Origin: Pisciglobus halotolerans | GTDB taxonomy: Bacteria > Bacillota > Bacilli > Lactobacillales > Carnobacteriaceae | Assembly (NCBI RefSeq): GCF_900113675.1 | Contig: NZ_FOQE01000002.1 | Coordinates: forward strand, 1-64,000 | Length of the DNA: 64,000 bases | Reading direction: 5' to 3' | In this document: one piece after another, positions 1-64,000 of the stretch | How the letters are laid out: each line of letters begins with the position of its first letter | Numbering within the stretch: position 1 is the first letter of the stretch | Translations under genes and position numbers: made by a program | Notes under the pieces: model-generated | The model's input: only the letters and a program-made list of their open reading frames with translations | The model's database searches: none | What the model was told of the DNA's origin: nothing

Positions 1-195
1 AAAAGTGTTGAGTCTCACTCAACGTTTTTAATGAAGCTTGTAGCTCATTAATTGAATTGCTAGCGAATAAATATTCACTAATGTTGTTTGTTTTGACACT
101 TGTCAAAACGCCCTACACATTGGTTCGTCTTACTTTGTTTAGTTTTCAAAGGTCTAATTTCTTGCATTTATTGTTGCCTCAGCGACAACTTCTAA
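1..195 (-). other. Leader region of a 16S rRNA operon (rrn lies beyond the left edge)
   Basis: Read on the minus strand, this stretch contains TTTGAAAACTAAACAAAG (133-150), the motif found just upstream of 16S rRNA in Bacilli and Enterococcus. A perfect hairpin follows (arms 90-98 and 101-109), and another short inverted repeat (GTTGAG/CTCAAC, 7-23) sits near the edge, as expected for the RNase III processing region. No mature rRNA sequence is visible, so the 16S gene should begin a short distance beyond position 1. The assignment rests on motif recognition and on the two promoters just upstream. Confidence 0.75.
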
Positions 196-225
196 ATAGT
201 ATCACAAGAGTGAAAAACTTGTCAA
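196..225 (-). promoter_or_regulatory. rrn promoter P2 (proximal)
   Basis: On the minus strand there is TTGACA (220-225), an 18-base spacer and TACTAT (196-201). It is the nearer of two tandem strong promoters pointing at the rRNA leader. Confidence 0.75.
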
Positions 226-306
226 CGTTTTTTTTTACGTTCATTATAAAGGTTTCAAAATCGATAATTTATTCTTTATCTGTCCGCCTTTATTTGCGAC
301 TTCGTT

Positions 307-335
307 AGTTTATCAAGATGTCAAAACTTTGTCAA
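307..335 (-). promoter_or_regulatory. rrn promoter P1 (distal)
   Basis: On the minus strand there is TTGACA (330-335), a 17-base spacer and TAAACT (307-312). It lies 110 bp upstream of P2; tandem P1/P2 spacing of this order is typical of rRNA operons in Gram-positive bacteria. Confidence 0.75.
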
Positions 336-905
336 CAGCTTTTTATTCATTTTTTTAGAAAAATGAATGTTTATCCATAAAGCAGTAAAAACAGCATCTC
401 TGACTTTTGAAATATCATACAAAACAATTCATAGGGTCAAAGTATACCGTACGTTTTCGAGTAGCTTTATAGAAATTGTAAACAGTTACAATACCTATCT
501 GCTAACACATTAAACTATATCAAGTTTCTTTTGTTTGGTCAACTGTTTAATTGAATTTTTTAACATGATTTTTTAAAAACGTATATATATACAATCTCAA
601 TAATTTTGACTTTTATCTTTTAAGTGTTGCATCTCCATCTAGCCTAAGACAATGATCAATCGTTCTGCATAACTTTCCTAAGATATTTCTATTGTATGCA
701 TATTTATCTTTGTTCTTTAACCATTGCTTCTAATAAATGGAAAGACATTTTAATGTTCTCATTGTGTAAACCTCTAAAGCTTCTTGAACAAACTAAACTT
801 AAGAAACTGGTTGTAACTGCGACTTCCCTTTTTTGCAAAATATAAAATACTTTATTGAACATTTTTATTATTCTTTCTACAAAAATATCGTCTCTTATTC
901 TTCAT
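336..905. other. AT-rich intergenic region without a recognisable gene
   Basis: About 570 bp between the rrn promoters and the terminator of the maltose operon. It is very AT-rich, includes an alternating AT stretch near 582-592, and shows no ORF with a ribosome binding site and no tRNA-like cloverleaf that I can recognise. It may hold upstream activating (UP-type) A-tracts for rrn P1. Confidence 0.5.
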
Positions 906-940
906 GAAAAAAGCTGTCGGCATCATTTGCTGACAGCTTT
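906..940 (-). terminator. Terminator of the maltose operon
   Basis: A perfect 9-bp stem, AAAGCTGTC (910-918) with GACAGCTTT (932-940), is followed on the minus strand by a T-run. It lies about 45 bp downstream of the maltose phosphorylase stop codon. Confidence 0.85.
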
Positions 941-983
941 CTAGTAATATCCACTCTTGTTTGAAATTTAAGGCAAGTGTGTT

Positions 984-3281
984 TTATAGTGCGGTGTTCT
1001 TCTCTTGCTTTTGGATTGGACGAGAGATAGTATCTGTTAATTGGATTTTTTCGTCGTAAAGGAGTAAAGAAAGTGATTCGCCTTCTTGAAGGGTAATAGA
1101 TACAGCTTCTTTTGTCACATTGATGTCCAGCAGTCTTTCTCGGTATTTGACTTTAAAAGTATACTGCTGCCAGTTTTGAGGACAAAACGGTCTGAAGCTT
1201 AACGTATCAAAAGCTGTTCGCATACCAGCAAAACCTTGTACGATTGCCAACCAACCGCCACTCATCGAAGTGATGTGCAGTCCATCTTCTGTATCATTAT
1301 TATAATTATCTAAATCCAATCGAGCTGTACGTGCATACATCTCAAAAGCTTTTTCTTGTTTTCCTAATTCAGCTGCTAAAACGGAATGGATCGAAGCGGA
1401 TAAAGAAGACTCATGCACAGTCATAGGTTCGTAAAATGCAAAGTTACGCTCCTTTTCTTCTAAACTGAATTCATGATTTAAATAATAAAAGCCTTGCAAT
1501 ACGTCTGCTTGTTTGATAAACGGTGAACGCAAGATCTTGTCCCAAGACCAATGTTGGTTGATCGGTCTTTCTTCAGGATCTAAAGTAGATGTATCTCTTA
1601 AATCTTTATCAAGAAAGCCATCATGTTGAACAAAAACACCCAACTCTTCGTCATATGGATAATACATTTGATTGACGATATCTTGCCATACCTTCTTCTC
1701 ATCTTCTGTTACTTTCAATTCTTCCTGTTTAGCAGGAGATAGTTTTTCTAACGTCTCAAGCGTATAGCGAAGGGTCCATGTTGCCATTGTATTAGTGTAC
1801 CAATTATTATTGATATTATTTTCATATTCATTTGGACCAGTGACACCGTGAATCATATATGCTTCATTTCGTTTTGAATAGTGAACACGATCTGCCCAAA
1901 AACGAGAAATGGCCATCAATACATCAATTCCTTGGTTCAGCAAATATTCATCATTACCAGTGTAGTTGGTATAATTATAGATGGCATACGCAATCGTGCC
2001 ATTACGGTGGATCTCTTCAAACGTGATCTCCCATTCATTATGGCATTCGATACCATTAAACGTTACCATGGGATACAAGGCGCCTTTCAGTCCTTGTTGC
2101 TTTGCATTATGATAAGCACCCGGCAATTGCTGATAACGGTATTCGATCAATTGACGTGCAACTTCTTCGTCAGCTACAGACAAATACATCGGTAAAATGT
2201 ATGCTTCTGTATCCCAATAAGTAGCACCACCATATTTTTCGCCTGTAAAGCCTTTTGGCCCGATATTAAGGCGTGAATCTTCACCATAATACGTTGAGAA
2301 CAGCTGAAAAATATTAAATCGGATTCCTTGTTGGCTTTCATCGTCGCCTTCAATCTTGACATCTGCTTTGTGCCAACGATCTGCCCAAGCTTCAATATGT
2401 TCTTTCTCAACTTTTTCAACGCCTGCTTCTATTGCACTGTTTAAGACAGCTGCTGCTGTTTCTTTTTGCTTAGCCGGTTCGATATCTCGACTTGTGATCA
2501 CACTGACAAGTTTAGATAACTTTGCTGTTTCGCCAGCTTTCATATTGTATGAAAATGATTCAGAAACAAGCAAATGATGGCCTTCCTGTTTATATTCTTG
2601 GTACCCTTCACTTTTTAACGTTTGCATCATTGTAGTGACCGTAAACTGTTCAATACCAAATGGGTTATCAACCGTCTTTGTTGTGAGATAGCTTTTCTCA
2701 CCTACACCTTGATCGATCCCTAGCCAAAACTTTTCTTCATAATTGCTATCTTCGTTTTCTACGTCTCCATCTAGTTTTGGCTCAAAGCGAATTTCAGCTT
2801 CACCTGTTAGAACTTCAGCTGAAATTTCAATGACCGCCAATTCTTTACGGACGATACTGACATATCTTTTAAAATGAAAAAGAATTTCAGTTTCTCCTTG
2901 GTACCAGACAAATTGACGATAAAGGATGCCTTGCTTCATGTCTAAATTGATAGAAAAGTCTTTTACTGTATCTACTGCAAGATCGACTTTATGTTCATCT
3001 ACATAAATATCAACTGGAATCAATTGCGTAGCGTTGATGACCTTACCGAAGTATTCCGGATAACCGATTTTCCACCAGCCGACACGCGTCTTATCTGGAT
3101 ACCAAACGCCAGCTAAGTAGGTTCCAATATGCGTATCTCCAGAATAACTTTCTTCAAAATTACCACGCATTCCCATATAGCCATTTCCTAAAGAAGTAAG
3201 ACTTTCTTGCAGTCGTTTGTTTTCATTATCTAGCTGCTTTGTTTTTATTTTCCATGGATCAATGTCAAATAATCGTTTCAT
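984..3281 (-). CDS. malP: Maltose phosphorylase (GH65)
   Basis: Cytoplasmic enzyme that phosphorolyses maltose to beta-glucose 1-phosphate and glucose. The 765 residues match the usual GH65 length. The catalytic-acid motif [12 protein letters not shown] is present with Glu485, equivalent to Glu487 of the Lactobacillus brevis enzyme. [15 protein letters not shown] around 413-427 and the N-terminal [11 protein letters not shown] are further family blocks. ATG start with GGAG about 10 nt upstream. It is the last gene of the malX-F-G-DUF1189 unit and is followed by a strong terminator. A beta-phosphoglucomutase, the usual partner that converts the product to glucose 6-phosphate, is not next to it or elsewhere in the window. 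Trehalose or kojibiose phosphorylase are alternatives within GH65, but the maltodextrin operon argues for maltose. Confidence 0.92.
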
Positions 3282-3378
3282 GATTGCTTCACTCCTAAAT
3301 CCTTCAGCATTTGTCTATTTCATTTTCTAATGATATTCGGCTTTTATCTACTCATCAAACGTGCCTTCTTGATGCTGA

Positions 3379-4224
3379 TTAAATAGTTTCTGTATAAATG
3401 CTTTCCTTCTTAAAAGCAGCATCTCTAAATTGTGTTTTAAAATAAACCAACAGCAGCAACAGAACCATTCCAATGGTTTGAATGCTGATCATTGTGATGA
3501 TATCAAAACGGAAGATACCGATGATAGCAGCTGCGAAAGTCGGCAATGACAAACAGCTGACCATCACACTCACACTTTCTTTATAGCTGGTGATAGAAGT
3601 TTGACGGCTACGTTTGGTCAAGTAGAGAAATAAGGCCGAACCTGCAACGAGCAACACATTGATCGTCAATATCACCGCAAACAGCAGCAACGAAAAGACA
3701 CCTGTTAAATAAGCTTGATTTTGAATCAGCCATTGGCGCGATAACTCTGCTTTAAAAGCTTGAACGGTTGCTGCTTGATGAAACGATACGTCTTTTGTAT
3801 AGGGCACAGTGGCGATTGACTTTGATCCTTCTTTCAGTAGAAAAGCATCTTGTTGAAAAATCAATGCATTATCGGCTTTTAATGCTGTCTCTACTTCATC
3901 GCTTGATAAACCAGCGCCGACGATCCCTTCCGCTTTTTCAATCTCAAAAGCCGGTCCTTCTAATTGACCATCTGTGATCTGCATTTGTTCCATTTTTTGG
4001 ACAACTGAATCATCAACCAGCTGATAGCTTTCTTTAAATGTTCCTTCCATCGGAAATGAATCAAGTGTTGCATAATGGATACTGACTGGGACGATCATCA
4101 AGCTCGTTAAAAAGACAATGATCAAAAACAATTGAAAAACATTCAATTCACGTCGTTCTGCAAACAATTTGGATGGTGTCCATATCTGTTTAAAATAATT
4201 TAAGGGAAACGCATTTAATTTCAT
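3379..4224 (-). CDS. DUF1189 membrane protein of maltodextrin operons (MalA-like)
   Basis: A 281-residue integral membrane protein: one predicted helix near residues 30-50, a roughly 120-residue hydrophilic segment probably outside the membrane, then three or four C-terminal helices (about 175-265). This matches the DUF1189 family, whose members in Lactobacillales maltose operons are called maltodextrose utilization protein MalA; their biochemical role is not known. It sits 42 bp after malG and about 100 bp before malP, so it belongs to the same transcript. ATG start; the ribosome binding site is weak. I recognise the family from topology and context, not from a catalytic motif. Confidence 0.75.
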   Translation of the reverse strand: MKLNAFPLNYFKQIWTPSKLFAERRELNVFQLFLIIVFLTSLMIVPVSIHYATLDSFPMEGTFKESYQLVDDSVVQKMEQMQITDGQLEGPAFEIEKAEGIVGAGLSSDEVETALKADNALIFQQDAFLLKEGSKSIATVPYTKDVSFHQAATVQAFKAELSRQWLIQNQAYLTGVFSLLLFAVILTINVLLVAGSALFLYLTKRSRQTSITSYKESVSVMVSCLSLPTFAAAIIGIFRFDIITMISIQTIGMVLLLLLVYFKTQFRDAAFKKESIYTETI

Positions 4225-4266
4225 CTTATCACACTTTCTTTCAAATCTTGAACTCGCAGCTCTTTA

Positions 4267-5124
4267 TTAACCTTTTGTACCGCCAGCTGTCAATCCGGTT
4301 ACAAAACTCTTTTGCAGATAGAAGAATAAGATACAAATCGGAACAGCAATCAAAATAGCGCCTGCTGCAAACAATGTCACTTGCTGATTTTTTGGATTGC
4401 TGATAAAAGTTTGTAATCCGATAGCTACCGTGTAATTTTTTTGAGAACGTAGCAAGAATCGAGCTAACATATACTCTCCAAATGGATTCATAAAGGCCCA
4501 TAAGGCTTGAACTGCGATCATTGGACGAACGAGCGGCAAAATAATTTGCCAGAAAATACGAAAATGTCCTGCTCCGTCTAATCGAGCTGATTCATCTAAG
4601 TCTAGCGGTACAGTATCAAAGTAGCCTTTCATCAGCCATGTATTCATTGGAATCCCGCCGCCGATATATACCAAAATCAAGAACCAGTGTTGGTCTAATC
4701 CACCGATCAATAAGGCCATGACATAAAAGGCAGTCAATGCAGCAGTTGTCGGAACCATTTGAACGAGCAAGAAAAATTTCAGCGTTTGCTTGCGTCCTGC
4801 AAACCGGTATCGGCTGTAAGCATATCCCGCTAAAGTGATCGCAGCAACTTGCACAAGCATTGATGTGATCGCGACAACTAAAGTATTCAAGTACCATTGG
4901 CCATACATTGTATCGGTAAAGAGTCGCTTGAAGCTGTCCAGCGTCCAGTTTGCATTTAATTCCAGTCGGAAAGCCATTAAGTTTCCTGCTTTAAAAGCAG
5001 AAGTTACGGTGATCAATAAGGGATAAAGAATAACCGCACTAATAAACAAGAGAAATAGATAGGTCCAAAATTTTGTCCAGAAGCGTTGATTTTTTTGTGT
5101 TTTATATTTCTTTGCTGTTTTCAT
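4267..5124 (-). CDS. malG: Maltodextrin ABC transporter permease, MalG/MdxG type
   Basis: Inner-membrane permease of a carbohydrate (CUT1) ABC importer. Six predicted helices; the EAA loop that docks the ATPase is visible as [20 protein letters not shown]. The start is the ATG at 5122-5124 ([10 protein letters not shown]), preceded by GGAGG at a 9-nt spacing; the longer reading frame upstream overlaps malF and has no such site. The malF stop codon lies 4 bp before this ATG and inside the ribosome binding site region, so the two are probably translationally coupled. The ATPase subunit is missing from the operon, so a shared MsmK/MalK-type protein is expected. Confidence 0.9.
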
Positions 5125-5128
5125 AAGA

Positions 5129-6463
5129 TTAATCCTCCATTTCAAATGCTTTTGTCTGTTTAAAGACGAGCAGAGACACAAAGATCACGATCGCGGATAT
5201 AATCAAAGTGATTGCTGAAGCAATATTGTACTGCGGAGAAGTTCCAGTCGTCAGTTTGTAGATCCATGAGATCAAAATATCAGTCGCTCCTGCACCGGAC
5301 CCTACACTTCCCGGTCCTCCACCATTAAAGAGGTAAATCATTGAAAAGTTATTGAAGTTGAATGTATATTGTGTCACAAAAACTGGTGCAGCTACTGCAA
5401 AGATTTGAGGTAAAGTAATGTAACGGAATTTTTGCAAGGCATTTGCTCCATCAATTACTGAAGCTTCATACCAGTCATCTGGGATTGATTGCAGAATACC
5501 TGAAGTTAAGACATAAATATATGGGAATCCTAGCCAACCTTGAATACTGATGATCGCAATTTTAGTCCAAAATGGATCGGTCTTCCATGAAATCATCGGA
5601 ATATCAACCAAAGGTAAATGGTTTAAGAGCGGAATCACTTGTGTATTGATTGCACCGGCACTATCATTGAAAATATTTGAAAAAGATAAAATCGTGATAA
5701 AAGCTGGTACAGCCCATGGAAGCAGTAAAATGACGCCAAAGATTCTCTTAAATTTGACAAACGGTTGATGCATCATGATGGCACAAAAAATCCCTACGAC
5801 GATTTGTAAAGTTGTAGCAGACAGCGTCCAAATTATCGTCCAACCAAAAACAGCGCCAAATGTATCACGATAAGTACTCAATGTGAAAATACTTTTGAAT
5901 GTTTCAAAACCTGTCCAGTCGATCAATGTCGCAGGCGGTATATGATAAAAGTCATAGTTGGTAAAAGCTATAAAAATAGTAACCAATACAGGAAAAACAA
6001 TCGTGAAAATCATCAAGATATAAGCAGGTACTGTCAGTAAGTAGGCAAATCCATTATTCCATACGTTCTTCAACAGTTGTGTTGGAGTATGACTGACTGT
6101 GTCAGGACTTAAAATAGATTGTTTCGCTACTTTTCTAGCATCGACCATATTGACAAGATGAAAAATGGCATAAATCAAGATGAGTAAGAGCTGCATAGCT
6201 CCTTGGATCATAATGAAAAGAGAATGATCTTCTCGAGGGGTAGAACCGAGTGTAATGAGTCCATTTAAAGCATGAACACCTGAGAATAACATTTGAAAAA
6301 CAAAGAGAGCAAAGATAATTAAGAAAATAACACCTTTAAAGATTTGTTTGTTATAGAACTGACCTAATCCAGGAATAAGGGAGAGCCATGTTGCTTTTTG
6401 CATATGCGCCTGCTGTTCTTTTGAAAATGTTACTTTTTTTTGTTTATTTGTCGTAGTCGCCAT
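5129..6463 (-). CDS. malF: Maltodextrin ABC transporter permease, MalF/MdxF type
   Basis: A 444-residue permease with the extra N-terminal helices of MalF-type proteins. An N-terminal segment [13 protein letters not shown] resembles the TM2-type motif. The EAA loop is [23 protein letters not shown] start with AAAGGAGT upstream. It forms the translocation pore with MalG (next gene, coupled). It lies downstream of malX behind a terminator-like hairpin (6535-6576), so its transcription should be lower than that of malX. Confidence 0.9.
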
Positions 6464-6534
6464 AGCGATTCAACTCCTTTTTTTAATGAGCAAGTCGGCG
6501 CAAGATAGATGACCAACTTTCTTTACTTCTATTT

Positions 6535-6576
6535 AAAAAAATCCGGCAGAGACCACTTTCTCATCTCCGCCGATTC
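6535..6576 (-). terminator. Intra-operon terminator between malX and malF
   Basis: Arms AATCCGGCAGAGA (6540-6552) and TCTCCGCCGATT (6564-6575) pair with few mismatches; on the minus strand the hairpin is followed by T7. It lies directly behind the malX stop codon and in front of malF. I read it as a partial terminator that raises binding-protein levels relative to the permeases. Confidence 0.75.
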
Positions 6577-6596
6577 CTTTGAATGTTCGTCTATGA

Positions 6597-7892
6597 TTAA
6601 TATTTTTGATCGATGTTGTCTTTGATGACTTTTACTGAATCATCAGCAGAATCTTTTGGAGATTTATTGCCTGAACCAGCATCGAACATCATTGTTTCAG
6701 CACCTACCCATACTTCGGCCATTTCAGGAATATTAGGCATTGGGCTTGAAACGTTGTATTGATTGATAACAGCCATCGCTAAATCATCTTCATCAGCATC
6801 GATAATTGATTTTCTGACCATTTGGTTTGCTGGGACTTCGTTAGTGAAATCATTGTATAAAACTTGCATGTTATCTTCATTCGTAACAAAATCTAAGAAG
6901 GCTTTTCCGAGGTCAACGTTTTGGGCGTATTCGCTGACGACCCAACCTTTACCACCTGCAAACGGTTGGTATTCTTCGCCATTTGGCAATGTTGGTACTG
7001 TTGAAACAGCAACATTGATATCAGATTTAGCATAGTTAGAAGCTGCCCATGGGCCATTGATGACTGCGCCAGCTTTACCAGTAGTAAACTGATCATCGAT
7101 AAAGTTGCCAGCACTTGTAGCATCTAACATTCCTTTTGGCCAAATGTCTTTGAACCAGTGGGTAGCATATTCAATACCTTTAACTGCATCCGGTGTGTTT
7201 AAACCAACATCAGATGGATCTGTGCCCTTTTCACCAAATACATATCCGCCAAATCCATTCAACAATCCATAAGAGTTGTAGAAATCGACCCAGTTCGCTA
7301 AGAAGGCAACACTCTTATCTTTTTCACTTCCAAAAGCAAATTGTTCATCTTTTGTTAAGGCTTCCAATTCATCAAAAGTAGCAGGAGCTTTATCGATCAA
7401 ATCTTCATTGTAATACAAGACCATTGATTCAATAACGAAAGGAGCACCATAAATTTTATCATTGATCATCACTTGCTGCTGATCGATTTCATCGTATCGC
7501 CCATCATCTGGCAACGTATATTCAGCAAGATGGCCCTGCATACCTAGACCGCCGATTCGATCATATGGGGACAACATTACGTCTGGTGAAAGTCCAGCAG
7601 GTCCATCAAGAGGCAGTGCCTCTAATGTCTCGAACATATCTCGTTCTTCCAGTTCGATCGTTGCACCTGTTTCTTTTTCAAATTTAGGTGCTAAGTCATT
7701 GATATAGTCAGCATACATTGGATCAATTGAAACTTTTAGCGTTTCTCCATCAAAGTTGTTTGCTGTTTCTCCTGAACCGTTTGTGTCCTTGTCAGCATTT
7801 TGATCACCGGTATTTCCGCCTCCGCATGCAGCCAAAAATAATGCGCTGGTAGAAACGAGTCCTAAAGCTGTTTTTTTCCACTTTTTCATCAT
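6597..7892 (-). CDS. malX: Maltose/maltodextrin-binding lipoprotein
   Basis: Extracellular solute-binding lipoprotein (family 1) that delivers maltodextrins to MalF/MalG. A lipoprotein signal peptide is visible: basic start MMKKWKKTA, hydrophobic core and lipobox LFLAAC with Cys at about residue 23, then a Gly/Asp/Asn-rich linker. Total length is 431 residues. GGPWAASNYAKSD-type sugar-binding segments lie in the middle. Two consecutive ATG codons; the first (7890-7892) is 7 nt from GGGGG. First gene of its transcription unit, with an operator-rich promoter region upstream (7960-7991). Confidence 0.92.
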   Translation of the reverse strand: MMKKWKKTALGLVSTSALFLAACGGGNTGDQNADKDTNGSGETANNFDGETLKVSIDPMYADYINDLAPKFEKETGATIELEERDMFETLEALPLDGPAGLSPDVMLSPYDRIGGLGMQGHLAEYTLPDDGRYDEIDQQQVMINDKIYGAPFVIESMVLYYNEDLIDKAPATFDELEALTKDEQFAFGSEKDKSVAFLANWVDFYNSYGLLNGFGGYVFGEKGTDPSDVGLNTPDAVKGIEYATHWFKDIWPKGMLDATSAGNFIDDQFTTGKAGAVINGPWAASNYAKSDINVAVSTVPTLPNGEEYQPFAGGKGWVVSEYAQNVDLGKAFLDFVTNEDNMQVLYNDFTNEVPANQMVRKSIIDADEDDLAMAVINQYNVSSPMPNIPEMAEVWVGAETMMFDAGSGNKSPKDSADDSVKVIKDNIDQKY

Positions 7893-7959
7893 TTTATTTC
7901 CCCCTTAAAGTATGTATGTTATTTGTTTACAACCATATTATTACTTACGGTCATTCTTT

Positions 7960-7991
7960 TTGCAATCGTTTTCTTCCTGTTACCGGTAACA
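7960..7991. promoter_or_regulatory. Operators upstream of malX: cre-like site and 14-bp palindrome
   Basis: Two sites lie close together. TTGCAATCGTTTTCT (7960-7974) fits the catabolite-response (cre) pattern at 13 of 15 positions by my count. TGTTACCGGTAACA (7978-7991) is a perfect palindrome with a central CG, as LacI-family operators have. The latter recurs with one mismatch at 11812 in front of the glucosidase gene. I infer that the MalR-like repressor at 13796-14797 binds the palindrome and CcpA the cre-like site. Confidence 0.65.
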
Positions 7992-8034
7992 AGAATCCAA
8001 CTTTTTGAAACCCTTTTCTTTCTGAGTAACATTT

Positions 8035-8086
8035 AACCCGACAAGCAGCTGCCATTTTTGGTTAAGAGGCATCTGTTTGTCGGGTT
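8035..8086 (-). terminator. Hairpin behind the neopullulanase gene
   Basis: AACCCGACAAGCAG (from 8035) pairs with CTGTTTGTCGGGTT (8073-8086). It separates the glucosidase/neopullulanase unit from the malX promoter. The T-run on the minus strand is poor, so termination strength is uncertain. Confidence 0.6.
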
Positions 8087-8104
8087 TCTGTTTAGCTATT
8101 CATT

Positions 8105-9925
8105 TTAAAAAGCAGCTAAGATTTCATCTTCTTCCTCTTCATCTCCTAGCGTGAACAACAAAAAGCCATTGGGTTTCAGCTTAGCCGCATACCCGCTTAC
8201 AGAAGTCAAATGGCTGAATACAGGTTCGATTTCTCGATGATAATGCAACTTCAAATTTTCATCTCCTTGATTGAAGTAACAATACAAGGTTTGTTCACTA
8301 TCTTTCCGTCTGAAGCCGATCACTCTTTCCTCTTCATGAATATCATCCCAAAGCAGTTCACCATAGCTCAGCAGCTTCTGATGCTTTTTACGGAAATGGA
8401 TCAGTTCTCTCGTAAATGTCATCATATCATGATCTTGTTTTTCTTCATCCCAGATCATGCATTTACGGCAATCTGGATCATCATATCCTTCTAATCCCAC
8501 TTCGGTGCCGTAAAAAATACACGGCGCACCCATTTGTGTAAACATAAAAGTCAATTCAGCTTTGGCTACATATTTGTTTCCGTTTGCTTTTGTCAATAGT
8601 CGCGGAGTGTCATGAGAGTCTAGTGTATTGAACATGACTTCATTGGTTTGTTGACGATAAAGCATCAATTGTTTATTTAAACCAGAAACCATTCCACTTG
8701 CGGAACTAAATTTATTAATAAAGAAGCCTTCGATTTGTTCCGTAAAGGCATAGTTCATGACCGCATTAAACTCGCCGCCTTGCAGCCAGCTTTGTGAAGA
8801 ATGCCAAATCTCGCCTAACATATAAAAATCATCTTTTAGTTTACTCATTTCTGCATTCATCAATCTCCAGAAATGATGGTCAACTTCATTCGCAACATCC
8901 AAGCGCCAAGCATCAATATCGAATTCACGTACCCAATAGGAAGCGATTTGCAGCAAGTATTGTTGAACGTCAGGATTTGCAGTGTTCAACTTAGGCATAT
9001 GCCCAGTAAAAGCAAAGGTGTCATAATTCAACGGTCCGACATTTTCCAGCTCATCAGCAGACAAACCTTCTAATGATCGAACAGGGAACTCTTTGATGTG
9101 GAACCAGTCTTTATATTGAGAGGCTTCCTGTTTGTCTAACACATCTTTCCATTGATAAGAAGTCATCCCCATATGGTTGAACACTGCGTCCAGCATGACA
9201 CGGATCCCTCTTTGATGTGCTTCTTCAACTAAAGTCTTGAATAATTGTTTATCCCCAAAGTGCGGATCGATCTCGAAGTAATCGACTGTATCATACTTGT
9301 GGTTTGAAGGTGCTTTAAAGATTGGGCAAAAATAAATACCGTTAATCCCAAGATCCATCAAGTAGTCCAAATGGTCGATCACACCTTGCAGATCTCCCCC
9401 ATAAAAATCATCTCTTTCCGGGTTTTGTTTGCTGCCCCATTCTAATGTATGTTCAGGATCATTTGAACGATCGCCGTTTGCGAATCGTTCTGGAAAGATC
9501 TGATACCAAACGGTTTCTTTGACCCATTCAGGCGTTTTGATCTGATCGATACTGTGGAAGTAAGGCATACGAAAGAAACTGTTGATATTGTTCATATAGC
9601 GGTCTTCAAACGGATAAACGCCTCTGTCTGTATACAAGATCTCGATCCCTGAATGATCCGTTACATGAAAAGCATAAGCCAAACGACTATGCGGAGCGTA
9701 CGTATCGATCATCCAATAGTCGTGCACATTCGTCCGGTATAACAACTTCATATTTTTTTCTTCTTCGATCCATTCTTCCCGATTATAAGCGTAATTGTCT
9801 CCGCTGATTAATTTTACACTTTTGATCTCGCCTGCTTTTGTGCGCAAACGAATGTGAAAGTGTCCTGTTTCGTATAGATAAGCATATTCGCTATCAGGTC
9901 GATGGTATAGTGCTGATGAATCCAT
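8105..9925 (-). CDS. Neopullulanase / maltogenic amylase-type GH13 enzyme
   Basis: Cytoplasmic enzyme cleaving imported maltodextrins or cyclodextrins. It has the N-terminal extra beta-domain typical of GH13_20 (residues 1 to about 130), then the TIM barrel. Conserved regions: DAVFNH; DAWRLDVANE with nucleophile Asp343; LGEIWH with acid/base Glu372; LDSHDTPR with Asp439. Length 606 is slightly above the usual 580-590, owing to an acidic C-terminal tail (GDEEEEDEILAAF). No signal peptide. ATG start with GAGG upstream. It lies 91 bp after the glucosidase gene in the same unit. Cyclomaltodextrinase, neopullulanase and maltogenic amylase cannot be separated by sequence alone. Confidence 0.88.
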   Translation of the reverse strand: MDSSALYHRPDSEYAYLYETGHFHIRLRTKAGEIKSVKLISGDNYAYNREEWIEEEKNMKLLYRTNVHDYWMIDTYAPHSRLAYAFHVTDHSGIEILYTDRGVYPFEDRYMNNINSFFRMPYFHSIDQIKTPEWVKETVWYQIFPERFANGDRSNDPEHTLEWGSKQNPERDDFYGGDLQGVIDHLDYLMDLGINGIYFCPIFKAPSNHKYDTVDYFEIDPHFGDKQLFKTLVEEAHQRGIRVMLDAVFNHMGMTSYQWKDVLDKQEASQYKDWFHIKEFPVRSLEGLSADELENVGPLNYDTFAFTGHMPKLNTANPDVQQYLLQIASYWVREFDIDAWRLDVANEVDHHFWRLMNAEMSKLKDDFYMLGEIWHSSQSWLQGGEFNAVMNYAFTEQIEGFFINKFSSASGMVSGLNKQLMLYRQQTNEVMFNTLDSHDTPRLLTKANGNKYVAKAELTFMFTQMGAPCIFYGTEVGLEGYDDPDCRKCMIWDEEKQDHDMMTFTRELIHFRKKHQKLLSYGELLWDDIHEEERVIGFRRKDSEQTLYCYFNQGDENLKLHYHREIEPVFSHLTSVSGYAAKLKPNGFLLFTLGDEEEEDEILAAF

Positions 9926-10016
9926 TCTTAATCCTCATTTCTTTCTATCTTTTTTACATGTTTACTTGTCCATTCTACTGTTAAGACCGTTGCATTATCA
10001 AAAACAGCAACTCTTC

Positions 10017-11726
10017 TTATTTTTCAGATATGTCTTCTGCTTCTTCTGTATGGAACACTAAAACAACGGCCCCATAAGGAGATAAGCGGATCATGTCTCC
10101 TTCGATCATGTTGTTATTATTATTCAGCAACAACTGATAATCCCATTTGTTGAGTTTTGTTTCCCAGAAAGTTTCTTCCTCACTGCTGAAACTGCAACAG
10201 ACTAACGCCGTCAAGTTTCCTAGTGTTCGTTCATAACAGTATAAGTTGTCATTGGTTTCAAGAAGCTTAAAGTCGCCTTTGGTAAACAAGGGTGTTTTTT
10301 TATACCTTAAAAGGAGTTTATAATACGAAAAAATGCTATCTTCATCTGATTCTTGTGTGGCGACGGTATAATTTGCTTCTTCATTGACACCGCTCCATGG
10401 TTCGACTGTTGAAAAGCCTGCAAATGGGGAATCGTCCCATTGCATCACGCCTCGGCTCGCACTTTTTGTATTAGAACTCAGCTCTTGCAGCAAAAAGGAA
10501 TCGGCATAGCCAAAGTTTAATGCACGTTCAATGTACTGACGCTCATTTGTTAACGTAAAAGCATCCAGACTGTCTGACTGAAGATTTTTCATCCCGATCT
10601 CTTCCCCATTTAAAAGAATCGGCATCCCTTTTTGCAAATACATCAACGTAGCCAACATCTTACTGCTATTGCTGCGATATTTTTTCTCATCTCCAAAGCG
10701 AGAAACCATTCTTGGCATATCATGGTTATTCCAATACAATGTTGGTCCGCCAATATCTGCTAAGTTTTCTTGCCATTCTTTCATCGTTTCTTTGAACGCT
10801 TTGATATCTAACTTAGAAGATTGAAACTCCAGCGGCAATCGCGGATCTTTCAGTGTTTCATCCATTGTAAAGAAACGGAACGTGATCACGGCATCACAGC
10901 CGCCATTTTCTGGATCCGTATATTTTTTAGCCAGCTCGATATCTGCTGAAGCTGCTTCACCGACAATGAAGATATCCGGATAATCTTCCCGTAGTTTTTG
11001 CCCAAGACCATTGATGTAGTCAGTCACATTCTCTAAGTTAGAATAAAATTCCTCTGCCAAAGCGACTTCACCCTCCGCTGCTTCAACATCAGGGAACCCT
11101 TCTTCTTTTGCCAAATGAATAAAGGCATCCAGACGGAAACCGTCTATTCCTTTTTCAAGCCAGAAGTGACTGATCTTTGTCATTTCTTCCATAACTTGAG
11201 GATTCTTCCAATTTAAGTCCGGCATTTCTTTGGCAAATAAGTGAAAATAGTATTGATCACCATAAGGCTCCTTCTCCCATACACTGCCGCCAAAAAAGGA
11301 TGCCCAGTTATTCGGCAGATGCCCTTCCGGACTCTGATCTTCCCAAATGTAATAGTCTCGGTAAGGATTGTCTTTACCTTTGATCGCTTCCTGGAACCAT
11401 GGATGCTGATCAGAAGTGTGGTTTAAAACAAGATCAAAAATAACTTTCAACCCTCTTTTATGCGTTTCTTCGATCAACTCTTCAACATCAGCCATCGTAC
11501 CAAAAACTGGATCGATTTGATAGTAATCTGATATATCATATCCGTTGTCTACTTTAGGGGACGCGAAGATTGGGTTTAGCCAAATGATCGTTGCTCCGAG
11601 TGCTTGAATATGATCCAGGCGTTTGGTCACTCCTCGCAAATCTCCAACACCATCTCCATTTGTATCTTGAAAACTACTTGGGTACACTTGGTAGATTACG
11701 CCCTGATTCCACCATTTATCTGTCAT
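10017..11726 (-). CDS. malL: Alpha-glucosidase, oligo-1,6-glucosidase family (GH13_31)
   Basis: Cytoplasmic exo-acting alpha-glucosidase. Signature WWNQGVIYQVYPSSFQDTNG at the N terminus, then DLVLNHTSDQHPWF, GFRLDAF with nucleophile Asp200, VGEAAS with acid/base Glu257 and NNHDMPR with Asp336. 569 residues, normal for the family. The residue after the nucleophile is Ala201; in characterised GH13_31 enzymes Val here goes with alpha-1,6 bonds and Ala/Thr/Gly with alpha-1,4 bonds, so this enzyme may prefer maltose-type linkages. Strong AGGAGG site before the ATG. First gene of a two-gene unit with an operator at 11812. The symbol names the family, not a proven specificity. Confidence 0.85.
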   Translation of the reverse strand: MTDKWWNQGVIYQVYPSSFQDTNGDGVGDLRGVTKRLDHIQALGATIIWLNPIFASPKVDNGYDISDYYQIDPVFGTMADVEELIEETHKRGLKVIFDLVLNHTSDQHPWFQEAIKGKDNPYRDYYIWEDQSPEGHLPNNWASFFGGSVWEKEPYGDQYYFHLFAKEMPDLNWKNPQVMEEMTKISHFWLEKGIDGFRLDAFIHLAKEEGFPDVEAAEGEVALAEEFYSNLENVTDYINGLGQKLREDYPDIFIVGEAASADIELAKKYTDPENGGCDAVITFRFFTMDETLKDPRLPLEFQSSKLDIKAFKETMKEWQENLADIGGPTLYWNNHDMPRMVSRFGDEKKYRSNSSKMLATLMYLQKGMPILLNGEEIGMKNLQSDSLDAFTLTNERQYIERALNFGYADSFLLQELSSNTKSASRGVMQWDDSPFAGFSTVEPWSGVNEEANYTVATQESDEDSIFSYYKLLLRYKKTPLFTKGDFKLLETNDNLYCYERTLGNLTALVCCSFSSEEETFWETKLNKWDYQLLLNNNNNMIEGDMIRLSPYGAVVLVFHTEEAEDISEK

Positions 11727-11811
11727 ATGTTCTTTCCTCCTAGTGATGTTTCAATGTTTCCTCTCCTAATAGGTTACCCAAACAAAAAAGCACTTACAAC
11801 TTGTAATTTGA

Positions 11812-11825
11812 TGTTAGCGGTAACA
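11812..11825. promoter_or_regulatory. MalR-type operator in the malL/dsdA divergent intergenic region
   Basis: TGTTAGCGGTAACA differs at one base from the perfect palindrome in front of malX. It lies 86 bp upstream of the glucosidase start codon, in the 408-bp region (11727-12134) between this gene and the divergent dsdA. The rest of that region is AT-rich, and I see no further gene in it. Confidence 0.65.
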
Positions 11826-12134
11826 GAAGATTCGATTCTGTCCAAAGTTTGTCTTTTACCGCTCTAACACTCGATTTTTTCCTCTTTTCTTGTTTTCTTT
11901 TTTCTCACATGATTCTTTCATTATTCCCCCTTTTTTATCGTATTTCACGGAAGAATATGTTATCCTTATCTAGAAATTTTAGTATCAATTTAATTAACGT
12001 TGAAACTGTTTTTTCCTTTGCTTGCTTACTGACTAAGTGAACATATCGAATAAACAGTAACAAGTGGTTATTGATAAGAAAATGAATGATTTAAATGATG
12101 AAAGCTTAATAACGATATAAAAGGAGAAATAGAT

Positions 12135-13502
12135 ATGTTTGAGCGAGTGATTGCTGGAAAGTCTTTAAGTGAATGGGTCGATCAATATCCTGAATTGGAT
12201 CAGATCATTCATACAGAGGAGATTTTCTGGAACAATCCGAAAAAAGGACCCTTTGTTGAAGCATCAAAACAAACAACGTTGTCCAAAGCTGACGTAGATG
12301 ATGCTGAACAACGTTTAGAACGTTTTGCTTCTTATATTCAAATCGCATTTCCAGAAACAGCAGAAGCTGACGGAATCATTGAGTCTGGCATTTCGCCAAT
12401 TTCTGAAATGAAAAAGGTTGTGACATCTGCTTATCACACTTCGGTTCAAGGCGATTTTTACTTAAAACGAGATGATACTTTGCCAATCGCCGGTACGATC
12501 AAAGCGCGCGGTGCCATTTATGAAGTCCTGAAACATGCAGAAACGTTAGCTCTCGAGCATGGACTGCTAAAAAGCATCGATGAAGATTATGCTATTTTTG
12601 CTAGCGAAACTTTTAAAAACTTTTTCTCTCATTATAAAATCGCTGTCGGAACGACTGGAAACCTAGGCATCAGCGTCGGAACGATGGGTGCAAAACTTGG
12701 CTTTGATGTGACTGTCCATATGTCAGTTGAAGCTAAAAAATGGAAAAAAGACTTTTTGCGGACCAGAGGAGTTACTGTGATCGAGCACGAATCTGATTTT
12801 ACAAAAGCAGTCGAAGAAGGTCGCAAGGAATCAGACAGAGACCCGATGTCCTATTTCGTCGATGATGAACATTCCGTTGACCTTTTCTTAGGCTACACTG
12901 TAGCAGGCAATCGGTTGAAAAAACAATTGGCTGACAAACAAATTTTAGTCGATGCAGACCATCCGCTTTTCGTCTATCTGCCATGTGGAATCGGTGGAAG
13001 TCCTGGCGGTGTTTCTTTTGGCTTAAAACAGGTTTACGGGGATCATGTCCATTGCTTCTTCGCTGAACCTACTCATATGCCAAGCATGTTGATTGGCTTG
13101 CTGACAGATCAACACGATGCCGTCTCTATTAAAGATTTTATGATCGACGGTGTGACTTGTGCAGATGGATTGGCAGTACCTCGAACTTCAGGTTTTGTTT
13201 CCAAAGTTATGGAGAACTTTTTCAGCGGAGGCTATACGGTCCAAGATGAAGAAACTTATCGTTTATTGACAACGATAGCAGACACAGAACACATCTTTCT
13301 CGAACCTGCAGCATTGGCTGGATTACCAGGACCGGCTCGTCTTTTCTCAACGAAAGAAGGACGCCGATATATCACAGAAAATCATTTAGAAGATAAAATG
13401 GATCGGGCTACTCATATTGCTTGGGCAACAGGCGGCAGCATGGTACCTGAAGAAGACCGCCGTGTTTTCTATGCCCAAGGTCAACAGCCTTTAAACGCTT
13501 AA
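12135..13502 (+). CDS. dsdA: D-serine ammonia-lyase
   Basis: PLP enzyme converting D-serine to pyruvate and ammonia. 455 residues, close to the E. coli DsdA length. The PLP lysine is in AGTIKARGA (Lys123). The phosphate-binding glycine loop is PCGIGGSPGG. Other family blocks: FYLKRDDTLPIAGT and VGTTGNLGISVGTMGA. ATG start with AAAGGAG 8 nt upstream. It is alone on the plus strand, divergent from the maltose genes, with a terminator at 13617. No DsdC activator or D-serine transporter is adjacent. It probably detoxifies or uses D-serine; the window gives no sign of a vancomycin VanC-type cluster that would explain D-serine. Confidence 0.92.
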   Translation: MFERVIAGKSLSEWVDQYPELDQIIHTEEIFWNNPKKGPFVEASKQTTLSKADVDDAEQRLERFASYIQIAFPETAEADGIIESGISPISEMKKVVTSAYHTSVQGDFYLKRDDTLPIAGTIKARGAIYEVLKHAETLALEHGLLKSIDEDYAIFASETFKNFFSHYKIAVGTTGNLGISVGTMGAKLGFDVTVHMSVEAKKWKKDFLRTRGVTVIEHESDFTKAVEEGRKESDRDPMSYFVDDEHSVDLFLGYTVAGNRLKKQLADKQILVDADHPLFVYLPCGIGGSPGGVSFGLKQVYGDHVHCFFAEPTHMPSMLIGLLTDQHDAVSIKDFMIDGVTCADGLAVPRTSGFVSKVMENFFSGGYTVQDEETYRLLTTIADTEHIFLEPAALAGLPGPARLFSTKEGRRYITENHLEDKMDRATHIAWATGGSMVPEEDRRVFYAQGQQPLNA

Positions 13503-13522
13503 TGATCTCTATTAAAAAAAGA

Positions 13523-13614
13523 GACTCTACAATATTTAACATTGGTCAGAAAAAAATCATTTTTTTAATGCTAAATCGGGAAGAAATTTCTTTACCAATG
13601 TTAGAAGAAGAACC
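13523..13614. repeat. MITE-like element, copy 1 (92 bp)
   Basis: One end reads GACTCTACAATATTTAACAT plus TGGT; the other end, on the opposite strand, reads GGTTCTTCTTCTAACATTGG. The interior shares TTTTTTTAATGCTA with the copies at 33437 and 35738 but is about 40 bp shorter. Not coding. Confidence 0.65.
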
Positions 13615-13616
13615 AA

Positions 13617-13660
13617 AAAAAGACAGACGCTGAGCAACAATTCAACGTCTGTCTTTTTTT
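13617..13660. terminator. Bidirectional terminator between dsdA and malR
   Basis: AAAGACAGACG (ending 13629) and CGTCTGTCTTTTTTT (from 13646) form a long stem followed by T7 on the plus strand and a T-run on the minus strand. It serves dsdA and possibly malR, which converge here. Confidence 0.8.
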
Positions 13661-13795
13661 GTATGGATAAAACCATGGTATAGTGAACACTTCAATCTTT
13701 AAAATCTAATGTTAGGGATAAAATGATCGAACAGTTTTTTATTATCGCTTTCAAAAATCTCTATTTTTATCCTGTTACGATTTTTTATACAGCTT

Positions 13796-14797
13796 TTATT
13801 CAGCATCTTCTGCAGCTAGTGCAAGGCTTGATGTTTTTTCCTTAGACGGTTTTCGAGTTGTTTCTCTTGGGATCAGCTTTGAATCAAAAAATTGTTTTCC
13901 TTGTGATTTCCCTTTTTCTTTGATTTTTTTCAAAATCATTTTAGCACAAGCTTCTCCCATTTCAACGACCGGCTGTCTGATCGTAGTTAATCTTGGAAAA
14001 GCGATTTGATCCAAAAATATCCCATCATGGCCGATAATACCAAAATCTTTCGGGATGGATCCATTCATTTTTTGGATGGCTCTTTCCACGCCAATCGCTA
14101 ATCGATCTGAACTGCAGATAAAAACGGTATTGTGTTCAATCTGTTCCCAATTCTCTTCAACATAAGCAGCGCTATAACGTGACCGATTCTCAAATCGAAT
14201 GATGCGTGCGTCTTTTTGATGATGCTGAACAATTTCAAGAAAACCTGCTTCTCTAGAACGTTCGAATGTTTCATTGACATCAATTCCAACGAATACGAAA
14301 TGTTCATAACCTAGCTCAACGGCATATGCTGTTGCAATCGAAACACCTTTTTTATTATTCGTATCAATAAAGTCATAGCCGCGATCATTTTCGCCAAATA
14401 ATACCACTGGCTTATTTGCTCCATTGATCCAAGCGTAATCTTCTTGACGAACACCGGTCATAATATAGCCATCGCAAAGCCCGAGATCAAAATTGTTTTT
14501 CGTGACCAGCTGAAGAGAATACTGTTCTTTATCCAAACCTTGCGCGATGCCTGTCAGCAAATTCATATAGTAAGGTTCCGTAACATCCATTTCTTCCAGA
14601 ATAAACAATTTGATCACAAGTGTTCGATTGTTGACTAAAGCTTTAGCAGCTGTGTTAGGCCGATAGTTTAATTCCTTCATGGCCGCAAAGACCAATTCTT
14701 TTAATTCGTCGGTTACTTGTTCAGGATGATTGATTGCTCTTGAAACAGTCATTTTCGAAACATTAGCCCGCTTCGCAACATCATTTAAAGTCGTCAT
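13796..14797 (-). CDS. malR: LacI-family repressor, MalR-like
   Basis: 333 residues: N-terminal helix-turn-helix TLNDVAKRANVSKMTVSRAI with hinge helix about 45-60 (PNTAAKALVNNRT), then a periplasmic-binding-protein-like effector domain to about 310 and a charged tail. In Lactobacillales this family member next to maltodextrin genes represses them and is released by maltose. The two TGTTA(C/G)CGGTAACA palindromes upstream of malX and malL are the likely targets (inference). ATG start with GAGAGGAAAG upstream. Transcribed alone on the minus strand. Confidence 0.8.
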   Translation of the reverse strand: MTTLNDVAKRANVSKMTVSRAINHPEQVTDELKELVFAAMKELNYRPNTAAKALVNNRTLVIKLFILEEMDVTEPYYMNLLTGIAQGLDKEQYSLQLVTKNNFDLGLCDGYIMTGVRQEDYAWINGANKPVVLFGENDRGYDFIDTNNKKGVSIATAYAVELGYEHFVFVGIDVNETFERSREAGFLEIVQHHQKDARIIRFENRSRYSAAYVEENWEQIEHNTVFICSSDRLAIGVERAIQKMNGSIPKDFGIIGHDGIFLDQIAFPRLTTIRQPVVEMGEACAKMILKKIKEKGKSQGKQFFDSKLIPRETTRKPSKEKTSSLALAAEDAE

Positions 14798-14999
14798 CCG
14801 CTTTCCTCTCTTTCAAAGCTATTTTATGTAGCTCTTGCCTCCATTATGGCGGCTTTTATCGAAAAAAACAAGCTGTTTTAAGAATAGCTTAATGATAGAA
14901 AGGCTTTTTAAGCGACTGTTACATTGACCTATACCACTTGATTTTCTGTTGAAATGAAGCTTTTCAATCATTTTGTGACTATTTCATTTGTAGCATCAA

Positions 15000-15036
15000 A
15001 AAAGCACAGCAAAGAAAATACTCTCCTTTGCTGTAC
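15000..15036 (-). terminator. Terminator of perR
   Basis: GCACAGCAAAG (15004-15014) pairs with CTTTGCTGT (15026-15034); on the minus strand it is followed by T6. It lies about 20 bp downstream of the perR stop codon. Confidence 0.8.
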
Positions 15037-15057
15037 ATTTTTGTTTAAATCTTTTGT

Positions 15058-15501
15058 TTAATTCGTTTGCTCTTGAGATTGACATTCCATGCAGATACCA
15101 TAAATCTCTAAACGATGCGTGTGAACTTTAAACCCGGTCAGATCTTCAGTGACGGATTCTACATCTTCTAATCCTGGATAATACACGTCTTCGATTTTTC
15201 CGCAACGTTCACAAATGGCGTGATAATGTTCTGTCGTAGCGAAATCAAATCGACTAGAAGCATCTCCATACTTCATTTCTTTTACAAATCCTATTTTTGT
15301 GAACAAACGCAGATTATTATAAACAGTAGCCACGCTCATATTAGGAAATCGTTCAGACAAAGCTTGATAAATCGTATCCGCTGTTGGATGTGTATCATTT
15401 TCAATTAAATACTGTAGTATCGCATATCGTTGAGGAGTGATTCGGATGCCATTATTTTTCAACTTTCCGATCGATTGGATTAAGAGTCTATTTTGAGCCA
15501 A
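15058..15501 (-). CDS. perR: Fur-family peroxide-responsive repressor PerR
   Basis: 147 residues: winged helix ([26 protein letters not shown]) followed by the dimerisation domain. The segment [19 protein letters not shown] keeps the PerR-type metal ligands (Asp in FDF, the two His of HYH, a later Asp in IEDV), and two CxxC pairs (CERC, CMEC) form the structural zinc site; Fur would have Glu instead of the FDF Asp. The start codon is TTG (15499-15501) with AAGGAG upstream. Alone, with a terminator downstream and a candidate Per box in its promoter. Zur or Fur is less likely because of these ligands. Confidence 0.85.
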
Positions 15502-15540
15502 TTTTAACGTCTCCTTAAAGTCTTCTCAATGAGAATCTTT

Positions 15541-15570
15541 TATCAAATGATCAATGATTATCAAATGATT
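15541..15570. promoter_or_regulatory. Candidate Per box / autoregulatory site of perR
   Basis: TATCAAATGAT occurs twice as a direct repeat (15541-15551 and 15559-15569), with the near-palindrome TGATCAATGATTATCA across the middle, resembling the TTATAATNATTATAA Per box pattern. It lies 40-70 bp upstream of the perR start. Confidence 0.4.
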
Positions 15571-15727
15571 TTATATATTCAATAAGCATATTTTAACTTC
15601 TTTTGATAAGTAAAGCAATATGTAATGGTTATTAAATAAGAATTCCATTTCATTTAAGAAAAAAGCTAAATAAAAAGCTGCCGGTTTTGACTGACATACT
15701 GATTTGAGACACTAATAAAACACCTTC

Positions 15728-16580
15728 TTAGACTGCTATTCCTCTAAATTCCAAAGGGGAGTAGTAGTCTAATTTTTCTTGAATTCGTTCGTTATTATAA
15801 TGATACATATAATCATTTACACGAGCGACAACCTCTTGTGAAGACAATGAATGGTACTTCGTGTACTGGAACTCCTCTGATTTAATATTGGAATGAAACG
15901 ACTCAATAACTGCATTGTCCCAACAATTTCCTCTTCTGGACATACTGGCTACTAAATCTCTCTCCTTCACTAAACCTTGAAAAGCATAGGAAGTATAAAC
16001 CGATCCTTGATCTGAATGAACCATGACTCCTTTGGGGTACCCTCTTGCTTCCAAGGCTGCTTTCAAAGTGTCTATCACCAATGGTGTCTGTTGGTGACTA
16101 TACAGCCTATATGCGACGATTTCATTGTTATATAGATCTATAATGGTCGAAAGATACAGCGTTTCCGGACCGTATTGAGTATACGTAATGTCAGTCACCC
16201 ATTTTTCGTTTGGTCTAGAAGCAGTAAAGTTTCTCTCCAATAAATTGGGCGCAATAATCACGGATTTTCCTTGAGATTTCCATTTACGTTTTGGTTTCAC
16301 CCGGCATTGCAGGTTCAGTCTTTGCATCATTCGTTGGACGGTATTCCGGTGCAGTTTAATTTATGTTTCCGTTTCAAGAGCTTCGGAATCTTACGATGGC
16401 CGTAACGGTATTTGTTTTTCTGACAAAGTTCCGTAATAGCTAACTCCGCTTCCGATAAGACCTTTTTTGGCTCTTTCGTCCATCGGTAGTACGTAGACCG
16501 AGCGATTTCCAAGGCAGCCAAAATTGCCGTGACGGTATACTTTCTTCGGAACTTTTCCACTAATCGAAGAACTACTTCTT
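15728..16580 (-). pseudogene. IS3-family transposase orfB, frameshifted
   Basis: DDE integrase domain with all three acidic residues visible (WVTDITYTQ, VMVHSDQGSVYTS and the Glu of NAVIESFHSN). The N-terminal part EKFRRKYTVTAILAALEIAR runs in one frame and stops at about 16327. The rest continues in another frame from MMQRLNLQCRV. A single missing base near 16355-16362 explains it: restoring it would read KLN-LHRNTVQRMMQRLNL. A normal -1 programmed shift from orfA at an A-run near 16575-16580 is likely for the intact ancestor. Confidence 0.85.
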
Positions 16581-16888
16581 TTTCAACTCCTCTCTCATTT
16601 CTAAATACTTTTTTAGAATCTCGTTCTCCATCTGTAGATGTTCCAACTGCCTATTTTCTTTTCTTCTTCATTTTTCGAATCCGGTCCAAGCCCATAGGAA
16701 TACTGTTTCCCGATTGGTTGGTCAAAGCGATGGATTTGATTCGTTCGATACCACTTCATCCATGTTTTAATCTGTGACACATTTTTTATACCGTATTTTT
16801 CCATGATCTCCTAATTCGTTAATTCGCCACTGAGTTTGTCTTTGACAACCGCCCATTTTACTTCACTTGAATATACGTCTTTGCCCAC
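16572..16888 (-). pseudogene. IS3-family orfA (helix-turn-helix protein), broken twice
   Basis: GTG start at 16886-16888 with AGGTG upstream: VGKDVYSSEVKWAVVKDKL. Codon 26 is TAG (16811-16813), after which the frame continues EIMEKYGIKNVSQIKTWMKW. A second lesion shifts the frame after KNEEEKK, the original continuing DRQLEHLQMENEILKKYLEM. The total length is not a multiple of three. Clearly non-functional. Confidence 0.8.
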
Positions 16889-17102
16889 GCAAAAACACCT
16901 CCGAGATAGTAGTTGATTCATTATACCATTTCGAAGGTGTTTTATATTGTCTCATCTTTTTGTGTTAGTTTAGTTTTGATAAACGCTCCGGCAGCTTTTC
17001 CAAATGATTAATCATTTTTTTATACTAACTACTGATTTTTTTGATGTTCAACGTTCTTTTATGATTTATTACGTGAATATACTTTCTTATAAATGCTGAT
17101 AA

Positions 17103-18077
17103 TCAAAGTTTATTTTTAGATTCTCCTAAAGATTCCCTCCAAATAAATTCTGTTTCGATCAACGTGTTTCTTGTTTCTTCGTTATGGATGAGTTGAAACA
17201 GTTTTTCTGCACTGATTGACCCCCATTCTGTCTTTGAATAAGAAACCGTGGCTAGCGCGGGTGTAATATATTTGCTGATCAAAATATCATCAAAACCAGC
17301 AACAAACACATCTTTTCCTATGACTAAAGCAGACTGCTGAAAATAATCATACAAGCCAATGGCCATCTCATCGTTTAAAGAAAAAATACCGATTGGCTCT
17401 TTCCAATCCAGTTCGATTCTTCTAGCTGCTCTTTTCCCAGAATCTTTTGTAAAATCACCTTGGATAATCCGAACATTTAATGCCAATTTTTTTAAGGTCT
17501 GTAAAGCCGCAGATAACCTTTCATTACTGTCAAATGTTTCCTTTGGTCCTGAAAGAATATACACTTTTTTAACCTTTGTTTCTTTTAAAGCTTGTATCGC
17601 TTGTTCAGATCCTTTTTTATTATCCAAGAGAACATGGCAGATATTTTTATGTTCTATTTTACGATCCAATACAACGATTTTATTTCCCCGCTTTGCGTAT
17701 TGCAAGATCTCTTTATCAGGAAAAGCTGGATCAAGAACGATTGCACCGTCGATCATGCGTTGAGGCAGAAATAGATGGGAGCGATCTCCAGAACAAGCTA
17801 CCATTTCATACCCATTTTGTTTGGCTTTTTGCATGATACCATCCAATAGATCACCGTAAAAAGTCCCGCTATAACTGGAAATATATACACCGATGATATT
17901 CGTCTTATTTCTTCTTAAGTTTCTACCCGCCATGTTCGGAATGTAATTCAATTCATTCGCAATAGCAACAATACGATCTCTTGTTTCTGTTGTGACTTTT
18001 GAACTTCCGTTTAATGCATAGGAAACAGTAGAAATAGAAACACCTGCTTTTTTAGCAATATCTTTTATTCCAACCAT
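17103..18077 (-). CDS. LacI-family regulator of the sophorooligosaccharide operon
   Basis: 324 residues: N-terminal helix-turn-helix (IKDIAKKAGVSISTVSYALN), hinge PNMAGRNLRRNKT, then a sugar-binding effector domain. It is the last gene of the operon and lies 83 bp after the GH94 gene. The palindromes with core GAAACGTTTC in front of the binding-protein gene (26912-26980) are its likely operators, judged by proximity. ATG start with AGGTGA upstream. Its terminator is now interrupted by the IS. The natural inducer is unknown; sophorose or a short beta-1,2-glucan is my guess from the neighbours. Confidence 0.82.
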   Translation of the reverse strand: MVGIKDIAKKAGVSISTVSYALNGSSKVTTETRDRIVAIANELNYIPNMAGRNLRRNKTNIIGVYISSYSGTFYGDLLDGIMQKAKQNGYEMVACSGDRSHLFLPQRMIDGAIVLDPAFPDKEILQYAKRGNKIVVLDRKIEHKNICHVLLDNKKGSEQAIQALKETKVKKVYILSGPKETFDSNERLSAALQTLKKLALNVRIIQGDFTKDSGKRAARRIELDWKEPIGIFSLNDEMAIGLYDYFQQSALVIGKDVFVAGFDDILISKYITPALATVSYSKTEWGSISAEKLFQLIHNEETRNTLIETEFIWRESLGESKNKL

Positions 18078-18160
18078 ATCTTCACCTACATATTTTTTTA
18101 TACTGCCATTCTATCATGAATCGTTTTATCATGAGCATTTCACTCATTCGATTTCATTTT

Positions 18161-21100
18161 TTATTTGTTTTCTTTGAAAAAAATATGCATAATATTTTGT
18201 TTTTCATTTAGAACCTGTAAGACATCTTCTTTTTTTAGTAAGAGACCTCCTTGACGATAAGGATGATTTTGGCGTTTACCTTTTACTAATTGTCCATTTA
18301 TCTGAACTTCATTTCGGACCTCATTCGAAACATGATAAACATATTGAATAGGATAGTCACCGTACGAAAAATCAAAACATATGCCATCTGCTTCTTTGCT
18401 TAATACAGGATCAATGAACAGCTCTTCTTTATCTATTTTTATTCCCAATACATTCATAATCAACTGGCTTAAATAAATCCCTGGACCACTTGAATAGATC
18501 CGCCAGCCGCCTTTAACTGGAACTTCCTGTGTTTTGAGCCGATCAAAGTTTTCCTGAGCAGCATAACGTGTCTTAAATGCACCGTCCGAGCTGCTGAAGT
18601 AGGCATTACTTTGTCGTCGCATGGCTGTCGGAACAGCTGTCTGGATATTGATTGGATTAATCACTTCGAGACCTTTCCAAATTTCATCCGCTTTGCCGAT
18701 TTTAGCCATTGCTTCTAAAAAGCGGATATGTGCATGAACGTATTGAAGTCCGATTTCACGGCCAAAATTTGCAGACTGCTCTGCTCGCTTGAAGTTTCTG
18801 CTTACTCCTCCATGATAAGCCGCCGGTCTATTCATCAGGCGTACTCCATCAGGGAATTGCAGTTCCTTCTTGATCAGCTGATAATGCTGCTCAGTTTGCT
18901 GTTCTGTAAATAACTCGCTAATCATTCCTCTGATCATTGGCAAAAGTCGATATTGAATACCTGTTACTTGATCTTCAGGATGGATGACCTTCTCAACTTT
19001 GTCTTTTCCTTCCATACGGATAAAACCGGGAACAACCTCATCAGTAAGAATATACTTTTGATAATCTTTTTTGATTGCTTCTGCTAACTGCTGCGCCTCA
19101 TGCGCTACCTTGGGATAACTTACGGCAATTCCTTTTTCAAATTGTTTGAGAGTCTGATATGTCAGTTCAATCGTCCAACTGCTAGCCATCCTTTTCTTAA
19201 GCGCAGCATCATTTGGCTGCAAGGTATCGTCCCAATCCCCGTCTCCATAACTCGAAAGAAAAGTCCCAGGTAAAAAGTGTGCTTGAATATAAGCAATTTC
19301 TTTTTCAACGTGATCAAACAGTGTATATTTTTCTTTCGTAAACTCACCTGTCATGCCTTTCATATAGGGTACTTTCTCTTCTAATAGACTGTTGTCATTT
19401 GTCGCAGTCAAATAATCGCCCAAAAGTTTCAAAGGCCAGACAATAATGTCGCCATGACTTTCATCAGCCTGCATGGCACTGTATTTATCAAACATAAACC
19501 ATTGCGGCCAATTTCCATTTTCAATATGCTGGTGGCTATATAAGGTTTTAAGGATAGCACGGACACTTGAAAATTCCTGCATCGCCATGAAATATTCCGC
19601 CGGTCCCTGAGATACATCTCTTGTTCCCCAAGCCGCACCTCCATATTGTTCAAGACCATGCGGGACGAGATAATGCACGAACATATTTTGAGTATACCAC
19701 CAAGTGATGATATTCAGCTTTTCAAGAAATGCGTCTGATCTGTTAGGCAGGGATAGGTTAAAATGATTCATGGTCTCTTCAAAAAACTGTTTAAAAGCTG
19801 CTTTTTCTGTTTTTAGTGTTTCTTCTTTTTCCTGAAAAGATTCCCCATTCAAGCTTCCTTGGATAATCAACTCAAAACGATCTGTCTCATCTAGTGCTAA
19901 AACAGCCATTGAAGCACTTCCAGGATCGATTCCCTTAATAAAAGCAGTTTCATCGGTCAATGCCATTGAAGTTCCCTTTATTTTCAAGTGATACACCAAT
20001 GCTGGATAATGAAAAGCGACAGAAGCAGTTTTATCTGCTGAAAAAGCTAACATATTTCCATCTTGTTTGACCTGTATGGCAGTCTGATATTCTTCGTTAT
20101 TCAGCACGACCTGATTTGTAACAAAGAAGCGATATTTTTTCTTACTCAGTGCTTCAACAATTAAGTGTACCGCTGCTTGGTCAGAGGAAGTATAGTTGAT
20201 GACAGTAAAGGTGTCCTCGTCTGTTTCATAAACCCATTTGGCAAAATTAAAGCCTATTTCAAAAAGCGAAGGCATTGTCAGCAAGCGATAATGACCGTTC
20301 AACGCTACATAAATCCGCTGCCCCGAGACTTTTTGAATGTTTAATGGGTTACGTGCATTTGTGAGCCATTTATTCATGTTTGTATTGCCTAGCACCAATT
20401 GTGCATTGAAGATCCCGTACATCCAAGAAGTTGTACTCATCACATTTTCATTTACTGTTAAGTGATGTCCAGTAAATAGTATTTGCCCATGAGGCCGTTC
20501 CAGCTGTTCTTCTTTTTCCTTTAATACAACATGTTCATATGCTGGCGTAAAGAACGATAGCAGCTTATCTTCACTATACTCTTCCTGCAAGCGTTTTGGG
20601 TAAAGCTGGTTGATTTTTTCTTCTGTTAAGCTTTTTCCGGCAAGCGGTTCGCCGATCGTTTCTTTTATTTGATAGGCTTGGACCGGACGCATCTTCTCTT
20701 CTTCTTTTATTTCTTTCCAAGATTGAAGAATCGTCTTCTGAAATTCTAATGATATAATTTCTTCAGGATGCGACTCTTTATAAAAGCTGTAAAAGAGGAC
20801 TTCCTTTGTGCCCTCCAATACCGTCTTTTCGGATTGTAAGGCGGTATAGTCGAATTCATATTGGTAGATCTCATTCGCCAACTGAGCTTTTGTCAACACT
20901 TCGGGTTCATTTTTAGTTTTATAAGAGGGTTTGAAAAATTGAAAGCCATCTGTTGAAAAACCAACTGCTTTTGTTAAAGAACCTTGTTGGAGATAAGGGA
21001 ATTTTTCTCCTTGCGGTTGATTTTGTCTTGAACAGACCACAAAACCTCTCCTATCATCTTCAAAGACATTATGATCAACATACTGTGCAACATAGGCTTC

Positions 21101-21523
21101 ATTTGATTGTATAGTACCTTTTTCTGCTAAGCCGATATCTTGACCATAAATAACATCCACTTCTCGTCCTTGACCTGAAAGTTCAACTTTCCAAAACCAG
21201 CTGTTTTGCTCTGACAAAGCAAAAAAGACGGTATAATCTACTCCTTCAAAAGTTCCTGCCCACTTTGCCTGCTTTTCCCCAACAAAAAAAGCACTGCCTG
21301 AATGGATTCCTACCATTGGATGATAAATGATCTTGCCGTTTTTTGTATATAAACGCAAGTATACGTTATTCATTGAACCATCGATTGGATTTCCGTTTAC
21401 TTGATTCAGCATCATGCCTTCTTTAGAAATTTCAAATAAGTCACCTGTTTGCATAAAAGTAAAGGTCAATCCGTTTGCTGATAAAGGAATCAATGATTCT
21501 CTATTGTTTTTTATTTTTTGCAT
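18161..21523 (-). CDS. GH94 glycoside phosphorylase, 1,2-beta-oligoglucan phosphorylase type
   Basis: Cytoplasmic inverting phosphorylase predicted to release alpha-glucose 1-phosphate from beta-1,2-glucooligosaccharides. GH94 block GDGDWDD (about 760-766) contains the catalytic acid region; HGLEQYGGAAWGTRDVSQGP is another conserved active-site segment. About 1120 residues, far longer than cellobiose phosphorylase (about 800) but as expected for the SOGP class such as Listeria innocua Lin1839. Start chosen at ATG 21521-21523 (MQKIKNNRES) because AAGGAG lies 8 nt upstream; a frame 8 codons longer has none. Next to a GH3 beta-glucosidase, as in Listeria. Other GH94 specificities (cellobionic acid, laminaribiose) fit the length and context less well. 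Confidence 0.82.
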   Translation of the reverse strand: MQKIKNNRESLIPLSANGLTFTFMQTGDLFEISKEGMMLNQVNGNPIDGSMNNVYLRLYTKNGKIIYHPMVGIHSGSAFFVGEKQAKWAGTFEGVDYTVFFALSEQNSWFWKVELSGQGREVDVIYGQDIGLAEKGTIQSNEAYVAQYVDHNVFEDDRRGFVVCSRQNQPQGEKFPYLQQGSLTKAVGFSTDGFQFFKPSYKTKNEPEVLTKAQLANEIYQYEFDYTALQSEKTVLEGTKEVLFYSFYKESHPEEIISLEFQKTILQSWKEIKEEEKMRPVQAYQIKETIGEPLAGKSLTEEKINQLYPKRLQEEYSEDKLLSFFTPAYEHVVLKEKEEQLERPHGQILFTGHHLTVNENVMSTTSWMYGIFNAQLVLGNTNMNKWLTNARNPLNIQKVSGQRIYVALNGHYRLLTMPSLFEIGFNFAKWVYETDEDTFTVINYTSSDQAAVHLIVEALSKKKYRFFVTNQVVLNNEEYQTAIQVKQDGNMLAFSADKTASVAFHYPALVYHLKIKGTSMALTDETAFIKGIDPGSASMAVLALDETDRFELIIQGSLNGESFQEKEETLKTEKAAFKQFFEETMNHFNLSLPNRSDAFLEKLNIITWWYTQNMFVHYLVPHGLEQYGGAAWGTRDVSQGPAEYFMAMQEFSSVRAILKTLYSHQHIENGNWPQWFMFDKYSAMQADESHGDIIVWPLKLLGDYLTATNDNSLLEEKVPYMKGMTGEFTKEKYTLFDHVEKEIAYIQAHFLPGTFLSSYGDGDWDDTLQPNDAALKKRMASSWTIELTYQTLKQFEKGIAVSYPKVAHEAQQLAEAIKKDYQKYILTDEVVPGFIRMEGKDKVEKVIHPEDQVTGIQYRLLPMIRGMISELFTEQQTEQHYQLIKKELQFPDGVRLMNRPAAYHGGVSRNFKRAEQSANFGREIGLQYVHAHIRFLEAMAKIGKADEIWKGLEVINPINIQTAVPTAMRRQSNAYFSSSDGAFKTRYAAQENFDRLKTQEVPVKGGWRIYSSGPGIYLSQLIMNVLGIKIDKEELFIDPVLSKEADGICFDFSYGDYPIQYVYHVSNEVRNEVQINGQLVKGKRQNHPYRQGGLLLKKEDVLQVLNEKQNIMHIFFKENK

Positions 21524-21594
21524 CCTGCCACTCCTTAAAAGATACATGTACTAAATTTTACGAATAAAGATTTATCTAATCTTTGTATCCAGTT

Positions 21595-23748
21595 CTATTT
21601 TTCCAATGAAAACGAAGCAGCTTGCAGTTCGCTGCTGTTTGGTCCGATCATGACTTCAAATTCCCCTGCATCACTGGAAACTGAATAATCGGTATGTGTG
21701 TAGGCTAGTTGATGTTCATTGATGGTAAAAGTTACGGCTTGTGTTTCTTGCGGTTCTAGTGTCACTTGTTTAAAACCAATCAATTCTTTTACCGGCCGAA
21801 CGACTCGTGCAACTTTATCTCGTATATAAAGCTGAACAGTTTCTACACCTTTTCTCTCTCCACTATTCGTTACTTCTACCGTCACTGTTAAGGTGTCCTC
21901 TTTTGTCAGTCTATTATCTGAAAGAAAGAGCTTTGAAAAATTAAAAGTTGTATAGCTTAGTCCATGCCCGAAAGGATAAAGCGGTGTATTTTCAACATCT
22001 AAATATCTTGAAAAATATTTTTCACTCATCGCATCCTCTTTTAAAGGTCTGCCGGTGCTATCTTGATTATAAAAAATCGGAACTTGTCCAACATTTCGAG
22101 GGAAAGACATACTCAGTTTTCCAGAAGGATTAGCTTCGCCGTATAAAGTATTGACTAAAGCCGCTGCACCTTCTGTTCCAGGGAACCAAGCTTCTATCAT
22201 CGCATTTGCTGAATTGCTGACTTCAGTTAAATCTAATGGCCGTCCATTAAACACCGTCACAACGATTTTTTTATTCAGCTTCTTCAGTTCTCTTAGCAAA
22301 GCCAATTGGTTTTCTGGGAGACGAATATTTGAACGGCTTGCTGCTTCACCGCTCATTTCAGAGCTTTCTCCTAAGACAACTAAGATTACATCTGCTTCAT
22401 GAATTTGAGCAATATGAAAGCTGTTTAGCCCATTGTAAAGATCGGTTTCATCTTCTATCGAAAGGATATTTTCATTCCGTATCTTTTCCGACATAGCTTC
22501 CATAAGCGTTGTGGTTTCTTCCTGCTGTCCTTGCCAGGACCACGCTCCTAGCAGATCGCGGCTGTCTTTTTTTGGTCCTACTATCAAGATTTTTTGTTCC
22601 TTTTTCAATGGTAATGTTCCATCATTTTCAAGTAATACCATCGCTTTTTCAGCAATTTCTCTAGCTTTTTCTCGATTTTTTCCATTAAAAATCTCTGCTT
22701 GTTCAGCTGCTTCATCCGCTCCTCGATAGGGGTCTTCAAAAAGTCCTAAGTCGTTTTTCAATACTAAAATGCGCCATACTGCTTCGTCAAGCAATTGCGC
22801 ATACTGCTGATCCTCTTCCATCACCTGCTGCAGTTCTTTTCCATAGGCTGGCGACATCATTTCAATATCCACTCCTGCTTTCATCGCAAGTTTAGCCGCT
22901 TCTCGCAAGTCTTCTGCTACACCATGTGGAACCAATTCGCCGATCGCGCCCCAATCAGAAATCAAGATACCGTCAAATCCCATTTCTTCGCGGAGAAGAT
23001 TACGCATCAATTTCTGGTTCCCTGTTGCTGGTATACCATCAATCGTGTTGAAAGACGTCATAACTAATTTTGCTCCAGCATCAATGCCCTCTTTATAGGC
23101 AGGCAAGTACTGCTCACGTAAAGTCCGCTCAGTCATTTCAACTGTATTGTAATCTCTGCCAGCGATAGGTGCGCCATAACCGGCAAAGTGCTTAATGCAA
23201 GCTGCTACTTTTGAGAAATCTTCTTTTAGATCTTTTCCCTGATAGCCCTCTACAAAAGCCCGGGCATATTGCTGATTCAAATACTTGTCTTCTCCCGTTG
23301 ACTCTAACACCCTTCCCCATCGCGCATCGCGAACCAGATCGACCATCGGTGAAAAAGTCACATGCAATCCAGAAACGGCTGCTTCTTTAGCCGCTATTGC
23401 TGCACTTTCTTTAATCAGTTCTGGATTCCAAGTAGCGCCTAATCCTAAAGGAATCGGAAAGATCGTTCGAAAGCCATGGATGACATCGGCCATCAATAAC
23501 ATCGGGATTCCTAGCCGACTGTGCTGCAAGTAATCTTGCTGCACTTTTCTTGTTTTTTCTGCTCCAGATATTCCTAATGCCGATCCTGCTTGCCATAAGC
23601 TTTCTTTTGTTATGCCCATATCGTTCAGTGGACCGGTTATCTCTTGTTCATTTTCTTCAAAAAAAGGCGCGGCTAATTGAACCGTTTGCCCTATTTTTTC
23701 TTCGATGGTCATTTGATCAAATAATGCTTTTAATGCTTCTTTTTTCAA
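21595..23748 (-). CDS. GH3 beta-glucosidase
   Basis: 717 residues: N-terminal TIM barrel, alpha/beta sandwich, C-terminal fibronectin-III-like domain (about 620-715). Nucleophile Asp265 lies in the motif ILISDWGAI. KHFAGYG and GRDYNTVEMTERTLREQYLP are family substrate-binding blocks. No signal peptide, so it acts inside the cell. The start is TTG (23746-23748), supported by AGGAGG 8 nt upstream. By comparison with Listeria Lin1840 it may split sophorose, the dimer left by the phosphorylase (inference). BglX-type beta-glucosidase or beta-xylosidase activity cannot be excluded. Confidence 0.85.
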   Translation of the reverse strand: MKKEALKALFDQMTIEEKIGQTVQLAAPFFEENEQEITGPLNDMGITKESLWQAGSALGISGAEKTRKVQQDYLQHSRLGIPMLLMADVIHGFRTIFPIPLGLGATWNPELIKESAAIAAKEAAVSGLHVTFSPMVDLVRDARWGRVLESTGEDKYLNQQYARAFVEGYQGKDLKEDFSKVAACIKHFAGYGAPIAGRDYNTVEMTERTLREQYLPAYKEGIDAGAKLVMTSFNTIDGIPATGNQKLMRNLLREEMGFDGILISDWGAIGELVPHGVAEDLREAAKLAMKAGVDIEMMSPAYGKELQQVMEEDQQYAQLLDEAVWRILVLKNDLGLFEDPYRGADEAAEQAEIFNGKNREKAREIAEKAMVLLENDGTLPLKKEQKILIVGPKKDSRDLLGAWSWQGQQEETTTLMEAMSEKIRNENILSIEDETDLYNGLNSFHIAQIHEADVILVVLGESSEMSGEAASRSNIRLPENQLALLRELKKLNKKIVVTVFNGRPLDLTEVSNSANAMIEAWFPGTEGAAALVNTLYGEANPSGKLSMSFPRNVGQVPIFYNQDSTGRPLKEDAMSEKYFSRYLDVENTPLYPFGHGLSYTTFNFSKLFLSDNRLTKEDTLTVTVEVTNSGERKGVETVQLYIRDKVARVVRPVKELIGFKQVTLEPQETQAVTFTINEHQLAYTHTDYSVSSDAGEFEVMIGPNSSELQAASFSLEK

Positions 23749-23783
23749 TTGAAGAACCTCCTATTGCTTACTAAGCTTAATTC

Positions 23784-24605
23784 TTACTTTCCGCCTGAAA
23801 TATTAAAGCCGCTTAAAATGTATTTTTGGAAAATCAAAAAGATAATGAGAATCGGAACGACCATAAAGGCAGCCCCTGCCATTTGCAAGGCATAATTGGC
23901 TCCATGTTGCCCTTGCAATAACTGCAGTCCTACAGAGAGTGTGTAGAATTTTTGATCGTTGGCAATAATCAAAGGCCATAAAAATGAGTTCCATCCCCCG
24001 ATAAAAGCCAAAATTCCCTGAACGGCCAAAATAGGTCTCGACAGTGGAAGTGCAACACGGAAAAAGATGTAGAATTCCCCAGCTCCATCAAGACGAGCAG
24101 CTTCAAAAAATTCTTCACTGATATTCGAAAAAAATTGTCGAAAGAGGAAGATACCGAAAGCACCTGTTAAACCAGGCAATACGATGCCAAGGTATGTATT
24201 TGTCAGCCCTACAGCATTCAACATTAAGTAAACTGGAATCATGGTCACTTGACCTGGAATCATCATGGTCGCTAATACTAAAATAAACAGCACATTTTTC
24301 CCTTTAAAATCATAGTGAGCAAAACCAAAACCTGCTGCAGCGTTTATGAGTAGTCCAACGAAACTCATTAAGGTAATGATAATAGTATTTTTCAAATAGA
24401 CGCCGAAGTTCAATCGTTGGAATAGTTCTCTAAAATTATCCAATGTCCATTCATTTGGCAGAATTTTAGGCTGGATGGCCACAATCTCAGGATTAGTTTT
24501 AAAAGCAGATAGAATCATCCAGATAAACGGAATAATCGTAAATGCGCCCCAGATCCCTAAGATGATGCCAATAATAATTTTTGTTTTACGATTAATAGAT
24601 ACCAT
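23784..24605 (-). CDS. Sugar ABC transporter permease, MalG-like
   Basis: 273 residues with six predicted helices; EAA loop EFFEAARLDGAGEFYIFFRV followed by ALPLSRP. It pairs with the MalF-like permease encoded 21 bp upstream and the lipoprotein at 25618. ATG start with AAAGGAG 7 nt upstream. No ATPase gene accompanies it. Confidence 0.88.
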   Translation of the reverse strand: MVSINRKTKIIIGIILGIWGAFTIIPFIWMILSAFKTNPEIVAIQPKILPNEWTLDNFRELFQRLNFGVYLKNTIIITLMSFVGLLINAAAGFGFAHYDFKGKNVLFILVLATMMIPGQVTMIPVYLMLNAVGLTNTYLGIVLPGLTGAFGIFLFRQFFSNISEEFFEAARLDGAGEFYIFFRVALPLSRPILAVQGILAFIGGWNSFLWPLIIANDQKFYTLSVGLQLLQGQHGANYALQMAGAAFMVVPILIIFLIFQKYILSGFNISGGK

Positions 24606-24626
24606 TTTTCTTTCTCCTTTCTTTCA

Positions 24627-25517
24627 TTAAATTGTATTTTCTTCTTCTTTTCGTTGGATCTTCATTTGAAATAGTGTAGCAATGATGATGACAACAAAGA
24701 GAATGAGTGAACCAGCAGCAGCATAGCCAAAATTATTCAACTGAAATCCATTTCGGTAAATAAATAGAGATACACTCAACGTGCTGTTCAATGGTCCGCC
24801 TTCTGTCATAACAAAAGGTTCTTCGAAAAATTGTAGCCATCCGATCAGCGTCGTAACGATCACAAAGAATGTAGAAAATTTCAATTGCGGTATGGTAATA
24901 TAACGAATTTGCTGCAGTTGAGTCGCACCGTCTAATTCTGCGGCTTCATACATTGTTTTTGGTATATTCGTTAAAGCAGCTGAAAAAATCAGCATATTGA
25001 TTCCTATGCCACGCCAGACAGCCAAAATGATCAAAGATAGCTTAGCTATTCTTGGGTCTTGCAGCCAAGCAATCGGCCCTAAGCCGATAGTATGAAGCAA
25101 TCGGTTAAATAATCCGATACTGTCACTTGGATTAAAGAGAAAAGACCAGACAATTGCAATGGCTACGATGTTAGTGATTGAAGGAGAATAGAAAATCAAA
25201 CGCATGAAAGAAAAGAATTTCCCTTTCCCCATATTGATCAAAATAGCAATTCCCATTGAAAGTGCAACAACTAATGGCACACCGATGATCACATAATAAA
25301 TGGTATTCAAAATGGACTGCCGAAATGATGGGTCGCTTAATATATTCGTGTAGTTTTCGACCCCCATAAAGTTAATCCGTGAGTAATCTGCTAGGCCCGC
25401 TAAGCTCATGTCTGTAAAACTAATGATAAGAGCAATAAAAATGGGTAATATAGAAAAAAAGAACAGTAGAATCAAAGCCGGCGCAATAAAAAAATAAGGA
25501 GCTTTTTTACTTTTCAT
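24627..25517 (-). CDS. Sugar ABC transporter permease, MalF-like
   Basis: About 296 residues with six predicted helices; EAA loop YEAAELDGATQLQQIRYITI. Start chosen at ATG 25515-25517 (MKSKKAPYFF), because the AGGAAGG site abuts the upstream ATG (MNNMKS) with no spacing but is 9 nt from this one. Separated from the binding-protein gene by a terminator-like hairpin. Confidence 0.88.
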   Translation of the reverse strand: MKSKKAPYFFIAPALILLFFFSILPIFIALIISFTDMSLAGLADYSRINFMGVENYTNILSDPSFRQSILNTIYYVIIGVPLVVALSMGIAILINMGKGKFFSFMRLIFYSPSITNIVAIAIVWSFLFNPSDSIGLFNRLLHTIGLGPIAWLQDPRIAKLSLIILAVWRGIGINMLIFSAALTNIPKTMYEAAELDGATQLQQIRYITIPQLKFSTFFVIVTTLIGWLQFFEEPFVMTEGGPLNSTLSVSLFIYRNGFQLNNFGYAAAGSLILFVVIIIATLFQMKIQRKEEENTI

Positions 25518-25551
25518 GTTATTCATCCTTCCTAATATCTTCCAAAACTAA

Positions 25552-25598
25552 AAAGACAGAAAAATGAACCCAAAACCTTTGTTCACTTTTCTGTCTTT
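25552..25598 (-). terminator. Intra-operon terminator between binding protein and permease genes
   Basis: An 18-base arm, AAAGACAGAAAAATGAAC (25552-25569), pairs with GTTCACTTTTCTGTCTTT (25581-25598) with one mismatch; the minus-strand tail is T-rich. Same position in its operon as the hairpin behind malX. Confidence 0.8.
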
Positions 25599-25617
25599 CA
25601 CTAACATCTAAGAAGCG

Positions 25618-26886
25618 TTATTTTTTCAAAATAGATGCGGCATCTTTGTTGAAAGCATCTAGCGTATCTTGAATGTCTGCTCCTCCTACAGTGATTTGTT
25701 CCCAATAATCTAGATATTTCTGTGCTACTTCTTCCCATTTTGGCATAAGCGGCATATGTTCAGAGCTTTCTAATTGTTCACCAAATGGTGCAATTTTATC
25801 ACCTTGCAACTTTTCGTCTTCCCATGCACTTTTAACTGCTGGGAGCGAACTGGAAGTATCAAGGAAAGTCAGCTGGTTTTCAGGTTTTGACATAAATTTA
25901 ATGAGTTCAATTGCATTTTTCGTATTATCTGTACCATTCCATACGGATAAGTTAGCACCTCCTGTATTAGAAAGATTATTTTCAGGACCAGCAGGTAAAA
26001 CAGCTGTTGCCCATTTTCCATCAATATCAGAAGCATTTTCATTAATTGCCGTTATCATCCATGGACCACTAATAAACATTGGGACGATCCCTTCTCCGCC
26101 AAATGATTGAGAGATATCGATTCCTAGATCTTGAGCAGGTGCAGACCCATTTTGGATCATACTATTTAAGTATTCAGCTGATTCTACAAAAGGTTTTTGA
26201 TTGAAAAGCGGATTTCCTTCTTTATCAAGCAGTTTGGAACCATTTTGGCGTGCAAACATAAACCCAAACGTTTGATCCGAGCCGTCTACATTAAACCCGT
26301 ACATATTGTCTCCGCGTTTAGACAGTTTCAAGGCTGCATCTTTCAACTCATCCCAAGTTTTAGGTGCTTCTGAATAACCAATATCTTCTAATAGATCGGA
26401 ACGATAATAAAGAGCACGCGTTTCTGTATACCAAGGAACACCGTAGTATTTTCCATCAAATTCATTGGTGCCGACATTTCCTTCAAAGAAGTTGTCCCGA
26501 TTCAATTCATCTTCTGAATTGATATAATCGGTAATGTCCATTAAAGCGCCTGCGTCAGAAAACTCAGACATCCAAGTTGTTCCCATTTGGACTACATCAG
26601 GTCCTTCACCGGACGCAACAGCTGTTAACAGGCGGTCATGTGCAGCCGACCAAGGAATACTTTGGACATTCACTTTAATCCCTGTTTCTTCTGTAAATGA
26701 ATCTAAAATAGGTTGAACTTGCTCATTTCCATCTCCCATGAACCAGAAAGAAACTTCCTTGCTAGAGTTGGAACCTGTATCAGAATTGGCTTCTTCACTT
26801 GAATTTCCGCTACCGCATGCAGCTAAAAACCCAGCTGTCAACAATCCCACTGTTCCTACTAAAGCTTTCTTATTCCACTTTCTCAT
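25618..26886 (-). CDS. Sugar-binding lipoprotein (predicted sophorooligosaccharide-binding)
   Basis: About 422 residues, extracellular family 1 solute-binding protein. Signal peptide MRKWNKKALVGTVGLLTAGF with lipobox FLAAC (Cys about 24) and a Ser/Asn-rich linker. The start is ATG 26884-26886, with AGGAGGG 7 nt upstream; the open frame extends 42 codons further but runs through the operators and has no ribosome binding site. First gene of the operon. The assignment to beta-1,2-glucooligosaccharides follows from gene order shared with Listeria innocua lin1839-1841, not from binding residues I could check. Confidence 0.85.
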   Translation of the reverse strand: MRKWNKKALVGTVGLLTAGFLAACGSGNSSEEANSDTGSNSSKEVSFWFMGDGNEQVQPILDSFTEETGIKVNVQSIPWSAAHDRLLTAVASGEGPDVVQMGTTWMSEFSDAGALMDITDYINSEDELNRDNFFEGNVGTNEFDGKYYGVPWYTETRALYYRSDLLEDIGYSEAPKTWDELKDAALKLSKRGDNMYGFNVDGSDQTFGFMFARQNGSKLLDKEGNPLFNQKPFVESAEYLNSMIQNGSAPAQDLGIDISQSFGGEGIVPMFISGPWMITAINENASDIDGKWATAVLPAGPENNLSNTGGANLSVWNGTDNTKNAIELIKFMSKPENQLTFLDTSSSLPAVKSAWEDEKLQGDKIAPFGEQLESSEHMPLMPKWEEVAQKYLDYWEQITVGGADIQDTLDAFNKDAASILKK

Positions 26887-26911
26887 CGAAAACCCTCCTA
26901 ATAGTGTAATC

Positions 26912-26980
26912 GAAACGTTTCTATAAAAGGCAAAAAAATAATGTTTTTCATGTAACCGTTTTATAGAAACGTTTCTATAA
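26912..26980. promoter_or_regulatory. Twin LacI-type operators
   Basis: TTATAGAAACGTTTCTATAA (26961-26980) is a perfect 20-bp palindrome; a second site with the same core GAAACGTTTC and the right half TATA lies at 26912-26925. The centres are 54 bp apart, about five helical turns, which would allow repressor looping. The likely binder is the operon's own LacI protein; CcpA is possible because the core resembles cre. Confidence 0.75.
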
Positions 26981-27136
26981 AGTAGGATAATAAAAAAAGA
27001 GAGTAAAAGCAAGCGTTTTCTTTAATAAAAATCAAAAAAAATTATTTTAAAGAAGGTATGGATACCAACGCAAATAGTTGCCTTTTTTCTCTCTTTTTTA
27101 ATAAAGCTTTTTTTTAAAGTGTTTAAGCTTTTATTT

Positions 27137-27799
27137 TTACATCTTACTTTGAATCACTTGATCGACCACAAAATCAGGATAGCCAATGTCCATCACTTTG
27201 ACTTTTCCTGTATATTGTTTGGCGTCTCCTTTTTCTAGCCCCATTTTCATCAATCCAAAGGTAACGGTATAATCAGCTTTCACTGCTTTTCCGAGAACTT
27301 CTCCGGATGTTGCGGACAATCCAGAAGGGACATCAACAGCGATAATTTCATGTTTTTCGGAATCGATAGCTGAGATCCATTGTAAATAAGGATCTTTTAC
27401 TTCTTTTGACAAACCTACGCCTATTAAAGCATCTACCACAATTGGATAAGCTGTAAGATCTGGCTTGGCATTAAATTGGATATTCAAACCGATTTTTTTC
27501 CCAATACGCAGCTGTTGTTTCATCTCATCAGTTGCCTTAGATAAACTTCCAACATAATAGATGGTTACATCAAGGTGATGCAAGTGTAAAATTCTCCCTG
27601 CTGCGACGCCATCTGCTCCGTTGTTGCCTGTTCCGCAAATGATGGCGACTTTCCCTTGATCTTTTCCCAAACATTCTTCTACCACTTGAGCCACACTCAA
27701 TGCTGCACGTTCCATCAGCACTAAAGAAGGAATCCCAATTTTCTGAATCGTATAGCGATCGATTGCTTTCATCTGTTCACCCGATACCCGATAATCCAT
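27137..27799 (-). CDS. nnrE: NAD(P)H-hydrate epimerase
   Basis: 220 residues, single YjeF_N domain. It epimerises R-NAD(P)HX so that the dehydratase can repair it. Visible signatures: GTGNNGADGVAAGRIL near residues 53-68, KADYTVTFGLMKMGL, and VDVPSGLSATSG with the conserved Asp. The C-terminal dehydratase domain (NnrD) is absent and must be encoded elsewhere. ATG start with GGGAGG upstream. Single gene between two intergenic regions. Confidence 0.88.
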   Translation of the reverse strand: MDYRVSGEQMKAIDRYTIQKIGIPSLVLMERAALSVAQVVEECLGKDQGKVAIICGTGNNGADGVAAGRILHLHHLDVTIYYVGSLSKATDEMKQQLRIGKKIGLNIQFNAKPDLTAYPIVVDALIGVGLSKEVKDPYLQWISAIDSEKHEIIAVDVPSGLSATSGEVLGKAVKADYTVTFGLMKMGLEKGDAKQYTGKVKVMDIGYPDFVVDQVIQSKM

Positions 27800-28251
27800 C
27801 CTATTTCCTCCCTTTTTATAAGCAAAGCAAAGTAAAGTTTTCTGCTTGCTTCATCATTTTAAAATGATGCTCTAGAATGTGTGGAGCAGGTAGACTTTTT
27901 TCTTTATTGATTCATCACTATTTTTTGCGGATTCAAATGATGCTTTTAGTCATGTCATTGCTTGGTACGTCTTGATAAAGTCCATCCAGTCTTGTAGTTT
28001 CTGCTCCTAAAGCCATTCTAATCATAATTTTCGCTAATTGCTATTTTGAACACTCGTGAAGTGGTTGCATCATAGAATACACTCAGCTAAATCAAATACC
28101 AAACGAGCATTTTTCCGAAAAAAGCAAACAATATGTGGTGCTGGAGGATTTCTTAGACGGCTTATTTGCAGATATCTTTTGCTATAATCCTCTTGCCGTT
28201 TTATAATAAATGTACATGAACAGAAGATAAAACTTGAAGGGACATATTTAG
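27800..28251 (+). promoter_or_regulatory. Intergenic region with extended -10 promoter for the exporter gene
   Basis: 450 bp without a credible gene. TTGCTATAAT (ending 28188) is an extended -10 element 64 bp before the exporter start; I see no good -35 at 16-18 bp. A small palindrome TCATTTTAAAATGA lies at about 27854-27867. No other structure found. Confidence 0.45.
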
Positions 28252-29352
28252 ATGAAAATTGGTGCTCGAACGATAAAATCAGGAATCGCAATCGCGCTAG
28301 CTTTGATCATACCACCATTGCTACACATACCAGATGGCAGTGTCCTTGCTGGTATTTCAGCCATCATGGCTTTACAGCCTTCTACTAAACGCAGTTATAT
28401 CCAAATGAAGAATAGAATCATCGGGAATACGATCGGTGGTATCGTGGCGACTGTTTTTACTTTATTGCTCGGCAATCATTTTTTTGTTGTAGGATTTGCT
28501 TGTACCATTTTAATCGCGATTTTGCATCAGCTGAAATTAGATTCTGTTATCGGTAATGCCGTAGTTACTACTATCGTCATTATGTTTGCTGACGCAGATG
28601 CTTTTATACCTGCTGCCATTCTTCGCGTAACAGCTACTTTTATTGGGGTCATTATCGCTTTTCTGGTGAATCAACTCGTGTTCCCGCCTAAGTATGAAGA
28701 GAAATTGTATCATTTGCTTGACTTTGTTACTTCAGAGATCATGAAATGGCTGCGTGCAAGTGTACGGAAAAATACTCAGTTCGATCTCTTGAAAAAAGAC
28801 TTGAACTGGATTCACTCTGAAATCGTACGGGTTGAAAATTATTTTACTTTTATGAAAGAAGAAGGCACTCCTTTTTTAAAGCAAAAAGATAAAGTGATTC
28901 GATCACGGCGTCTGGTGATTTACCGCCAACTGATCCAAACCACCAAGATGGCTTATCGTTTAGCTTCTACCTTGCAAGCTTCAGAAAATGTCTTCAATCA
29001 TTTTTCTGACGACTTGCGTATATTGATCCGTGAACGCGTAGAAGTATTGCTGACAGCTCATGAGCAGATCATTTTAAAATTTAATGGACGTGTGAATCCT
29101 GAAGATGTAAATTTTATAGCTTATAAAGCAGATTTGCGCAAAGAATTCATGACAACTTTTTTTAATGAAGCAAGACTCGATGCTTATCTGCAAGATGATT
29201 ATGGAGACAGCAACTCTGTTATTCATATCATGTCTGACATTTTAGTTTATGAAGAAAATCTGATTCTTTTAAACCGAGTTGTTTCTAGTTACCGCAAATA
29301 CGACTGGTCTAAAGATCAAGAAATAGACAATATTAAAAACATGGAACAATAA
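28252..29352 (+). CDS. Aromatic acid exporter / FUSC-family membrane protein
   Basis: 366 residues: N-terminal hydrophobic domain with about five or six helices (residues 5-145), starting KIGARTIKSGIAIALALIIP and containing PSTKRSYIQMKNRIIGNTIGG, followed by a long helical cytoplasmic domain (150-366). This matches the DUF939/ArAE family of putative aromatic acid exporters in Bacilli; the substrate is unknown. ATG start with AAGGGAC upstream. Monocistronic, with a bidirectional terminator shared with the convergent gene. Confidence 0.8.
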   Translation: MKIGARTIKSGIAIALALIIPPLLHIPDGSVLAGISAIMALQPSTKRSYIQMKNRIIGNTIGGIVATVFTLLLGNHFFVVGFACTILIAILHQLKLDSVIGNAVVTTIVIMFADADAFIPAAILRVTATFIGVIIAFLVNQLVFPPKYEEKLYHLLDFVTSEIMKWLRASVRKNTQFDLLKKDLNWIHSEIVRVENYFTFMKEEGTPFLKQKDKVIRSRRLVIYRQLIQTTKMAYRLASTLQASENVFNHFSDDLRILIRERVEVLLTAHEQIILKFNGRVNPEDVNFIAYKADLRKEFMTTFFNEARLDAYLQDDYGDSNSVIHIMSDILVYEENLILLNRVVSSYRKYDWSKDQEIDNIKNMEQ

Positions 29353-29381
29353 AAGAAAGATGGTTTACAACATCTTTCTGG

Positions 29382-29428
29382 ACAAGATAAAGCAGGAGCT
29401 GGAACTTCCAACTCCTGCTTTATCTTGT
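29382..29428. terminator. Bidirectional terminator between convergent genes
   Basis: A 17-bp perfect stem, ACAAGATAAAGCAGGAG (29382-29398) with CTCCTGCTTTATCTTGT (29412-29428), touching the stop codon of the SGNH-like gene. A smaller hairpin (AGAAAGATG/CATCTTTCT, about 29355-29379) precedes it. Confidence 0.85.
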
Positions 29429-30277
29429 TTAAATGCCGCTTGTGGTATCAATGGGTTCTGATAAAAATGCTTGAAACAGCTGTACTTGTAATGCTGTTCC
29501 TTTGCTATTCAAAATATCGCCATCACTCGTTAAGTAATTTCCAAGTTCTGTTTTGTCATCGTCTAGCTGTTCTTGAAAATCTTTATGCAAGTCAAATATT
29601 GGCAGTTCCATCTCTTCAGCTGCTTTTATTCCGCGTTCCATATATGCAGTGTAGTCTAATGTTCTGGAGTTTCGGTTACCCAGTTCACTGCTGTCTGGAT
29701 GAGGCGTTACTGCAACAATAAGCGATTCCGGCAAGGCTTTTTGGATTTTTTTGATACTGCGTTCGATATAAGAAGATGAATCATCTAAACTGATATCTCT
29801 TTTCTTATCACCGATTGATGGTAATAGGTAAAAGACAACATCGGTCTTTGTTTCTGTTAGGTCTTTATCATCCTCTGACACTGCTAATTGGTAAGTATCA
29901 GTTTTTTCTTTTGTCAATCGATTAGCGTTTACTTCTTTTCCAGTTTGCTCTTCTAGAAAATCTTTGACCTCTTCTGGCCATTTCTCTTCGTCTGCTAACT
30001 GTCCATAAAAACTGATCGTTGTTTCATCTTTCTGTTGTTGCAGGTAAGTTATGTAATCGACGATCGATAATTGATCGCGTTTTTCTTCAAAAGCATCCGT
30101 ATTGAGGTTCTTTTCTTTGGCTGTTTCTTCTTTTTTATCTTGTTGCGCACCATTTGCTTGCGCCATCATTTCTTCTTTTTGGTTAGCTGCATGACGATAG
30201 CCTAAAAAAATAACGCCTAGAGACAACAGCAGAAGAAAAATAACGCCAATTCCACTTTTTTTTGACAATATGATCAC
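29429..30277 (-). CDS. SGNH/GDSL-like membrane-anchored protein lacking the catalytic residues
   Basis: 282 residues: one N-terminal transmembrane anchor (about 9-27), an acidic, Lys/Glu-rich stalk (35-65), then a domain with the strand/helix pattern of SGNH hydrolases. Where active members have GDS, this reads ISFYGQLAD; where they have GxND it reads LPSIGDKKRD; where they have DGxHPN it reads SDGDILNSKG. Ser, Asn and His of the active site therefore all appear to be missing. It is probably outside the cell on the membrane. Either a non-catalytic relative or a misassigned fold; I am confident of the topology, less of the family. Confidence 0.6.
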   Translation of the reverse strand: MIILSKKSGIGVIFLLLLSLGVIFLGYRHAANQKEEMMAQANGAQQDKKEETAKEKNLNTDAFEEKRDQLSIVDYITYLQQQKDETTISFYGQLADEEKWPEEVKDFLEEQTGKEVNANRLTKEKTDTYQLAVSEDDKDLTETKTDVVFYLLPSIGDKKRDISLDDSSSYIERSIKKIQKALPESLIVAVTPHPDSSELGNRNSRTLDYTAYMERGIKAAEEMELPIFDLHKDFQEQLDDDKTELGNYLTSDGDILNSKGTALQVQLFQAFLSEPIDTTSGI

Positions 30278-30311
30278 TCCTTTTTTAATTCTCCTTGTTA
30301 TTATAGCATAG

Positions 30312-30354
30312 AAAAACAGCTCTTAAATCACTTTTTTGATTTAGAGCTGTTTTT
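30312..30354. terminator. Bidirectional terminator
   Basis: AAAAACAGCTCTTAAATCA (30312-30330) pairs with TGATTTAGAGCTGTTTTT (30337-30354), flanked by A and T runs. It lies about 145 bp downstream of the DUF402 gene; the stretch 30355-30500 shows nothing else I can identify. Confidence 0.75.
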
Positions 30355-30500
30355 GCGAAACTGATGCTATCTAATGATCAGTTTTATTTTTTGATGTCGA
30401 TTTTAGCGGCAAGGCTTTTGCACTTGCTGTTCTTGATCGACACTATTTGCTGAAGAACCGATTTCTTCGAGCGGTTACCATCACATCCAGCAAAAGGCCA

Positions 30501-31034
30501 TTACTTATGAGACAACTGACGATATCTCTTATACCAAATGTCGACATAGGCTTGTGAAAAAGGACCTTTCTCATGATTGATCCAGTCCACTAATATTTTG
30601 ACATTTTCTTTCAAGATATGATCGATATCATCCGGATAATCCCATTTTTTACTATGGTCTTCGTACTCATCAACATCTAACAGCCGTTTTTCACCATCTG
30701 GAAATACTTTGATGTCTAAATCATAATCAATGTACTTTAACCCTTCTTCATCAATCAATGCTGGTGAACCAAGGTTACAGTAGTACGATACCCCATTATC
30801 GCGAATCATGGCAATCACATTGAACCAGTACTTCTTATGAAAGTAAACTAAGGCTGGCTCTCTTGTTACCCATCTTCTGCCGTCCGATTCCGTTACTAGA
30901 GTATGATCATTACAACCAATCAACGATTGATTGCTTGTCTTTAGAACCATTGTATCCCGCCATGTACGATGCAGGCTACCATCATGCTTATAACTTTGGA
31001 TTGTGATGTATTCTCCTTCTTTTGGATGCGACAT
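30501..31034 (-). CDS. DUF402 nucleoside tri-/diphosphate phosphatase (YgaC-type)
   Basis: 177 residues, the normal length of the UPF0374/DUF402 family. Characteristic blocks: [19 protein letters not shown] at the N terminus, the [18 protein letters not shown] region, and [20 protein letters not shown] with the metal-binding acidic residues, then DEYEDH. Characterised members hydrolyse nucleoside tri- and diphosphates and have been linked to virulence gene expression in staphylococci. ATG start with AAGGAGAA-type sequence inside the N-terminal codons and only a weak site upstream. Monocistronic. Confidence 0.8.
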
Positions 31035-31189
31035 CGTTAACCCAACTTTCTTTTCTATATTCTAACTAGAATATGGCAAAACAATCAGAGCATTAAAAAC
31101 ACTCATATCATTCATTATTATAGCATAAGAAAGTTAAAAAGCGAAACTGAACACAACAGTCACCTTAAATGGAGAGATCATGTCTTTAT

Positions 31190-32401
31190 TCAAAAGCTGC
31201 TGGATTTGTGTTTAAATTTCTTCTGGTAAGCCTCCCACATTTTGATTTGCGGACCTGGGAAAACGTAGTGTTGAAAGTCTTCTGGCGCTACCCATTTACA
31301 AGAAGCTGGGAGTTCACTGCTATTTTCTTTTTCAACGCGCCCAAAATAAACGGCTATCGTCCATTTCAAATGAGTAAAAATATGCGTTGCTTCAGCAAGT
31401 GGCCGTTTCATTAAAACAAGAGAAATATGGTAATTTGCTGTTAATTTTTTGTCTAGTTCAGATACAATATTGTCTGTTATAGCAGCAGGAACGGTACCCT
31501 TCAGCTTGCCATTTGAAAATAATTGCTGCTCAAAATCTGGACGTTCTATCAATGGGAAAGTCCACATATTGGCTAACAAGCCTTTTTCAGGGCGCTTTTC
31601 TAAAAGAAACTCGCCTTTTTCATTACGCAACAGTACTCCAGCATAAAAAACCGGCTGAGCTTTCTTTTTTTTGCTTTTCACAGGATATTTTTCCCATGTT
31701 TCATTTATATATGATTGATTAAAAGCTTTTACTGGACTATTTTCAGGATGATAATTTTTAGGCGTACAAATGCTAGAACCTAAATCCATCAAAGCTTGAT
31801 TGAAGTCACCGGGCCGATAAGGGTCGATGATCTCTCGCAGTACAGCTTCAAATACTTTACGATTTCCAGGTTTAGCAATATCTGCATCAATTTCAAACAG
31901 TCGACTCAAAATACGCATAATGTTGCCATCAACAGCTGGTTCAGGCAGCTGAAAGGCCATACTAGCAATCGCGCCTGCTGTATAAGGCCCGATTCCTTTT
32001 AACGTTCTGATTTCAGCAGGATCTTTGGGCATTTCGCCACCGTAATCCTCCATTATTTGAATAGCGGCTTTTTGCAGATTGCGCACACGAGAATAATAAC
32101 CCAAACCTTCCCATGCTTTTAACAGCATATCTTCATCAGCGGCTGCTAAATCTGCTATTGTTGGAAAAAGTTCCATAAAACGTAAGAAATAAGGGATCAC
32201 TGTTTCAACGCGTGTCTGTTGCAACATGATTTCTGATACCCATATGCGATAAGGATCATGATTCTCTCGCCATGGCAGATCTCTTTTTTCGATATCATAC
32301 CAACTTAAAAGCGCAGCTCTAAACGCTTCGATTTTTTCTTGCGGCCACATTTCAACTCCGAAAAGTTCTAGGACTTCCATTTTTTTATCTTTGTTTGTCA
32401 A
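31190..32401 (-). CDS. mutY: A/G-specific adenine glycosylase, apparently without Fe-S cluster
   Basis: Removes adenine opposite 8-oxoguanine. Helix-hairpin-helix LKGIGPYTAGAIASMAF with the catalytic Asp in EPAVDGNIMRILSR; the catalytic Glu is in SEIMLQQTRVETVIPYF; C-terminal NUDIX-like domain from about residue 240. The family's C-x6-C-x2-C-x5-C motif reads CTPKNYHPENSPVKAFN (from about residue 212): only the first Cys remains. Such clusterless MutY proteins are known in some Lactobacillales. TTG start (32399-32401) overlapping the recX stop codon, so the two are translationally coupled. Confidence 0.88.
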   Translation of the reverse strand: MTNKDKKMEVLELFGVEMWPQEKIEAFRAALLSWYDIEKRDLPWRENHDPYRIWVSEIMLQQTRVETVIPYFLRFMELFPTIADLAAADEDMLLKAWEGLGYYSRVRNLQKAAIQIMEDYGGEMPKDPAEIRTLKGIGPYTAGAIASMAFQLPEPAVDGNIMRILSRLFEIDADIAKPGNRKVFEAVLREIIDPYRPGDFNQALMDLGSSICTPKNYHPENSPVKAFNQSYINETWEKYPVKSKKKKAQPVFYAGVLLRNEKGEFLLEKRPEKGLLANMWTFPLIERPDFEQQLFSNGKLKGTVPAAITDNIVSELDKKLTANYHISLVLMKRPLAEATHIFTHLKWTIAVYFGRVEKENSSELPASCKWVAPEDFQHYVFPGPQIKMWEAYQKKFKHKSSSF

Positions 32402-33234
32402 ACTTCTTCATCCATTTCTTTATCATTTATAAATCGGTTGATCAAGTCTCCAGGAAAGCCTTTTTGATATAAGGCACTTTTGACTTTCTGTATTTTTGCT
32501 CGTCCAACTAACTTGGCTTGTTTACGCCAGATTTTTTCACCTTGGATTTTTAATGCTTCATATTCTTCATCTTCATCTTTTTCGATCGCAAGTTGATGCA
32601 TGACTTCCGTGATTTCATCTCCATTAAAACCTTTTTGAGCTAAATGTTGGCGTACTTTATTTTCTGTTTCTCGAGAGGATTGATTTTTAGCACGCCGAAT
32701 GGCTTTTTCAGCTAGCTGAATCCCATTTTCTATCCGCTGCTCGATCGGATACTCCAGAAGGGCCTGCTCAATATCCGTTTCTTTTACACCCCGTTTTTTT
32801 AACTCTTGACGAATGGCGTAAGGTCCTTTTCCGCTCAAATTAGCCGCTGTTCTTGTGTAGCTTTCTGCATACATCAAGTCATCAACGTAATTCATTTCTT
32901 TTAATTGAGCCAAAACTTTTTCAACTGCTTCGAAAGGAAATTCATGCTTCCGCAAGTCGTCACGTATCTCTTTTTCAGATCGTAATTGATGGCTCAAATA
33001 ATCAAGAGCCCGGCTGTAAGCTTTGCTGTACACATCTTCTGTCTCCAACTGCTGCTGCAACTCTTTTGAAATTTCCATTCCTTTATATAAAGCATGACGA
33101 ATCAAAACGCCTTCGCCTACTGGAAATGCATACTCTCCATCCAAGTAAACATTATAACGTCCTTTACGCTTTTGAGTTTCGATTTTGGTTATTTTCGGTA
33201 CAGACTGCTGACTTGATTCTGGTTTTGCTTCCAA
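32398..33234 (-). CDS. recX: Recombination regulator RecX
   Basis: Modulates RecA filaments. About 278 residues, in the normal range of firmicute RecX, mostly three-helix repeats: LSHQLRSEKEIRDDLRKHEF, GPYAIRQELKKRGVKETDIE, VRQHLAQKGFNGDEITEVMH, KSALYQKGFPGDLINRFIND. I chose the TTG at 33232-33234 because AAAGGAG stands 8 nt upstream; an in-frame ATG seven codons earlier (33253-33255) has no good ribosome binding site. The stop codon overlaps the mutY start. Confidence 0.85.
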   Translation of the reverse strand: MEAKPESSQQSVPKITKIETQKRKGRYNVYLDGEYAFPVGEGVLIRHALYKGMEISKELQQQLETEDVYSKAYSRALDYLSHQLRSEKEIRDDLRKHEFPFEAVEKVLAQLKEMNYVDDLMYAESYTRTAANLSGKGPYAIRQELKKRGVKETDIEQALLEYPIEQRIENGIQLAEKAIRRAKNQSSRETENKVRQHLAQKGFNGDEITEVMHQLAIEKDEDEEYEALKIQGEKIWRKQAKLVGRAKIQKVKSALYQKGFPGDLINRFINDKEMDEEV

Positions 33235-33436
33235 ATCGTATGCTCCTTTCTTCATGACTCATCTTCCATCATTTTACGTCTACTCATTTTGATTGCCTTT
33301 TAGCCAAAACTCTAAAAGGGAAATCTTGTTCCCCTCTATTTTAACTTATCTTTTGCTTCTTTTAAAGAGACAACTGGCTACTGTTGTTTTAAAAAGAACG
33401 TGCAGCGCACCTTTATTAAGCACACCTTAACTTCTA

Positions 33437-33566
33437 GGTTCTGCAATATGTAACGTTGTCATTAAAAAATCCTTTTTTTAATGCTAGATCCCTTATGATC
33501 CTATTGCTAGAATTTTCAGGAGACGTATAGGGCTACTGATAGCTATGAAAAAAGATGCGAAGAACC
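33437..33566. repeat. MITE-like element, copy 3 (130 bp, degraded)
   Basis: Begins GGTTCTGCAATATGTAACGT, ends with AGAACC (opposite strand GGTTCTTCGC). The interior TTTTTTTAATGCTAGA and the following ATCCTAT/CTAGAA blocks align with the copy at 35738. The right inverted repeat has decayed. It fills most of the 33256-33668 intergenic gap; the remainder holds only a terminator. Confidence 0.6.
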
Positions 33567-33603
33567 ACTTCACTTTCGAGCAGCAAGCGTCATTGCAGCA
33601 AAA

Positions 33604-33648
33604 AACGCACAAAACTGTCTTTTCAATCAAGACAATCTTTGTGCGCCT
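33604..33648 (-). terminator. Terminator of the first YflT-domain gene
   Basis: GCACAAAACTGTCTT and AAGACAATCTTTGTGC form an interrupted stem around 33607-33644, followed on the minus strand by T6. About 25 bp beyond the stop codon. Confidence 0.7.
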
Positions 33649-33668
33649 TTTCTTATCTGATCTAAACC

Positions 33669-34685
33669 TTATTCATTTTCTTTTTTATCAAATGGCTTAT
33701 CTGGAAAATCAGCTCTTAGTTCTGGATCTGCCGGAATTGATTGGTCTTTTTCATCCACATAACCATGTCTAGGCATCTCTTCATCAAGAGGAGTCGTTCC
33801 CTCACCAGGGAGATCATCTGCTCTTAGATTAGCCTGATTTAATTCATTTAAATATCCGCTCGGCGGCGTTACGATGTCTCTTGTATCATCTCTTCGATCG
33901 CCAAATGGTGTATTTCGATCGAGACCTTGATCTGTGACGGTTTGTTCTTCTCTTTGGTCATCGTTAGACAAATCTTCATTGCCTACATTAGCATCTGGAT
34001 TGGCATATTCAGTATGATAAGCAGTTGTTTCTTGCCCCGCAGCTAAACGGCTATTTTGATCTTTTTCGTAGTCGGAAGCTTCATGAGGGTCTCTAGTCGT
34101 GTAGGTTGTTTTAGCTCCGTCATCAGCTTGTTCTTCAGCTTCTTTATCAGCAGAATATTCACCTCGGCTAAGATCAGTGTCCGTAGTTGAACGACTCTGA
34201 TCATGGTATACCGGTTCAACTTCTGCGTTATTCAAACGGCTGTCACCATCATTGGCAGAAACAGGTGTTTGATCCATTTCATCGTTTGCTTCTTTTTCAG
34301 AAGTGTATGCTGACGTTTCTGTGTCTGACCGCGGTGTTTGACCGCTTTTAGTCAAGATGATGACATAATGCCCCTCTCTGATTTCTGGATCATATTTTTC
34401 AGCTTTCTGTTTTTCAATGCCATAATGTTCAAGGGTTGTTTCATCTTCATCAGAAGTAAATAGGTCTTTAAATTTTTCCCACCCTGATTTTTCAGCTCCA
34501 GGAGTGACCTTGTCTACTTGCACTGCTGTCTGTTCAAGTATTTTCATGCGATTGTCATTACTTGTAATGATTGTGATATCCGCAGAAAGATAACGACCGC
34601 TGTCTACAAGTCTTTCAACAGCACGAATGGCTTCGTCTGCTGTAGCATAAGAACCTTCTATGACTTTTTCCATTTGCACCTGCAT
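33669..34685 (-). CDS. YflT-domain general stress protein with long acidic tail (1)
   Basis: 338 residues in two parts. Residues 1-115 form the YflT/general-stress-protein-17M domain (EGSYATADEAIRAVERLVDS ... ADITIITSND ... EHYGIEKQKAEKYDPEIREG ... YVIILTK). Residues 120-338 are low-complexity, rich in Asp, Glu, Thr, Asn and Gln, and look disordered. No signal peptide. Family members are induced by heat or general stress in Bacillus; their molecular role is unknown. ATG starts exist at residues 1 and 5; spacing to AGGAAGGG is poor for both, and a GTG at codon 3 is also possible. Paralogous to 35986-36987, with an SDR gene between them. Confidence 0.78.
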   Translation of the reverse strand: MQVQMEKVIEGSYATADEAIRAVERLVDSGRYLSADITIITSNDNRMKILEQTAVQVDKVTPGAEKSGWEKFKDLFTSDEDETTLEHYGIEKQKAEKYDPEIREGHYVIILTKSGQTPRSDTETSAYTSEKEANDEMDQTPVSANDGDSRLNNAEVEPVYHDQSRSTTDTDLSRGEYSADKEAEEQADDGAKTTYTTRDPHEASDYEKDQNSRLAAGQETTAYHTEYANPDANVGNEDLSNDDQREEQTVTDQGLDRNTPFGDRRDDTRDIVTPPSGYLNELNQANLRADDLPGEGTTPLDEEMPRHGYVDEKDQSIPADPELRADFPDKPFDKKENE

Positions 34686-34709
34686 CCCTTCCTATTTGTC
34701 TTTTTCAAT

Positions 34710-35576
34710 CTAACCGTTGATGATCTCGCCCCCGTTGACATGGATCGTCTGTCCGGTGACATAACTGGAATCTGAACTTGCCAAGTAAACATAAGCTCCG
34801 GCCAGTTCGTATGCTTTTCCAGGTCTTCCTAATGCACCGCTCTTGCCCCAAGATTTAAGCTGTTCTTCTGAAAAAGTGGCAGGGATCATTGGTGTCCAAA
34901 TTGGTCCTGGTGCTACGCTGTTGACACGGATTTTCTTTTCAATGATTTGCGGATGCTGTGAAAGCGAACGTGTAAAGCTAACAACAGCCCCATTTGAAGC
35001 AGAATAATCTAGGAACAGCGGATTTCCTTTATATGCTGTGATCGAAGAGGTGTTGATGATAGCAGCCCCTTCTGACAAGTGTGGAAACGCAGCTTTCAAG
35101 AAGTAGTACATGCTGAAAACATTTGTCTGGAATGTTCGGTGGATCTGTTCAGAAGGAATATCTTCAATTTTTTCAAGCACATGTTGTTCTCCCACATGAT
35201 TGACTAAAACATCGATCGTTCCCCATTCATTTACCAAATCTTGGACAACTTGCTGAACAAAGGCTTCATCACCAACATCACCTTTAAATACAAGTGCTTG
35301 TACACCGATTTCTTCCAAACGGTCTTTTGTGCGCTGTGCATCTTCATCATTTTCTAAATGAACGATCGCAACATCTGCTCCTTCTTTGGCAAAGTCGATT
35401 GCGACAGCTTTACCGATTCCGCTATCTCCGCCCGTCACAATAGCTTTTTTTCCTTTGAGCTTACCAGCTGGTTTATAATGAGGATCTTCTGTCTGTTCAC
35501 CATGAGGAATATCTGTGCTTTCATCACTCATTAAATAATCTTTTTTTGGCTTTTGTGATTCTAATTCCTTGCTCAT
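34710..35576 (-). CDS. SDR-family oxidoreductase with altered active site
   Basis: 288 residues with the YhdF/YghA-type N-terminal extension (about 40 residues, YLMSDESTDIPHGEQTEDPH), then a Rossmann fold with TGGDSGIG. Catalytic Ser is in INTSSITAYKG. Tyr191 is present (LDYSASNGA), but the obligatory Lys of YxxxK is Asn195. The NNAG motif is also changed, to NHVG. Active relatives oxidise or reduce small alcohols and aldehydes with NAD(P); without the Lys this protein may be weakly active or non-catalytic. ATG start with AAGGAAG upstream; 24 bp before the YflT gene 33669-34685, so probably one stress operon. Confidence 0.82.
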   Translation of the reverse strand: MSKELESQKPKKDYLMSDESTDIPHGEQTEDPHYKPAGKLKGKKAIVTGGDSGIGKAVAIDFAKEGADVAIVHLENDEDAQRTKDRLEEIGVQALVFKGDVGDEAFVQQVVQDLVNEWGTIDVLVNHVGEQHVLEKIEDIPSEQIHRTFQTNVFSMYYFLKAAFPHLSEGAAIINTSSITAYKGNPLFLDYSASNGAVVSFTRSLSQHPQIIEKKIRVNSVAPGPIWTPMIPATFSEEQLKSWGKSGALGRPGKAYELAGAYVYLASSDSSYVTGQTIHVNGGEIING

Positions 35577-35629
35577 ACCGATCTTCCTTTCTTTATTTTG
35601 TGTCTACTCTTTTTCCACTTTTACCTTAT

Positions 35630-35668
35630 CAAATAAGGCTTTGAGATACAAAGAAGACGCCTTATTTG
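35630..35668. other. Hairpin upstream of the SDR gene
   Basis: CAAATAAGGC (35630-35639) and GCCTTATTTG (35659-35668) pair perfectly with a 19-nt loop. There is no T-run on either side, so it is not a typical terminator; it lies in the 5' untranslated region of the SDR gene. The function is unknown. Confidence 0.4.
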
Positions 35669-35737
35669 TAGAAAATAATGACCAAATCAACGTCTACAAG
35701 TCTGGTTTTTGCCGCCCTTCCTTAACCTTTATTGTGT

Positions 35738-35874
35738 GGTTCTACAATATTTAACGTTGGTCTGTAAAAAAACAATTTTTTTAATGCTAGACTCGTTAGA
35801 ATCCTATCTCTAGAAATTCCAGTAGCACATCGACTGTAGGGAATTTATTTACCAACGTTAAAAGAGGAAGAACC
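35738..35874. repeat. MITE-like element, copy 2 (137 bp, best preserved)
   Basis: Left end GGTTCTACAATATTTAACGT followed by TGGTCTGTAAA; right end on the opposite strand GGTTCTTCCTCTTTTAACGT followed by TGGTAAA. These are terminal inverted repeats sharing GGTTCT and TTTAACGTTGGT. No coding capacity. The internal sequence is shared with the copy at 33437 and partly with 13523. The organisation is that of a miniature element mobilised by a transposase encoded elsewhere. Confidence 0.7.
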
Positions 35875-35923
35875 TATTGTGTACAACAACGTTTCCATTC
35901 ATTCCCATTGTACTGTTAGATAG

Positions 35924-35969
35924 AAAAAGGCACTTGCCTAAGGACTTTTCAGCCTTCGACAAGCACCTT
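35924..35969 (-). terminator. Terminator of the second YflT-domain gene
   Basis: AAAAAGGCACTTG (35924-35936) pairs with CAAGCACCTT (35960-35969); on the minus strand T5 follows. About 17 bp downstream of the stop codon. Confidence 0.75.
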
Positions 35970-35985
35970 AAAAAGGGGACAGAAG

Positions 35986-36987
35986 TTATTTATTTTCGTC
36001 GTCTTCAATCGACTTACCGCCGGCAGCTTTATAAGTGTCACTGTAGTATGCATCGCTTTCTGGCGGAGCTGTATCAGTAGTCGCATCTTCATTTGGCTTG
36101 CCGTCTTCTACAGGAGACTTTTTGGGAAGGTTTTTATCTGACCCGCCTACTACTCCTGTATTGATGTTGTCTGGATAAGCATGTCCAGTTGGTTCTTTTT
36201 TGACTGTATCCTCATCACCTGTCAATTCTGGCGTTTCTTTCAACGAGGATGCGTCTTCGTGAGACTGTACATCTTTTTGATCTGATTGATTAGCTTCTTC
36301 GACCGGGTCTTTTTGATTTGACTGTTGATCACTCTGAGCATCGTTTTTTTGAACAGATGCTGAATGTTCAGGGACATCGCCTTTTACACCATCATTGGTC
36401 TCTATCGCACCATGAAGTTGATCCGTTTCGTTGCTTTCTTTATGCGTATCGATTTCCCCTTTGCTAACTTTATCTTCTCTTGAAGATTGAGCTTGCGATG
36501 GATCAAAGTAGCCCTCATCACCTGTGACTACATCGAATGATTCTTTTGTAGGTGTTTCTGCTGGTTCTTCTTTTTCTGAGTGATTTAACACTTCTTCATT
36601 AACTGTAGATAAACTATCCAAGTGAGCCGGTGCATTGCTATCTACAAGCAGAACGATTTCACCATTTTCAAGAGCTGTTGTAAATTGTTCAGACATCTCG
36701 CCATCTACTCCATATTCTTCAAGCGGAGAAGACGCTTCATCTGAATGGTAGTTGCCGAAACTCAATGTTTCTTTTGTTTTTTCCCATAGCGACTTGCCTG
36801 CATCCGGGTCAACGGCGTCCACTTCAACCAAAGTCAAGTCTTCTAAAGATTGGTAATCTGATTGATCATCGGTGATCACAACGATTTCTTCGCCCACATA
36901 GCCTTCTTGCAGCAGTCTTTCGATAGCATGCATTACTTCTTCAGGGGTTAAATAGGTTCCTTCCACTCGTCTTTGCATTCTATTCAC
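35986..36987 (-). CDS. YflT-domain general stress protein with long acidic tail (2)
   Basis: 333 residues. Residues 1-120 are a YflT domain (RRVEGTYLTPEEVMHAIERL ... GEEIVVITDD ... EEYGVDGEMSEQFTTALENG ... EIVLLVDSN). The remaining 210 residues are Asp/Glu/Ser/Thr/Gln-rich and repetitive (clusters of SDQ, EET, KDVQ), without hydrophobic segments. Same architecture as 33669-34685, but the tails share composition rather than sequence. ATG start with GGAGAG upstream. Own terminator at 35924, so independent of the SDR operon. Confidence 0.75.
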   Translation of the reverse strand: MNRMQRRVEGTYLTPEEVMHAIERLLQEGYVGEEIVVITDDQSDYQSLEDLTLVEVDAVDPDAGKSLWEKTKETLSFGNYHSDEASSPLEEYGVDGEMSEQFTTALENGEIVLLVDSNAPAHLDSLSTVNEEVLNHSEKEEPAETPTKESFDVVTGDEGYFDPSQAQSSREDKVSKGEIDTHKESNETDQLHGAIETNDGVKGDVPEHSASVQKNDAQSDQQSNQKDPVEEANQSDQKDVQSHEDASSLKETPELTGDEDTVKKEPTGHAYPDNINTGVVGGSDKNLPKKSPVEDGKPNEDATTDTAPPESDAYYSDTYKAAGGKSIEDDENK

Positions 36988-37518
36988 TCTCCATTTTTTT
37001 CCTACTTTCTTTTCTTAATAAAGTCTCATCATTTTAAGAAAAGAGTGGTTTTGAATTGTCTTTAGCATATCAAAAATAATTTGAGGAAAGCAAAAGAAAA
37101 GACTTACATTCCACGGAATAATAGCCGTCATCCTCCTCTTTATCTATAAGAAGAAAAACATTTTTGATTTTATTTATACTTTTTAAATAAGGGTTATCTA
37201 AATAAAAAGATCACGATTTTGATCAGCTCTAGCCTTTAGGAGAAATCTGCTACTTGAACGCTTTTTTGATCAGTATGCTTTTTTTTGCAATTTCCGTTAA
37301 AAAAAATAAGAAAATGGCAATTTTTTTATTCATTTTTCATTAAAAACCCAGCCTATAAAAAAGGTTATTTGTTCATGGCAAGAATGCTTTTATCAAATCA
37401 AGCAATAAAGTGCTCCGCTCCACTCTTTACCAAGACAATCATCCCTTTGTATCTATGGTGTTCAATCCGTTATGCTTATCGCGTACAAGGCCTTGTAACA
37501 ACAATCAAAGGAAAATAA
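36988..37518. other. Divergent intergenic region, 530 bp
   Basis: Lies between the YflT gene (minus) and the sigma-factor gene (plus), so it must hold both promoters. AT-rich with several A/T runs. A 47-codon frame (37375-37515) ends one base before the sigma-factor start, but I do not trust it as a gene. No clear -35/-10 pair stands out. Confidence 0.35.
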
Positions 37519-38088
37519 ATGATGAAAAAAAGCTCAGTGACAAGAAGATTACTTCCTACAGAAGAAGATGCTTTTTTCGAACAATTCGGCGGTATAGTAT
37601 TTGGAGTTTGTAAAAAAATCCATCTTTCTTCTGCTCACCCCGATTTTGATGATTTTATTCAACAAGGTTATCTCAAGTTAGTAGAAGCGTATGAATGCTA
37701 CCCTTATCCGATTGAGCAGTCAAACAGATTACACATCAGCTTCGTCAGTTTTGCTTATCAAAAGATTTATTGGCACTTTATGGACAATATGCGCAAAGCG
37801 CAAAAACGAAAAGAAAGAGAATGTTTTATGCCTGAAGAACCCGTTTTTTTGAATGGCTATTCTTCGACAGATCTCTTTTTCTTTGAAGAAAATGAACTTT
37901 TTCAAAACATGTTAGGTTGCCTTACTTCTGTTGAGCAGCAACTATTGCTTGACTTGGTCTTTGAAGGCTTATCCACCCTTGAAGCAGCAAAAAAATATGG
38001 CGTTAGCCGCAAAACGATTTATGAACGTCGCAAAAAAATAAGACATAAATTACTGCCCTTCTATTCCGAAATTCAAATGAAATCATAA
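37519..38088 (+). CDS. Small sigma-70-family RNA polymerase sigma factor
   Basis: 189 residues. Region 2 is visible at about 20-95 (FDDFIQQGYLKLVEAYECYP, ISFVSFAYQKIYWHFMDNMR), and region 4 with a helix-turn-helix at about 130-180 (LLLDLVFEGLSTLEAAKKYG, VSRKTIYERRKKIRHKLLP). Regions 1 and 3 are lacking, so it is of the alternative/SigH-ComX-like size class. Two ATG codons in tandem; AAAGG lies 7-10 nt upstream. It is followed 13 bp later by a peptidoglycan amidase with its own AAAGGAGAT site, so both are probably one transcript. No anti-sigma factor gene is adjacent. The target promoters are unknown. Confidence 0.75.
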   Translation: MMKKSSVTRRLLPTEEDAFFEQFGGIVFGVCKKIHLSSAHPDFDDFIQQGYLKLVEAYECYPYPIEQSNRLHISFVSFAYQKIYWHFMDNMRKAQKRKERECFMPEEPVFLNGYSSTDLFFFEENELFQNMLGCLTSVEQQLLLDLVFEGLSTLEAAKKYGVSRKTIYERRKKIRHKLLPFYSEIQMKS

Positions 38089-38101
38089 TAAAGGAGATGT
38101 T

Positions 38102-39184
38102 ATGATGACCTATACAATTGAAAAACAGTTACTGAATATTCCGCAAAAATCTTTGAAAAAAGGTGTATTTATTATCGCTCATGAGTCGGGGAATTCGAAA
38201 AATACCGGAACTGACGCATTAGAGAAAGAAGTACGATATATGACTCAGCAAGCAAAACAAGGAGGTGCTTTTACTAGCCATTGGGTTGGAGGCGGCGGAA
38301 GAGTCATTCAATTAGCAAAAACAGGAAAGATCCAATATGGCGCTGGCAGCAAAGCCAATCCTTATGCATTTGCCCAAGTTGAACTGGCTCGTACCAATCA
38401 GGAAAGACAATTTAAATTGGATTATGCTGCTTATGTTCAGCTGCTACAAGATTTAGCTAAAGAAGCTGGACTGCCATTGACCTTGAATGCAGGAAGTACA
38501 GTTCAGGATGCTGGCATCAAAACACACCATTGGATCTCGCAGCATATTGGAGGCACCAATCATTCTGATCCCGACAGCTACTTGAAACAGTTTGGCGTCT
38601 CGATCGCTCAATTTCGCAAAGACATCGAAAAGAAAAATAAACCGATTATCCCTTCAACTGCCCTAACCCATAAAGTAGTGAAAGGCGATACGTTATGGGG
38701 AATCGCTAAGCGGTATCATCTAACAGTTACTGAACTGAAAAAGATCAACGCTTTACCATCTGAAGTGATCTATGTTGGGCAAAAACTATACCTTCAACCA
38801 TCCGATCAAACAGATGAAGTAAAAGAATGGATCATTCAAATTCAATACACGGTGGGTGTTTCGCCAGATGGCCGTTTTGGTCCCAAAACAAAAAAAGCCG
38901 TGTTACAACTTTTTCAACGCGCTGTAAAAGTATATCCAGATGGTATTTGGGATAAAAAAACCGCTGCAGCTTCACGCGTACTCAAGCAAGGTACAGAAGG
39001 CTGGGATGTCTATGCTGTCCAAGCGATGCTCATTGGGAAGGGTTATCAAACTGTTGGAGTGCCAGACAAAAAGTTCGGAAAACAAACGACTAAAGCCATT
39101 CAACAGTATCAAAAAGATCAGGGACTGATAGTCGATGGAAAGTGTGGACCTAAAACACAAGAACAACTTTTTTCTAGAGTCTAA
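38102..39184 (+). CDS. N-acetylmuramoyl-L-alanine amidase with LysM and two PG-binding repeats (endolysin-like)
   Basis: 360 residues. Amidase_2 domain at about 12-170: GVFIIAHESGN with a zinc His, KTHHWISQHIGGTNHSDPDS with the second His and the acidic ligand. LysM domain about 190-233 (VVKGDTLWGIAKRYHLTVTE). Two peptidoglycan_binding_1-like repeats about 240-290 and 295-358 (GVSPDGRFGPKTKKAV; FGKQTTKAIQQYQKDQGL). There is no signal peptide or transmembrane helix, as in phage endolysins, yet no holin or phage structural genes are near. It follows a sigma factor by 13 bp and ends at a terminator (39235). Cell lysis, fratricide or a domesticated phage lysin are possible roles. Confidence 0.85.
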   Translation: MMTYTIEKQLLNIPQKSLKKGVFIIAHESGNSKNTGTDALEKEVRYMTQQAKQGGAFTSHWVGGGGRVIQLAKTGKIQYGAGSKANPYAFAQVELARTNQERQFKLDYAAYVQLLQDLAKEAGLPLTLNAGSTVQDAGIKTHHWISQHIGGTNHSDPDSYLKQFGVSIAQFRKDIEKKNKPIIPSTALTHKVVKGDTLWGIAKRYHLTVTELKKINALPSEVIYVGQKLYLQPSDQTDEVKEWIIQIQYTVGVSPDGRFGPKTKKAVLQLFQRAVKVYPDGIWDKKTAAASRVLKQGTEGWDVYAVQAMLIGKGYQTVGVPDKKFGKQTTKAIQQYQKDQGLIVDGKCGPKTQEQLFSRV

Positions 39185-39234
39185 ACATACTCTTACTCAA
39201 CACTAAAAAACATTCAGCTTTTTTATTTTTAACT

Positions 39235-39272
39235 AGACCAGGAAGAGTCCAATTCGTTCTTTCTGGTCTTTT
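39235..39272 (+). terminator. Terminator of the sigma-factor/amidase unit
   Basis: AGACCAGGAAGA and TTCTTTCTGGTCTTTT form a stem with one mismatch and a T4 tail, about 50 bp after the amidase stop. Confidence 0.75.
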
Positions 39273-39475
39273 ATGTTTTGTCAAAAAATGGTAACAAATC
39301 CCCTATCTATTGTCGCCTTGCATTTGGTGTCGCTTTAGTCAACGAAACTGAAAATTATTCTCAGTTCTTTTCCAAAATTTCTAAAAAAATGTGCTATACT
39401 AAACCATGCATTTAAGAAGCTGCGAGCTTTATTGTGCGATAGTTAACGATCTTGATTGGAGGACGATTGTTACAT

Positions 39476-40153
39476 ATGAAAGGGGAACAAGATGCAGTGA
39501 TTGTTTTAGCAGGAATGATCGGTTCAGGAAAAAGCACCTATACTGAATTGATCGCAAATACATTAGAATCTGAAGCTTTTTATGAAAGTGTAGACGATAA
39601 CCGAATTTTAGAGAAATTTTATGAAGACCCCAAACGTTGGGCATTTTCTTTACAAATTTACTTTTTAAATACGCGTTTCAGAAGCATCAAAGCCGCCTTT
39701 AGACATAAAAACAATGTTTTAGACCGCTCAATCTATGAAGATGCTTTATTCACACGAATCAATTATGAAGAAGGCAATATGAGTGACGCCGAAATGGACA
39801 CTTACTTAGATTTGCTGGACAACATGATGGAAGAATTGGACAATATGCCGAAAAAATCTCCTGACTTATTGATCTATTTAAGAGGCTCATTGGAAACTGT
39901 ATTGAGTCGCATAAAAAAACGGGGACGTTCATTTGAACAGATCGACCAAAACGAAGGCCTTTTAGAGTACTATACTCATCTTCATAGCCAATATGATAAT
40001 TGGTTTGCGACTTATGATAAAAGTCCGACTTTAGTCATCGACATCGATCATTATGATTTAGAAAATCCAGAAGATGCTGAAGTGATCATGGCAATGGTTA
40101 AAAAACGTTTAAATGAAATTCGTCAAGAGGAATTCATTTCTGTTGTAAAATAA
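39476..40153 (+). CDS. Deoxynucleoside kinase
   Basis: Phosphorylates deoxynucleosides in the salvage pathway. P-loop GMIGSGKS at residues 13-20, the family's DRS motif in VLDRSIYEDA, and a lid region SRIKKRGRSFEQID. About 225 residues, matching the dAK/dGK/dCK family. I take ATG 39476-39478 as the start; GGAGG is 13 nt upstream, rather far, and TTG codons at 39452 and 39467 are in frame. Monocistronic, converging on the next gene. The exact base preference cannot be read from the sequence. Confidence 0.82.
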   Translation: MKGEQDAVIVLAGMIGSGKSTYTELIANTLESEAFYESVDDNRILEKFYEDPKRWAFSLQIYFLNTRFRSIKAAFRHKNNVLDRSIYEDALFTRINYEEGNMSDAEMDTYLDLLDNMMEELDNMPKKSPDLLIYLRGSLETVLSRIKKRGRSFEQIDQNEGLLEYYTHLHSQYDNWFATYDKSPTLVIDIDHYDLENPEDAEVIMAMVKKRLNEIRQEEFISVVK

Positions 40154-40262
40154 CTTCTCTAGGTTTTGCTAAAAACTGATAACCAGTAGAAGCATCAGCA
40201 GTTTTAGTATTGAAACCTATTTTAAAGATTGCTGTACAGTAGGAACAATAAACGGATATCGA

Positions 40263-40293
40263 AAAAAAAGGGCTGAATGATCAGCTCTTTTTT
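40263..40293. terminator. Bidirectional terminator between convergent genes
   Basis: AAAAGGGCTGA and TCAGCTCTTTT with a 4-nt loop, flanked by A-run and T-run. The upstream stretch 40154-40262 also holds an imperfect CTAAAAACTGAT/ATCAGCAGTTTTAG hairpin. Confidence 0.75.
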
Positions 40294-40369
40294 ATTCCAT
40301 TCATATAGTTGTATATTACATATTTGTATTGTTTCCCATCTGATGAATAGATGTATATGGCAACTACTC

Positions 40370-40912
40370 TTATTGAGTGTACTCTAACCAGACACATCCG
40401 ATGGTTTTCGAAGCAGGAACGATTGCTTGATATCTGCCATGATTGTCATATGCTTTAAATTCTAGTTTTCCTTCTTTGTTGTATCGGTAAGCATAAACAA
40501 CTAACCAATGATTTTTATATTTGCTTCCTAACAGCTTAGTCGTTCCAACAGCAATGGGTTTAGGATCGGGACTGTCTAACAAGCGGACGACTGTGAGTTC
40601 AGGAAGTAAATTCATCTTCACTTTGATCTCTGCTATGTCTTTCGACGCATAGGATAACCCTAGCCATAGATCCCACACAAAAGTACCGCGATAAACAAAG
40701 CGGTCCTCGATCATAGGCTTTAGACCTTTTAACAACTTTTGTTGATCCAAAGAAACGCGGTAGGAATGTAAAAAAGCATCATGCAACAGGACTGCGCTCA
40801 CATACGTGCCACAGATGCCAGGTTTGATTCGATTGATCCACTTTTCATACTTTTTAAAACGCTTTGGCGGCAATCCCTTCCATAGCGTTGCTTGTCTTTG
40901 AACTTCTTTCAA
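40370..40912 (-). CDS. Hypothetical protein, possible papain-like (C39-like) fold
   Basis: 180 residues, no signal peptide or transmembrane segment. I do not recognise a named family. It has the order expected of a papain-like cysteine hydrolase: a Cys at the start of a hydrophobic helix (GICGTYVSAVLLHDA, about residue 34), a His opening a strand (NHWLVVYAYRYN, about 135), and an Asp/Asn soon after (FKAYDNHGRY). That is only a pattern match. TTG start (40910-40912) with AGGTGA close upstream. It stands alone between a deoxynucleoside kinase and a copper-binding protein gene, with no context clue. Confidence 0.6.
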   Translation of the reverse strand: MKEVQRQATLWKGLPPKRFKKYEKWINRIKPGICGTYVSAVLLHDAFLHSYRVSLDQQKLLKGLKPMIEDRFVYRGTFVWDLWLGLSYASKDIAEIKVKMNLLPELTVVRLLDSPDPKPIAVGTTKLLGSKYKNHWLVVYAYRYNKEGKLEFKAYDNHGRYQAIVPASKTIGCVWLEYTQ

Positions 40913-41031
40913 GTGCTCACCTGCCTTTGTTTTTTTCTTTAGTAGAAAGGCACTTTACTTTGTTTGAGCTTGCTTTTGATTACATCAGCAGGACCTTTCA
41001 TCGTGCTTTTTCTTTTTAGTGAAAAAAAAAA

Positions 41032-41062
41032 GAAGAGACCGAGAGCTGCCCTCAGTCTCTTC
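41032..41062 (-). terminator. Terminator of the cysteine-rich protein gene
   Basis: GAAGAGACCGAG (41032-41043) pairs with CTCAGTCTCTTC (41051-41062); a minus-strand run of ten T follows. A strong intrinsic terminator. Confidence 0.88.
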
Positions 41063-41087
41063 GCTGCTTTCTTTGTGTTAGCAGTAG

Positions 41088-41414
41088 TTAAGCTGTATAA
41101 GATCGACATAGTTCAGCACATTCTTTACAAGCTTTAGCACATCTTTGGCAATGTTCTGCTTCATGCTTTTCGCATTCTTTTCCGCAAGCTTGGCAAATGG
41201 TTGCGCACAGTTGAATCAAGTCATGCTTAACTGAACTTTCACGGCTGGCAAATGTTGCAACCAACGCACAAATATCTGCACATTCACGATCTAAACGAAT
41301 ACAATCAACCATCATCTTAACGTCTTCCTCTTTCAAACATGCATCGAAACATTCGTTACAAACTTGCTGACACTCAAAAGCCTTTTGAGCAATTTCTTTC
41401 AACTGATGATCCAT
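41088..41414 (-). CDS. Four-helix-bundle copper-storage-like protein (DUF326)
   Basis: 108 residues with 16 cysteines by my count, arranged along helices as CxxxC and CxxC (CQQVCNECFDAC, CADICALVA, CATICQACGKEC, CQRCAKACKECAELC). This is the Csp/DUF326 pattern, in which Cys line the core of a four-helix bundle and bind many Cu(I) ions. There is no signal peptide, so a cytosolic (Csp3-like) form. ATG start with AAAGGAGAG upstream. Monocistronic with its own terminator. No copper ATPase or CopY-type gene is near. Confidence 0.85.
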   Translation of the reverse strand: MDHQLKEIAQKAFECQQVCNECFDACLKEEDVKMMVDCIRLDRECADICALVATFASRESSVKHDLIQLCATICQACGKECEKHEAEHCQRCAKACKECAELCRSYTA

Positions 41415-41501
41415 GGTTCTCTCTCCTTTTTTCTCTAAAGTTTAACTCCGACTTTAGTATAAAAAAAAGTGAAATAACCTTCAAACAAATGCCCTTCAAA
41501 A

Positions 41502-42368
41502 TTACTTCTTTTCTTCATTTTCCAGGTAAAGATCTTGAATGGCCGCTTTAGAAATTTCAATATTTTTCAATGACGCTTCATAATCATGAGCAGCATAAGC
41601 GAAGAACAAAATGTCTAAAGCATACATCTGCATCAATAATGAGATCGTTGCCCCGCTTCTTAACGCCGCCTCTCTGGAAAGAGCTGTTTTCAAGGCAATA
41701 TCACTTTCTTGAGCTAATGTATTCGATGTCGGTTGAGTTAAAGAAATGGTTTTTAAACCTGTGTTTTTCGCAATTTGCAATAGTGCTATGACTTCCTTTT
41801 TTTCGCCGCTATTTGAAAAGCCGATAAAAACGGCATCTTTATCCGCTACCACTAAAGAAGTTGCTAAAAAATGCTGATCTTGAGAGCAAATCACGACTTT
41901 ACCGATCCTTGAAAATTTTTGCTGAAAATCTTGAGCAACAATATATGAAGCACCTAATCCATAAGCGTAAATGACAGAGCTATGATGAAGAATGTTTACT
42001 GCTTTTTTCACACTTTCCGCATCCAACACTTGGTTGGTTTCGCTAAAGACATGACCGGTATTGATCAGCAATTTTTTCTTGATCTGTTCCAGATCTTCGC
42101 CAGGCTGAATGTCGGTATACACGTTTTCTTGAATATTTTGCGAATCTGCAGAAAGTTGCAATCTCAAATCCACAAATCCTTTGATCCCTAGTGATCGACA
42201 TAACCGAATCACTGCTGCCGAACTAGAATGTGCTTTTTCAGCTAATTGAGACGCATTCAAATTGATCACCGCTGCTGGATCCATTAAGATCACTGCTGCG
42301 ATTTTCTTTTCTGATTGCGGAAGACTTGGTAACTTTTCTTTGATCCGCAACAAAATGTTTTCTGACAT
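41502..42368 (-). CDS. murR: RpiR/MurR-family transcriptional regulator
   Basis: 288 residues: N-terminal RpiR helix-turn-helix (LPQSEKKIAAVILMDPAAVI, AHSSSAAVIRLCRSLG) and C-terminal SIS sugar-phosphate-binding domain (VIYAYGLGASYIVAQDFQQK, AVFIGFSNSGEKKEVIALLQ). Last gene of the mupG-murQ-murP-murR group, the same content and order as in Staphylococcus aureus, so it probably senses MurNAc 6-phosphate and controls the operon. ATG start with AAGGAAAAG upstream. It is preceded by a hairpin (42391-42422) that may reduce its expression. Confidence 0.85.
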   Translation of the reverse strand: MSENILLRIKEKLPSLPQSEKKIAAVILMDPAAVINLNASQLAEKAHSSSAAVIRLCRSLGIKGFVDLRLQLSADSQNIQENVYTDIQPGEDLEQIKKKLLINTGHVFSETNQVLDAESVKKAVNILHHSSVIYAYGLGASYIVAQDFQQKFSRIGKVVICSQDQHFLATSLVVADKDAVFIGFSNSGEKKEVIALLQIAKNTGLKTISLTQPTSNTLAQESDIALKTALSREAALRSGATISLLMQMYALDILFFAYAAHDYEASLKNIEISKAAIQDLYLENEEKK

Positions 42369-42390
42369 AGCTTTTCCTTTCTAAGCTAAG

Positions 42391-42422
42391 AAAGAGCAGG
42401 ACTCTTATAGCCGCTGCTCTTT
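42391..42422 (-). other. Hairpin between murP and murR
   Basis: AAAGAGCAG (42391-42399) and CTGCTCTTT (42414-42422). On the minus strand the following sequence is only moderately T-rich, so it could be a weak terminator or processing site that tunes the regulator's level. A second perfect hairpin (TTTTTAGCC/GGCTAAAAA, about 42488-42519) lies just behind the murP stop and lacks a T tail. Confidence 0.5.
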
Positions 42423-42533
42423 CTTTTTGCTTGATGTCTTTACTTCTTTTTCGTTCCTAGTCTTTTTTGACATTATTTCATAGAATATTTTTTAGCCTGC
42501 AGCTTTGATTGGCTAAAAAGTTTTCTATTTTTA

Positions 42534-44015
42534 TCAATAATCGATCACGGTTTCGCCATCGACTGTGGTTGTAGGCATTTCTTCCGGTTCCATTGCTTCT
42601 TTCGGTACACCAAAGAAGAAGGTCGCCACAAAACCGCCGACGTAAGCTGCTAGCAAGCCAACTACATAGCCCCACCACATGCCGTTATCAATCAGCGGAA
42701 TAAGTGCAACACCACTTGGTCCGATTGCTGTCGCACCGATACCGCCAATTGCGCCAATCACTGCACCGCCGACACCGCCGCCGATACAAGCCGTGACAAA
42801 TGGACGTCCTAATGGCAAAGTAACAGCATAAATCAGCGGTTCGCCAATTCCTAAAATACCAACCGGCAATGATCCTTTGATCATATTCGTCAATGGTTTA
42901 TTTTGTTTACACTTCATCCAAATGGCAAAAGCTGCACCCACTTGGCCAGCGCCAGCCATCGCTAGGATCGGCAATAAAAGCGTATGTCCTTGAGAAGCGA
43001 TCATTTCGATGTGGATCGGTGTCAATACTTGGTGTAAGCCGAACATGACCATTGGTAGGAACAATGCGCCCAAGACAAAACCTGCAAAGGCGCCGCCGAC
43101 ATTTAATACCCAAGTAATCGCGCCTACAAGAGAAGTTGAAACCAAACCAGCGATCGGCATGATCAGGAAGATCGTGATCAGTCCAACAACTAGTAAAGCA
43201 ATGGTAGGGGTTACGATCACATCAAGTGAATCTGGCACCACCTTGCGCAAACTTTTTTCTACAAGTGCTAAGATCCAAACAGCTAAAACAACACCGATCA
43301 CTCCGCCTTGTCCAGCTGCCAAAGCTTCACCAGTAAAGATATTTGGCAGCGGAGCTTCTGGATTCATTGCTGATAAATAAATAATACCGCCGACGATTCC
43401 ACCTAAACCTTCTGTTGCGCCAAAAACTTTGGCTGCATTGATCCCGATATAAATATTCAAGTAAGTGAATAGCCCGCCTTGAATGATCTTCAATACTACA
43501 ACAATGTTATCCCATGCTGCTGCATCGATGGTTCCAGCTGTGATCATATTCCCCAATACAGAAGCGATCCCGCCGATGATCCCAGCACCGACAAAAGCAG
43601 GAATCAATGGAACAAAAATGTTTGCGATTGATTTCAATACGCGTTTAAATGGGGTATTATTTCGTTTCTTTTGTTCAGCTTTATTCGCTGCAGCAGTTTT
43701 TTCTGCCGTTTGTCTTCCCGATTCGTTTGATGCTGCCGAAGTGTCCACTTCTGCTGGACGACCTTTTTTCATTTGGGACATTTGATTCGCTACCTTTGTA
43801 ACAACTCCTGGTCCTAAAACGACTTGCAAAGTTTCTTCTTCCACTACACCTAAAACACCGTCTACTTTTTTCAGTCCATCAATATCGACTCTATCGTAAT
43901 CTTTGATGTCTAAACGCACTCGCGTCATACAATTGATTACGTTGCCGACATTCCCTGTTCCGCCTACGTATTGATAAATCTGGTTTGCTAATCTTTCGAT
44001 CTTCTGGTCTGCCAT
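42534..44015 (-). CDS. murP: PTS EIIBC component, N-acetylmuramic acid (MurNAc or MurNAc-GlcNAc) specific
   Basis: 493 residues. EIIB domain at 1-80 with phosphorylation-site Cys29 in VINCMTRVR; an Ala/Lys/Asn-rich linker (about 85-125); then EIIC with about ten helices (GVIGVVLAVWILALVEKSLR, GEPLIYAVTLPLGRPFVTAC). No EIIA domain, so it borrows the glucose-type EIIA, as known for MurP. Context (MupG, MurQ, MurR) points to uptake of MurNAc-GlcNAc or MurNAc with formation of the 6-phosphate. ATG start with AAAGGAGG upstream. Confidence 0.88.
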   Translation of the reverse strand: MADQKIERLANQIYQYVGGTGNVGNVINCMTRVRLDIKDYDRVDIDGLKKVDGVLGVVEEETLQVVLGPGVVTKVANQMSQMKKGRPAEVDTSAASNESGRQTAEKTAAANKAEQKKRNNTPFKRVLKSIANIFVPLIPAFVGAGIIGGIASVLGNMITAGTIDAAAWDNIVVVLKIIQGGLFTYLNIYIGINAAKVFGATEGLGGIVGGIIYLSAMNPEAPLPNIFTGEALAAGQGGVIGVVLAVWILALVEKSLRKVVPDSLDVIVTPTIALLVVGLITIFLIMPIAGLVSTSLVGAITWVLNVGGAFAGFVLGALFLPMVMFGLHQVLTPIHIEMIASQGHTLLLPILAMAGAGQVGAAFAIWMKCKQNKPLTNMIKGSLPVGILGIGEPLIYAVTLPLGRPFVTACIGGGVGGAVIGAIGGIGATAIGPSGVALIPLIDNGMWWGYVVGLLAAYVGGFVATFFFGVPKEAMEPEEMPTTTVDGETVIDY

Positions 44016-44057
44016 GTTTCATCCTCCTTTGGTTTCCTTACCTGAATAGAGTCCTCT

Positions 44058-44951
44058 TTATTGATTGGTTGTTTTACGGATAAAGCCATTTGCTGCTTTT
44101 AATTTTTGTTCAGCTTCTTCTTTTGAGCAGTTATTCAATACCATCACGATAGCTAATTTCACTTGATGATCGGCTTGTTCAAAGGCCGAAGTTGCAGTCT
44201 CATAAGAACAACCTGTTGCTTGCTGAATGATGCGTTTTGAACGTTCCACCAATTTTTGGTTAGACGGTTTTACGTCCACCATCAAGTTTTGATAGACCTT
44301 GCCGATTCCAACCATAGAACCAGTCGAGATCATATTCAATACGAGCTTTTGAGCGGTACCAGATTTCAAACGCGTCGAGCCGGTCAACACTTCCGGACCA
44401 ACTTCAACTTCGATCGCTGTTTCTGCATATCGGCTGATTTTCGCCCCTTTATTGCACGACAAAGCAGCTGTTTTGGCTCCTATTTCTTTTGCGTAGGTCA
44501 GTCCCCCGATGACATAAGGTGTGCGTCCGCTAGCCGCGATCCCTAACACCATATCTTTTTCGGTCAATTGAATGGCTTTTAGGTCTTCTGCACCCAATCC
44601 GGTGTCATCTTCTGCTCCTTCTACTGCTACCGTCATTGCTTTCATACCGCCAGCGATCAATCCTTGAACCATACTAGGATCTACACTAAAGGTTGGGACA
44701 CATTCTGCAGCATCGAGAACCCCCAATCGGCCGCTTGTTCCAGCTCCCATGTAGATCAAACGACCACCTTGTTTGAAACTGTCGATCACAGCATCTACGA
44801 CCGTTGCGATCGCCGGCAATTCATTTTGGACTGCCCTAGCTACTTTTTGATCTTCTTCATTCATGACTTGGAGTAATTCTAACGTTGACAACTCATCTAG
44901 ATGCATTGTCTGTTCATTCCTAGTTTCTGTTGTTAATTTATTTAAATCCAT
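44058..44951 (-). CDS. murQ: N-acetylmuramic acid 6-phosphate etherase
   Basis: Cleaves the lactyl ether of MurNAc 6-phosphate to GlcNAc 6-phosphate and D-lactate. SIS domain with signature [20 protein letters not shown]; further blocks [17 protein letters not shown] and [18 protein letters not shown]-type residues. About 297 residues, the family standard. Start ATG 44949-44951 ([10 protein letters not shown]), because AGAGG lies 7 nt upstream and homologues begin here; a longer frame adds 7 codons. 17 bp after mupG, 42 bp before murP. Confidence 0.93.
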
Positions 44952-44968
44952 ATGCCATCCTCTTTCCG

Positions 44969-46030
44969 TCAAATATCATTTTGAAGTTCAAACAGGTCTC
45001 CCGCTTTGATCAATTGCAGCAAATCTCTGTCCTCTTGAATCACCTGCGCAGCCACATTCACCTTTTCATCTGCCGGCAAGTCGCTGACTACGATCTGAGT
45101 TTCGCCCATGTAGCGACCATAAAGACAGTTGTCTATCGTTACGCTGCCTTTCGTTCTGATAAAAGTATGTTGCGGTTCCACAGTTCCGTGGATATTCAAT
45201 CTAGCTCCGGCACTGCGGATCACATCTCTAGCTGGATCTCTTCGATTTTGATGTTGTCCCAAAATAAAATCAAACCATTGAGAATCTGCAACAGGTCGAA
45301 CCCTTAAAAGATACGTCTTATTTTTATGATAAGATTGAAATTGACGAATTGTAAATGCTTTGATCATTGGGTCTCCGATATAGACATCATCTGTTAAACA
45401 ATCCTTTTGCAGTTCTATTGCACTTGCCAATGGGTGCCGCTCTCTATGATCTTCTAAAGTAGGCAAATGTTGGTACAGCGGACCTCGAAAGGTTTTATCA
45501 CCAGGTACGAACGCAGCAACCCTAAATCCTATACTCTTCAACCAATGATTTTTTTGAATCAATACCTTTTTATCTAAACCCGTTTCAGGACGTGGATAAT
45601 AGTTATGAAAAGCCGTTAATTGTTTAAAATCTGCTCCATCATCAATCAACTCTTGAACATCGTCTTCATCGATCGTACTAGCATTCAACGCCACTTTCAG
45701 ATGATGACTCAAATCAGCGATTTCTCGATTACTGAAACCATCATCCACCCGCAAAGACGTGATGCCTGTTTGTTTAATACTCACCGGGTCCGATATCGTC
45801 AAACCTATTTTTTCTAATGCCTTTCCAGAAATATCAGCTGTTAGATCCATCTGCAATGCTTGCGTCCAATAGCCAAGTGTTTCTAAGCGCTCTCTATAAA
45901 GCGTTGCATCATCTTCTGGTATATGCAAAGATGTAAATACACTTGAAAAACCAGCCTGTTGTAAAGTCTCTAAATAATTTTTTGTCTCCGCTTTCAAACC
46001 TTCTCCTAAAAATACAGATAATCCAAGCAA
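44969..46030 (-). CDS. mupG: 6-phospho-N-acetylmuramidase (DUF871 family)
   Basis: Hydrolyses MurNAc-6-phosphate-GlcNAc after PTS uptake. DUF871 proteins have a TIM barrel (here to about residue 235) and a C-terminal small beta domain ([20 protein letters not shown] and following). The N-terminal strand [10 protein letters not shown], the [11 protein letters not shown] block and the [20 protein letters not shown] segment are characteristic. Start: TTG 46028-46030 directly before LGLSVF, with a GAGGGGGGTGA site; an in-frame ATG 11 codons earlier (46063) has no good site, and homologues begin at this strand. First gene of the recycling operon. Confidence 0.82.
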
Positions 46031-46309
46031 ATATTCACCCCCCTCTATTAAAATCGCTTTCATTACATATTTATCCTAACACATTAAAATAATATTTCAA
46101 CTATAAATTGTTATTTTTATAAAAAATGGACCAATTTTTTAAAATCCGTACAAACACCTTACTTTTACTATTTTTTCCTCTTTATACCTTTGAAAAATAA
46201 ATAAGTTGAATAAATGCACTTCTCCATTTTTCAAATTGGTTTAGTGACCTATCTTCTCTTGCGATAATATGATACGATGAAATTAAATTTCAAAGAAAGG
46301 TTGAGCTGC

Positions 46310-46933
46310 ATGCAACGCTTATTTTTTGTCCGACATGGAAAAACGACTTTAAATTTAGCCCATCACGTTCAAGGGGGTGCGATCGATTCGCCTTTGCTCG
46401 ATGAAAGCCGCGAAGAAGCGGTCAAAACGGGTGAAGCTCTTGCTCCTTTTAACATCAGCCAAGTGATTGCGAGTCCACAACACCGAGCGGTTGAAACAGC
46501 AGAATTGATCACTAAACAATTCCCACATCCCTTTGACATTCATTTTTCAAATGATTTTAAGGAAATGGATTATGGCACTTGGGAAGGTCTGCCAATTGCT
46601 GAATTAAGCAAACGAGACGCTGAATTGTTTGAGCATCTGATCCGTCGTCCTGAAAAGTATGATCCGACTCCGATTCAAGGGGAAACTTACCAACAGCTTG
46701 TCACTCGCGGAAAAAGAACAGTTGAACAGGCTATAGCTGCTTTTCCTGATACAGATATTTTATTTGTTGGTCACGCCATTTTGACTATGTGTACCTTATT
46801 GTCTCTTTTAGGAAAAGATGTGAAAGATTTTCGCTCATTCGAACCTTTGGATAATACAAGCGTAACCATATTAAATTATCAACATCGACAATTTTCTTTA
46901 AATGTATGGAATCAAACGGACCATTTGCGATAA
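46310..46933 (+). CDS. Histidine phosphatase family protein (phosphoglycerate mutase-like)
   Basis: 208 residues. Catalytic phospho-His in LFFVRHGKTTLN; second His in DILFVGHAILT; Arg in ASPQHRAVETAEL and Glu in KEMDYGTWEG complete the pocket. Start ATG 46310-46312 (MQRLFFVRHG), with AAAGG 9 nt upstream; an ATG 11 codons earlier has none. Divergent from mupG, alone, with a strong terminator. The substrate is unknown; these are broad-acting phosphatases rather than glycolytic mutases when this small. Confidence 0.85.
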   Translation: MQRLFFVRHGKTTLNLAHHVQGGAIDSPLLDESREEAVKTGEALAPFNISQVIASPQHRAVETAELITKQFPHPFDIHFSNDFKEMDYGTWEGLPIAELSKRDAELFEHLIRRPEKYDPTPIQGETYQQLVTRGKRTVEQAIAAFPDTDILFVGHAILTMCTLLSLLGKDVKDFRSFEPLDNTSVTILNYQHRQFSLNVWNQTDHLR

Positions 46934-46957
46934 AAATTTCATGATCAGCACCTAAAA

Positions 46958-46987
46958 AAAGCATCCTAAAAAAATTTAGGATGCTTT
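46958..46987. terminator. Bidirectional terminator
   Basis: AAAGCATCCTAAA (46958-46970) and TTTAGGATGCTTT (46975-46987), a perfect 13-bp stem with A/T flanks, between convergent genes. Confidence 0.88.
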
Positions 46988-47041
46988 AGCTTTTTTCTAA
47001 AAAGAATCATCTGCTTCTGCTATTTTTTACTGAACGACTCT

Positions 47042-47953
47042 CTATTGTTTTTTCTTTTCTCTCTTCTTCGAGTTTTTACTCTCGTCTTCCTTTCCTTCAT
47101 TTTCTAGTTTTTGAATCGCTTCTTCTAATTTTTGTTTGTCTTCATCCGTCATGACTGGAAACTGAGGGTCTATCTCTTCCAATACTTGCACCATCGCTTC
47201 AGAAGCTAAGTAACGCGCAAACCAATCATTGTCAGCTGGAAGAACATACCAAGGAGCGATAGTGGTTGACGTCAAGTCCAACATCTCTTCATAAGCTTTT
47301 TGATAGGTGTCCCATTTTTCTCGGTCTTTTATATCACTAAAAGAAAATTCCCAATTTTTCTCAGGCGTCTTCATCCGCTCTAACAACCGTTTGCGTTGTT
47401 CTTCTTTTGAAATGGATAAAAAAAACTTCACTACTGGAAACCCATTTTCGACCATATATTTTTCAAATGCATTCACGTGCTGACAACGCATTTCCCAAGC
47501 CTCTTCACTGTCAAAGCTCTTCTGGATGGGCACATCTTCTATGCCTTGATAAACTTTTGGTGCTAAAAGATCTTCATAGTAAGACCGATTGAGGATCCCA
47601 ACCTGTCCGCGTTCTGGTTTTCCAGCATGTATCCGCCATAAAAAATCATGTTTCAATTCTTCTTCTGTTGGTTTTTTCGTTGGGGTTACTTTTAGCCCTT
47701 GCGGCATTAAATGCGAAAAGATAAAGGTGATGATCTCGTCTTTCCCCGCAGTATCAATAGCCTGAAGAATAACGAAGATACCCTTTTCTTCCTCGGCATG
47801 CAAGCGTAACTGTAAATCTCGCAGCTTTTCTACGTTTTCAGGAATCATTTTTTCTGTCAGCTCTTCTCTCGTGTAACCAGCATCTTCCCACTGAGGGTAA
47901 TCAGAGAGCCGCATTTTTTGTTCGGGGTCGACACGATACTTTGACATATCCAT
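47042..47953 (-). CDS. ppk2: Polyphosphate kinase 2 family protein
   Basis: Transfers phosphate between polyphosphate and nucleotides. About 303 residues, single PPK2 domain. Walker A region VILQAIDTAGKDEIITFIF, Walker B region QVGILNRSYYEDLLAPKVY and a lid with EEQRKRLLERMKTPEKNWEF. The Lys/Glu-rich C terminus (about 275-303) is probably disordered. Of five possible ATG starts I take 47951-47953 (MDMSKYRVDP), since GGAAGG is 9 nt upstream. Whether it favours AMP, ADP or GDP cannot be decided here. Confidence 0.85.
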   Translation of the reverse strand: MDMSKYRVDPEQKMRLSDYPQWEDAGYTREELTEKMIPENVEKLRDLQLRLHAEEEKGIFVILQAIDTAGKDEIITFIFSHLMPQGLKVTPTKKPTEEELKHDFLWRIHAGKPERGQVGILNRSYYEDLLAPKVYQGIEDVPIQKSFDSEEAWEMRCQHVNAFEKYMVENGFPVVKFFLSISKEEQRKRLLERMKTPEKNWEFSFSDIKDREKWDTYQKAYEEMLDLTSTTIAPWYVLPADNDWFARYLASEAMVQVLEEIDPQFPVMTDEDKQKLEEAIQKLENEGKEDESKNSKKREKKKQ

Positions 47954-48125
47954 TCGATTCATCCTTCCCATTTTTAATACGTTCATTTTACAATTTATTG
48001 TCGCCCGACAAAAGTAAACGCTCTTTTTTTTAAAAAATTTAGGTTGAGATTGCAGTCGATAGGTGGATTTAGATGCTCTTCATAAGATAAAGATACAAAT
48101 AGCGTTGTGCAACATAAAGCCATAA

Positions 48126-48186
48126 AAAAAAGCGAACATTGATCACAGCAAAAGTTTCTTTGCATCAAATCAATAGCGTTCGCTTA
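48126..48186 (-). terminator. Terminator of the polysaccharide operon
   Basis: AAGCGAACATTGATCACAGC and the facing arm ending AATAGCGTTCGCTT form a long interrupted stem; T8 follows on the minus strand. About 15 bp behind the dehydratase stop codon. Confidence 0.8.
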
Positions 48187-48200
48187 TTGTGTCTTTCTAT

Positions 48201-50159
48201 TCAAGCCATTTGCTCCTTTCCCATAGCAACAGCTCGTTCAGGAGGTTGGATCTGAAGACGTTGTTCTTCAGGTTCTTGTTGTTGGTGAAGACGGGCGTAA
48301 GTGATCAGCTGGTTTCGAATCTTTTTTTCGTCCTCACCTGTCAACGTACCTAGAAAGGACATGATCTCTTCAAGTGGTTTTTGAACAGCTTTTCCAACAA
48401 AAATTTTATCAAAGACTTTTTCGCCGGTATTTTCGCTGGCAATTAATAGCTCTTCATAAAGCTTTTCACCAGGACGAATGCCCGTTTCGATCACTTTGAT
48501 TTCCGATTCTGAGTAACCACTGATTTGTACCATTTTTCGAGCCAAATCAACAATCTTAACAGGTTGTCCCATGTCTAGTACGAAGATTTCTCCTTTTCTG
48601 GCTAGCACACCTGCTTGGATCACCAATCGACTAGCTTCAGGGATCGTCATAAAATAGCGCGTCATTCTAAAATCTGTCACTGTAACAGGTCCGCCCGCTT
48701 GGATCTGTTCTTTAAATAAAGGTACGACGCTGCCTCGACTCCCTAAAACATTGCCAAATCGAACAGCTGCAAAGTTTGTACTGCCTGGCTCATTTAAACT
48801 CGTTACGATCATCTCAGCCAGTCGTTTTGTCGCCCCCATCACATTAGGCGGGTTGACTGCTTTATCTGTTGAGACCATGATAAAAGAACCAACTTCAGCT
48901 TCTTTAGCCGCTTCTGCGATATTTTTTGTGCCATAAACATTATTTTTGATCGCTTCAGCTGTATTCATTTCCATCATCGGTACATGTTTGTGAGCTGCAG
49001 CATGATAAACGATAGAAGGTTGATAAAGAGACATGATTTCGAACATGCGGTCTCGATCTTTGATATCGGCAATCACTGGGATCAACTCGATTTGTCCGTT
49101 ATATCGTTTGTTTAGTTCACGATGGATCTGATAGATTGAATTTTCCCCATGTCCTAACAGGATCAACTGACGTGGTGAGAAGGAAGACAAAATCCGACAA
49201 ATTTCTGAACCGATCGAACCACCTGCTCCACTGACGAGTAATGTTTTACCGCTCAATTCTTTCGCCAGCTGTTCGGTGTCTAAGGTGACCTCGTCTCTTC
49301 CCAATAAATCGACTACATCAATATCACGAAAGCGTTGGACAGAAAGCTTTCCACTCATGACCTCTTCAATAGAAGGCATCAAGTTGACTTTTGCTTGGCT
49401 TTTATTGCATAGATCCAAAATTCTTTCTAAGTTTTCAGGGGCTAATGAAGGGATAGCAATCGTGATCTGCTCAATGCCCTGTGCTGCTACCAAAGCTGGA
49501 ATGTCTTTTGTTCCTCCTAGGATCGGTACACCAAAAACACGCATGTGATGTTTTCGACTGTCATCATCAACGATTCCCATCAGCTGGAGTTCAGGCAAAT
49601 GTTGTTGACTGTTTTTGATAAATAAGCTGCCTCCATCGCCTGCTCCCACGACGAGTGTCCGAATTTTTTTGGCAGTGAACGGTTGTTTTTTTGCCAAGAA
49701 GTCCATTTCGCTCAAAGCTTTGAAAAAGGCAAATTTTCCGCCTGTTGCTAAAAGTGATAGGAGATACACGAGCAGGATAAACTGAAAGCTTGCCCCTGTA
49801 GCAAACACAGCCGATAAAACTGCTGCTACACCAATCGAGAGGGTAAATCCGCCCATCACTTTGATCATCTCTTTAATGCCTGTATATCGATAAATCGTTG
49901 CACAAGTATCCGTCAACAGCGAAACAAAGCTATGGCTGATCCAGATGGACATCAAAAAGAGAATAGCATATGGAAGCGGGATAAAAAGCAAATTTCGTAA
50001 AAAGATATAAGCAACGGTCCAAGAAAACAGAAGCAATAGATGATCTAATATTAATCCCAACCATTTTCTTGCGAGAGGATAGCGCAAAAAAGCTGCTTTA
50101 TGCCCTATCATCTTGAAATGCTTTTGTGGGATTTCTTTTGTCGGCCACTCTCGTTTCAT
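48201..50159 (-). CDS. Membrane-bound nucleotide-sugar 4,6-dehydratase (EpsC/CapD/PglF type)
   Basis: 652 residues: four N-terminal helices (about 35-145), a first Rossmann-like domain (VVGAGDGGSLFIKN), then the SDR catalytic domain with VSGAGGSIGSEI and STDKAVNPPNVMGATKR (the MxxxK form of the active site in this family). Predicted to convert UDP-GlcNAc to the 4-keto-6-deoxy sugar, the substrate for the DegT aminotransferase at 58320. Start ATG 50157-50159 with GGAGGAG upstream, 7 codons inside the longest frame. Last gene of the operon, followed by the terminator. Confidence 0.88.
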   Translation of the reverse strand: MKREWPTKEIPQKHFKMIGHKAAFLRYPLARKWLGLILDHLLLLFSWTVAYIFLRNLLFIPLPYAILFLMSIWISHSFVSLLTDTCATIYRYTGIKEMIKVMGGFTLSIGVAAVLSAVFATGASFQFILLVYLLSLLATGGKFAFFKALSEMDFLAKKQPFTAKKIRTLVVGAGDGGSLFIKNSQQHLPELQLMGIVDDDSRKHHMRVFGVPILGGTKDIPALVAAQGIEQITIAIPSLAPENLERILDLCNKSQAKVNLMPSIEEVMSGKLSVQRFRDIDVVDLLGRDEVTLDTEQLAKELSGKTLLVSGAGGSIGSEICRILSSFSPRQLILLGHGENSIYQIHRELNKRYNGQIELIPVIADIKDRDRMFEIMSLYQPSIVYHAAAHKHVPMMEMNTAEAIKNNVYGTKNIAEAAKEAEVGSFIMVSTDKAVNPPNVMGATKRLAEMIVTSLNEPGSTNFAAVRFGNVLGSRGSVVPLFKEQIQAGGPVTVTDFRMTRYFMTIPEASRLVIQAGVLARKGEIFVLDMGQPVKIVDLARKMVQISGYSESEIKVIETGIRPGEKLYEELLIASENTGEKVFDKIFVGKAVQKPLEEIMSFLGTLTGEDEKKIRNQLITYARLHQQQEPEEQRLQIQPPERAVAMGKEQMA

Positions 50160-50206
50160 ATTCGAAACTCCTCCATTCATCTTCTTGATCGATCAACAAG
50201 TAACGC

Positions 50207-50914
50207 TTATTGATCATCTTGCTTATAGTAAGTACCGGATATTTTTTTATCATTCGGCTTACCATTGAACACCGCTCCGATCACATTCGCTTGCACTCGT
50301 TCTAACATCTCTTTCGCTTGCAAGACTTCATGCAGATGAGCGGTATGATGACGAATCACAAAAACAGTGCCATCTACTTTATCTGACATGATCAGTGCAT
50401 CTGTGACGGGCAAAACAGGCGGCAAGTCAAAAATGATCAAGTCATATTGTTCTTTAAAATACTGTATCAGCCGATTCATCTGTTCAGAGGCTAATAATTC
50501 GGAAGGATTCGGCGGTTGAATGCCGCTTGGTAGCAGAAAAAGATGTTCATGAGGCAAAGGATAGATCGTAGCTTCCGGATCAGGATATTCTTCCGTCAAA
50601 ATCGTTGACAACCCCTTTTGATTCGGCACTTGGAAAAGATCATGCAACGATGGTTTGCGCATGTCTGCATCGACCAGCAATACCTTTTTTCCTTGAGAAG
50701 CAAACACAACAGCCGTATTGACAGCGATCGTTGTCTTTCCTTCATTTGGACTACTTGACGTAAGCTGGAGCGATTGCAGCTTTTTGCCGGCCATAGAGAA
50801 TTGGATATTGGTTCTCAAAGTCCGATACTCCTCAGCAATAAAAGATTGCGGCCGCGTGATCGTTACGATCTCATGTTTCGGACGATAGTGGGTTTTCTTT
50901 TTTTTATTGAACAT
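50207..50914 (-). CDS. Polysaccharide biosynthesis tyrosine kinase (BY-kinase, CpsD/Wze/CapB type)
   Basis: 235 residues, cytoplasmic. Walker A SSPNEGKTTIAVN, Walker A' VLLVDADMRKPSLHD, Walker B LIIFDLPPV. The C terminus has a short tyrosine cluster (ISGTYYKQDDQ), the autophosphorylation tail, with only two Tyr. It works with the membrane adaptor encoded upstream, with which it overlaps by 11 bp; AAGGAG precedes its ATG. No cognate CpsB/Wzb-type phosphatase gene lies in the window. Confidence 0.9.
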   Translation of the reverse strand: MFNKKKKTHYRPKHEIVTITRPQSFIAEEYRTLRTNIQFSMAGKKLQSLQLTSSSPNEGKTTIAVNTAVVFASQGKKVLLVDADMRKPSLHDLFQVPNQKGLSTILTEEYPDPEATIYPLPHEHLFLLPSGIQPPNPSELLASEQMNRLIQYFKEQYDLIIFDLPPVLPVTDALIMSDKVDGTVFVIRHHTAHLHEVLQAKEMLERVQANVIGAVFNGKPNDKKISGTYYKQDDQ

Positions 50915-51671
50915 GGCCAGGCTCCTTTTCTTTTAATTCTTGTTCAGTTCTTTTTTTCTTTTCAATCGCCGCTTTCTCTTTTTCTGATTCCAACATAAAA
51001 ACTTTGGGCATTTCGGAGATCGTTCCTAGAGGAATCCAACCTAATTTTTCTGTGATCACTTGTTCATCATGGATTTTTGTATCCATCATTCCTTTTATCA
51101 AGCTGATGCCGATGCCAATGATCAATCCAATTGCTGTACCGATCAGGAGATTGAAATTGACACGAGGAGATATAGGTGTCGTATTGACCTTGGCTGCTGA
51201 TAAAATGGCCACATTTTCAACGTGTAGGATACTTCCAACGTTTTCTTGAAATGTTGAAGCAATCAAGTTTGCAATTTTGGCTGCTCGTTCTGGACTTTCA
51301 TCGATAACCTCGATTTTGAAAATTTGGGAATCTTCTTGAATCACGATATTGATTTTTTCATCTAGTTCCGCTTCCGTCAGCGGTTCGTCCAGCTGAGCCA
51401 ATACTTGATCCATCACGATCGGATCCGTCAAAATATCACGATAGGTGTTGATGATCTGAATGTTTGATTGGATATCATTGAGATCCATATTTGCATCTTC
51501 TGCGTTAGGTCGATTGACCAAAAGCTGTGTCTTTGCTTGATATTCCGGGGCGATCAGATAAGTGGTGACATAATAAGAAAGTGCAAATCCTAGTATCCCC
51601 ATCAGTAAAATCAGCAGCCAATTTTTTCGAACTAGACTAATCAATTCAATAAAGCCGATTTTTTCATTCAT
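50904..51671 (-). CDS. Chain-length regulator / kinase adaptor (Wzz, CpsC type)
   Basis: 255 residues: two transmembrane helices (about 18-38 and 172-192) flanking an extracellular domain, Wzz signature IGFIELISLVRKNWLLILLM at the N terminus and a proline-containing PISPRVNFN segment before the second helix, then a charged cytoplasmic tail. The family controls polymer length and activates the BY-kinase encoded next. Two tandem ATG codons; the second (51669-51671) is better spaced from AGGAGG. Its start overlaps the stop of the flippase gene. Confidence 0.88.
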   Translation of the reverse strand: MNEKIGFIELISLVRKNWLLILLMGILGFALSYYVTTYLIAPEYQAKTQLLVNRPNAEDANMDLNDIQSNIQIINTYRDILTDPIVMDQVLAQLDEPLTEAELDEKINIVIQEDSQIFKIEVIDESPERAAKIANLIASTFQENVGSILHVENVAILSAAKVNTTPISPRVNFNLLIGTAIGLIIGIGISLIKGMMDTKIHDEQVITEKLGWIPLGTISEMPKVFMLESEKEKAAIEKKKRTEQELKEKEPGHVQ

Positions 51672-53166
51672 CATATTCCCTCCTGTTGGTCGTGATCTGT
51701 TCAGGTCTTTTTTTCATTGACTTTCTCCAAAGCAGTTCTTTTGCTGTAGCCAACAAATAATGGATACTATTGTTTTTGTTCATCAAAGAGGCAACAATAT
51801 AAAAAGTTGCTCCCGTTGCTGCTTGCAAGGTCAATGTTGCAAGACTTCCTATCGGCAAGTACGCTAGCGGATAAACGATGATCCCCATCATGATCGAAAG
51901 GACCAAATAGGGTGAAATGGTGCTCAGCTGCTCTTTTACGCCGTAACCCAACAGTCTTTTATTTTGCCTTGCATTTAAAATGAAAGTTCCGATCGAGATC
52001 AGCGGCTCAAAAGCTACGATCACAAAAATGCCAAATGGAATACTGATAAAGAGGCAAAAGAGACTGAATACGCGTTTGACGATTTCTAACTTCAAAATCA
52101 ACTCGCTTTTCCCTAGTGATGAGATAGCCACGATATTCGTAATATGCAGCGGATAAAAAGCATAGGCCAAACTGATCAGCTGAATCAAGGAAACGGATGC
52201 TAACCACTTTTCAGTCAGCATGACCAATACGAGCGGTTTGGCACAAATGATCAGTCCTGTCATCAATGGGAAAATGATCAAGGAACTGACTTCTAGGGAA
52301 CGTTGCATCATCGAGCGGATACGCGGCTTATCTTCTTGACTAGCGGACATGACGGGAAATAAAACAGTCGATAACGAATTATTGACGTTATTCACGATAA
52401 TACTTGGAAACTGATTGGCCCGATTGTAATAACCCAACATCGCAGGACTGATCACTTTTCCAATCACCAACCCATACGAGTTCGTGTAAAGTGTATCCAG
52501 CATCGTGGAGAAAAGCATTTTCCATCCAAAGGAAAGCAGCTTGTTGATTCGCTCAAAGGAAAATGCCCAGATAGGACGCCAACTGACAGTAAACCAAAGG
52601 ACGATCGTGTCGATAAAAATATTGGACAGCTGTTGGGCTACCAAGGCCCACACGCCGAACCCCTTGTACGCTAAATAAACTCCTAAGACCCCTGAAAAAA
52701 GCGTTCCGCCTAAACTGCTGAAGAAAAATTTCTTGAACTCAAGATTACGAGAAACTACTGCATATTGAATAGAGTTCAATGGTCCGCAAAATAAGGAAAG
52801 GGCCAACACACGTACGACCGGAATCAGTTGTGCTTTTTCATAAAAATCAGCAATCGCAGGAGCTGCTAGAAATAAGAGAAGATAAAGCAAGACAGTCAGG
52901 AATGAACTAAAATAAAAAGCGGAAGCATAATCTATTTCATCCACTTCTTTTGCCTGAATCAAGGCAGTCGTAAATCCAGTCTGGATAAAGACATTGGCCA
53001 AAGCGATAAAAATGGTGATCAATGCGATCAGTCCATAATCTTCTGGCAACAACAACCGGGCCAGCAATAGCTGGATCACAAACTGAATGACTTGATCTCC
53101 TCCTCGTTCTAACAGCTTCCAAACCAGTCCGGACAATACATTTTTTCGTGTCGTGTTTTCATTCAT
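51664..53166 (-). CDS. Polysaccharide flippase (Wzx, PST/MOP family)
   Basis: About 500 residues with some 12-14 predicted helices; N-terminal block GLVWKLLERGGDQVIQFVIQ and LLLARLLLPEDYGLIALITI are typical of PST-type exporters. Moves undecaprenyl-linked repeat units across the membrane. Start ATG 53164-53166 (MNENTTRKN), with AAGGAAG 9-10 nt upstream; an ATG 8 codons earlier overlaps the polymerase gene without a site. Confidence 0.88.
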   Translation of the reverse strand: MNENTTRKNVLSGLVWKLLERGGDQVIQFVIQLLLARLLLPEDYGLIALITIFIALANVFIQTGFTTALIQAKEVDEIDYASAFYFSSFLTVLLYLLLFLAAPAIADFYEKAQLIPVVRVLALSLFCGPLNSIQYAVVSRNLEFKKFFFSSLGGTLFSGVLGVYLAYKGFGVWALVAQQLSNIFIDTIVLWFTVSWRPIWAFSFERINKLLSFGWKMLFSTMLDTLYTNSYGLVIGKVISPAMLGYYNRANQFPSIIVNNVNNSLSTVLFPVMSASQEDKPRIRSMMQRSLEVSSLIIFPLMTGLIICAKPLVLVMLTEKWLASVSLIQLISLAYAFYPLHITNIVAISSLGKSELILKLEIVKRVFSLFCLFISIPFGIFVIVAFEPLISIGTFILNARQNKRLLGYGVKEQLSTISPYLVLSIMMGIIVYPLAYLPIGSLATLTLQAATGATFYIVASLMNKNNSIHYLLATAKELLWRKSMKKRPEQITTNRREYDE

Positions 53167-53182
53167 TGGCTTGTTCACTTCC

Positions 53183-54556
53183 TTATTCATTCGACTGCAT
53201 CATCAGTCGACTTTTTTTTTCAAATTCAGATGACTTTGCAAGACTATTGATGCCGACCAACACTAAAAACAGATGGACACCAAAGTAATGCATAATAAAA
53301 GAATCTAATGCGAAATTGGCAACAAGCAGCAAAATCAGCGAAATGGAAGAATAGTGGAAGAAGGATAAGCTCGTTTGCCGCTTTAAGTTGCTGCGCAAAA
53401 CCGTGTTCATTTGGAAAAACAATTGTAAAGCGATCAATATTCCTACAAGGCCCAAATAATACCATGCAATCAGGTACATATTATGGGATATTTCATCATT
53501 CAGGTACTCTCCTGTTACACCATTTCCAAACATCATCCATTTCGTATTCTCTGTAATACCATACAAGTAATGGAACCAAATCGTAGAACGGCCTGTCGTC
53601 AATGAAGAAGCGTCCGTACCTTGACTTAAAAAGCGGAATAAAAATGCCTCATAGAAGTAATCTTTTGCATAGACCCAACCGATGCAAAAGAGAGCTGTTA
53701 ACAATACTAAGATTTTCCCCAGCTGTTTTAAGTCGTTTTTAAACAAGAACAGAAAGACAAAACTCAGCAACAAACCTAAACTCAGTAAAAACATCTTAGA
53801 TAAAGATAATAAACCAAAAACGATGAGTGCCATCCCTAACACGTAATCAATCGCTTTCCCTTTCCGTGCCATGATGATCATCACGAGACAAGATAAACCA
53901 ATCAAAACTTGGATCGCATAATAGTTAGGATCAATATCCAACCCTGAAAAGCGGTTGTATAAATGACCGGCAGTATGAACAGTATACCCAGTAAAATAAC
54001 TGTCTAAATACTGCCTGATCGTAGGAATGAAAGAACCGAACATAGCGATCAAACTAGAAACTGTCAACCCAGCGGCATAGGTTCGCGCATAAGTTTTGAA
54101 AGCGTCGGGCTTTTCTACAAACAAGATGGCCAAATACACAGCGGCAAAGTTTGCCAGAAAACTGACAGCACCTTTTAAAGAGGTGGAGGCATTCATCATT
54201 AATGAAAAGAGGATATAACTAACAAAAAGCAGCATGCTGATCACGTAATAGGACGGGATCTGGGTTCGGTCCAGCAAAATCGTCAGCAGCATGATCAAAC
54301 AATAGGCCAGCGTAAGAACGGTAAAAAGAGAGGTCTGGGTAAAATAAAACTTCGTCGCATAAGCCCAAGGTGTAAAATATAAAATGACTTTGATCTTATG
54401 TTCTGACTTTTCTAACAACATTGCCGTTCCCGCTGTTAGTAGAAATAGGATCAAAAAGATGTTGCTTCCTGTAACCATCTTGAGTAAAACAAACAGACTG
54501 CCAACTAGACAACTGAGATTGCTGACATCAAAAAGCCGCGCTTTGCTTGATTCCAT
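53183..54556 (-). CDS. O-antigen ligase/polymerase family protein (Wzy-like)
   Basis: About 457 residues, around ten to twelve predicted helices and a larger extracellular loop near 290-360 (FLSQGTDASSLTTGRSTIWF, the Wzy_C-type segment with a conserved Arg, then NGVTGEYLNDEISHNMYLI with the conserved His). Joins repeat units on the outer face. Start ATG 54554-54556 (MESSKARLFD) with AGAGGTGA upstream. As for all Wzy proteins, sequence conservation is low; identification is by topology and these motifs. Confidence 0.82.
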   Translation of the reverse strand: MESSKARLFDVSNLSCLVGSLFVLLKMVTGSNIFLILFLLTAGTAMLLEKSEHKIKVILYFTPWAYATKFYFTQTSLFTVLTLAYCLIMLLTILLDRTQIPSYYVISMLLFVSYILFSLMMNASTSLKGAVSFLANFAAVYLAILFVEKPDAFKTYARTYAAGLTVSSLIAMFGSFIPTIRQYLDSYFTGYTVHTAGHLYNRFSGLDIDPNYYAIQVLIGLSCLVMIIMARKGKAIDYVLGMALIVFGLLSLSKMFLLSLGLLLSFVFLFLFKNDLKQLGKILVLLTALFCIGWVYAKDYFYEAFLFRFLSQGTDASSLTTGRSTIWFHYLYGITENTKWMMFGNGVTGEYLNDEISHNMYLIAWYYLGLVGILIALQLFFQMNTVLRSNLKRQTSLSFFHYSSISLILLLVANFALDSFIMHYFGVHLFLVLVGINSLAKSSEFEKKSRLMMQSNE

Positions 54557-54594
54557 TCTCACTTCACCTCTTCTGCTCAAAATGGCTGCTGAAT

Positions 54595-55851
54595 TTACGC
54601 TTCTAACACATTTTCCAGCTGCTGTAGCGCCATTTGGTTATCAAGCGGATTTTGTTGGATGTAGGTTTTAAATTGTTGGGTCTTTTCAGGATGTTCTAAC
54701 AAGTCCTTCAGCTGTTGATACAAGTCTTCAGTGTCCATCTTGGTGATCAGGCCGTTATAACCTGAAAAGATTTGTTCTTCCGCTGCTGCATAAGGAGTTG
54801 TGACAACGGGGACACCTAAAATCAATGCTTCGTTGACAACCATTGGATAACCCTCATACTGCGAAGTCAGCACGAATAAATCACTCTGCGCTACTGCAGG
54901 ATAAGGATTCAGCAATGATCCGCGATAAAGGATAAAACGATCCAGCTCTGCCAAGCGAACTTGTTCCCGATTCCTTTCTAAATCAGGTCCTTCACCAATG
55001 ATTTCCCAATGAAAATTATTTATACCGCTCCTCGTCAATTTTTTCACGACTGTTAAGATGCGATCCAGGCGCTTTTGCTGATTATCGATGCGCGCGACCG
55101 TGACCAATTTTACGAACGGCAAATCGATCTCTCTGCGGTCTTTAGCTTCTTGTTGCGTTACCGATTTTTCTGTATTTGGTAAATGACCTTTATCCTCCAC
55201 ACATTCTGATCGGTGGTTTCTTTGGGCTTTTTCAACGATCTCCTCTAAAGGAAAAAAATTATAAACAGTTCCTACTTTTGCTGCATATTCCGGTAAAAAT
55301 TTTCTGAACTTTACTGCACATGCTTCGGAAACACAAACGATCCGATCAAAGTTCTCATAAACTTGACGACAATGGTCTACTTCAAAGTTGCCTTCAAAGG
55401 GGTCATTATGGATCCAAGCAATCTTTTGTCGTGCGTTCACAAAATCAGCTACATATTGATTGGTCCCTTGATTGAAATAACCATAAGGAACATCGGTAAA
55501 GTAAGAAATAGCAACATCATAAGAACCAAGCGCTTTTTGTCTTTTAAACAAAGCGGCATAAAACCTTTTTGTGTCTCTCATTCTTACACCAAGTGTCAGA
55601 CCGATCCGGTACCAATAATCTACACTGCCTTTTTTCTGTGCCAGCTTATGATAAGGCGTAGCTACAAGCTGCAATCCTTTTGTTCCTTGATAAAAATTGA
55701 CTTCAGGCGGTATTTCAGCGGTGTAGTCGCCAGTGCCGAATAAGAATAGATCGATCGTATGCTGCTGTTTGACCAATTCTTTCAACGTATTGATCAATGC
55801 GATTTGGACACCGCCCTGCTGTAAGTTTTGGCCAACAAAGAGAATATTCAT
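54595..55851 (-). CDS. Glycosyltransferase family 4
   Basis: About 418 residues, GT-B fold. N-terminal LFVGQNLQQGGVQIALINTL with the GG motif; C-terminal half with KLVTVARIDNQQKRLDRIL, SDLFVLTSQYEGYPMVVNEA and its EGYPMVVNEA (E-x7-E) signature. A 30-residue hydrophilic insertion (about 225-255) lies between the domains. Start ATG 55849-55851 with AAAGGAG upstream. The preceding 184 bp up to the next gene (55852-56035) show only weak hairpins. Confidence 0.88.
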   Translation of the reverse strand: MNILFVGQNLQQGGVQIALINTLKELVKQQHTIDLFLFGTGDYTAEIPPEVNFYQGTKGLQLVATPYHKLAQKKGSVDYWYRIGLTLGVRMRDTKRFYAALFKRQKALGSYDVAISYFTDVPYGYFNQGTNQYVADFVNARQKIAWIHNDPFEGNFEVDHCRQVYENFDRIVCVSEACAVKFRKFLPEYAAKVGTVYNFFPLEEIVEKAQRNHRSECVEDKGHLPNTEKSVTQQEAKDRREIDLPFVKLVTVARIDNQQKRLDRILTVVKKLTRSGINNFHWEIIGEGPDLERNREQVRLAELDRFILYRGSLLNPYPAVAQSDLFVLTSQYEGYPMVVNEALILGVPVVTTPYAAAEEQIFSGYNGLITKMDTEDLYQQLKDLLEHPEKTQQFKTYIQQNPLDNQMALQQLENVLEA

Positions 55852-56035
55852 CCTGCTACTCCTTTCTCGATGCAAACACTGCAGCAATAGCATCCCTATT
55901 CGCTGTTTTTTTCAGTGTTGCAGGCGTTTTTTCAAAAAGAGAATGTATTGAAGATATCAAGGCTACGCACTATCATTTTTGCTCCCTATGCTATCTTTCC
56001 TTAGTCAGCGAATCATTGTGATCGCATACATTCTT

Positions 56036-57067
56036 TTACCGTTTGACGATCCGTGAAACAGTCGGCAAAAAGAATCTGGTCAGCAGATAAAATAAATGTG
56101 TTCTTCTTTTTTTGATCAGTTGGTAATAAAAACGCTTATAGCGATTCATTTTTTCTTCTTCCATATAAGGAAAACAAGCTTGCAACTCTCGATGAGCGAA
56201 TAACGCTTCAAGTTGCTGAATGGTTGCACGATAAGAAGCTGGGTTTTCCTCTGAACATAAATTTAAAGCTTGCCACAAACTGATCGAGACTTTCCTTCTT
56301 TGCAGCTGCTGATCCAGCAAAACTTCTTGACTGATCGATCGGCAATACTGATCGATCGCAATGGTTGCACTTTCAAAATCTTTATGCGGATGGAAACGGC
56401 TTGTGACGGATTCGATTTCTTTACGGTAACCATAAAGATGATGGTCGCTTAGATAGCAGCAATTTTTTGCTTGTAATAAATACATGACGTTAAACAATCC
56501 ATCTTCATTCAAAGCCACTTCTGTTTGAAAGCGAATCTGATGTTGTTCAATCAGCTCCCTTTTATACAACGCTGCTCCCACTGACCCAAACAGCATACCG
56601 GATAAGGTCCCATCGTCGATCAATCGTGAACGAATCTCAGCAATAGCATAAGTGCCTCCTGGGATCCTTGGCGCTCGGTAAATTCTTCTATCATTGTAGT
56701 GATAAAAATAATTGGCAAACACAGCGTCAACTTGCTTTTCTTCCATTGTTTGAACAAGTATCTCCAGTGCTTGATTCGTTAACGTATCATCTGCATCCAG
56801 AAAAGCGATATATTTGCCTGTTGCCAAAGCCAGTCCAACATTTCTAGTCGCTGAGACACCTTCATTTTCTTTCGTCATGACAACGACTCGGTTATCTTGC
56901 TGCATGTATCGTTGGCAAATAGTTGCTGAATGGTCACAAGAACCATCATCGATCAGCAGAACTTCGATGTCTGTTAAGCTTTGCGTCAAAATACTGTCGA
57001 TACAGGAAGCTAAGAAGTCTTCGGCGTTATAGATGGGAACGATCACGCTTACCAATGGTCTTGTCAT
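56036..57067 (-). CDS. Glycosyltransferase family 2
   Basis: About 343 residues, GT-A fold: SVIVPIYNAEDFLASCIDSI at the N terminus, LLIDDGSCDHSA, and the metal-binding DXD in YIAFLDADDTLT. The C-terminal 130 residues are basic and aromatic, as in enzymes of CpsJ/EpsJ type. Start ATG 57065-57067 (MTRPLVSVIV) with AAGGG 8 nt upstream; a GTG three codons earlier is possible. Sugar donor unknown. Confidence 0.88.
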   Translation of the reverse strand: MTRPLVSVIVPIYNAEDFLASCIDSILTQSLTDIEVLLIDDGSCDHSATICQRYMQQDNRVVVMTKENEGVSATRNVGLALATGKYIAFLDADDTLTNQALEILVQTMEEKQVDAVFANYFYHYNDRRIYRAPRIPGGTYAIAEIRSRLIDDGTLSGMLFGSVGAALYKRELIEQHQIRFQTEVALNEDGLFNVMYLLQAKNCCYLSDHHLYGYRKEIESVTSRFHPHKDFESATIAIDQYCRSISQEVLLDQQLQRRKVSISLWQALNLCSEENPASYRATIQQLEALFAHRELQACFPYMEEEKMNRYKRFYYQLIKKRRTHLFYLLTRFFLPTVSRIVKR

Positions 57068-57078
57068 GGTCAACACCC

Positions 57079-58302
57079 TTATCTTATTGTTTTCTTTTGT
57101 TCTGATGCTAATGCTGTTGTCAAAGGAGAAACCATAGGCGTTTGTAACGTTTCCTGATAGAGCTTTTTCATTTTTTGGGAAATTTTTTCGATCCCATATT
57201 GCTCGATCAACTGTAAGCTTTGCTCGCTAAAGGATTCACGCAAAGTTTTTGATGCGTATAGTTTTTTTATCGCAGCCGCGAAAGAAGCTGCATTTTCCTT
57301 TTCGATCACAAAACCATTAGTCCCATGCTGCACTAAGTCACGGTTTCCGCGGCAATCTGTTACCACTAAAGGTAAACCTATTGCCATTCCTTCCATAATA
57401 TTGACTGGCAGCCCCTCTTGCTTAGAGGAAGAAACAACGATATCTGCCATTTGCATCAATTGATGGACGTCGGTTCGATACCCCAGCAGATCAACATGAT
57501 TTTCTACGCCTAATGCTTGGATCTGCTCTTGATAAACATTCTTTTTATCCCCATCGCCAATTAAAAGCAACTTTATATTTTTGATGTCTTGCGATAATTG
57601 TTGGACAACTTTGATCAATAGCTCTTGATGTTTGCGCGTGCATAATTCACCAACATAAATCAAAATGAAATCATCTTCTGGAAAGCCTAGTTTTTTTCTG
57701 ACTTTTCTGCGAAGTTCATCGTTAGTGGGCATGAATCGTTTTTGATCAATGCCGACACCTTCTATCAAGGTCAACTTCTCAGCTTTGAAACGGCGCTCAT
57801 GCGCAGCTGCAAAATCTTCATCATTGATCGTGATCAAGTTGTCCGTTAACCGCGCCAACCACTTTTCAACTGGATAATACAATAGCCAATTCTTTTTTGG
57901 AGCGCCATCAAAAAAATGGAATCCATGGGCAGTATAAATGACTTTTGTTCCTTTTTTTCTACTTTCTGCCGCTGCCAAGCGAGTCAATACGCCGCCGATC
58001 GGAGAGTGACAATGAATCAAGGCATATTGTTCACGATCAAATATTTTTTTGATCTGAAACAAAGACTGTAAGTTAGTGATTTTTAAAGGGTCACGATCAA
58101 TGGCGATATCAAAAGCTGTTACGCCCATCGCTTCCAATTCTTCTTTAAATGCTTTGTTTCTGCCTTTTGCTGTTTCACTATCTTCAGTAAAGTTAGCTAA
58201 TACATGGACTTCCTGGCCCATTTCCTGCAGCAAACGGATATTGTCGCGATTGAAAGCTGAGATCATAGGAGCAACAGATGCCATGATTAATGCTTTTGAC
58301 AT
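57079..58302 (-). CDS. Glycosyltransferase family 4 (EpsD/CapM-like)
   Basis: 407 residues, GT-B fold: ALIHCHSPIGGVLTRLAAAE, VIYTAHGFHFFDGAPKKNWL (a block typical of EpsD/Cps GT4 enzymes), IYVGELCTRKHQELLIKVVQ, and the donor-site signature SSSKQEGLPVNIMEGMAIGL. The last 20 residues are Ser/Thr-rich. ATG start with AAGGAGGG upstream; 17 bp after the aminotransferase gene. Confidence 0.9.
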   Translation of the reverse strand: MSKALIMASVAPMISAFNRDNIRLLQEMGQEVHVLANFTEDSETAKGRNKAFKEELEAMGVTAFDIAIDRDPLKITNLQSLFQIKKIFDREQYALIHCHSPIGGVLTRLAAAESRKKGTKVIYTAHGFHFFDGAPKKNWLLYYPVEKWLARLTDNLITINDEDFAAAHERRFKAEKLTLIEGVGIDQKRFMPTNDELRRKVRKKLGFPEDDFILIYVGELCTRKHQELLIKVVQQLSQDIKNIKLLLIGDGDKKNVYQEQIQALGVENHVDLLGYRTDVHQLMQMADIVVSSSKQEGLPVNIMEGMAIGLPLVVTDCRGNRDLVQHGTNGFVIEKENAASFAAAIKKLYASKTLRESFSEQSLQLIEQYGIEKISQKMKKLYQETLQTPMVSPLTTALASEQKKTIR

Positions 58303-58319
58303 GCTGATTCCCTCCTTTT

Positions 58320-59546
58320 TTAAGTTAATGGATAGGATAAGATAGAGGATACAGGGGAAAACGTTTGTGTTGCTGGAGAGGAGGTGGAGACGATTTGAGG
58401 GAGAAAAATATGATGGAGTGTTTCGATAACGCGGTATTGTTCTTCGATGGTTAAATTACTGCCTGAAGGTAGGCAAAGTCCCATTGAGAAAAGCAACTCA
58501 GAAACAGGGCTGGTCCGTTCATTGTGGCGATAGAACGGAGCGTCTTTGAATAAAGGTTGAAGATGAAGCGGTTTCCAAAGCAGACGCGTTTCAATGCCGG
58601 CTTGGTCCATCAGTTGCATGACTTCAATCGGTTTTTGATAAAAAATAGTAGGATCGATCAGCAACGTTGTCAGCCAACGATTAGAAAAAGTCCCTTGCAT
58701 TTCCGGCATAAACTGAATTCCTTCAATCGCATTCATTTCCTGTACGTAAAGATCGAATATCGCTCTGCGAGTCGCTATTCTTTCTTCCAACACTTGCAGC
58801 TGCGCAATTCCGATACCTGCTGAAATATTGCTCATCCGATAGTTATAACCTACTGTGGAATGTTGGTAATATGGCGCTGGATCTTTGGCTTGTGTTGCCA
58901 AAAAGCGTGCCGTTTCAATCAATTCTTCATCATCTGACACCAATGCACCCCCACCAGAAGTTGTAATGATTTTATTTCCATTAAAAGAGTAAATGCCGAT
59001 TTTGCCAAGTGTCCCGCTTTTCTTATTTTGATAAGACGCACCCAATGATTCAGCAGCATCTTCTATGATAGGAACACCATAGGCATCTGCCAGCATCAGC
59101 AACGGATCCATATCTGCATGTTGTCCATACAGATGAACCACAATGATGGCTTTTGGAAGACGTTGTTCACGTTTGGCTTCTGCTAAAGCTCGTGCCAGTG
59201 CTCTTGGCGACATATTCCATGTACCCGGCTCTGAATCGATAAAAGTCAATTCAGCACCAAGATAAAGAGCTGGATTAGCACTAGCGATAAAGGTAAACGA
59301 AGAACAAAAAACACGATCACCTTTTTTAACGCCTAAGACAGCCAAGGCTAAGTGGATCGCTGCCGTACCTGAATTAGTAACAGTAGCTGCTTTTGCTCCT
59401 GTGTATCGCGCTAAGTCTTCTTCAAACTGGTTGACATTGGGTCCAAGCGGTGCGATCCAATTGGTTTGAAAAGCTTGGTCAATATAGTGCTGTTCGTTTC
59501 CTGACATATGAGGAGAAGAAAGTAAAATCTTTTTTGTTCGCTGCAT
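58320..59546 (-). CDS. DegT/DnrJ/EryC1/StrS aminotransferase (PglE/EpsN-like)
   Basis: PLP aminotransferase predicted to aminate C4 of a UDP-4-keto-6-deoxy-GlcNAc. PLP lysine in YSFNGNKIITTSGGG; further blocks TNSGTAAIHLALAVLGVKKG, SSFTFIASANPALYLGA, PIIEDAAESLGASY, GYNYRMSNISAGIG. About 408 residues, with a Ser/Thr/Pro-rich C-terminal extension of about 30 residues (STSSPATQTFSPVSS) beyond the usual end. Start ATG 59544-59546 with GGGAG 8 nt upstream. With the dehydratase at 48201 it forms an EpsC/EpsN-type pair, but the usual acetyltransferase (EpsM/PglD) is not in the window. Confidence 0.88.
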   Translation of the reverse strand: MQRTKKILLSSPHMSGNEQHYIDQAFQTNWIAPLGPNVNQFEEDLARYTGAKAATVTNSGTAAIHLALAVLGVKKGDRVFCSSFTFIASANPALYLGAELTFIDSEPGTWNMSPRALARALAEAKREQRLPKAIIVVHLYGQHADMDPLLMLADAYGVPIIEDAAESLGASYQNKKSGTLGKIGIYSFNGNKIITTSGGGALVSDDEELIETARFLATQAKDPAPYYQHSTVGYNYRMSNISAGIGIAQLQVLEERIATRRAIFDLYVQEMNAIEGIQFMPEMQGTFSNRWLTTLLIDPTIFYQKPIEVMQLMDQAGIETRLLWKPLHLQPLFKDAPFYRHNERTSPVSELLFSMGLCLPSGSNLTIEEQYRVIETLHHIFLPQIVSTSSPATQTFSPVSSILSYPLT

Positions 59547-59582
59547 AGCATTCACTCCCAATAATGTTTTAATGGCTTAAGG

Positions 59583-60611
59583 TCAAGTTTGCGTAGAGGG
59601 TGCTGTTTCTGAAGGTGATAGAGAAACCATCATTTCTTTGGCCAAATTTTCAGCGGGCATGATCATGACATCATTGAATTTTGCCATATAGATCTCTGAT
59701 TCATATTCACCAATCTGCACTCTATTTTCTTTTCCTGCTAAGTTATTCAGCAACATTTTCGGAAAAGAAACCCCGCAACCATATGCATGCGGATAGCCGC
59801 CGCCGAAACGCGGATTGATTTCTGAAATCAAGTATTGATCACCGACTTTGAATAAATCGATATCCAACATCCCTTTCAAACCTGTTTCTTCAACCACAGA
59901 TTGGATGAACTCGAAAAGCTGTTCATCTTTGAAAGAACGTGCTTTATCTGTTTCTCCTGCTCGCATATTGATTTTTTCTTTCGTGAAAATAGAGACGACT
60001 TTTCCGGTATGCAAATCAACATAAACATCTGCTCCGATCTCGATGCCATCCATAAATTCTTGGATCATCATGTTTTCTCCGTTTAAGATCAAGTCCTCCA
60101 TCTCATCACTAGAATGAGCTTTGTGGATTTGCGCGCTAGCACTGCCGTTGTAAGGTTTGACAAAGACTGGAAAAGAAATCTTCCCTTTTTCCATATCTTG
60201 ATAGAATTGATGCTCATTTAAATAACTTTTTGGCGTTGGGATCTGCTTCTCGGTTAAAAATTCATATAAAGCATATTTGTTGAAGCATAGCTCCACTTTA
60301 TCAGCATCAGAAATAATAGGGACTGTGTCGATAGCCAAAAAGTCGTGTTGGTGTTTGGCCAATAAGTTGAGCTCGGGATCGATCAAGGAAAAAATAGCTT
60401 TGATCTGTTTTTCTTTACACAACGTTAAGAGCGTATCTAAATATTGTTTGTCTTGAATGTGTGGAATGATCACAGCTTCATCTGCTTCATAAAGGGCTGG
60501 TGCCAATGGACTATGATCAGCCGCGATCACCTTTCCTCTTCCTGCTAACGCTTCTTTGAAATAAGCAATAATTTTGTTTCGTGTGCCACAACTTAGGATA
60601 AGAAGATTCAT
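59583..60611 (-). CDS. ATP-grasp ligase
   Basis: 342 residues. Pre-ATP-grasp domain (NLLILSCGTRNKIIAYFKEA), ATP-binding core with FPVFVKPYNGSASAQIHKA and MMIQEFMDGIEIGADVYV, and the metal-binding end DIDLFKVGDQYLISEINPRF followed by GGGYPHAYGCG. It resembles carbamoyl-phosphate-synthase-like ligases that make an amide or peptide bond from a carboxylate and an amine using ATP. In this operon it could join an amino acid to the 4-amino sugar (inference). Ser/Thr/Pro-rich tail. ATG start with AGGAGG 10 nt upstream; ATGA overlap with the ancestral reading frame of the preceding gene. Confidence 0.85.
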   Translation of the reverse strand: MNLLILSCGTRNKIIAYFKEALAGRGKVIAADHSPLAPALYEADEAVIIPHIQDKQYLDTLLTLCKEKQIKAIFSLIDPELNLLAKHQHDFLAIDTVPIISDADKVELCFNKYALYEFLTEKQIPTPKSYLNEHQFYQDMEKGKISFPVFVKPYNGSASAQIHKAHSSDEMEDLILNGENMMIQEFMDGIEIGADVYVDLHTGKVVSIFTKEKINMRAGETDKARSFKDEQLFEFIQSVVEETGLKGMLDIDLFKVGDQYLISEINPRFGGGYPHAYGCGVSFPKMLLNNLAGKENRVQIGEYESEIYMAKFNDVMIMPAENLAKEMMVSLSPSETAPSTQT

Positions 60612-60859
60612 GATTTGAGCGCCTCCTGTCTTTCATTTGAATGTATATTAGAGCTTTCAGGCAAAAATGCTGTCTGTTTATCTGGTCTTGTTTGATAAGT
60701 CTCCATTCGTTTGGCGACTCCCCATAGAAAAAGGTAAGAAGGCAATCCTGGATTTGAAACACCGTCAAACGGGATATCTTTAAAAGGGATAGAGATTCCT
60801 ATTCGATTTAAAAGGATAAAACTGTACATTCTTTTTGTATTCCAAGATAGCGAAGCCAA
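60608..60859 (-). pseudogene. Displaced 3' end of the second PP-loop gene (other frame)
   Basis: This frame reads WNTKRMYSFILLNRIGISIP, then GVSNPGLPSYLFLWGVAKRM, which matches the C terminus of the first paralog (DTKNVYLHVALRKLGIE, then ETNPGAPAYLIHWGVQEMQK). It ends in a TGA that overlaps the ATP-grasp ATG, the normal coupling pattern. So it is the original C terminus, out of frame because one base (probably a T in a CTTTGG context) is missing near 60843-60847. Confidence 0.8.
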
Positions 60860-62187
60860 TGAGGGAAGTTTTGATGCGGTTTTCTTTTGTGCTCCAGATA
60901 GTAAGCATAAAAAGATTGGAAAGAATGCGGAGACATACGCCGTTTTAAACGAGCAGCTGTATCGTAACGATAATTGAAACCCGCTCCAGCTTTTTTAAAA
61001 CCGAACGCTTTACGGTCTACACCTCTTGTTTCAACGATCCTTCTTGGAATCGGGCGATCATAGTCGCCGCCCACTGAATAAGCGTCCATTTCTTTCAAGT
61101 GAGTGACTTTATGGATGGAAGGCCATTGCGCAGCTCCATATAAAGGGACAGGCACGAATATATAATCCGCTTTTAGACGATTTTCTGCTTGAGAGGTTCC
61201 AGAATAAACAAAATCATTAAAACGAAAATCATCATTGACATCTTGGGCGTGTTTGTCCCAAAAATAATCCCCGCGATGTCCTACAAAAACCATTTTTTCT
61301 TTAAATTCTTCCTCAAATGCTGCATAAACGATCCCTGTACCCAAGTCACCTGAAGAAACAAATTCAGACTCGATCAATGCCGTATTGCTCAAATACGCTT
61401 CCGCATCTTTTTTGAGAATTTGCGCATACCCCAGCTGCTGCGCAATGTCTTCTCCAGAATCTTCTGCATATTTTTCAGGTCGGTCAAAAGTCACAGCAGT
61501 ATCGCACCCTAATTCTTTTGCTAATGCAGCACAAGCCGCTGAATCATACCCTTTTGAAATGGTTGTTACTAAGCCATATGCTGCGGTCCTTTCCGGATCT
61601 TGTGCGTTGTCTCTTAATCGTCTTAATGCAGCGAGCAACCGCGTTTCATAATCATTGAAATCAATGAATGGCGGCATGTCCTGTTTTGGCTTTAGCTCGA
61701 TATTCAAATCCTCATCTACTAACACATTGCAATGATAAAATAACCTTAAACGCTTATTTTCAGCTAATGGAATCCACTTTTTTACTTTTTGAAGTCCATT
61801 CAAGATGGTATTGAGGTCTTTTTCATATTCGAAGTAGTGCCTATCCAAGCTGGAATGTGATTGAACAAGAATGAAGGGCAGCGAATTCGAAACATATAAA
61901 CTTTCTTCTGCTTTGATGGCATACAATCGTTCCAATGTATGCGAAGGTGCAGCGAACAAAAACTGCTGCTGTCCATTTTCGACCATGCGCTTTCCGCCAG
62001 ACCCCAATAAGAAATCTGCTTGGTCGAATTGAAAATTTGAAAATGCCCCATCCCACGCCCCTTCCACAAATCCTTCTTCTCTTGTTTCCACTTTTCTGCC
62101 ATGTGACAGTTGCAATGCCAACGTTCCTTTTTCAAGCTTGGCACACCACGCTAAAGAGGCTATACCCTCTATTCTGGTTTCTTTCAC
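60808..62187 (-). CDS. PP-loop (asparagine-synthase-like) protein 2, C terminus frameshifted
   Basis: 459 residues as it reads now. About half identical by eye to the protein encoded next upstream. ATP-pyrophosphatase motif TTISKGYDSAACAALAKELG (SxGxDS) around residue 210; RPIPRRIVETRGVDRKAFGF further on. The N-terminal 170 residues form a separate domain without an N-terminal catalytic Cys, so not a class II glutaminase. GTG start at 62185-62187 with AAGGAGGAG upstream, overlapping the stop of the first paralog. After HWLRYLG the frame leaves homology and stops; the missing C terminus continues in the next frame. Either a recent inactivating deletion or a sequencing error. Confidence 0.8.
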   Translation of the reverse strand: MKETRIEGIASLAWCAKLEKGTLALQLSHGRKVETREEGFVEGAWDGAFSNFQFDQADFLLGSGGKRMVENGQQQFLFAAPSHTLERLYAIKAEESLYVSNSLPFILVQSHSSLDRHYFEYEKDLNTILNGLQKVKKWIPLAENKRLRLFYHCNVLVDEDLNIELKPKQDMPPFIDFNDYETRLLAALRRLRDNAQDPERTAAYGLVTTISKGYDSAACAALAKELGCDTAVTFDRPEKYAEDSGEDIAQQLGYAQILKKDAEAYLSNTALIESEFVSSGDLGTGIVYAAFEEEFKEKMVFVGHRGDYFWDKHAQDVNDDFRFNDFVYSGTSQAENRLKADYIFVPVPLYGAAQWPSIHKVTHLKEMDAYSVGGDYDRPIPRRIVETRGVDRKAFGFKKAGAGFNYRYDTAARLKRRMSPHSFQSFYAYYLEHKRKPHQNFPHWLRYLGIQKECTVLSF

Positions 62188-63827
62188 TCTCTACTCCTCC
62201 TTCCGATCTCAGCCATGATTTCTTCTGAATACGGACTGCGCTCTTCGCTTAAAACTGCGCTTGAACGATTATTTTCGTTTTGCAGCAAATTAAGGTATTT
62301 TTTATACTTTCTTTCAAATGCATTTCGGTAACGCTTCTGCATCTCTTGAACGCCCCAGTGGATCAAATATGCCGGTGCTCCTGGGTTGGTCTCACTTTCT
62401 GCATTCGGCATCGTCAAATTGCTTTCGATCCCAAGCTTGCGCAGCGCAACATGAAGATAAACATTTTTTGTATCGAATAGATAACGCAGCCATCTTTGGA
62501 AATGCTCTCGATCAAATTTGCGGTAATGTTTATAATATTGCTGATAAGAATGAAAGGATGCTTTGGACATGCGTTCTTTTAACCGCGAAAAACTATCGTA
62601 ACGATAATTGATCCCCACACCTTTTTTGTTCATACCAAATGCCTCTCTAGGGATTCCTGCTGTTTCCACGATCCTTCTTGGAATTGGCCGATCGTACGAC
62701 CCGCCGATAGAATACGGTTGCATTTCTGGAGAATTGCTCAGTTTCCATAAACTTTTCCATTGCACGCCGCCAAAAGTCGGAAGCGGTGTAAAAATATACC
62801 CAACGCGTAAGCGATGTTCAATCATCGATACTCCTGCCATAACATCATCCGGAAAACGAAATCCGTCATTAGCGTCTGAACGATCCTTGCCCCAGAACTC
62901 ATCGCCTTCTTCACCAAAAATCACGATATTATCTGCCATCTCTTCTTCAAATGATGTGTAAACGACACCGCTGCCCAACTCACCAGTGGAAACAAATGCT
63001 GTCTCGATCAGCTGCTCATTATCTAAGTACTTTTGAGCATCTTTTAATATAATCGATGAATAGCCCAACTGCTGTGCAATAGATAAGCCGCAATCTTCCG
63101 CATAGTGTTCCGGCCGATCGAAGGACAACGCTGTATCGCAGCCGGCTTCTTTGGCCAAAACGGCACATGCCGCTGAATCATAACCATTTGAAATGGTCGT
63201 TACGATACCATAGGGTTGTTTTCTCAATGGGTCTTTAGCGTTTTCGATAAACTGTTTCAGTGTGCAGCTCAATATTTGCCGGTAATGTTCATAATGTTCA
63301 AAAGGAGCGATTTCCATTTTTTTCTCTTTTTCGATATTGAGGTGTTTATCGATCACTAAGTTGCAATAATAATGCAAATAAAGCTTCTTCTGTCCTTTTA
63401 ATGGGATCCAATCCTTATAGCGATAGATTCCCTTTAAAATCGAATTTAAGTCTTTTTCATAATCAAGATATCGAGGATTCAGTCTGGCATGAGCCAGATG
63501 CAGCGCAAATGGCATGGAATTAGAAACGATCAACTTGTTTTTTAAACGAATCGTATGCAGCCGATCCAGCGTATGGCTAGCGGTAGAAAACATAAACGTT
63601 CTTTTGTATTTTTTTTGCTTGATTCTTCCACCAGATCCATTAAAGAAATCAGCTTGATCAAACCGTCCTTTTGCAAATGCTCCTTCCCAAGCCCCTTCAA
63701 CGAAAAAATCTTTTTGTGTTTCGACATTTTTACCATGATACACAGTCACGTGAAGAGAGTCTTTTTCAACGATCGCCCCCCAAGCCATTTTTGGCAGCTG
63801 ATGCATTTCGATATAACTGATTTTCAT
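62184..63827 (-). CDS. PP-loop (asparagine-synthase-like) protein 1
   Basis: 547 residues. N-terminal domain (1-170), then a PP-loop ATPase domain: TTISNGYDSAACAVLAKEAG, DTALSFDRPEHYAED, FGEEGDEFWGKDRSDANDGF, SYDRPIPRRIVETAGIPREAF. This adenylating fold activates a carboxylate for amide formation or amidation in asparagine synthetase, beta-lactam synthetase and NAD synthetase; no glutamine amidotransferase domain is visible, so the amine comes from elsewhere or the protein has another use. ATG start with AAGGAG upstream. Tandem with its paralog. I do not know a characterised homologue. Confidence 0.75.
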   Translation of the reverse strand: MKISYIEMHQLPKMAWGAIVEKDSLHVTVYHGKNVETQKDFFVEGAWEGAFAKGRFDQADFFNGSGGRIKQKKYKRTFMFSTASHTLDRLHTIRLKNKLIVSNSMPFALHLAHARLNPRYLDYEKDLNSILKGIYRYKDWIPLKGQKKLYLHYYCNLVIDKHLNIEKEKKMEIAPFEHYEHYRQILSCTLKQFIENAKDPLRKQPYGIVTTISNGYDSAACAVLAKEAGCDTALSFDRPEHYAEDCGLSIAQQLGYSSIILKDAQKYLDNEQLIETAFVSTGELGSGVVYTSFEEEMADNIVIFGEEGDEFWGKDRSDANDGFRFPDDVMAGVSMIEHRLRVGYIFTPLPTFGGVQWKSLWKLSNSPEMQPYSIGGSYDRPIPRRIVETAGIPREAFGMNKKGVGINYRYDSFSRLKERMSKASFHSYQQYYKHYRKFDREHFQRWLRYLFDTKNVYLHVALRKLGIESNLTMPNAESETNPGAPAYLIHWGVQEMQKRYRNAFERKYKKYLNLLQNENNRSSAVLSEERSPYSEEIMAEIGRRSRE

Positions 63828-64000
63828 TTCTCACACTCCTTGTATGGCGATACTTTTGCAACTGATCAAAGAAAAGTGGACTACTGCCGGTATGCAAAAA
63901 TAAGATAGTTTGGTTTTCGACCTGATGTTTTTTAAGGTATTGCATCATTCCCCAATAGGCTTTTCCCGTGTATGTGGGGTCAAATACAATTCCTTCACGA
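63766..64000 (-). CDS. PLP-dependent enzyme, D-cysteine desulfhydrase / ACC deaminase family (partial)
   Basis: Only the C-terminal part is in the window (the 5' end lies beyond 64000). It reads REGIVFDPTYTGKAYWGMMQ, then ILFLHTGSSPLFFDQL. The DPxYTGKA and HTGG-like motifs are hallmarks of D-cysteine desulfhydrase and 1-aminocyclopropane-1-carboxylate deaminase proteins. A tail of about 27 residues follows and overlaps the start of the PP-loop gene by 62 bp, so the two are tightly coupled. An enzyme of this family at the front of a polysaccharide operon is unusual. Confidence 0.75.
   Translation of the reverse strand, partial: REGIVFDPTYTGKAYWGMMQYLKKHQVENQTILFLHTGSSPLFFDQLQKYRHTRSVRNENQLYRNASAAKNGLGGDR

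Follow-up and report, generated by a model that had tools for sequence, protein, structure and literature searches.

A probable competence sigma factor gene next to a LytA-like amidase gene in Pisciglobus halotolerans: a possible lysis and DNA-release locus of the Lactobacillales

Introduction

In streptococci, the wall hydrolases that are linked to competence are encoded by genes that are scattered in the late regulon. CbpD and LytF are exported products of late genes that lie elsewhere in the genome. CbpD-type fratricins are exported by a signal peptide, lyse non-competent siblings, and have an immunity partner. LytA, the autolysin of Streptococcus pneumoniae, binds choline.

The gene for LytA is in the operon cinA-recA-dinF-lytA and is partly transcribed from a competence promoter (Cin-box/ComX; PMC12029793); the excerpts of that paper describe neither order-wide swapping of hydrolases nor a linked holin. 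CbpD and LytF are peptidoglycan hydrolases of the competence state, which is also the role that we propose below, and according to the excerpts of PMC13192262, LytF promotes extrusion of the pilus, with no evidence of fratricide. As for the regulators, SigH of Lactobacillus sakei and ComX of streptococci are small sigma factors with regions 2 and 4 that activate com genes, and sigH of L. sakei is found at the cysS-nusG locus (PMC3364868, excerpts).

Here we describe a sigma factor gene and an amidase gene from Pisciglobus halotolerans. They lie in positions 1 to 64,000 of contig NZ_FOQE01000002.1 (assembly GCF_900113675.1); we will call this stretch of 64,000 nucleotides the window. The original prediction placed the pair in Enterococcus, which was wrong: the genome belongs to the Carnobacteriaceae, and its relatives are Carnobacterium and Desemzia. 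LytA appears to be the closest functional parallel. Like LytA, the window amidase has an Amidase_2 domain and no signal peptide, but it carries LysM and PG_binding domains where LytA binds choline, and its gene sits with a sigma factor gene where lytA sits with recA. CbpD and LytF are exported and their genes are scattered, whereas the gene for the window hydrolase stands in one unit with the sigma gene, and its product lacks an export signal. The sigma factor belongs to the same broad group as SigH and ComX, but the locus is of another type (MutY-RecX-YflT), is linked to ComK, and includes a lysin. The holin-endolysin cassettes of phages, with their holin-dependent release of proteins, are another parallel: among the matches listed in our survey, 15 of 148 sigma loci share the phage-like order of holin and lysin. 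Unlike those cassettes, the sigma-lysin loci are chromosomal, with the lysin behind a sigma gene and no phage genes seen, and the window has no holin. In the open-licence literature, we found no description of a sigma-lysin or sigma-holin-lysin competence unit, or of the DUF1659-DUF2922 pair that often accompanies it.

Results and Discussion

The sigma factor and the amidase

The two genes are on the same strand and are separated by 13 bp (Table 1). It had been proposed from the sequence that a sigma factor of 189 residues, with regions 2 and 4 only, is followed after 13 bp by an Amidase_2-LysM-PGbinding protein without a secretion signal, and all of this is borne out by the open reading frames and by their domains. 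The sigma protein is over the cut-off for TIGR02937 (sigma70-ECF; 61.4 bits versus a cut-off of 42.9, across residues 17-178), which corresponds to sigma-70 regions 2 and 4 only. The separate Pfam models for regions 2 and 4 score 18.6, 19.1, and 19.9 bits, each below its cut-off.

Table 1. Features at the sigma-amidase locus and in its flank, in window coordinates.
Feature	Position	Strand	Basis
MutY-like DNA glycosylase (HhH-GPD + NUDIX_4), shared flank	31190..32401	-	Pfam
RecX, shared flank	32398..33255	-	Pfam RecX domains, 75-88 bits
YflT-like stress protein, encoded divergently next to the sigma gene	35986..36987	-	Pfam YflT, 23.6 bits, below the cut-off of 26.2
Putative promoter, TTGTAT-N18-TATGCT	37447..37476	+	Placed by analogy with the TTGTCG/TATTCT arrangement that relatives conserve before sigma
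Putative operator GTACAAGGCCTTGTAACA, 18 bp, palindrome ACAAGGCCTTGT	37483..37500	+	At the transcription start; also seen in L074-L087
Probable SigH/ComX-like sigma factor, 189 aa	37519..38088	+	TIGR02937, 61.4 bits; alignments with homologues
Ribosome-binding site of the amidase gene, AAAGGAG, inside the 13-bp gap	38090..38096	+	Sequence
LytA-like amidase, 360 aa, no signal peptide	38102..39184	+	Pfam; homology to PDB Autolysin
Terminator-like hairpin closing the unit	39235..39269	+	14 pairs, T-rich tail

In the amidase, Amidase_2 (33.2 bits, roughly residues 23-157), LysM (54.8 bits, residues 190-230), and PG_binding_1 (82.6 bits, two stretches) are all over their Pfam cut-offs. Residues 5-177 match the PDB Autolysin entries 4ivv, 4x36, and 5ctv (76.8, 73.4, and 72.4 bits), which we take to be pneumococcal LytA, and PDB entry 9htu matches the amidase at 175.3 bits. 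The catalytic domain is thus homologous to that of the LytA type. Judging from the aligned positions, with roles carried over from LytA, H27, H154, and D156 presumably form the zinc site and E94 is presumably catalytic. Choline-binding repeats of the LytA type were not found by Pfam, which gives LysM and PG_binding_1 in their place. The N terminus has no hydrophobic segment (the highest 13-residue Kyte-Doolittle mean in the first 40 residues is just 0.48), so that by this hydropathy test the protein resembles LytA and lacks the export signal peptide of the CbpD type.

Full-length orthologues of the amidase, at 50-61% identity, are encoded in 11 of the 17 other genomes from the family, and the Amidase_2 proteins of the survey family f4 (see below) are 53-58% identical to it. 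It is the one Amidase_2 match in its own genome.

The pair might instead be what is left of a prophage or a phage satellite. The catalytic half does resemble the lysins of Listeria phages (49% identity at best, over residues 1-177), and some of the related loci described below have holins. But the resemblance is limited to that half, and none of 486 phage records covers 80% of the amidase. Relatives of the sigma factor are absent from phage records (E <= 0.01) and from viral contigs, and DUF2922, which is encoded at many of the related loci, has no phage match. The flanks, examined with Pfam, are housekeeping genes (MutY, RecX, YflT, and an SDR protein), which agrees with the earlier remark that no phage genes are in view and speaks against the idea that the sigma gene is a fragment of a prophage remnant. 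We consider a phage origin of this kind extremely unlikely.

The sigma factor family and its link to ComK

The window sigma protein is the only match to itself in its own genome at E <= 0.001. A search of contigs with this single protein found no relative, while repeating the search with an alignment gave 16 loci. Within the set of Carnobacteriaceae, 14 of 18 genomes, Carnobacterium and Desemzia among them, have the sigma gene. Across the Lactobacillales, the family is found in 193 of 395 genomes (E <= 1e-10). The window protein is divergent, with 40-45% identity to 12 aligned homologues from its family and 33-45% identity across 15 aligned loci from other genera. It has no well-supported position in the tree; the nearest protein by path is from Atopococcus.

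In relatives, the sigma gene adjoins a gene for ComK, which links the sigma family to a regulator of competence. A profile search found ComK beside the sigma gene in all 13 relatives from the Carnobacteriaceae (family f1 of our survey), and the five neighbours that were tested with Pfam, each of about 300 amino acids, were all over the ComK cut-off. More broadly, 68 of the 148 loci among the matches listed have a ComK family member close to the sigma gene. In P. halotolerans itself, comK is about 43 kb from the sigma gene, and its product is over the Pfam cut-off, as is ComK from Atopococcus. According to the excerpts of PMC3364868, the Lactobacillales have no homologue of ComK; the Pfam matches reported here disagree with that statement. 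The proteins that are over the Pfam cut-off for ComK are at L016, L017, L022, L024, L026, L029, and L177:17366-18295 (names beginning with L and G denote loci and genomes in our data sets). In three genomes (G009, G011, and G012; loci L104, L105, and L106), the amidase orthologue is preceded, at a distance of about 0.9 kb, by a gene for another, divergent paralogue of ComK.

Boxes that resemble CIN boxes (GCGTAYA/ACGTATA, a motif that was defined after inspection of the sequences) precede comFA in 9 of 13 cases and comEA in 5 of 14, versus 0.7 expected for each. The same strict motif was found before none of the 13 comGA genes in the family.

Given the ComK neighbours, the order-wide family, and the CIN-like boxes of com genes, we propose that the window protein is probably a SigH/ComX-like competence sigma factor from a family that spans the Lactobacillales. 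By analogy with the sigma-H-like factors of L. sakei, which activate com genes (PMC3364868, excerpts), it may activate com genes as well.

Peptidoglycan hydrolases downstream of sigma genes across the Lactobacillales

We surveyed the flanks of 148 of 150 listed sigma loci, which represent 146 genomes and 49 genera. The window's own locus was excluded, as was G285, which has a match of just 76 residues. Flanks of 1.5 kb were used for L181-L210; at the other loci they reached 2.5 kb at most, and four loci had less than 1.4 kb available downstream.

Among the matches listed, a peptidoglycan hydrolase (lysin) is encoded downstream on the same strand at 75 of the 148 sigma loci. These 75 come from 73 of the 146 listed genomes and 23 of the 49 genera. 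The families of listed loci differ greatly: a lysin was found at 25/25 loci of f6, 35/45 of f4, and 13/24 of f8, as opposed to 2/35 of f9, 0/6 of f2, and 0/13 of f1. No lysin was detected at the remaining 73 of the 148 listed loci, 45 of which have both DUF1659 and DUF2922.

Between the sigma gene and the lysin gene, there are often two small genes. Of the 75 lysin-bearing loci among the matches listed, 47 have the order sigma-DUF1659-DUF2922-lysin and 28 do not have the two small genes; with or without a lysin, 92 of the 148 listed loci have both DUF1659 and DUF2922. At L218 (3111-3619) and L232 (3112-3551), the DUF1659 and DUF2922 genes come straight after the sigma gene. The description of the pair as a two-gene cassette thus fits the window, but at other loci the sigma and lysin genes are separated by the two DUF genes and, in some cases, by a holin gene. 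The genes are closely spaced: at the lysin-bearing loci among the matches listed, the largest same-strand gap between the sigma stop and the lysin start is at most 150 bp for 67 of the 75, 151-250 bp for five, and more for three, by a lenient count in which any ORF of at least 45 amino acids is taken as filler.

The lysins are of diverse types. In the window amidase and the 75 lysins among the matches listed, Pfam identifies Amidase_3 (26), Amidase_2 (23), GH25 (13), CHAP (10), Glucosaminidase (6), Amidase_5 (2), and Phage_lysozyme (2), which makes seven catalytic families; some lysins carry two domains. On a quick tree of the sigma factors, in which many branches are weak, the class of lysin changed at least 12 times, with a minimum of 7 for eight labels. 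A simple hydropathy test, on starts chosen from the longest ORFs, gave no hydrophobic N-terminal segment for any of the 75 lysins among the matches listed.

The association is also seen at named loci outside Carnobacterium and Desemzia: at 11 of 12, the sigma gene is followed by a gene for an Amidase_3 protein (confirmed with Pfam for L029 and L033). These are from Atopococcus (L029), Marinilactibacillus (L033), Lacticigenium (L040), and Alkalibacterium (L034, L035, L036, L038, L039, L041, L042, and L044), and because f6 includes contigs from these four genera, they are not independent of the f6 count. The exception is a metagenome-assembled genome (L043) with just 554 bp of downstream sequence. 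One contig of Alkalibacterium kapii has two sigma-Amidase_3 pairs (L034 and L041), and ComK was found by only one of them.

Could the pair in the window be an accident of local gene order? The 13 nearest relatives lack it, and in eight of them the two genes are 30-86 kb apart. But as a control, the lysin and holin models had no hits in 56 comG, comEA, and comF loci (family f1 only), versus 75 of the 148 listed sigma loci with seven catalytic families. Also, on the upstream side, just 9 of the 148 listed loci gave a match to a lysin model, five of them in f2, which leaves 4 of 142 outside f2; the models were seeded from downstream finds, so this comparison of the two sides is not fully unbiased. 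The survey makes coincidence unlikely, and the probability that we would assign to it is very small. The lack of linkage in relatives had been named in advance as grounds for rejecting the prediction, and it does hold for the 13 nearest relatives, while across the order, the genes are linked at 75 of the 148 loci among the matches listed.

The upstream matches in f2 are at L316, L318, L319, L321, and L322, or 5 of the 6 f2 loci among the matches listed. The two that were checked with Pfam are divergently oriented GH25 lysozymes with SH3_5.

Holins, and lysis versus opening of the wall

Homology searches found a holin gene at 16 of the 148 loci among the matches listed, 15 of which have a detected lysin. 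Several are over Pfam cut-offs: Phage_holin_4_1 at L259, L313, and L324, Phage_holin_Dp1 at L269, L295, L300, and L301, and Phage_holin_5_2 at L288. Between the window genes there is no room for a holin gene, and no holin, DUF1659, or DUF2922 was found in the 96 kb that we read around the window, which is in line with the earlier statement that no holin is in view.

The main rival to a role in lysis and DNA release is that the lysin opens the wall locally for the competence pilus, as was proposed for LytF from Streptococcus sanguinis. It would then be an aid to DNA uptake and would not kill cells. In the excerpts of PMC13192262, LytF increases both the amount of extracellular ComGC and the uptake of DNA, and no fratricide was evident. 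Placing the lysin in an operon with the sigma factor would serve this purpose too, and swapping of hydrolase classes is explained just as well. However, a cytoplasmic enzyme together with a phage-type holin (16 of the 148 listed loci) fits lysis better than remodelling of the wall, and by the hydropathy test, none of the 75 listed lysins has an export signal. We view wall opening for the pilus as fairly unlikely.

We favour the view that the pair represents, in local form, a type of Lactobacillales locus that joins a competence sigma factor and a cytoplasmic hydrolase on one transcript, with the hydrolase as a lysis and DNA-release arm, and we give this an even chance of being correct. A module for lysis, fratricide, or DNA release was already suggested for the pair, and with 75 of the 148 listed loci having the pairing, tying such a module to a competence-type sigma factor is the best reading that we have. 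It draws on the tight same-strand order, the absence of predicted signal peptides, the recurrence with seven catalytic families, and the predicted holins in some lineages. From these we infer co-transcription, induction during competence, entry of the lysin to the wall, lysis, and release of DNA. When the ComK/sigma circuit fires, one transcript would yield both the sigma factor and the lysin. The lysin would be confined to the cytoplasm until the membrane is opened, by the holin where one is encoded, or otherwise by another route, as for LytA. Once freed, it would cut the wall of the producer and of its siblings, lysing a subpopulation of cells or the siblings. The released DNA would then reach competent cells that are building the com machinery from CIN-box-like promoters.

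Counting against this explanation are the 13 nearest relatives, in which the genes are not paired and the amidase mostly has a different conserved promoter-like site of its own (9 of 11 amidase loci), the rarity of lysins in f9 (2/35 of the listed loci) and their absence from 73 of the 148 listed loci, the lack of the strict CIN-like motif before comGA, the absence of a holin and of the DUF genes around the window, the uncertain place of the divergent window sigma protein in the tree, and the presence of com boxes in G001 and G017, which have no match to the sigma protein. The persistence of the pairing despite unrelated enzymes suggests that opening of cells is part of the DNA-uptake programme. 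More broadly, programmed lysis may belong to the competence switch in much of the Lactobacillales: an exchangeable, domesticated phage-type module, captured at least several times, would make part of the population burst, and the DNA would feed the rest. This wider proposal is tentative, and we would put it somewhat short of an even chance.

At these loci, a predicted competence hydrolase is encoded within the sigma unit in many genera, and unrelated enzymes swap while the slot persists, in some cases with a holin. If the proposed role is confirmed, these loci would give a genetic handle on two questions: do Gram-positive cells in the competent state kill, burst, or just open their walls, and by what path do LytA-type autolysins without a signal peptide get to the wall? 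They would also be a marker for competence systems in bacteria that are not known to be transformable.

Is the sigma factor a competence factor?

Some clostridial elements have pairs of sigma factor and holin genes. By this parallel, the sigma factor could be a regulator devoted to lysis or release (such as autolysis under stress, or release of another product) and not a competence factor. This would account for two genomes from the family without a match to the sigma factor (G001 and G017), whose com operons still bear the CIN-like boxes. It would also suit the YflT stress genes that flank the sigma gene, and the promoter of the amidase in Carnobacterium and Desemzia: upstream of the amidase gene, or of its DUF1659-DUF2922 unit, 9 of 11 loci from this group (L045 and L048-L055) have a promoter-like site, GTAAC-N17-CGTTAT, that resembles ECF promoters. 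On the other hand, ComK is near the sigma gene at 68 of the 148 listed loci, and the sigma-H-like factors of L. sakei switch on com genes (PMC3364868, excerpts). We judge a dedicated lysis regulator to be unlikely, and continue to prefer a competence sigma factor with a lysis arm.

History of the locus

Upstream of the sigma gene in the window, on the opposite strand, are genes for a YflT-like protein, an SDR protein, YflT, RecX, and a MutY-like protein; downstream of the pair is a deoxynucleoside kinase. Parts of this neighbourhood recur in other families. RecX-like genes are upstream of the sigma gene at many f8 loci and at some f4 and some f9 loci, and MutY-like genes are upstream at f8 loci. 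At L218 and L250, YflT lies beside comK and the sigma gene, and at both loci YflT is over its Pfam cut-off.

In the 13 nearest relatives, no lysin is adjacent to the sigma gene. Eight family genomes have the sigma gene and the amidase orthologue on one contig, 30-86 kb apart, and the relatives' amidase orthologue is either solitary or behind DUF1659 and DUF2922 genes (with DUF1659 identified by Pfam in L051). Our first reading, from family genomes, was that the sigma gene is a newcomer in the amidase slot. We rejected this when other families turned out to have RecX, YflT, ComK, sigma, and lysin together, which suggests that the window is nearer to the older arrangement and that Carnobacterium and Desemzia split it. 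On the simplest account, the window would be the old locus without the DUF genes and with ComK moved away.

Putative regulatory elements

The putative promoter of the pair (Table 1) is tentative because a consensus scan did not pick up this site. The 18-bp element that follows it has a 16-bp core, ACAAGGCCTTGTAACA. Each of the 14 genomes of the family that have the sigma gene contains this core exactly once, the four that lack the gene do not contain it, and the reversed pattern, as a control, is absent from all 18. A relaxed form of the element is found at many f6 loci and at scarcely any f4, f8, or f9 loci. We considered and dropped an RNA hairpin, which is not supported (the z-score of the fold is +1.35). 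Since GTACAAGGCCTTGTAACA does not appear to fold as RNA, our guess is that a protein binds it as an operator where transcription begins.

The hairpin behind the amidase gene matches the earlier claim that a terminator closes the pair, but the window has two terminator-like sites versus 1.8 expected from shuffled sequences, so this one is a possible terminator. A tRNA search of the whole window with ARAGORN was negative. We also searched for an ancestral GTAAC-N17-CGTTAT site before the window sigma gene with a regular expression, and positions 36988-37519 contain none.

DUF2922 on plasmids

DUF2922 is found on plasmids of Lactobacillus and Enterococcus as well (21 records). We read three of these contexts, and none has a sigma factor annotated alongside DUF2922. 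In one such stretch, from a plasmid of L. johnsonii, a LysM protein is encoded about 3 kb from DUF2922.
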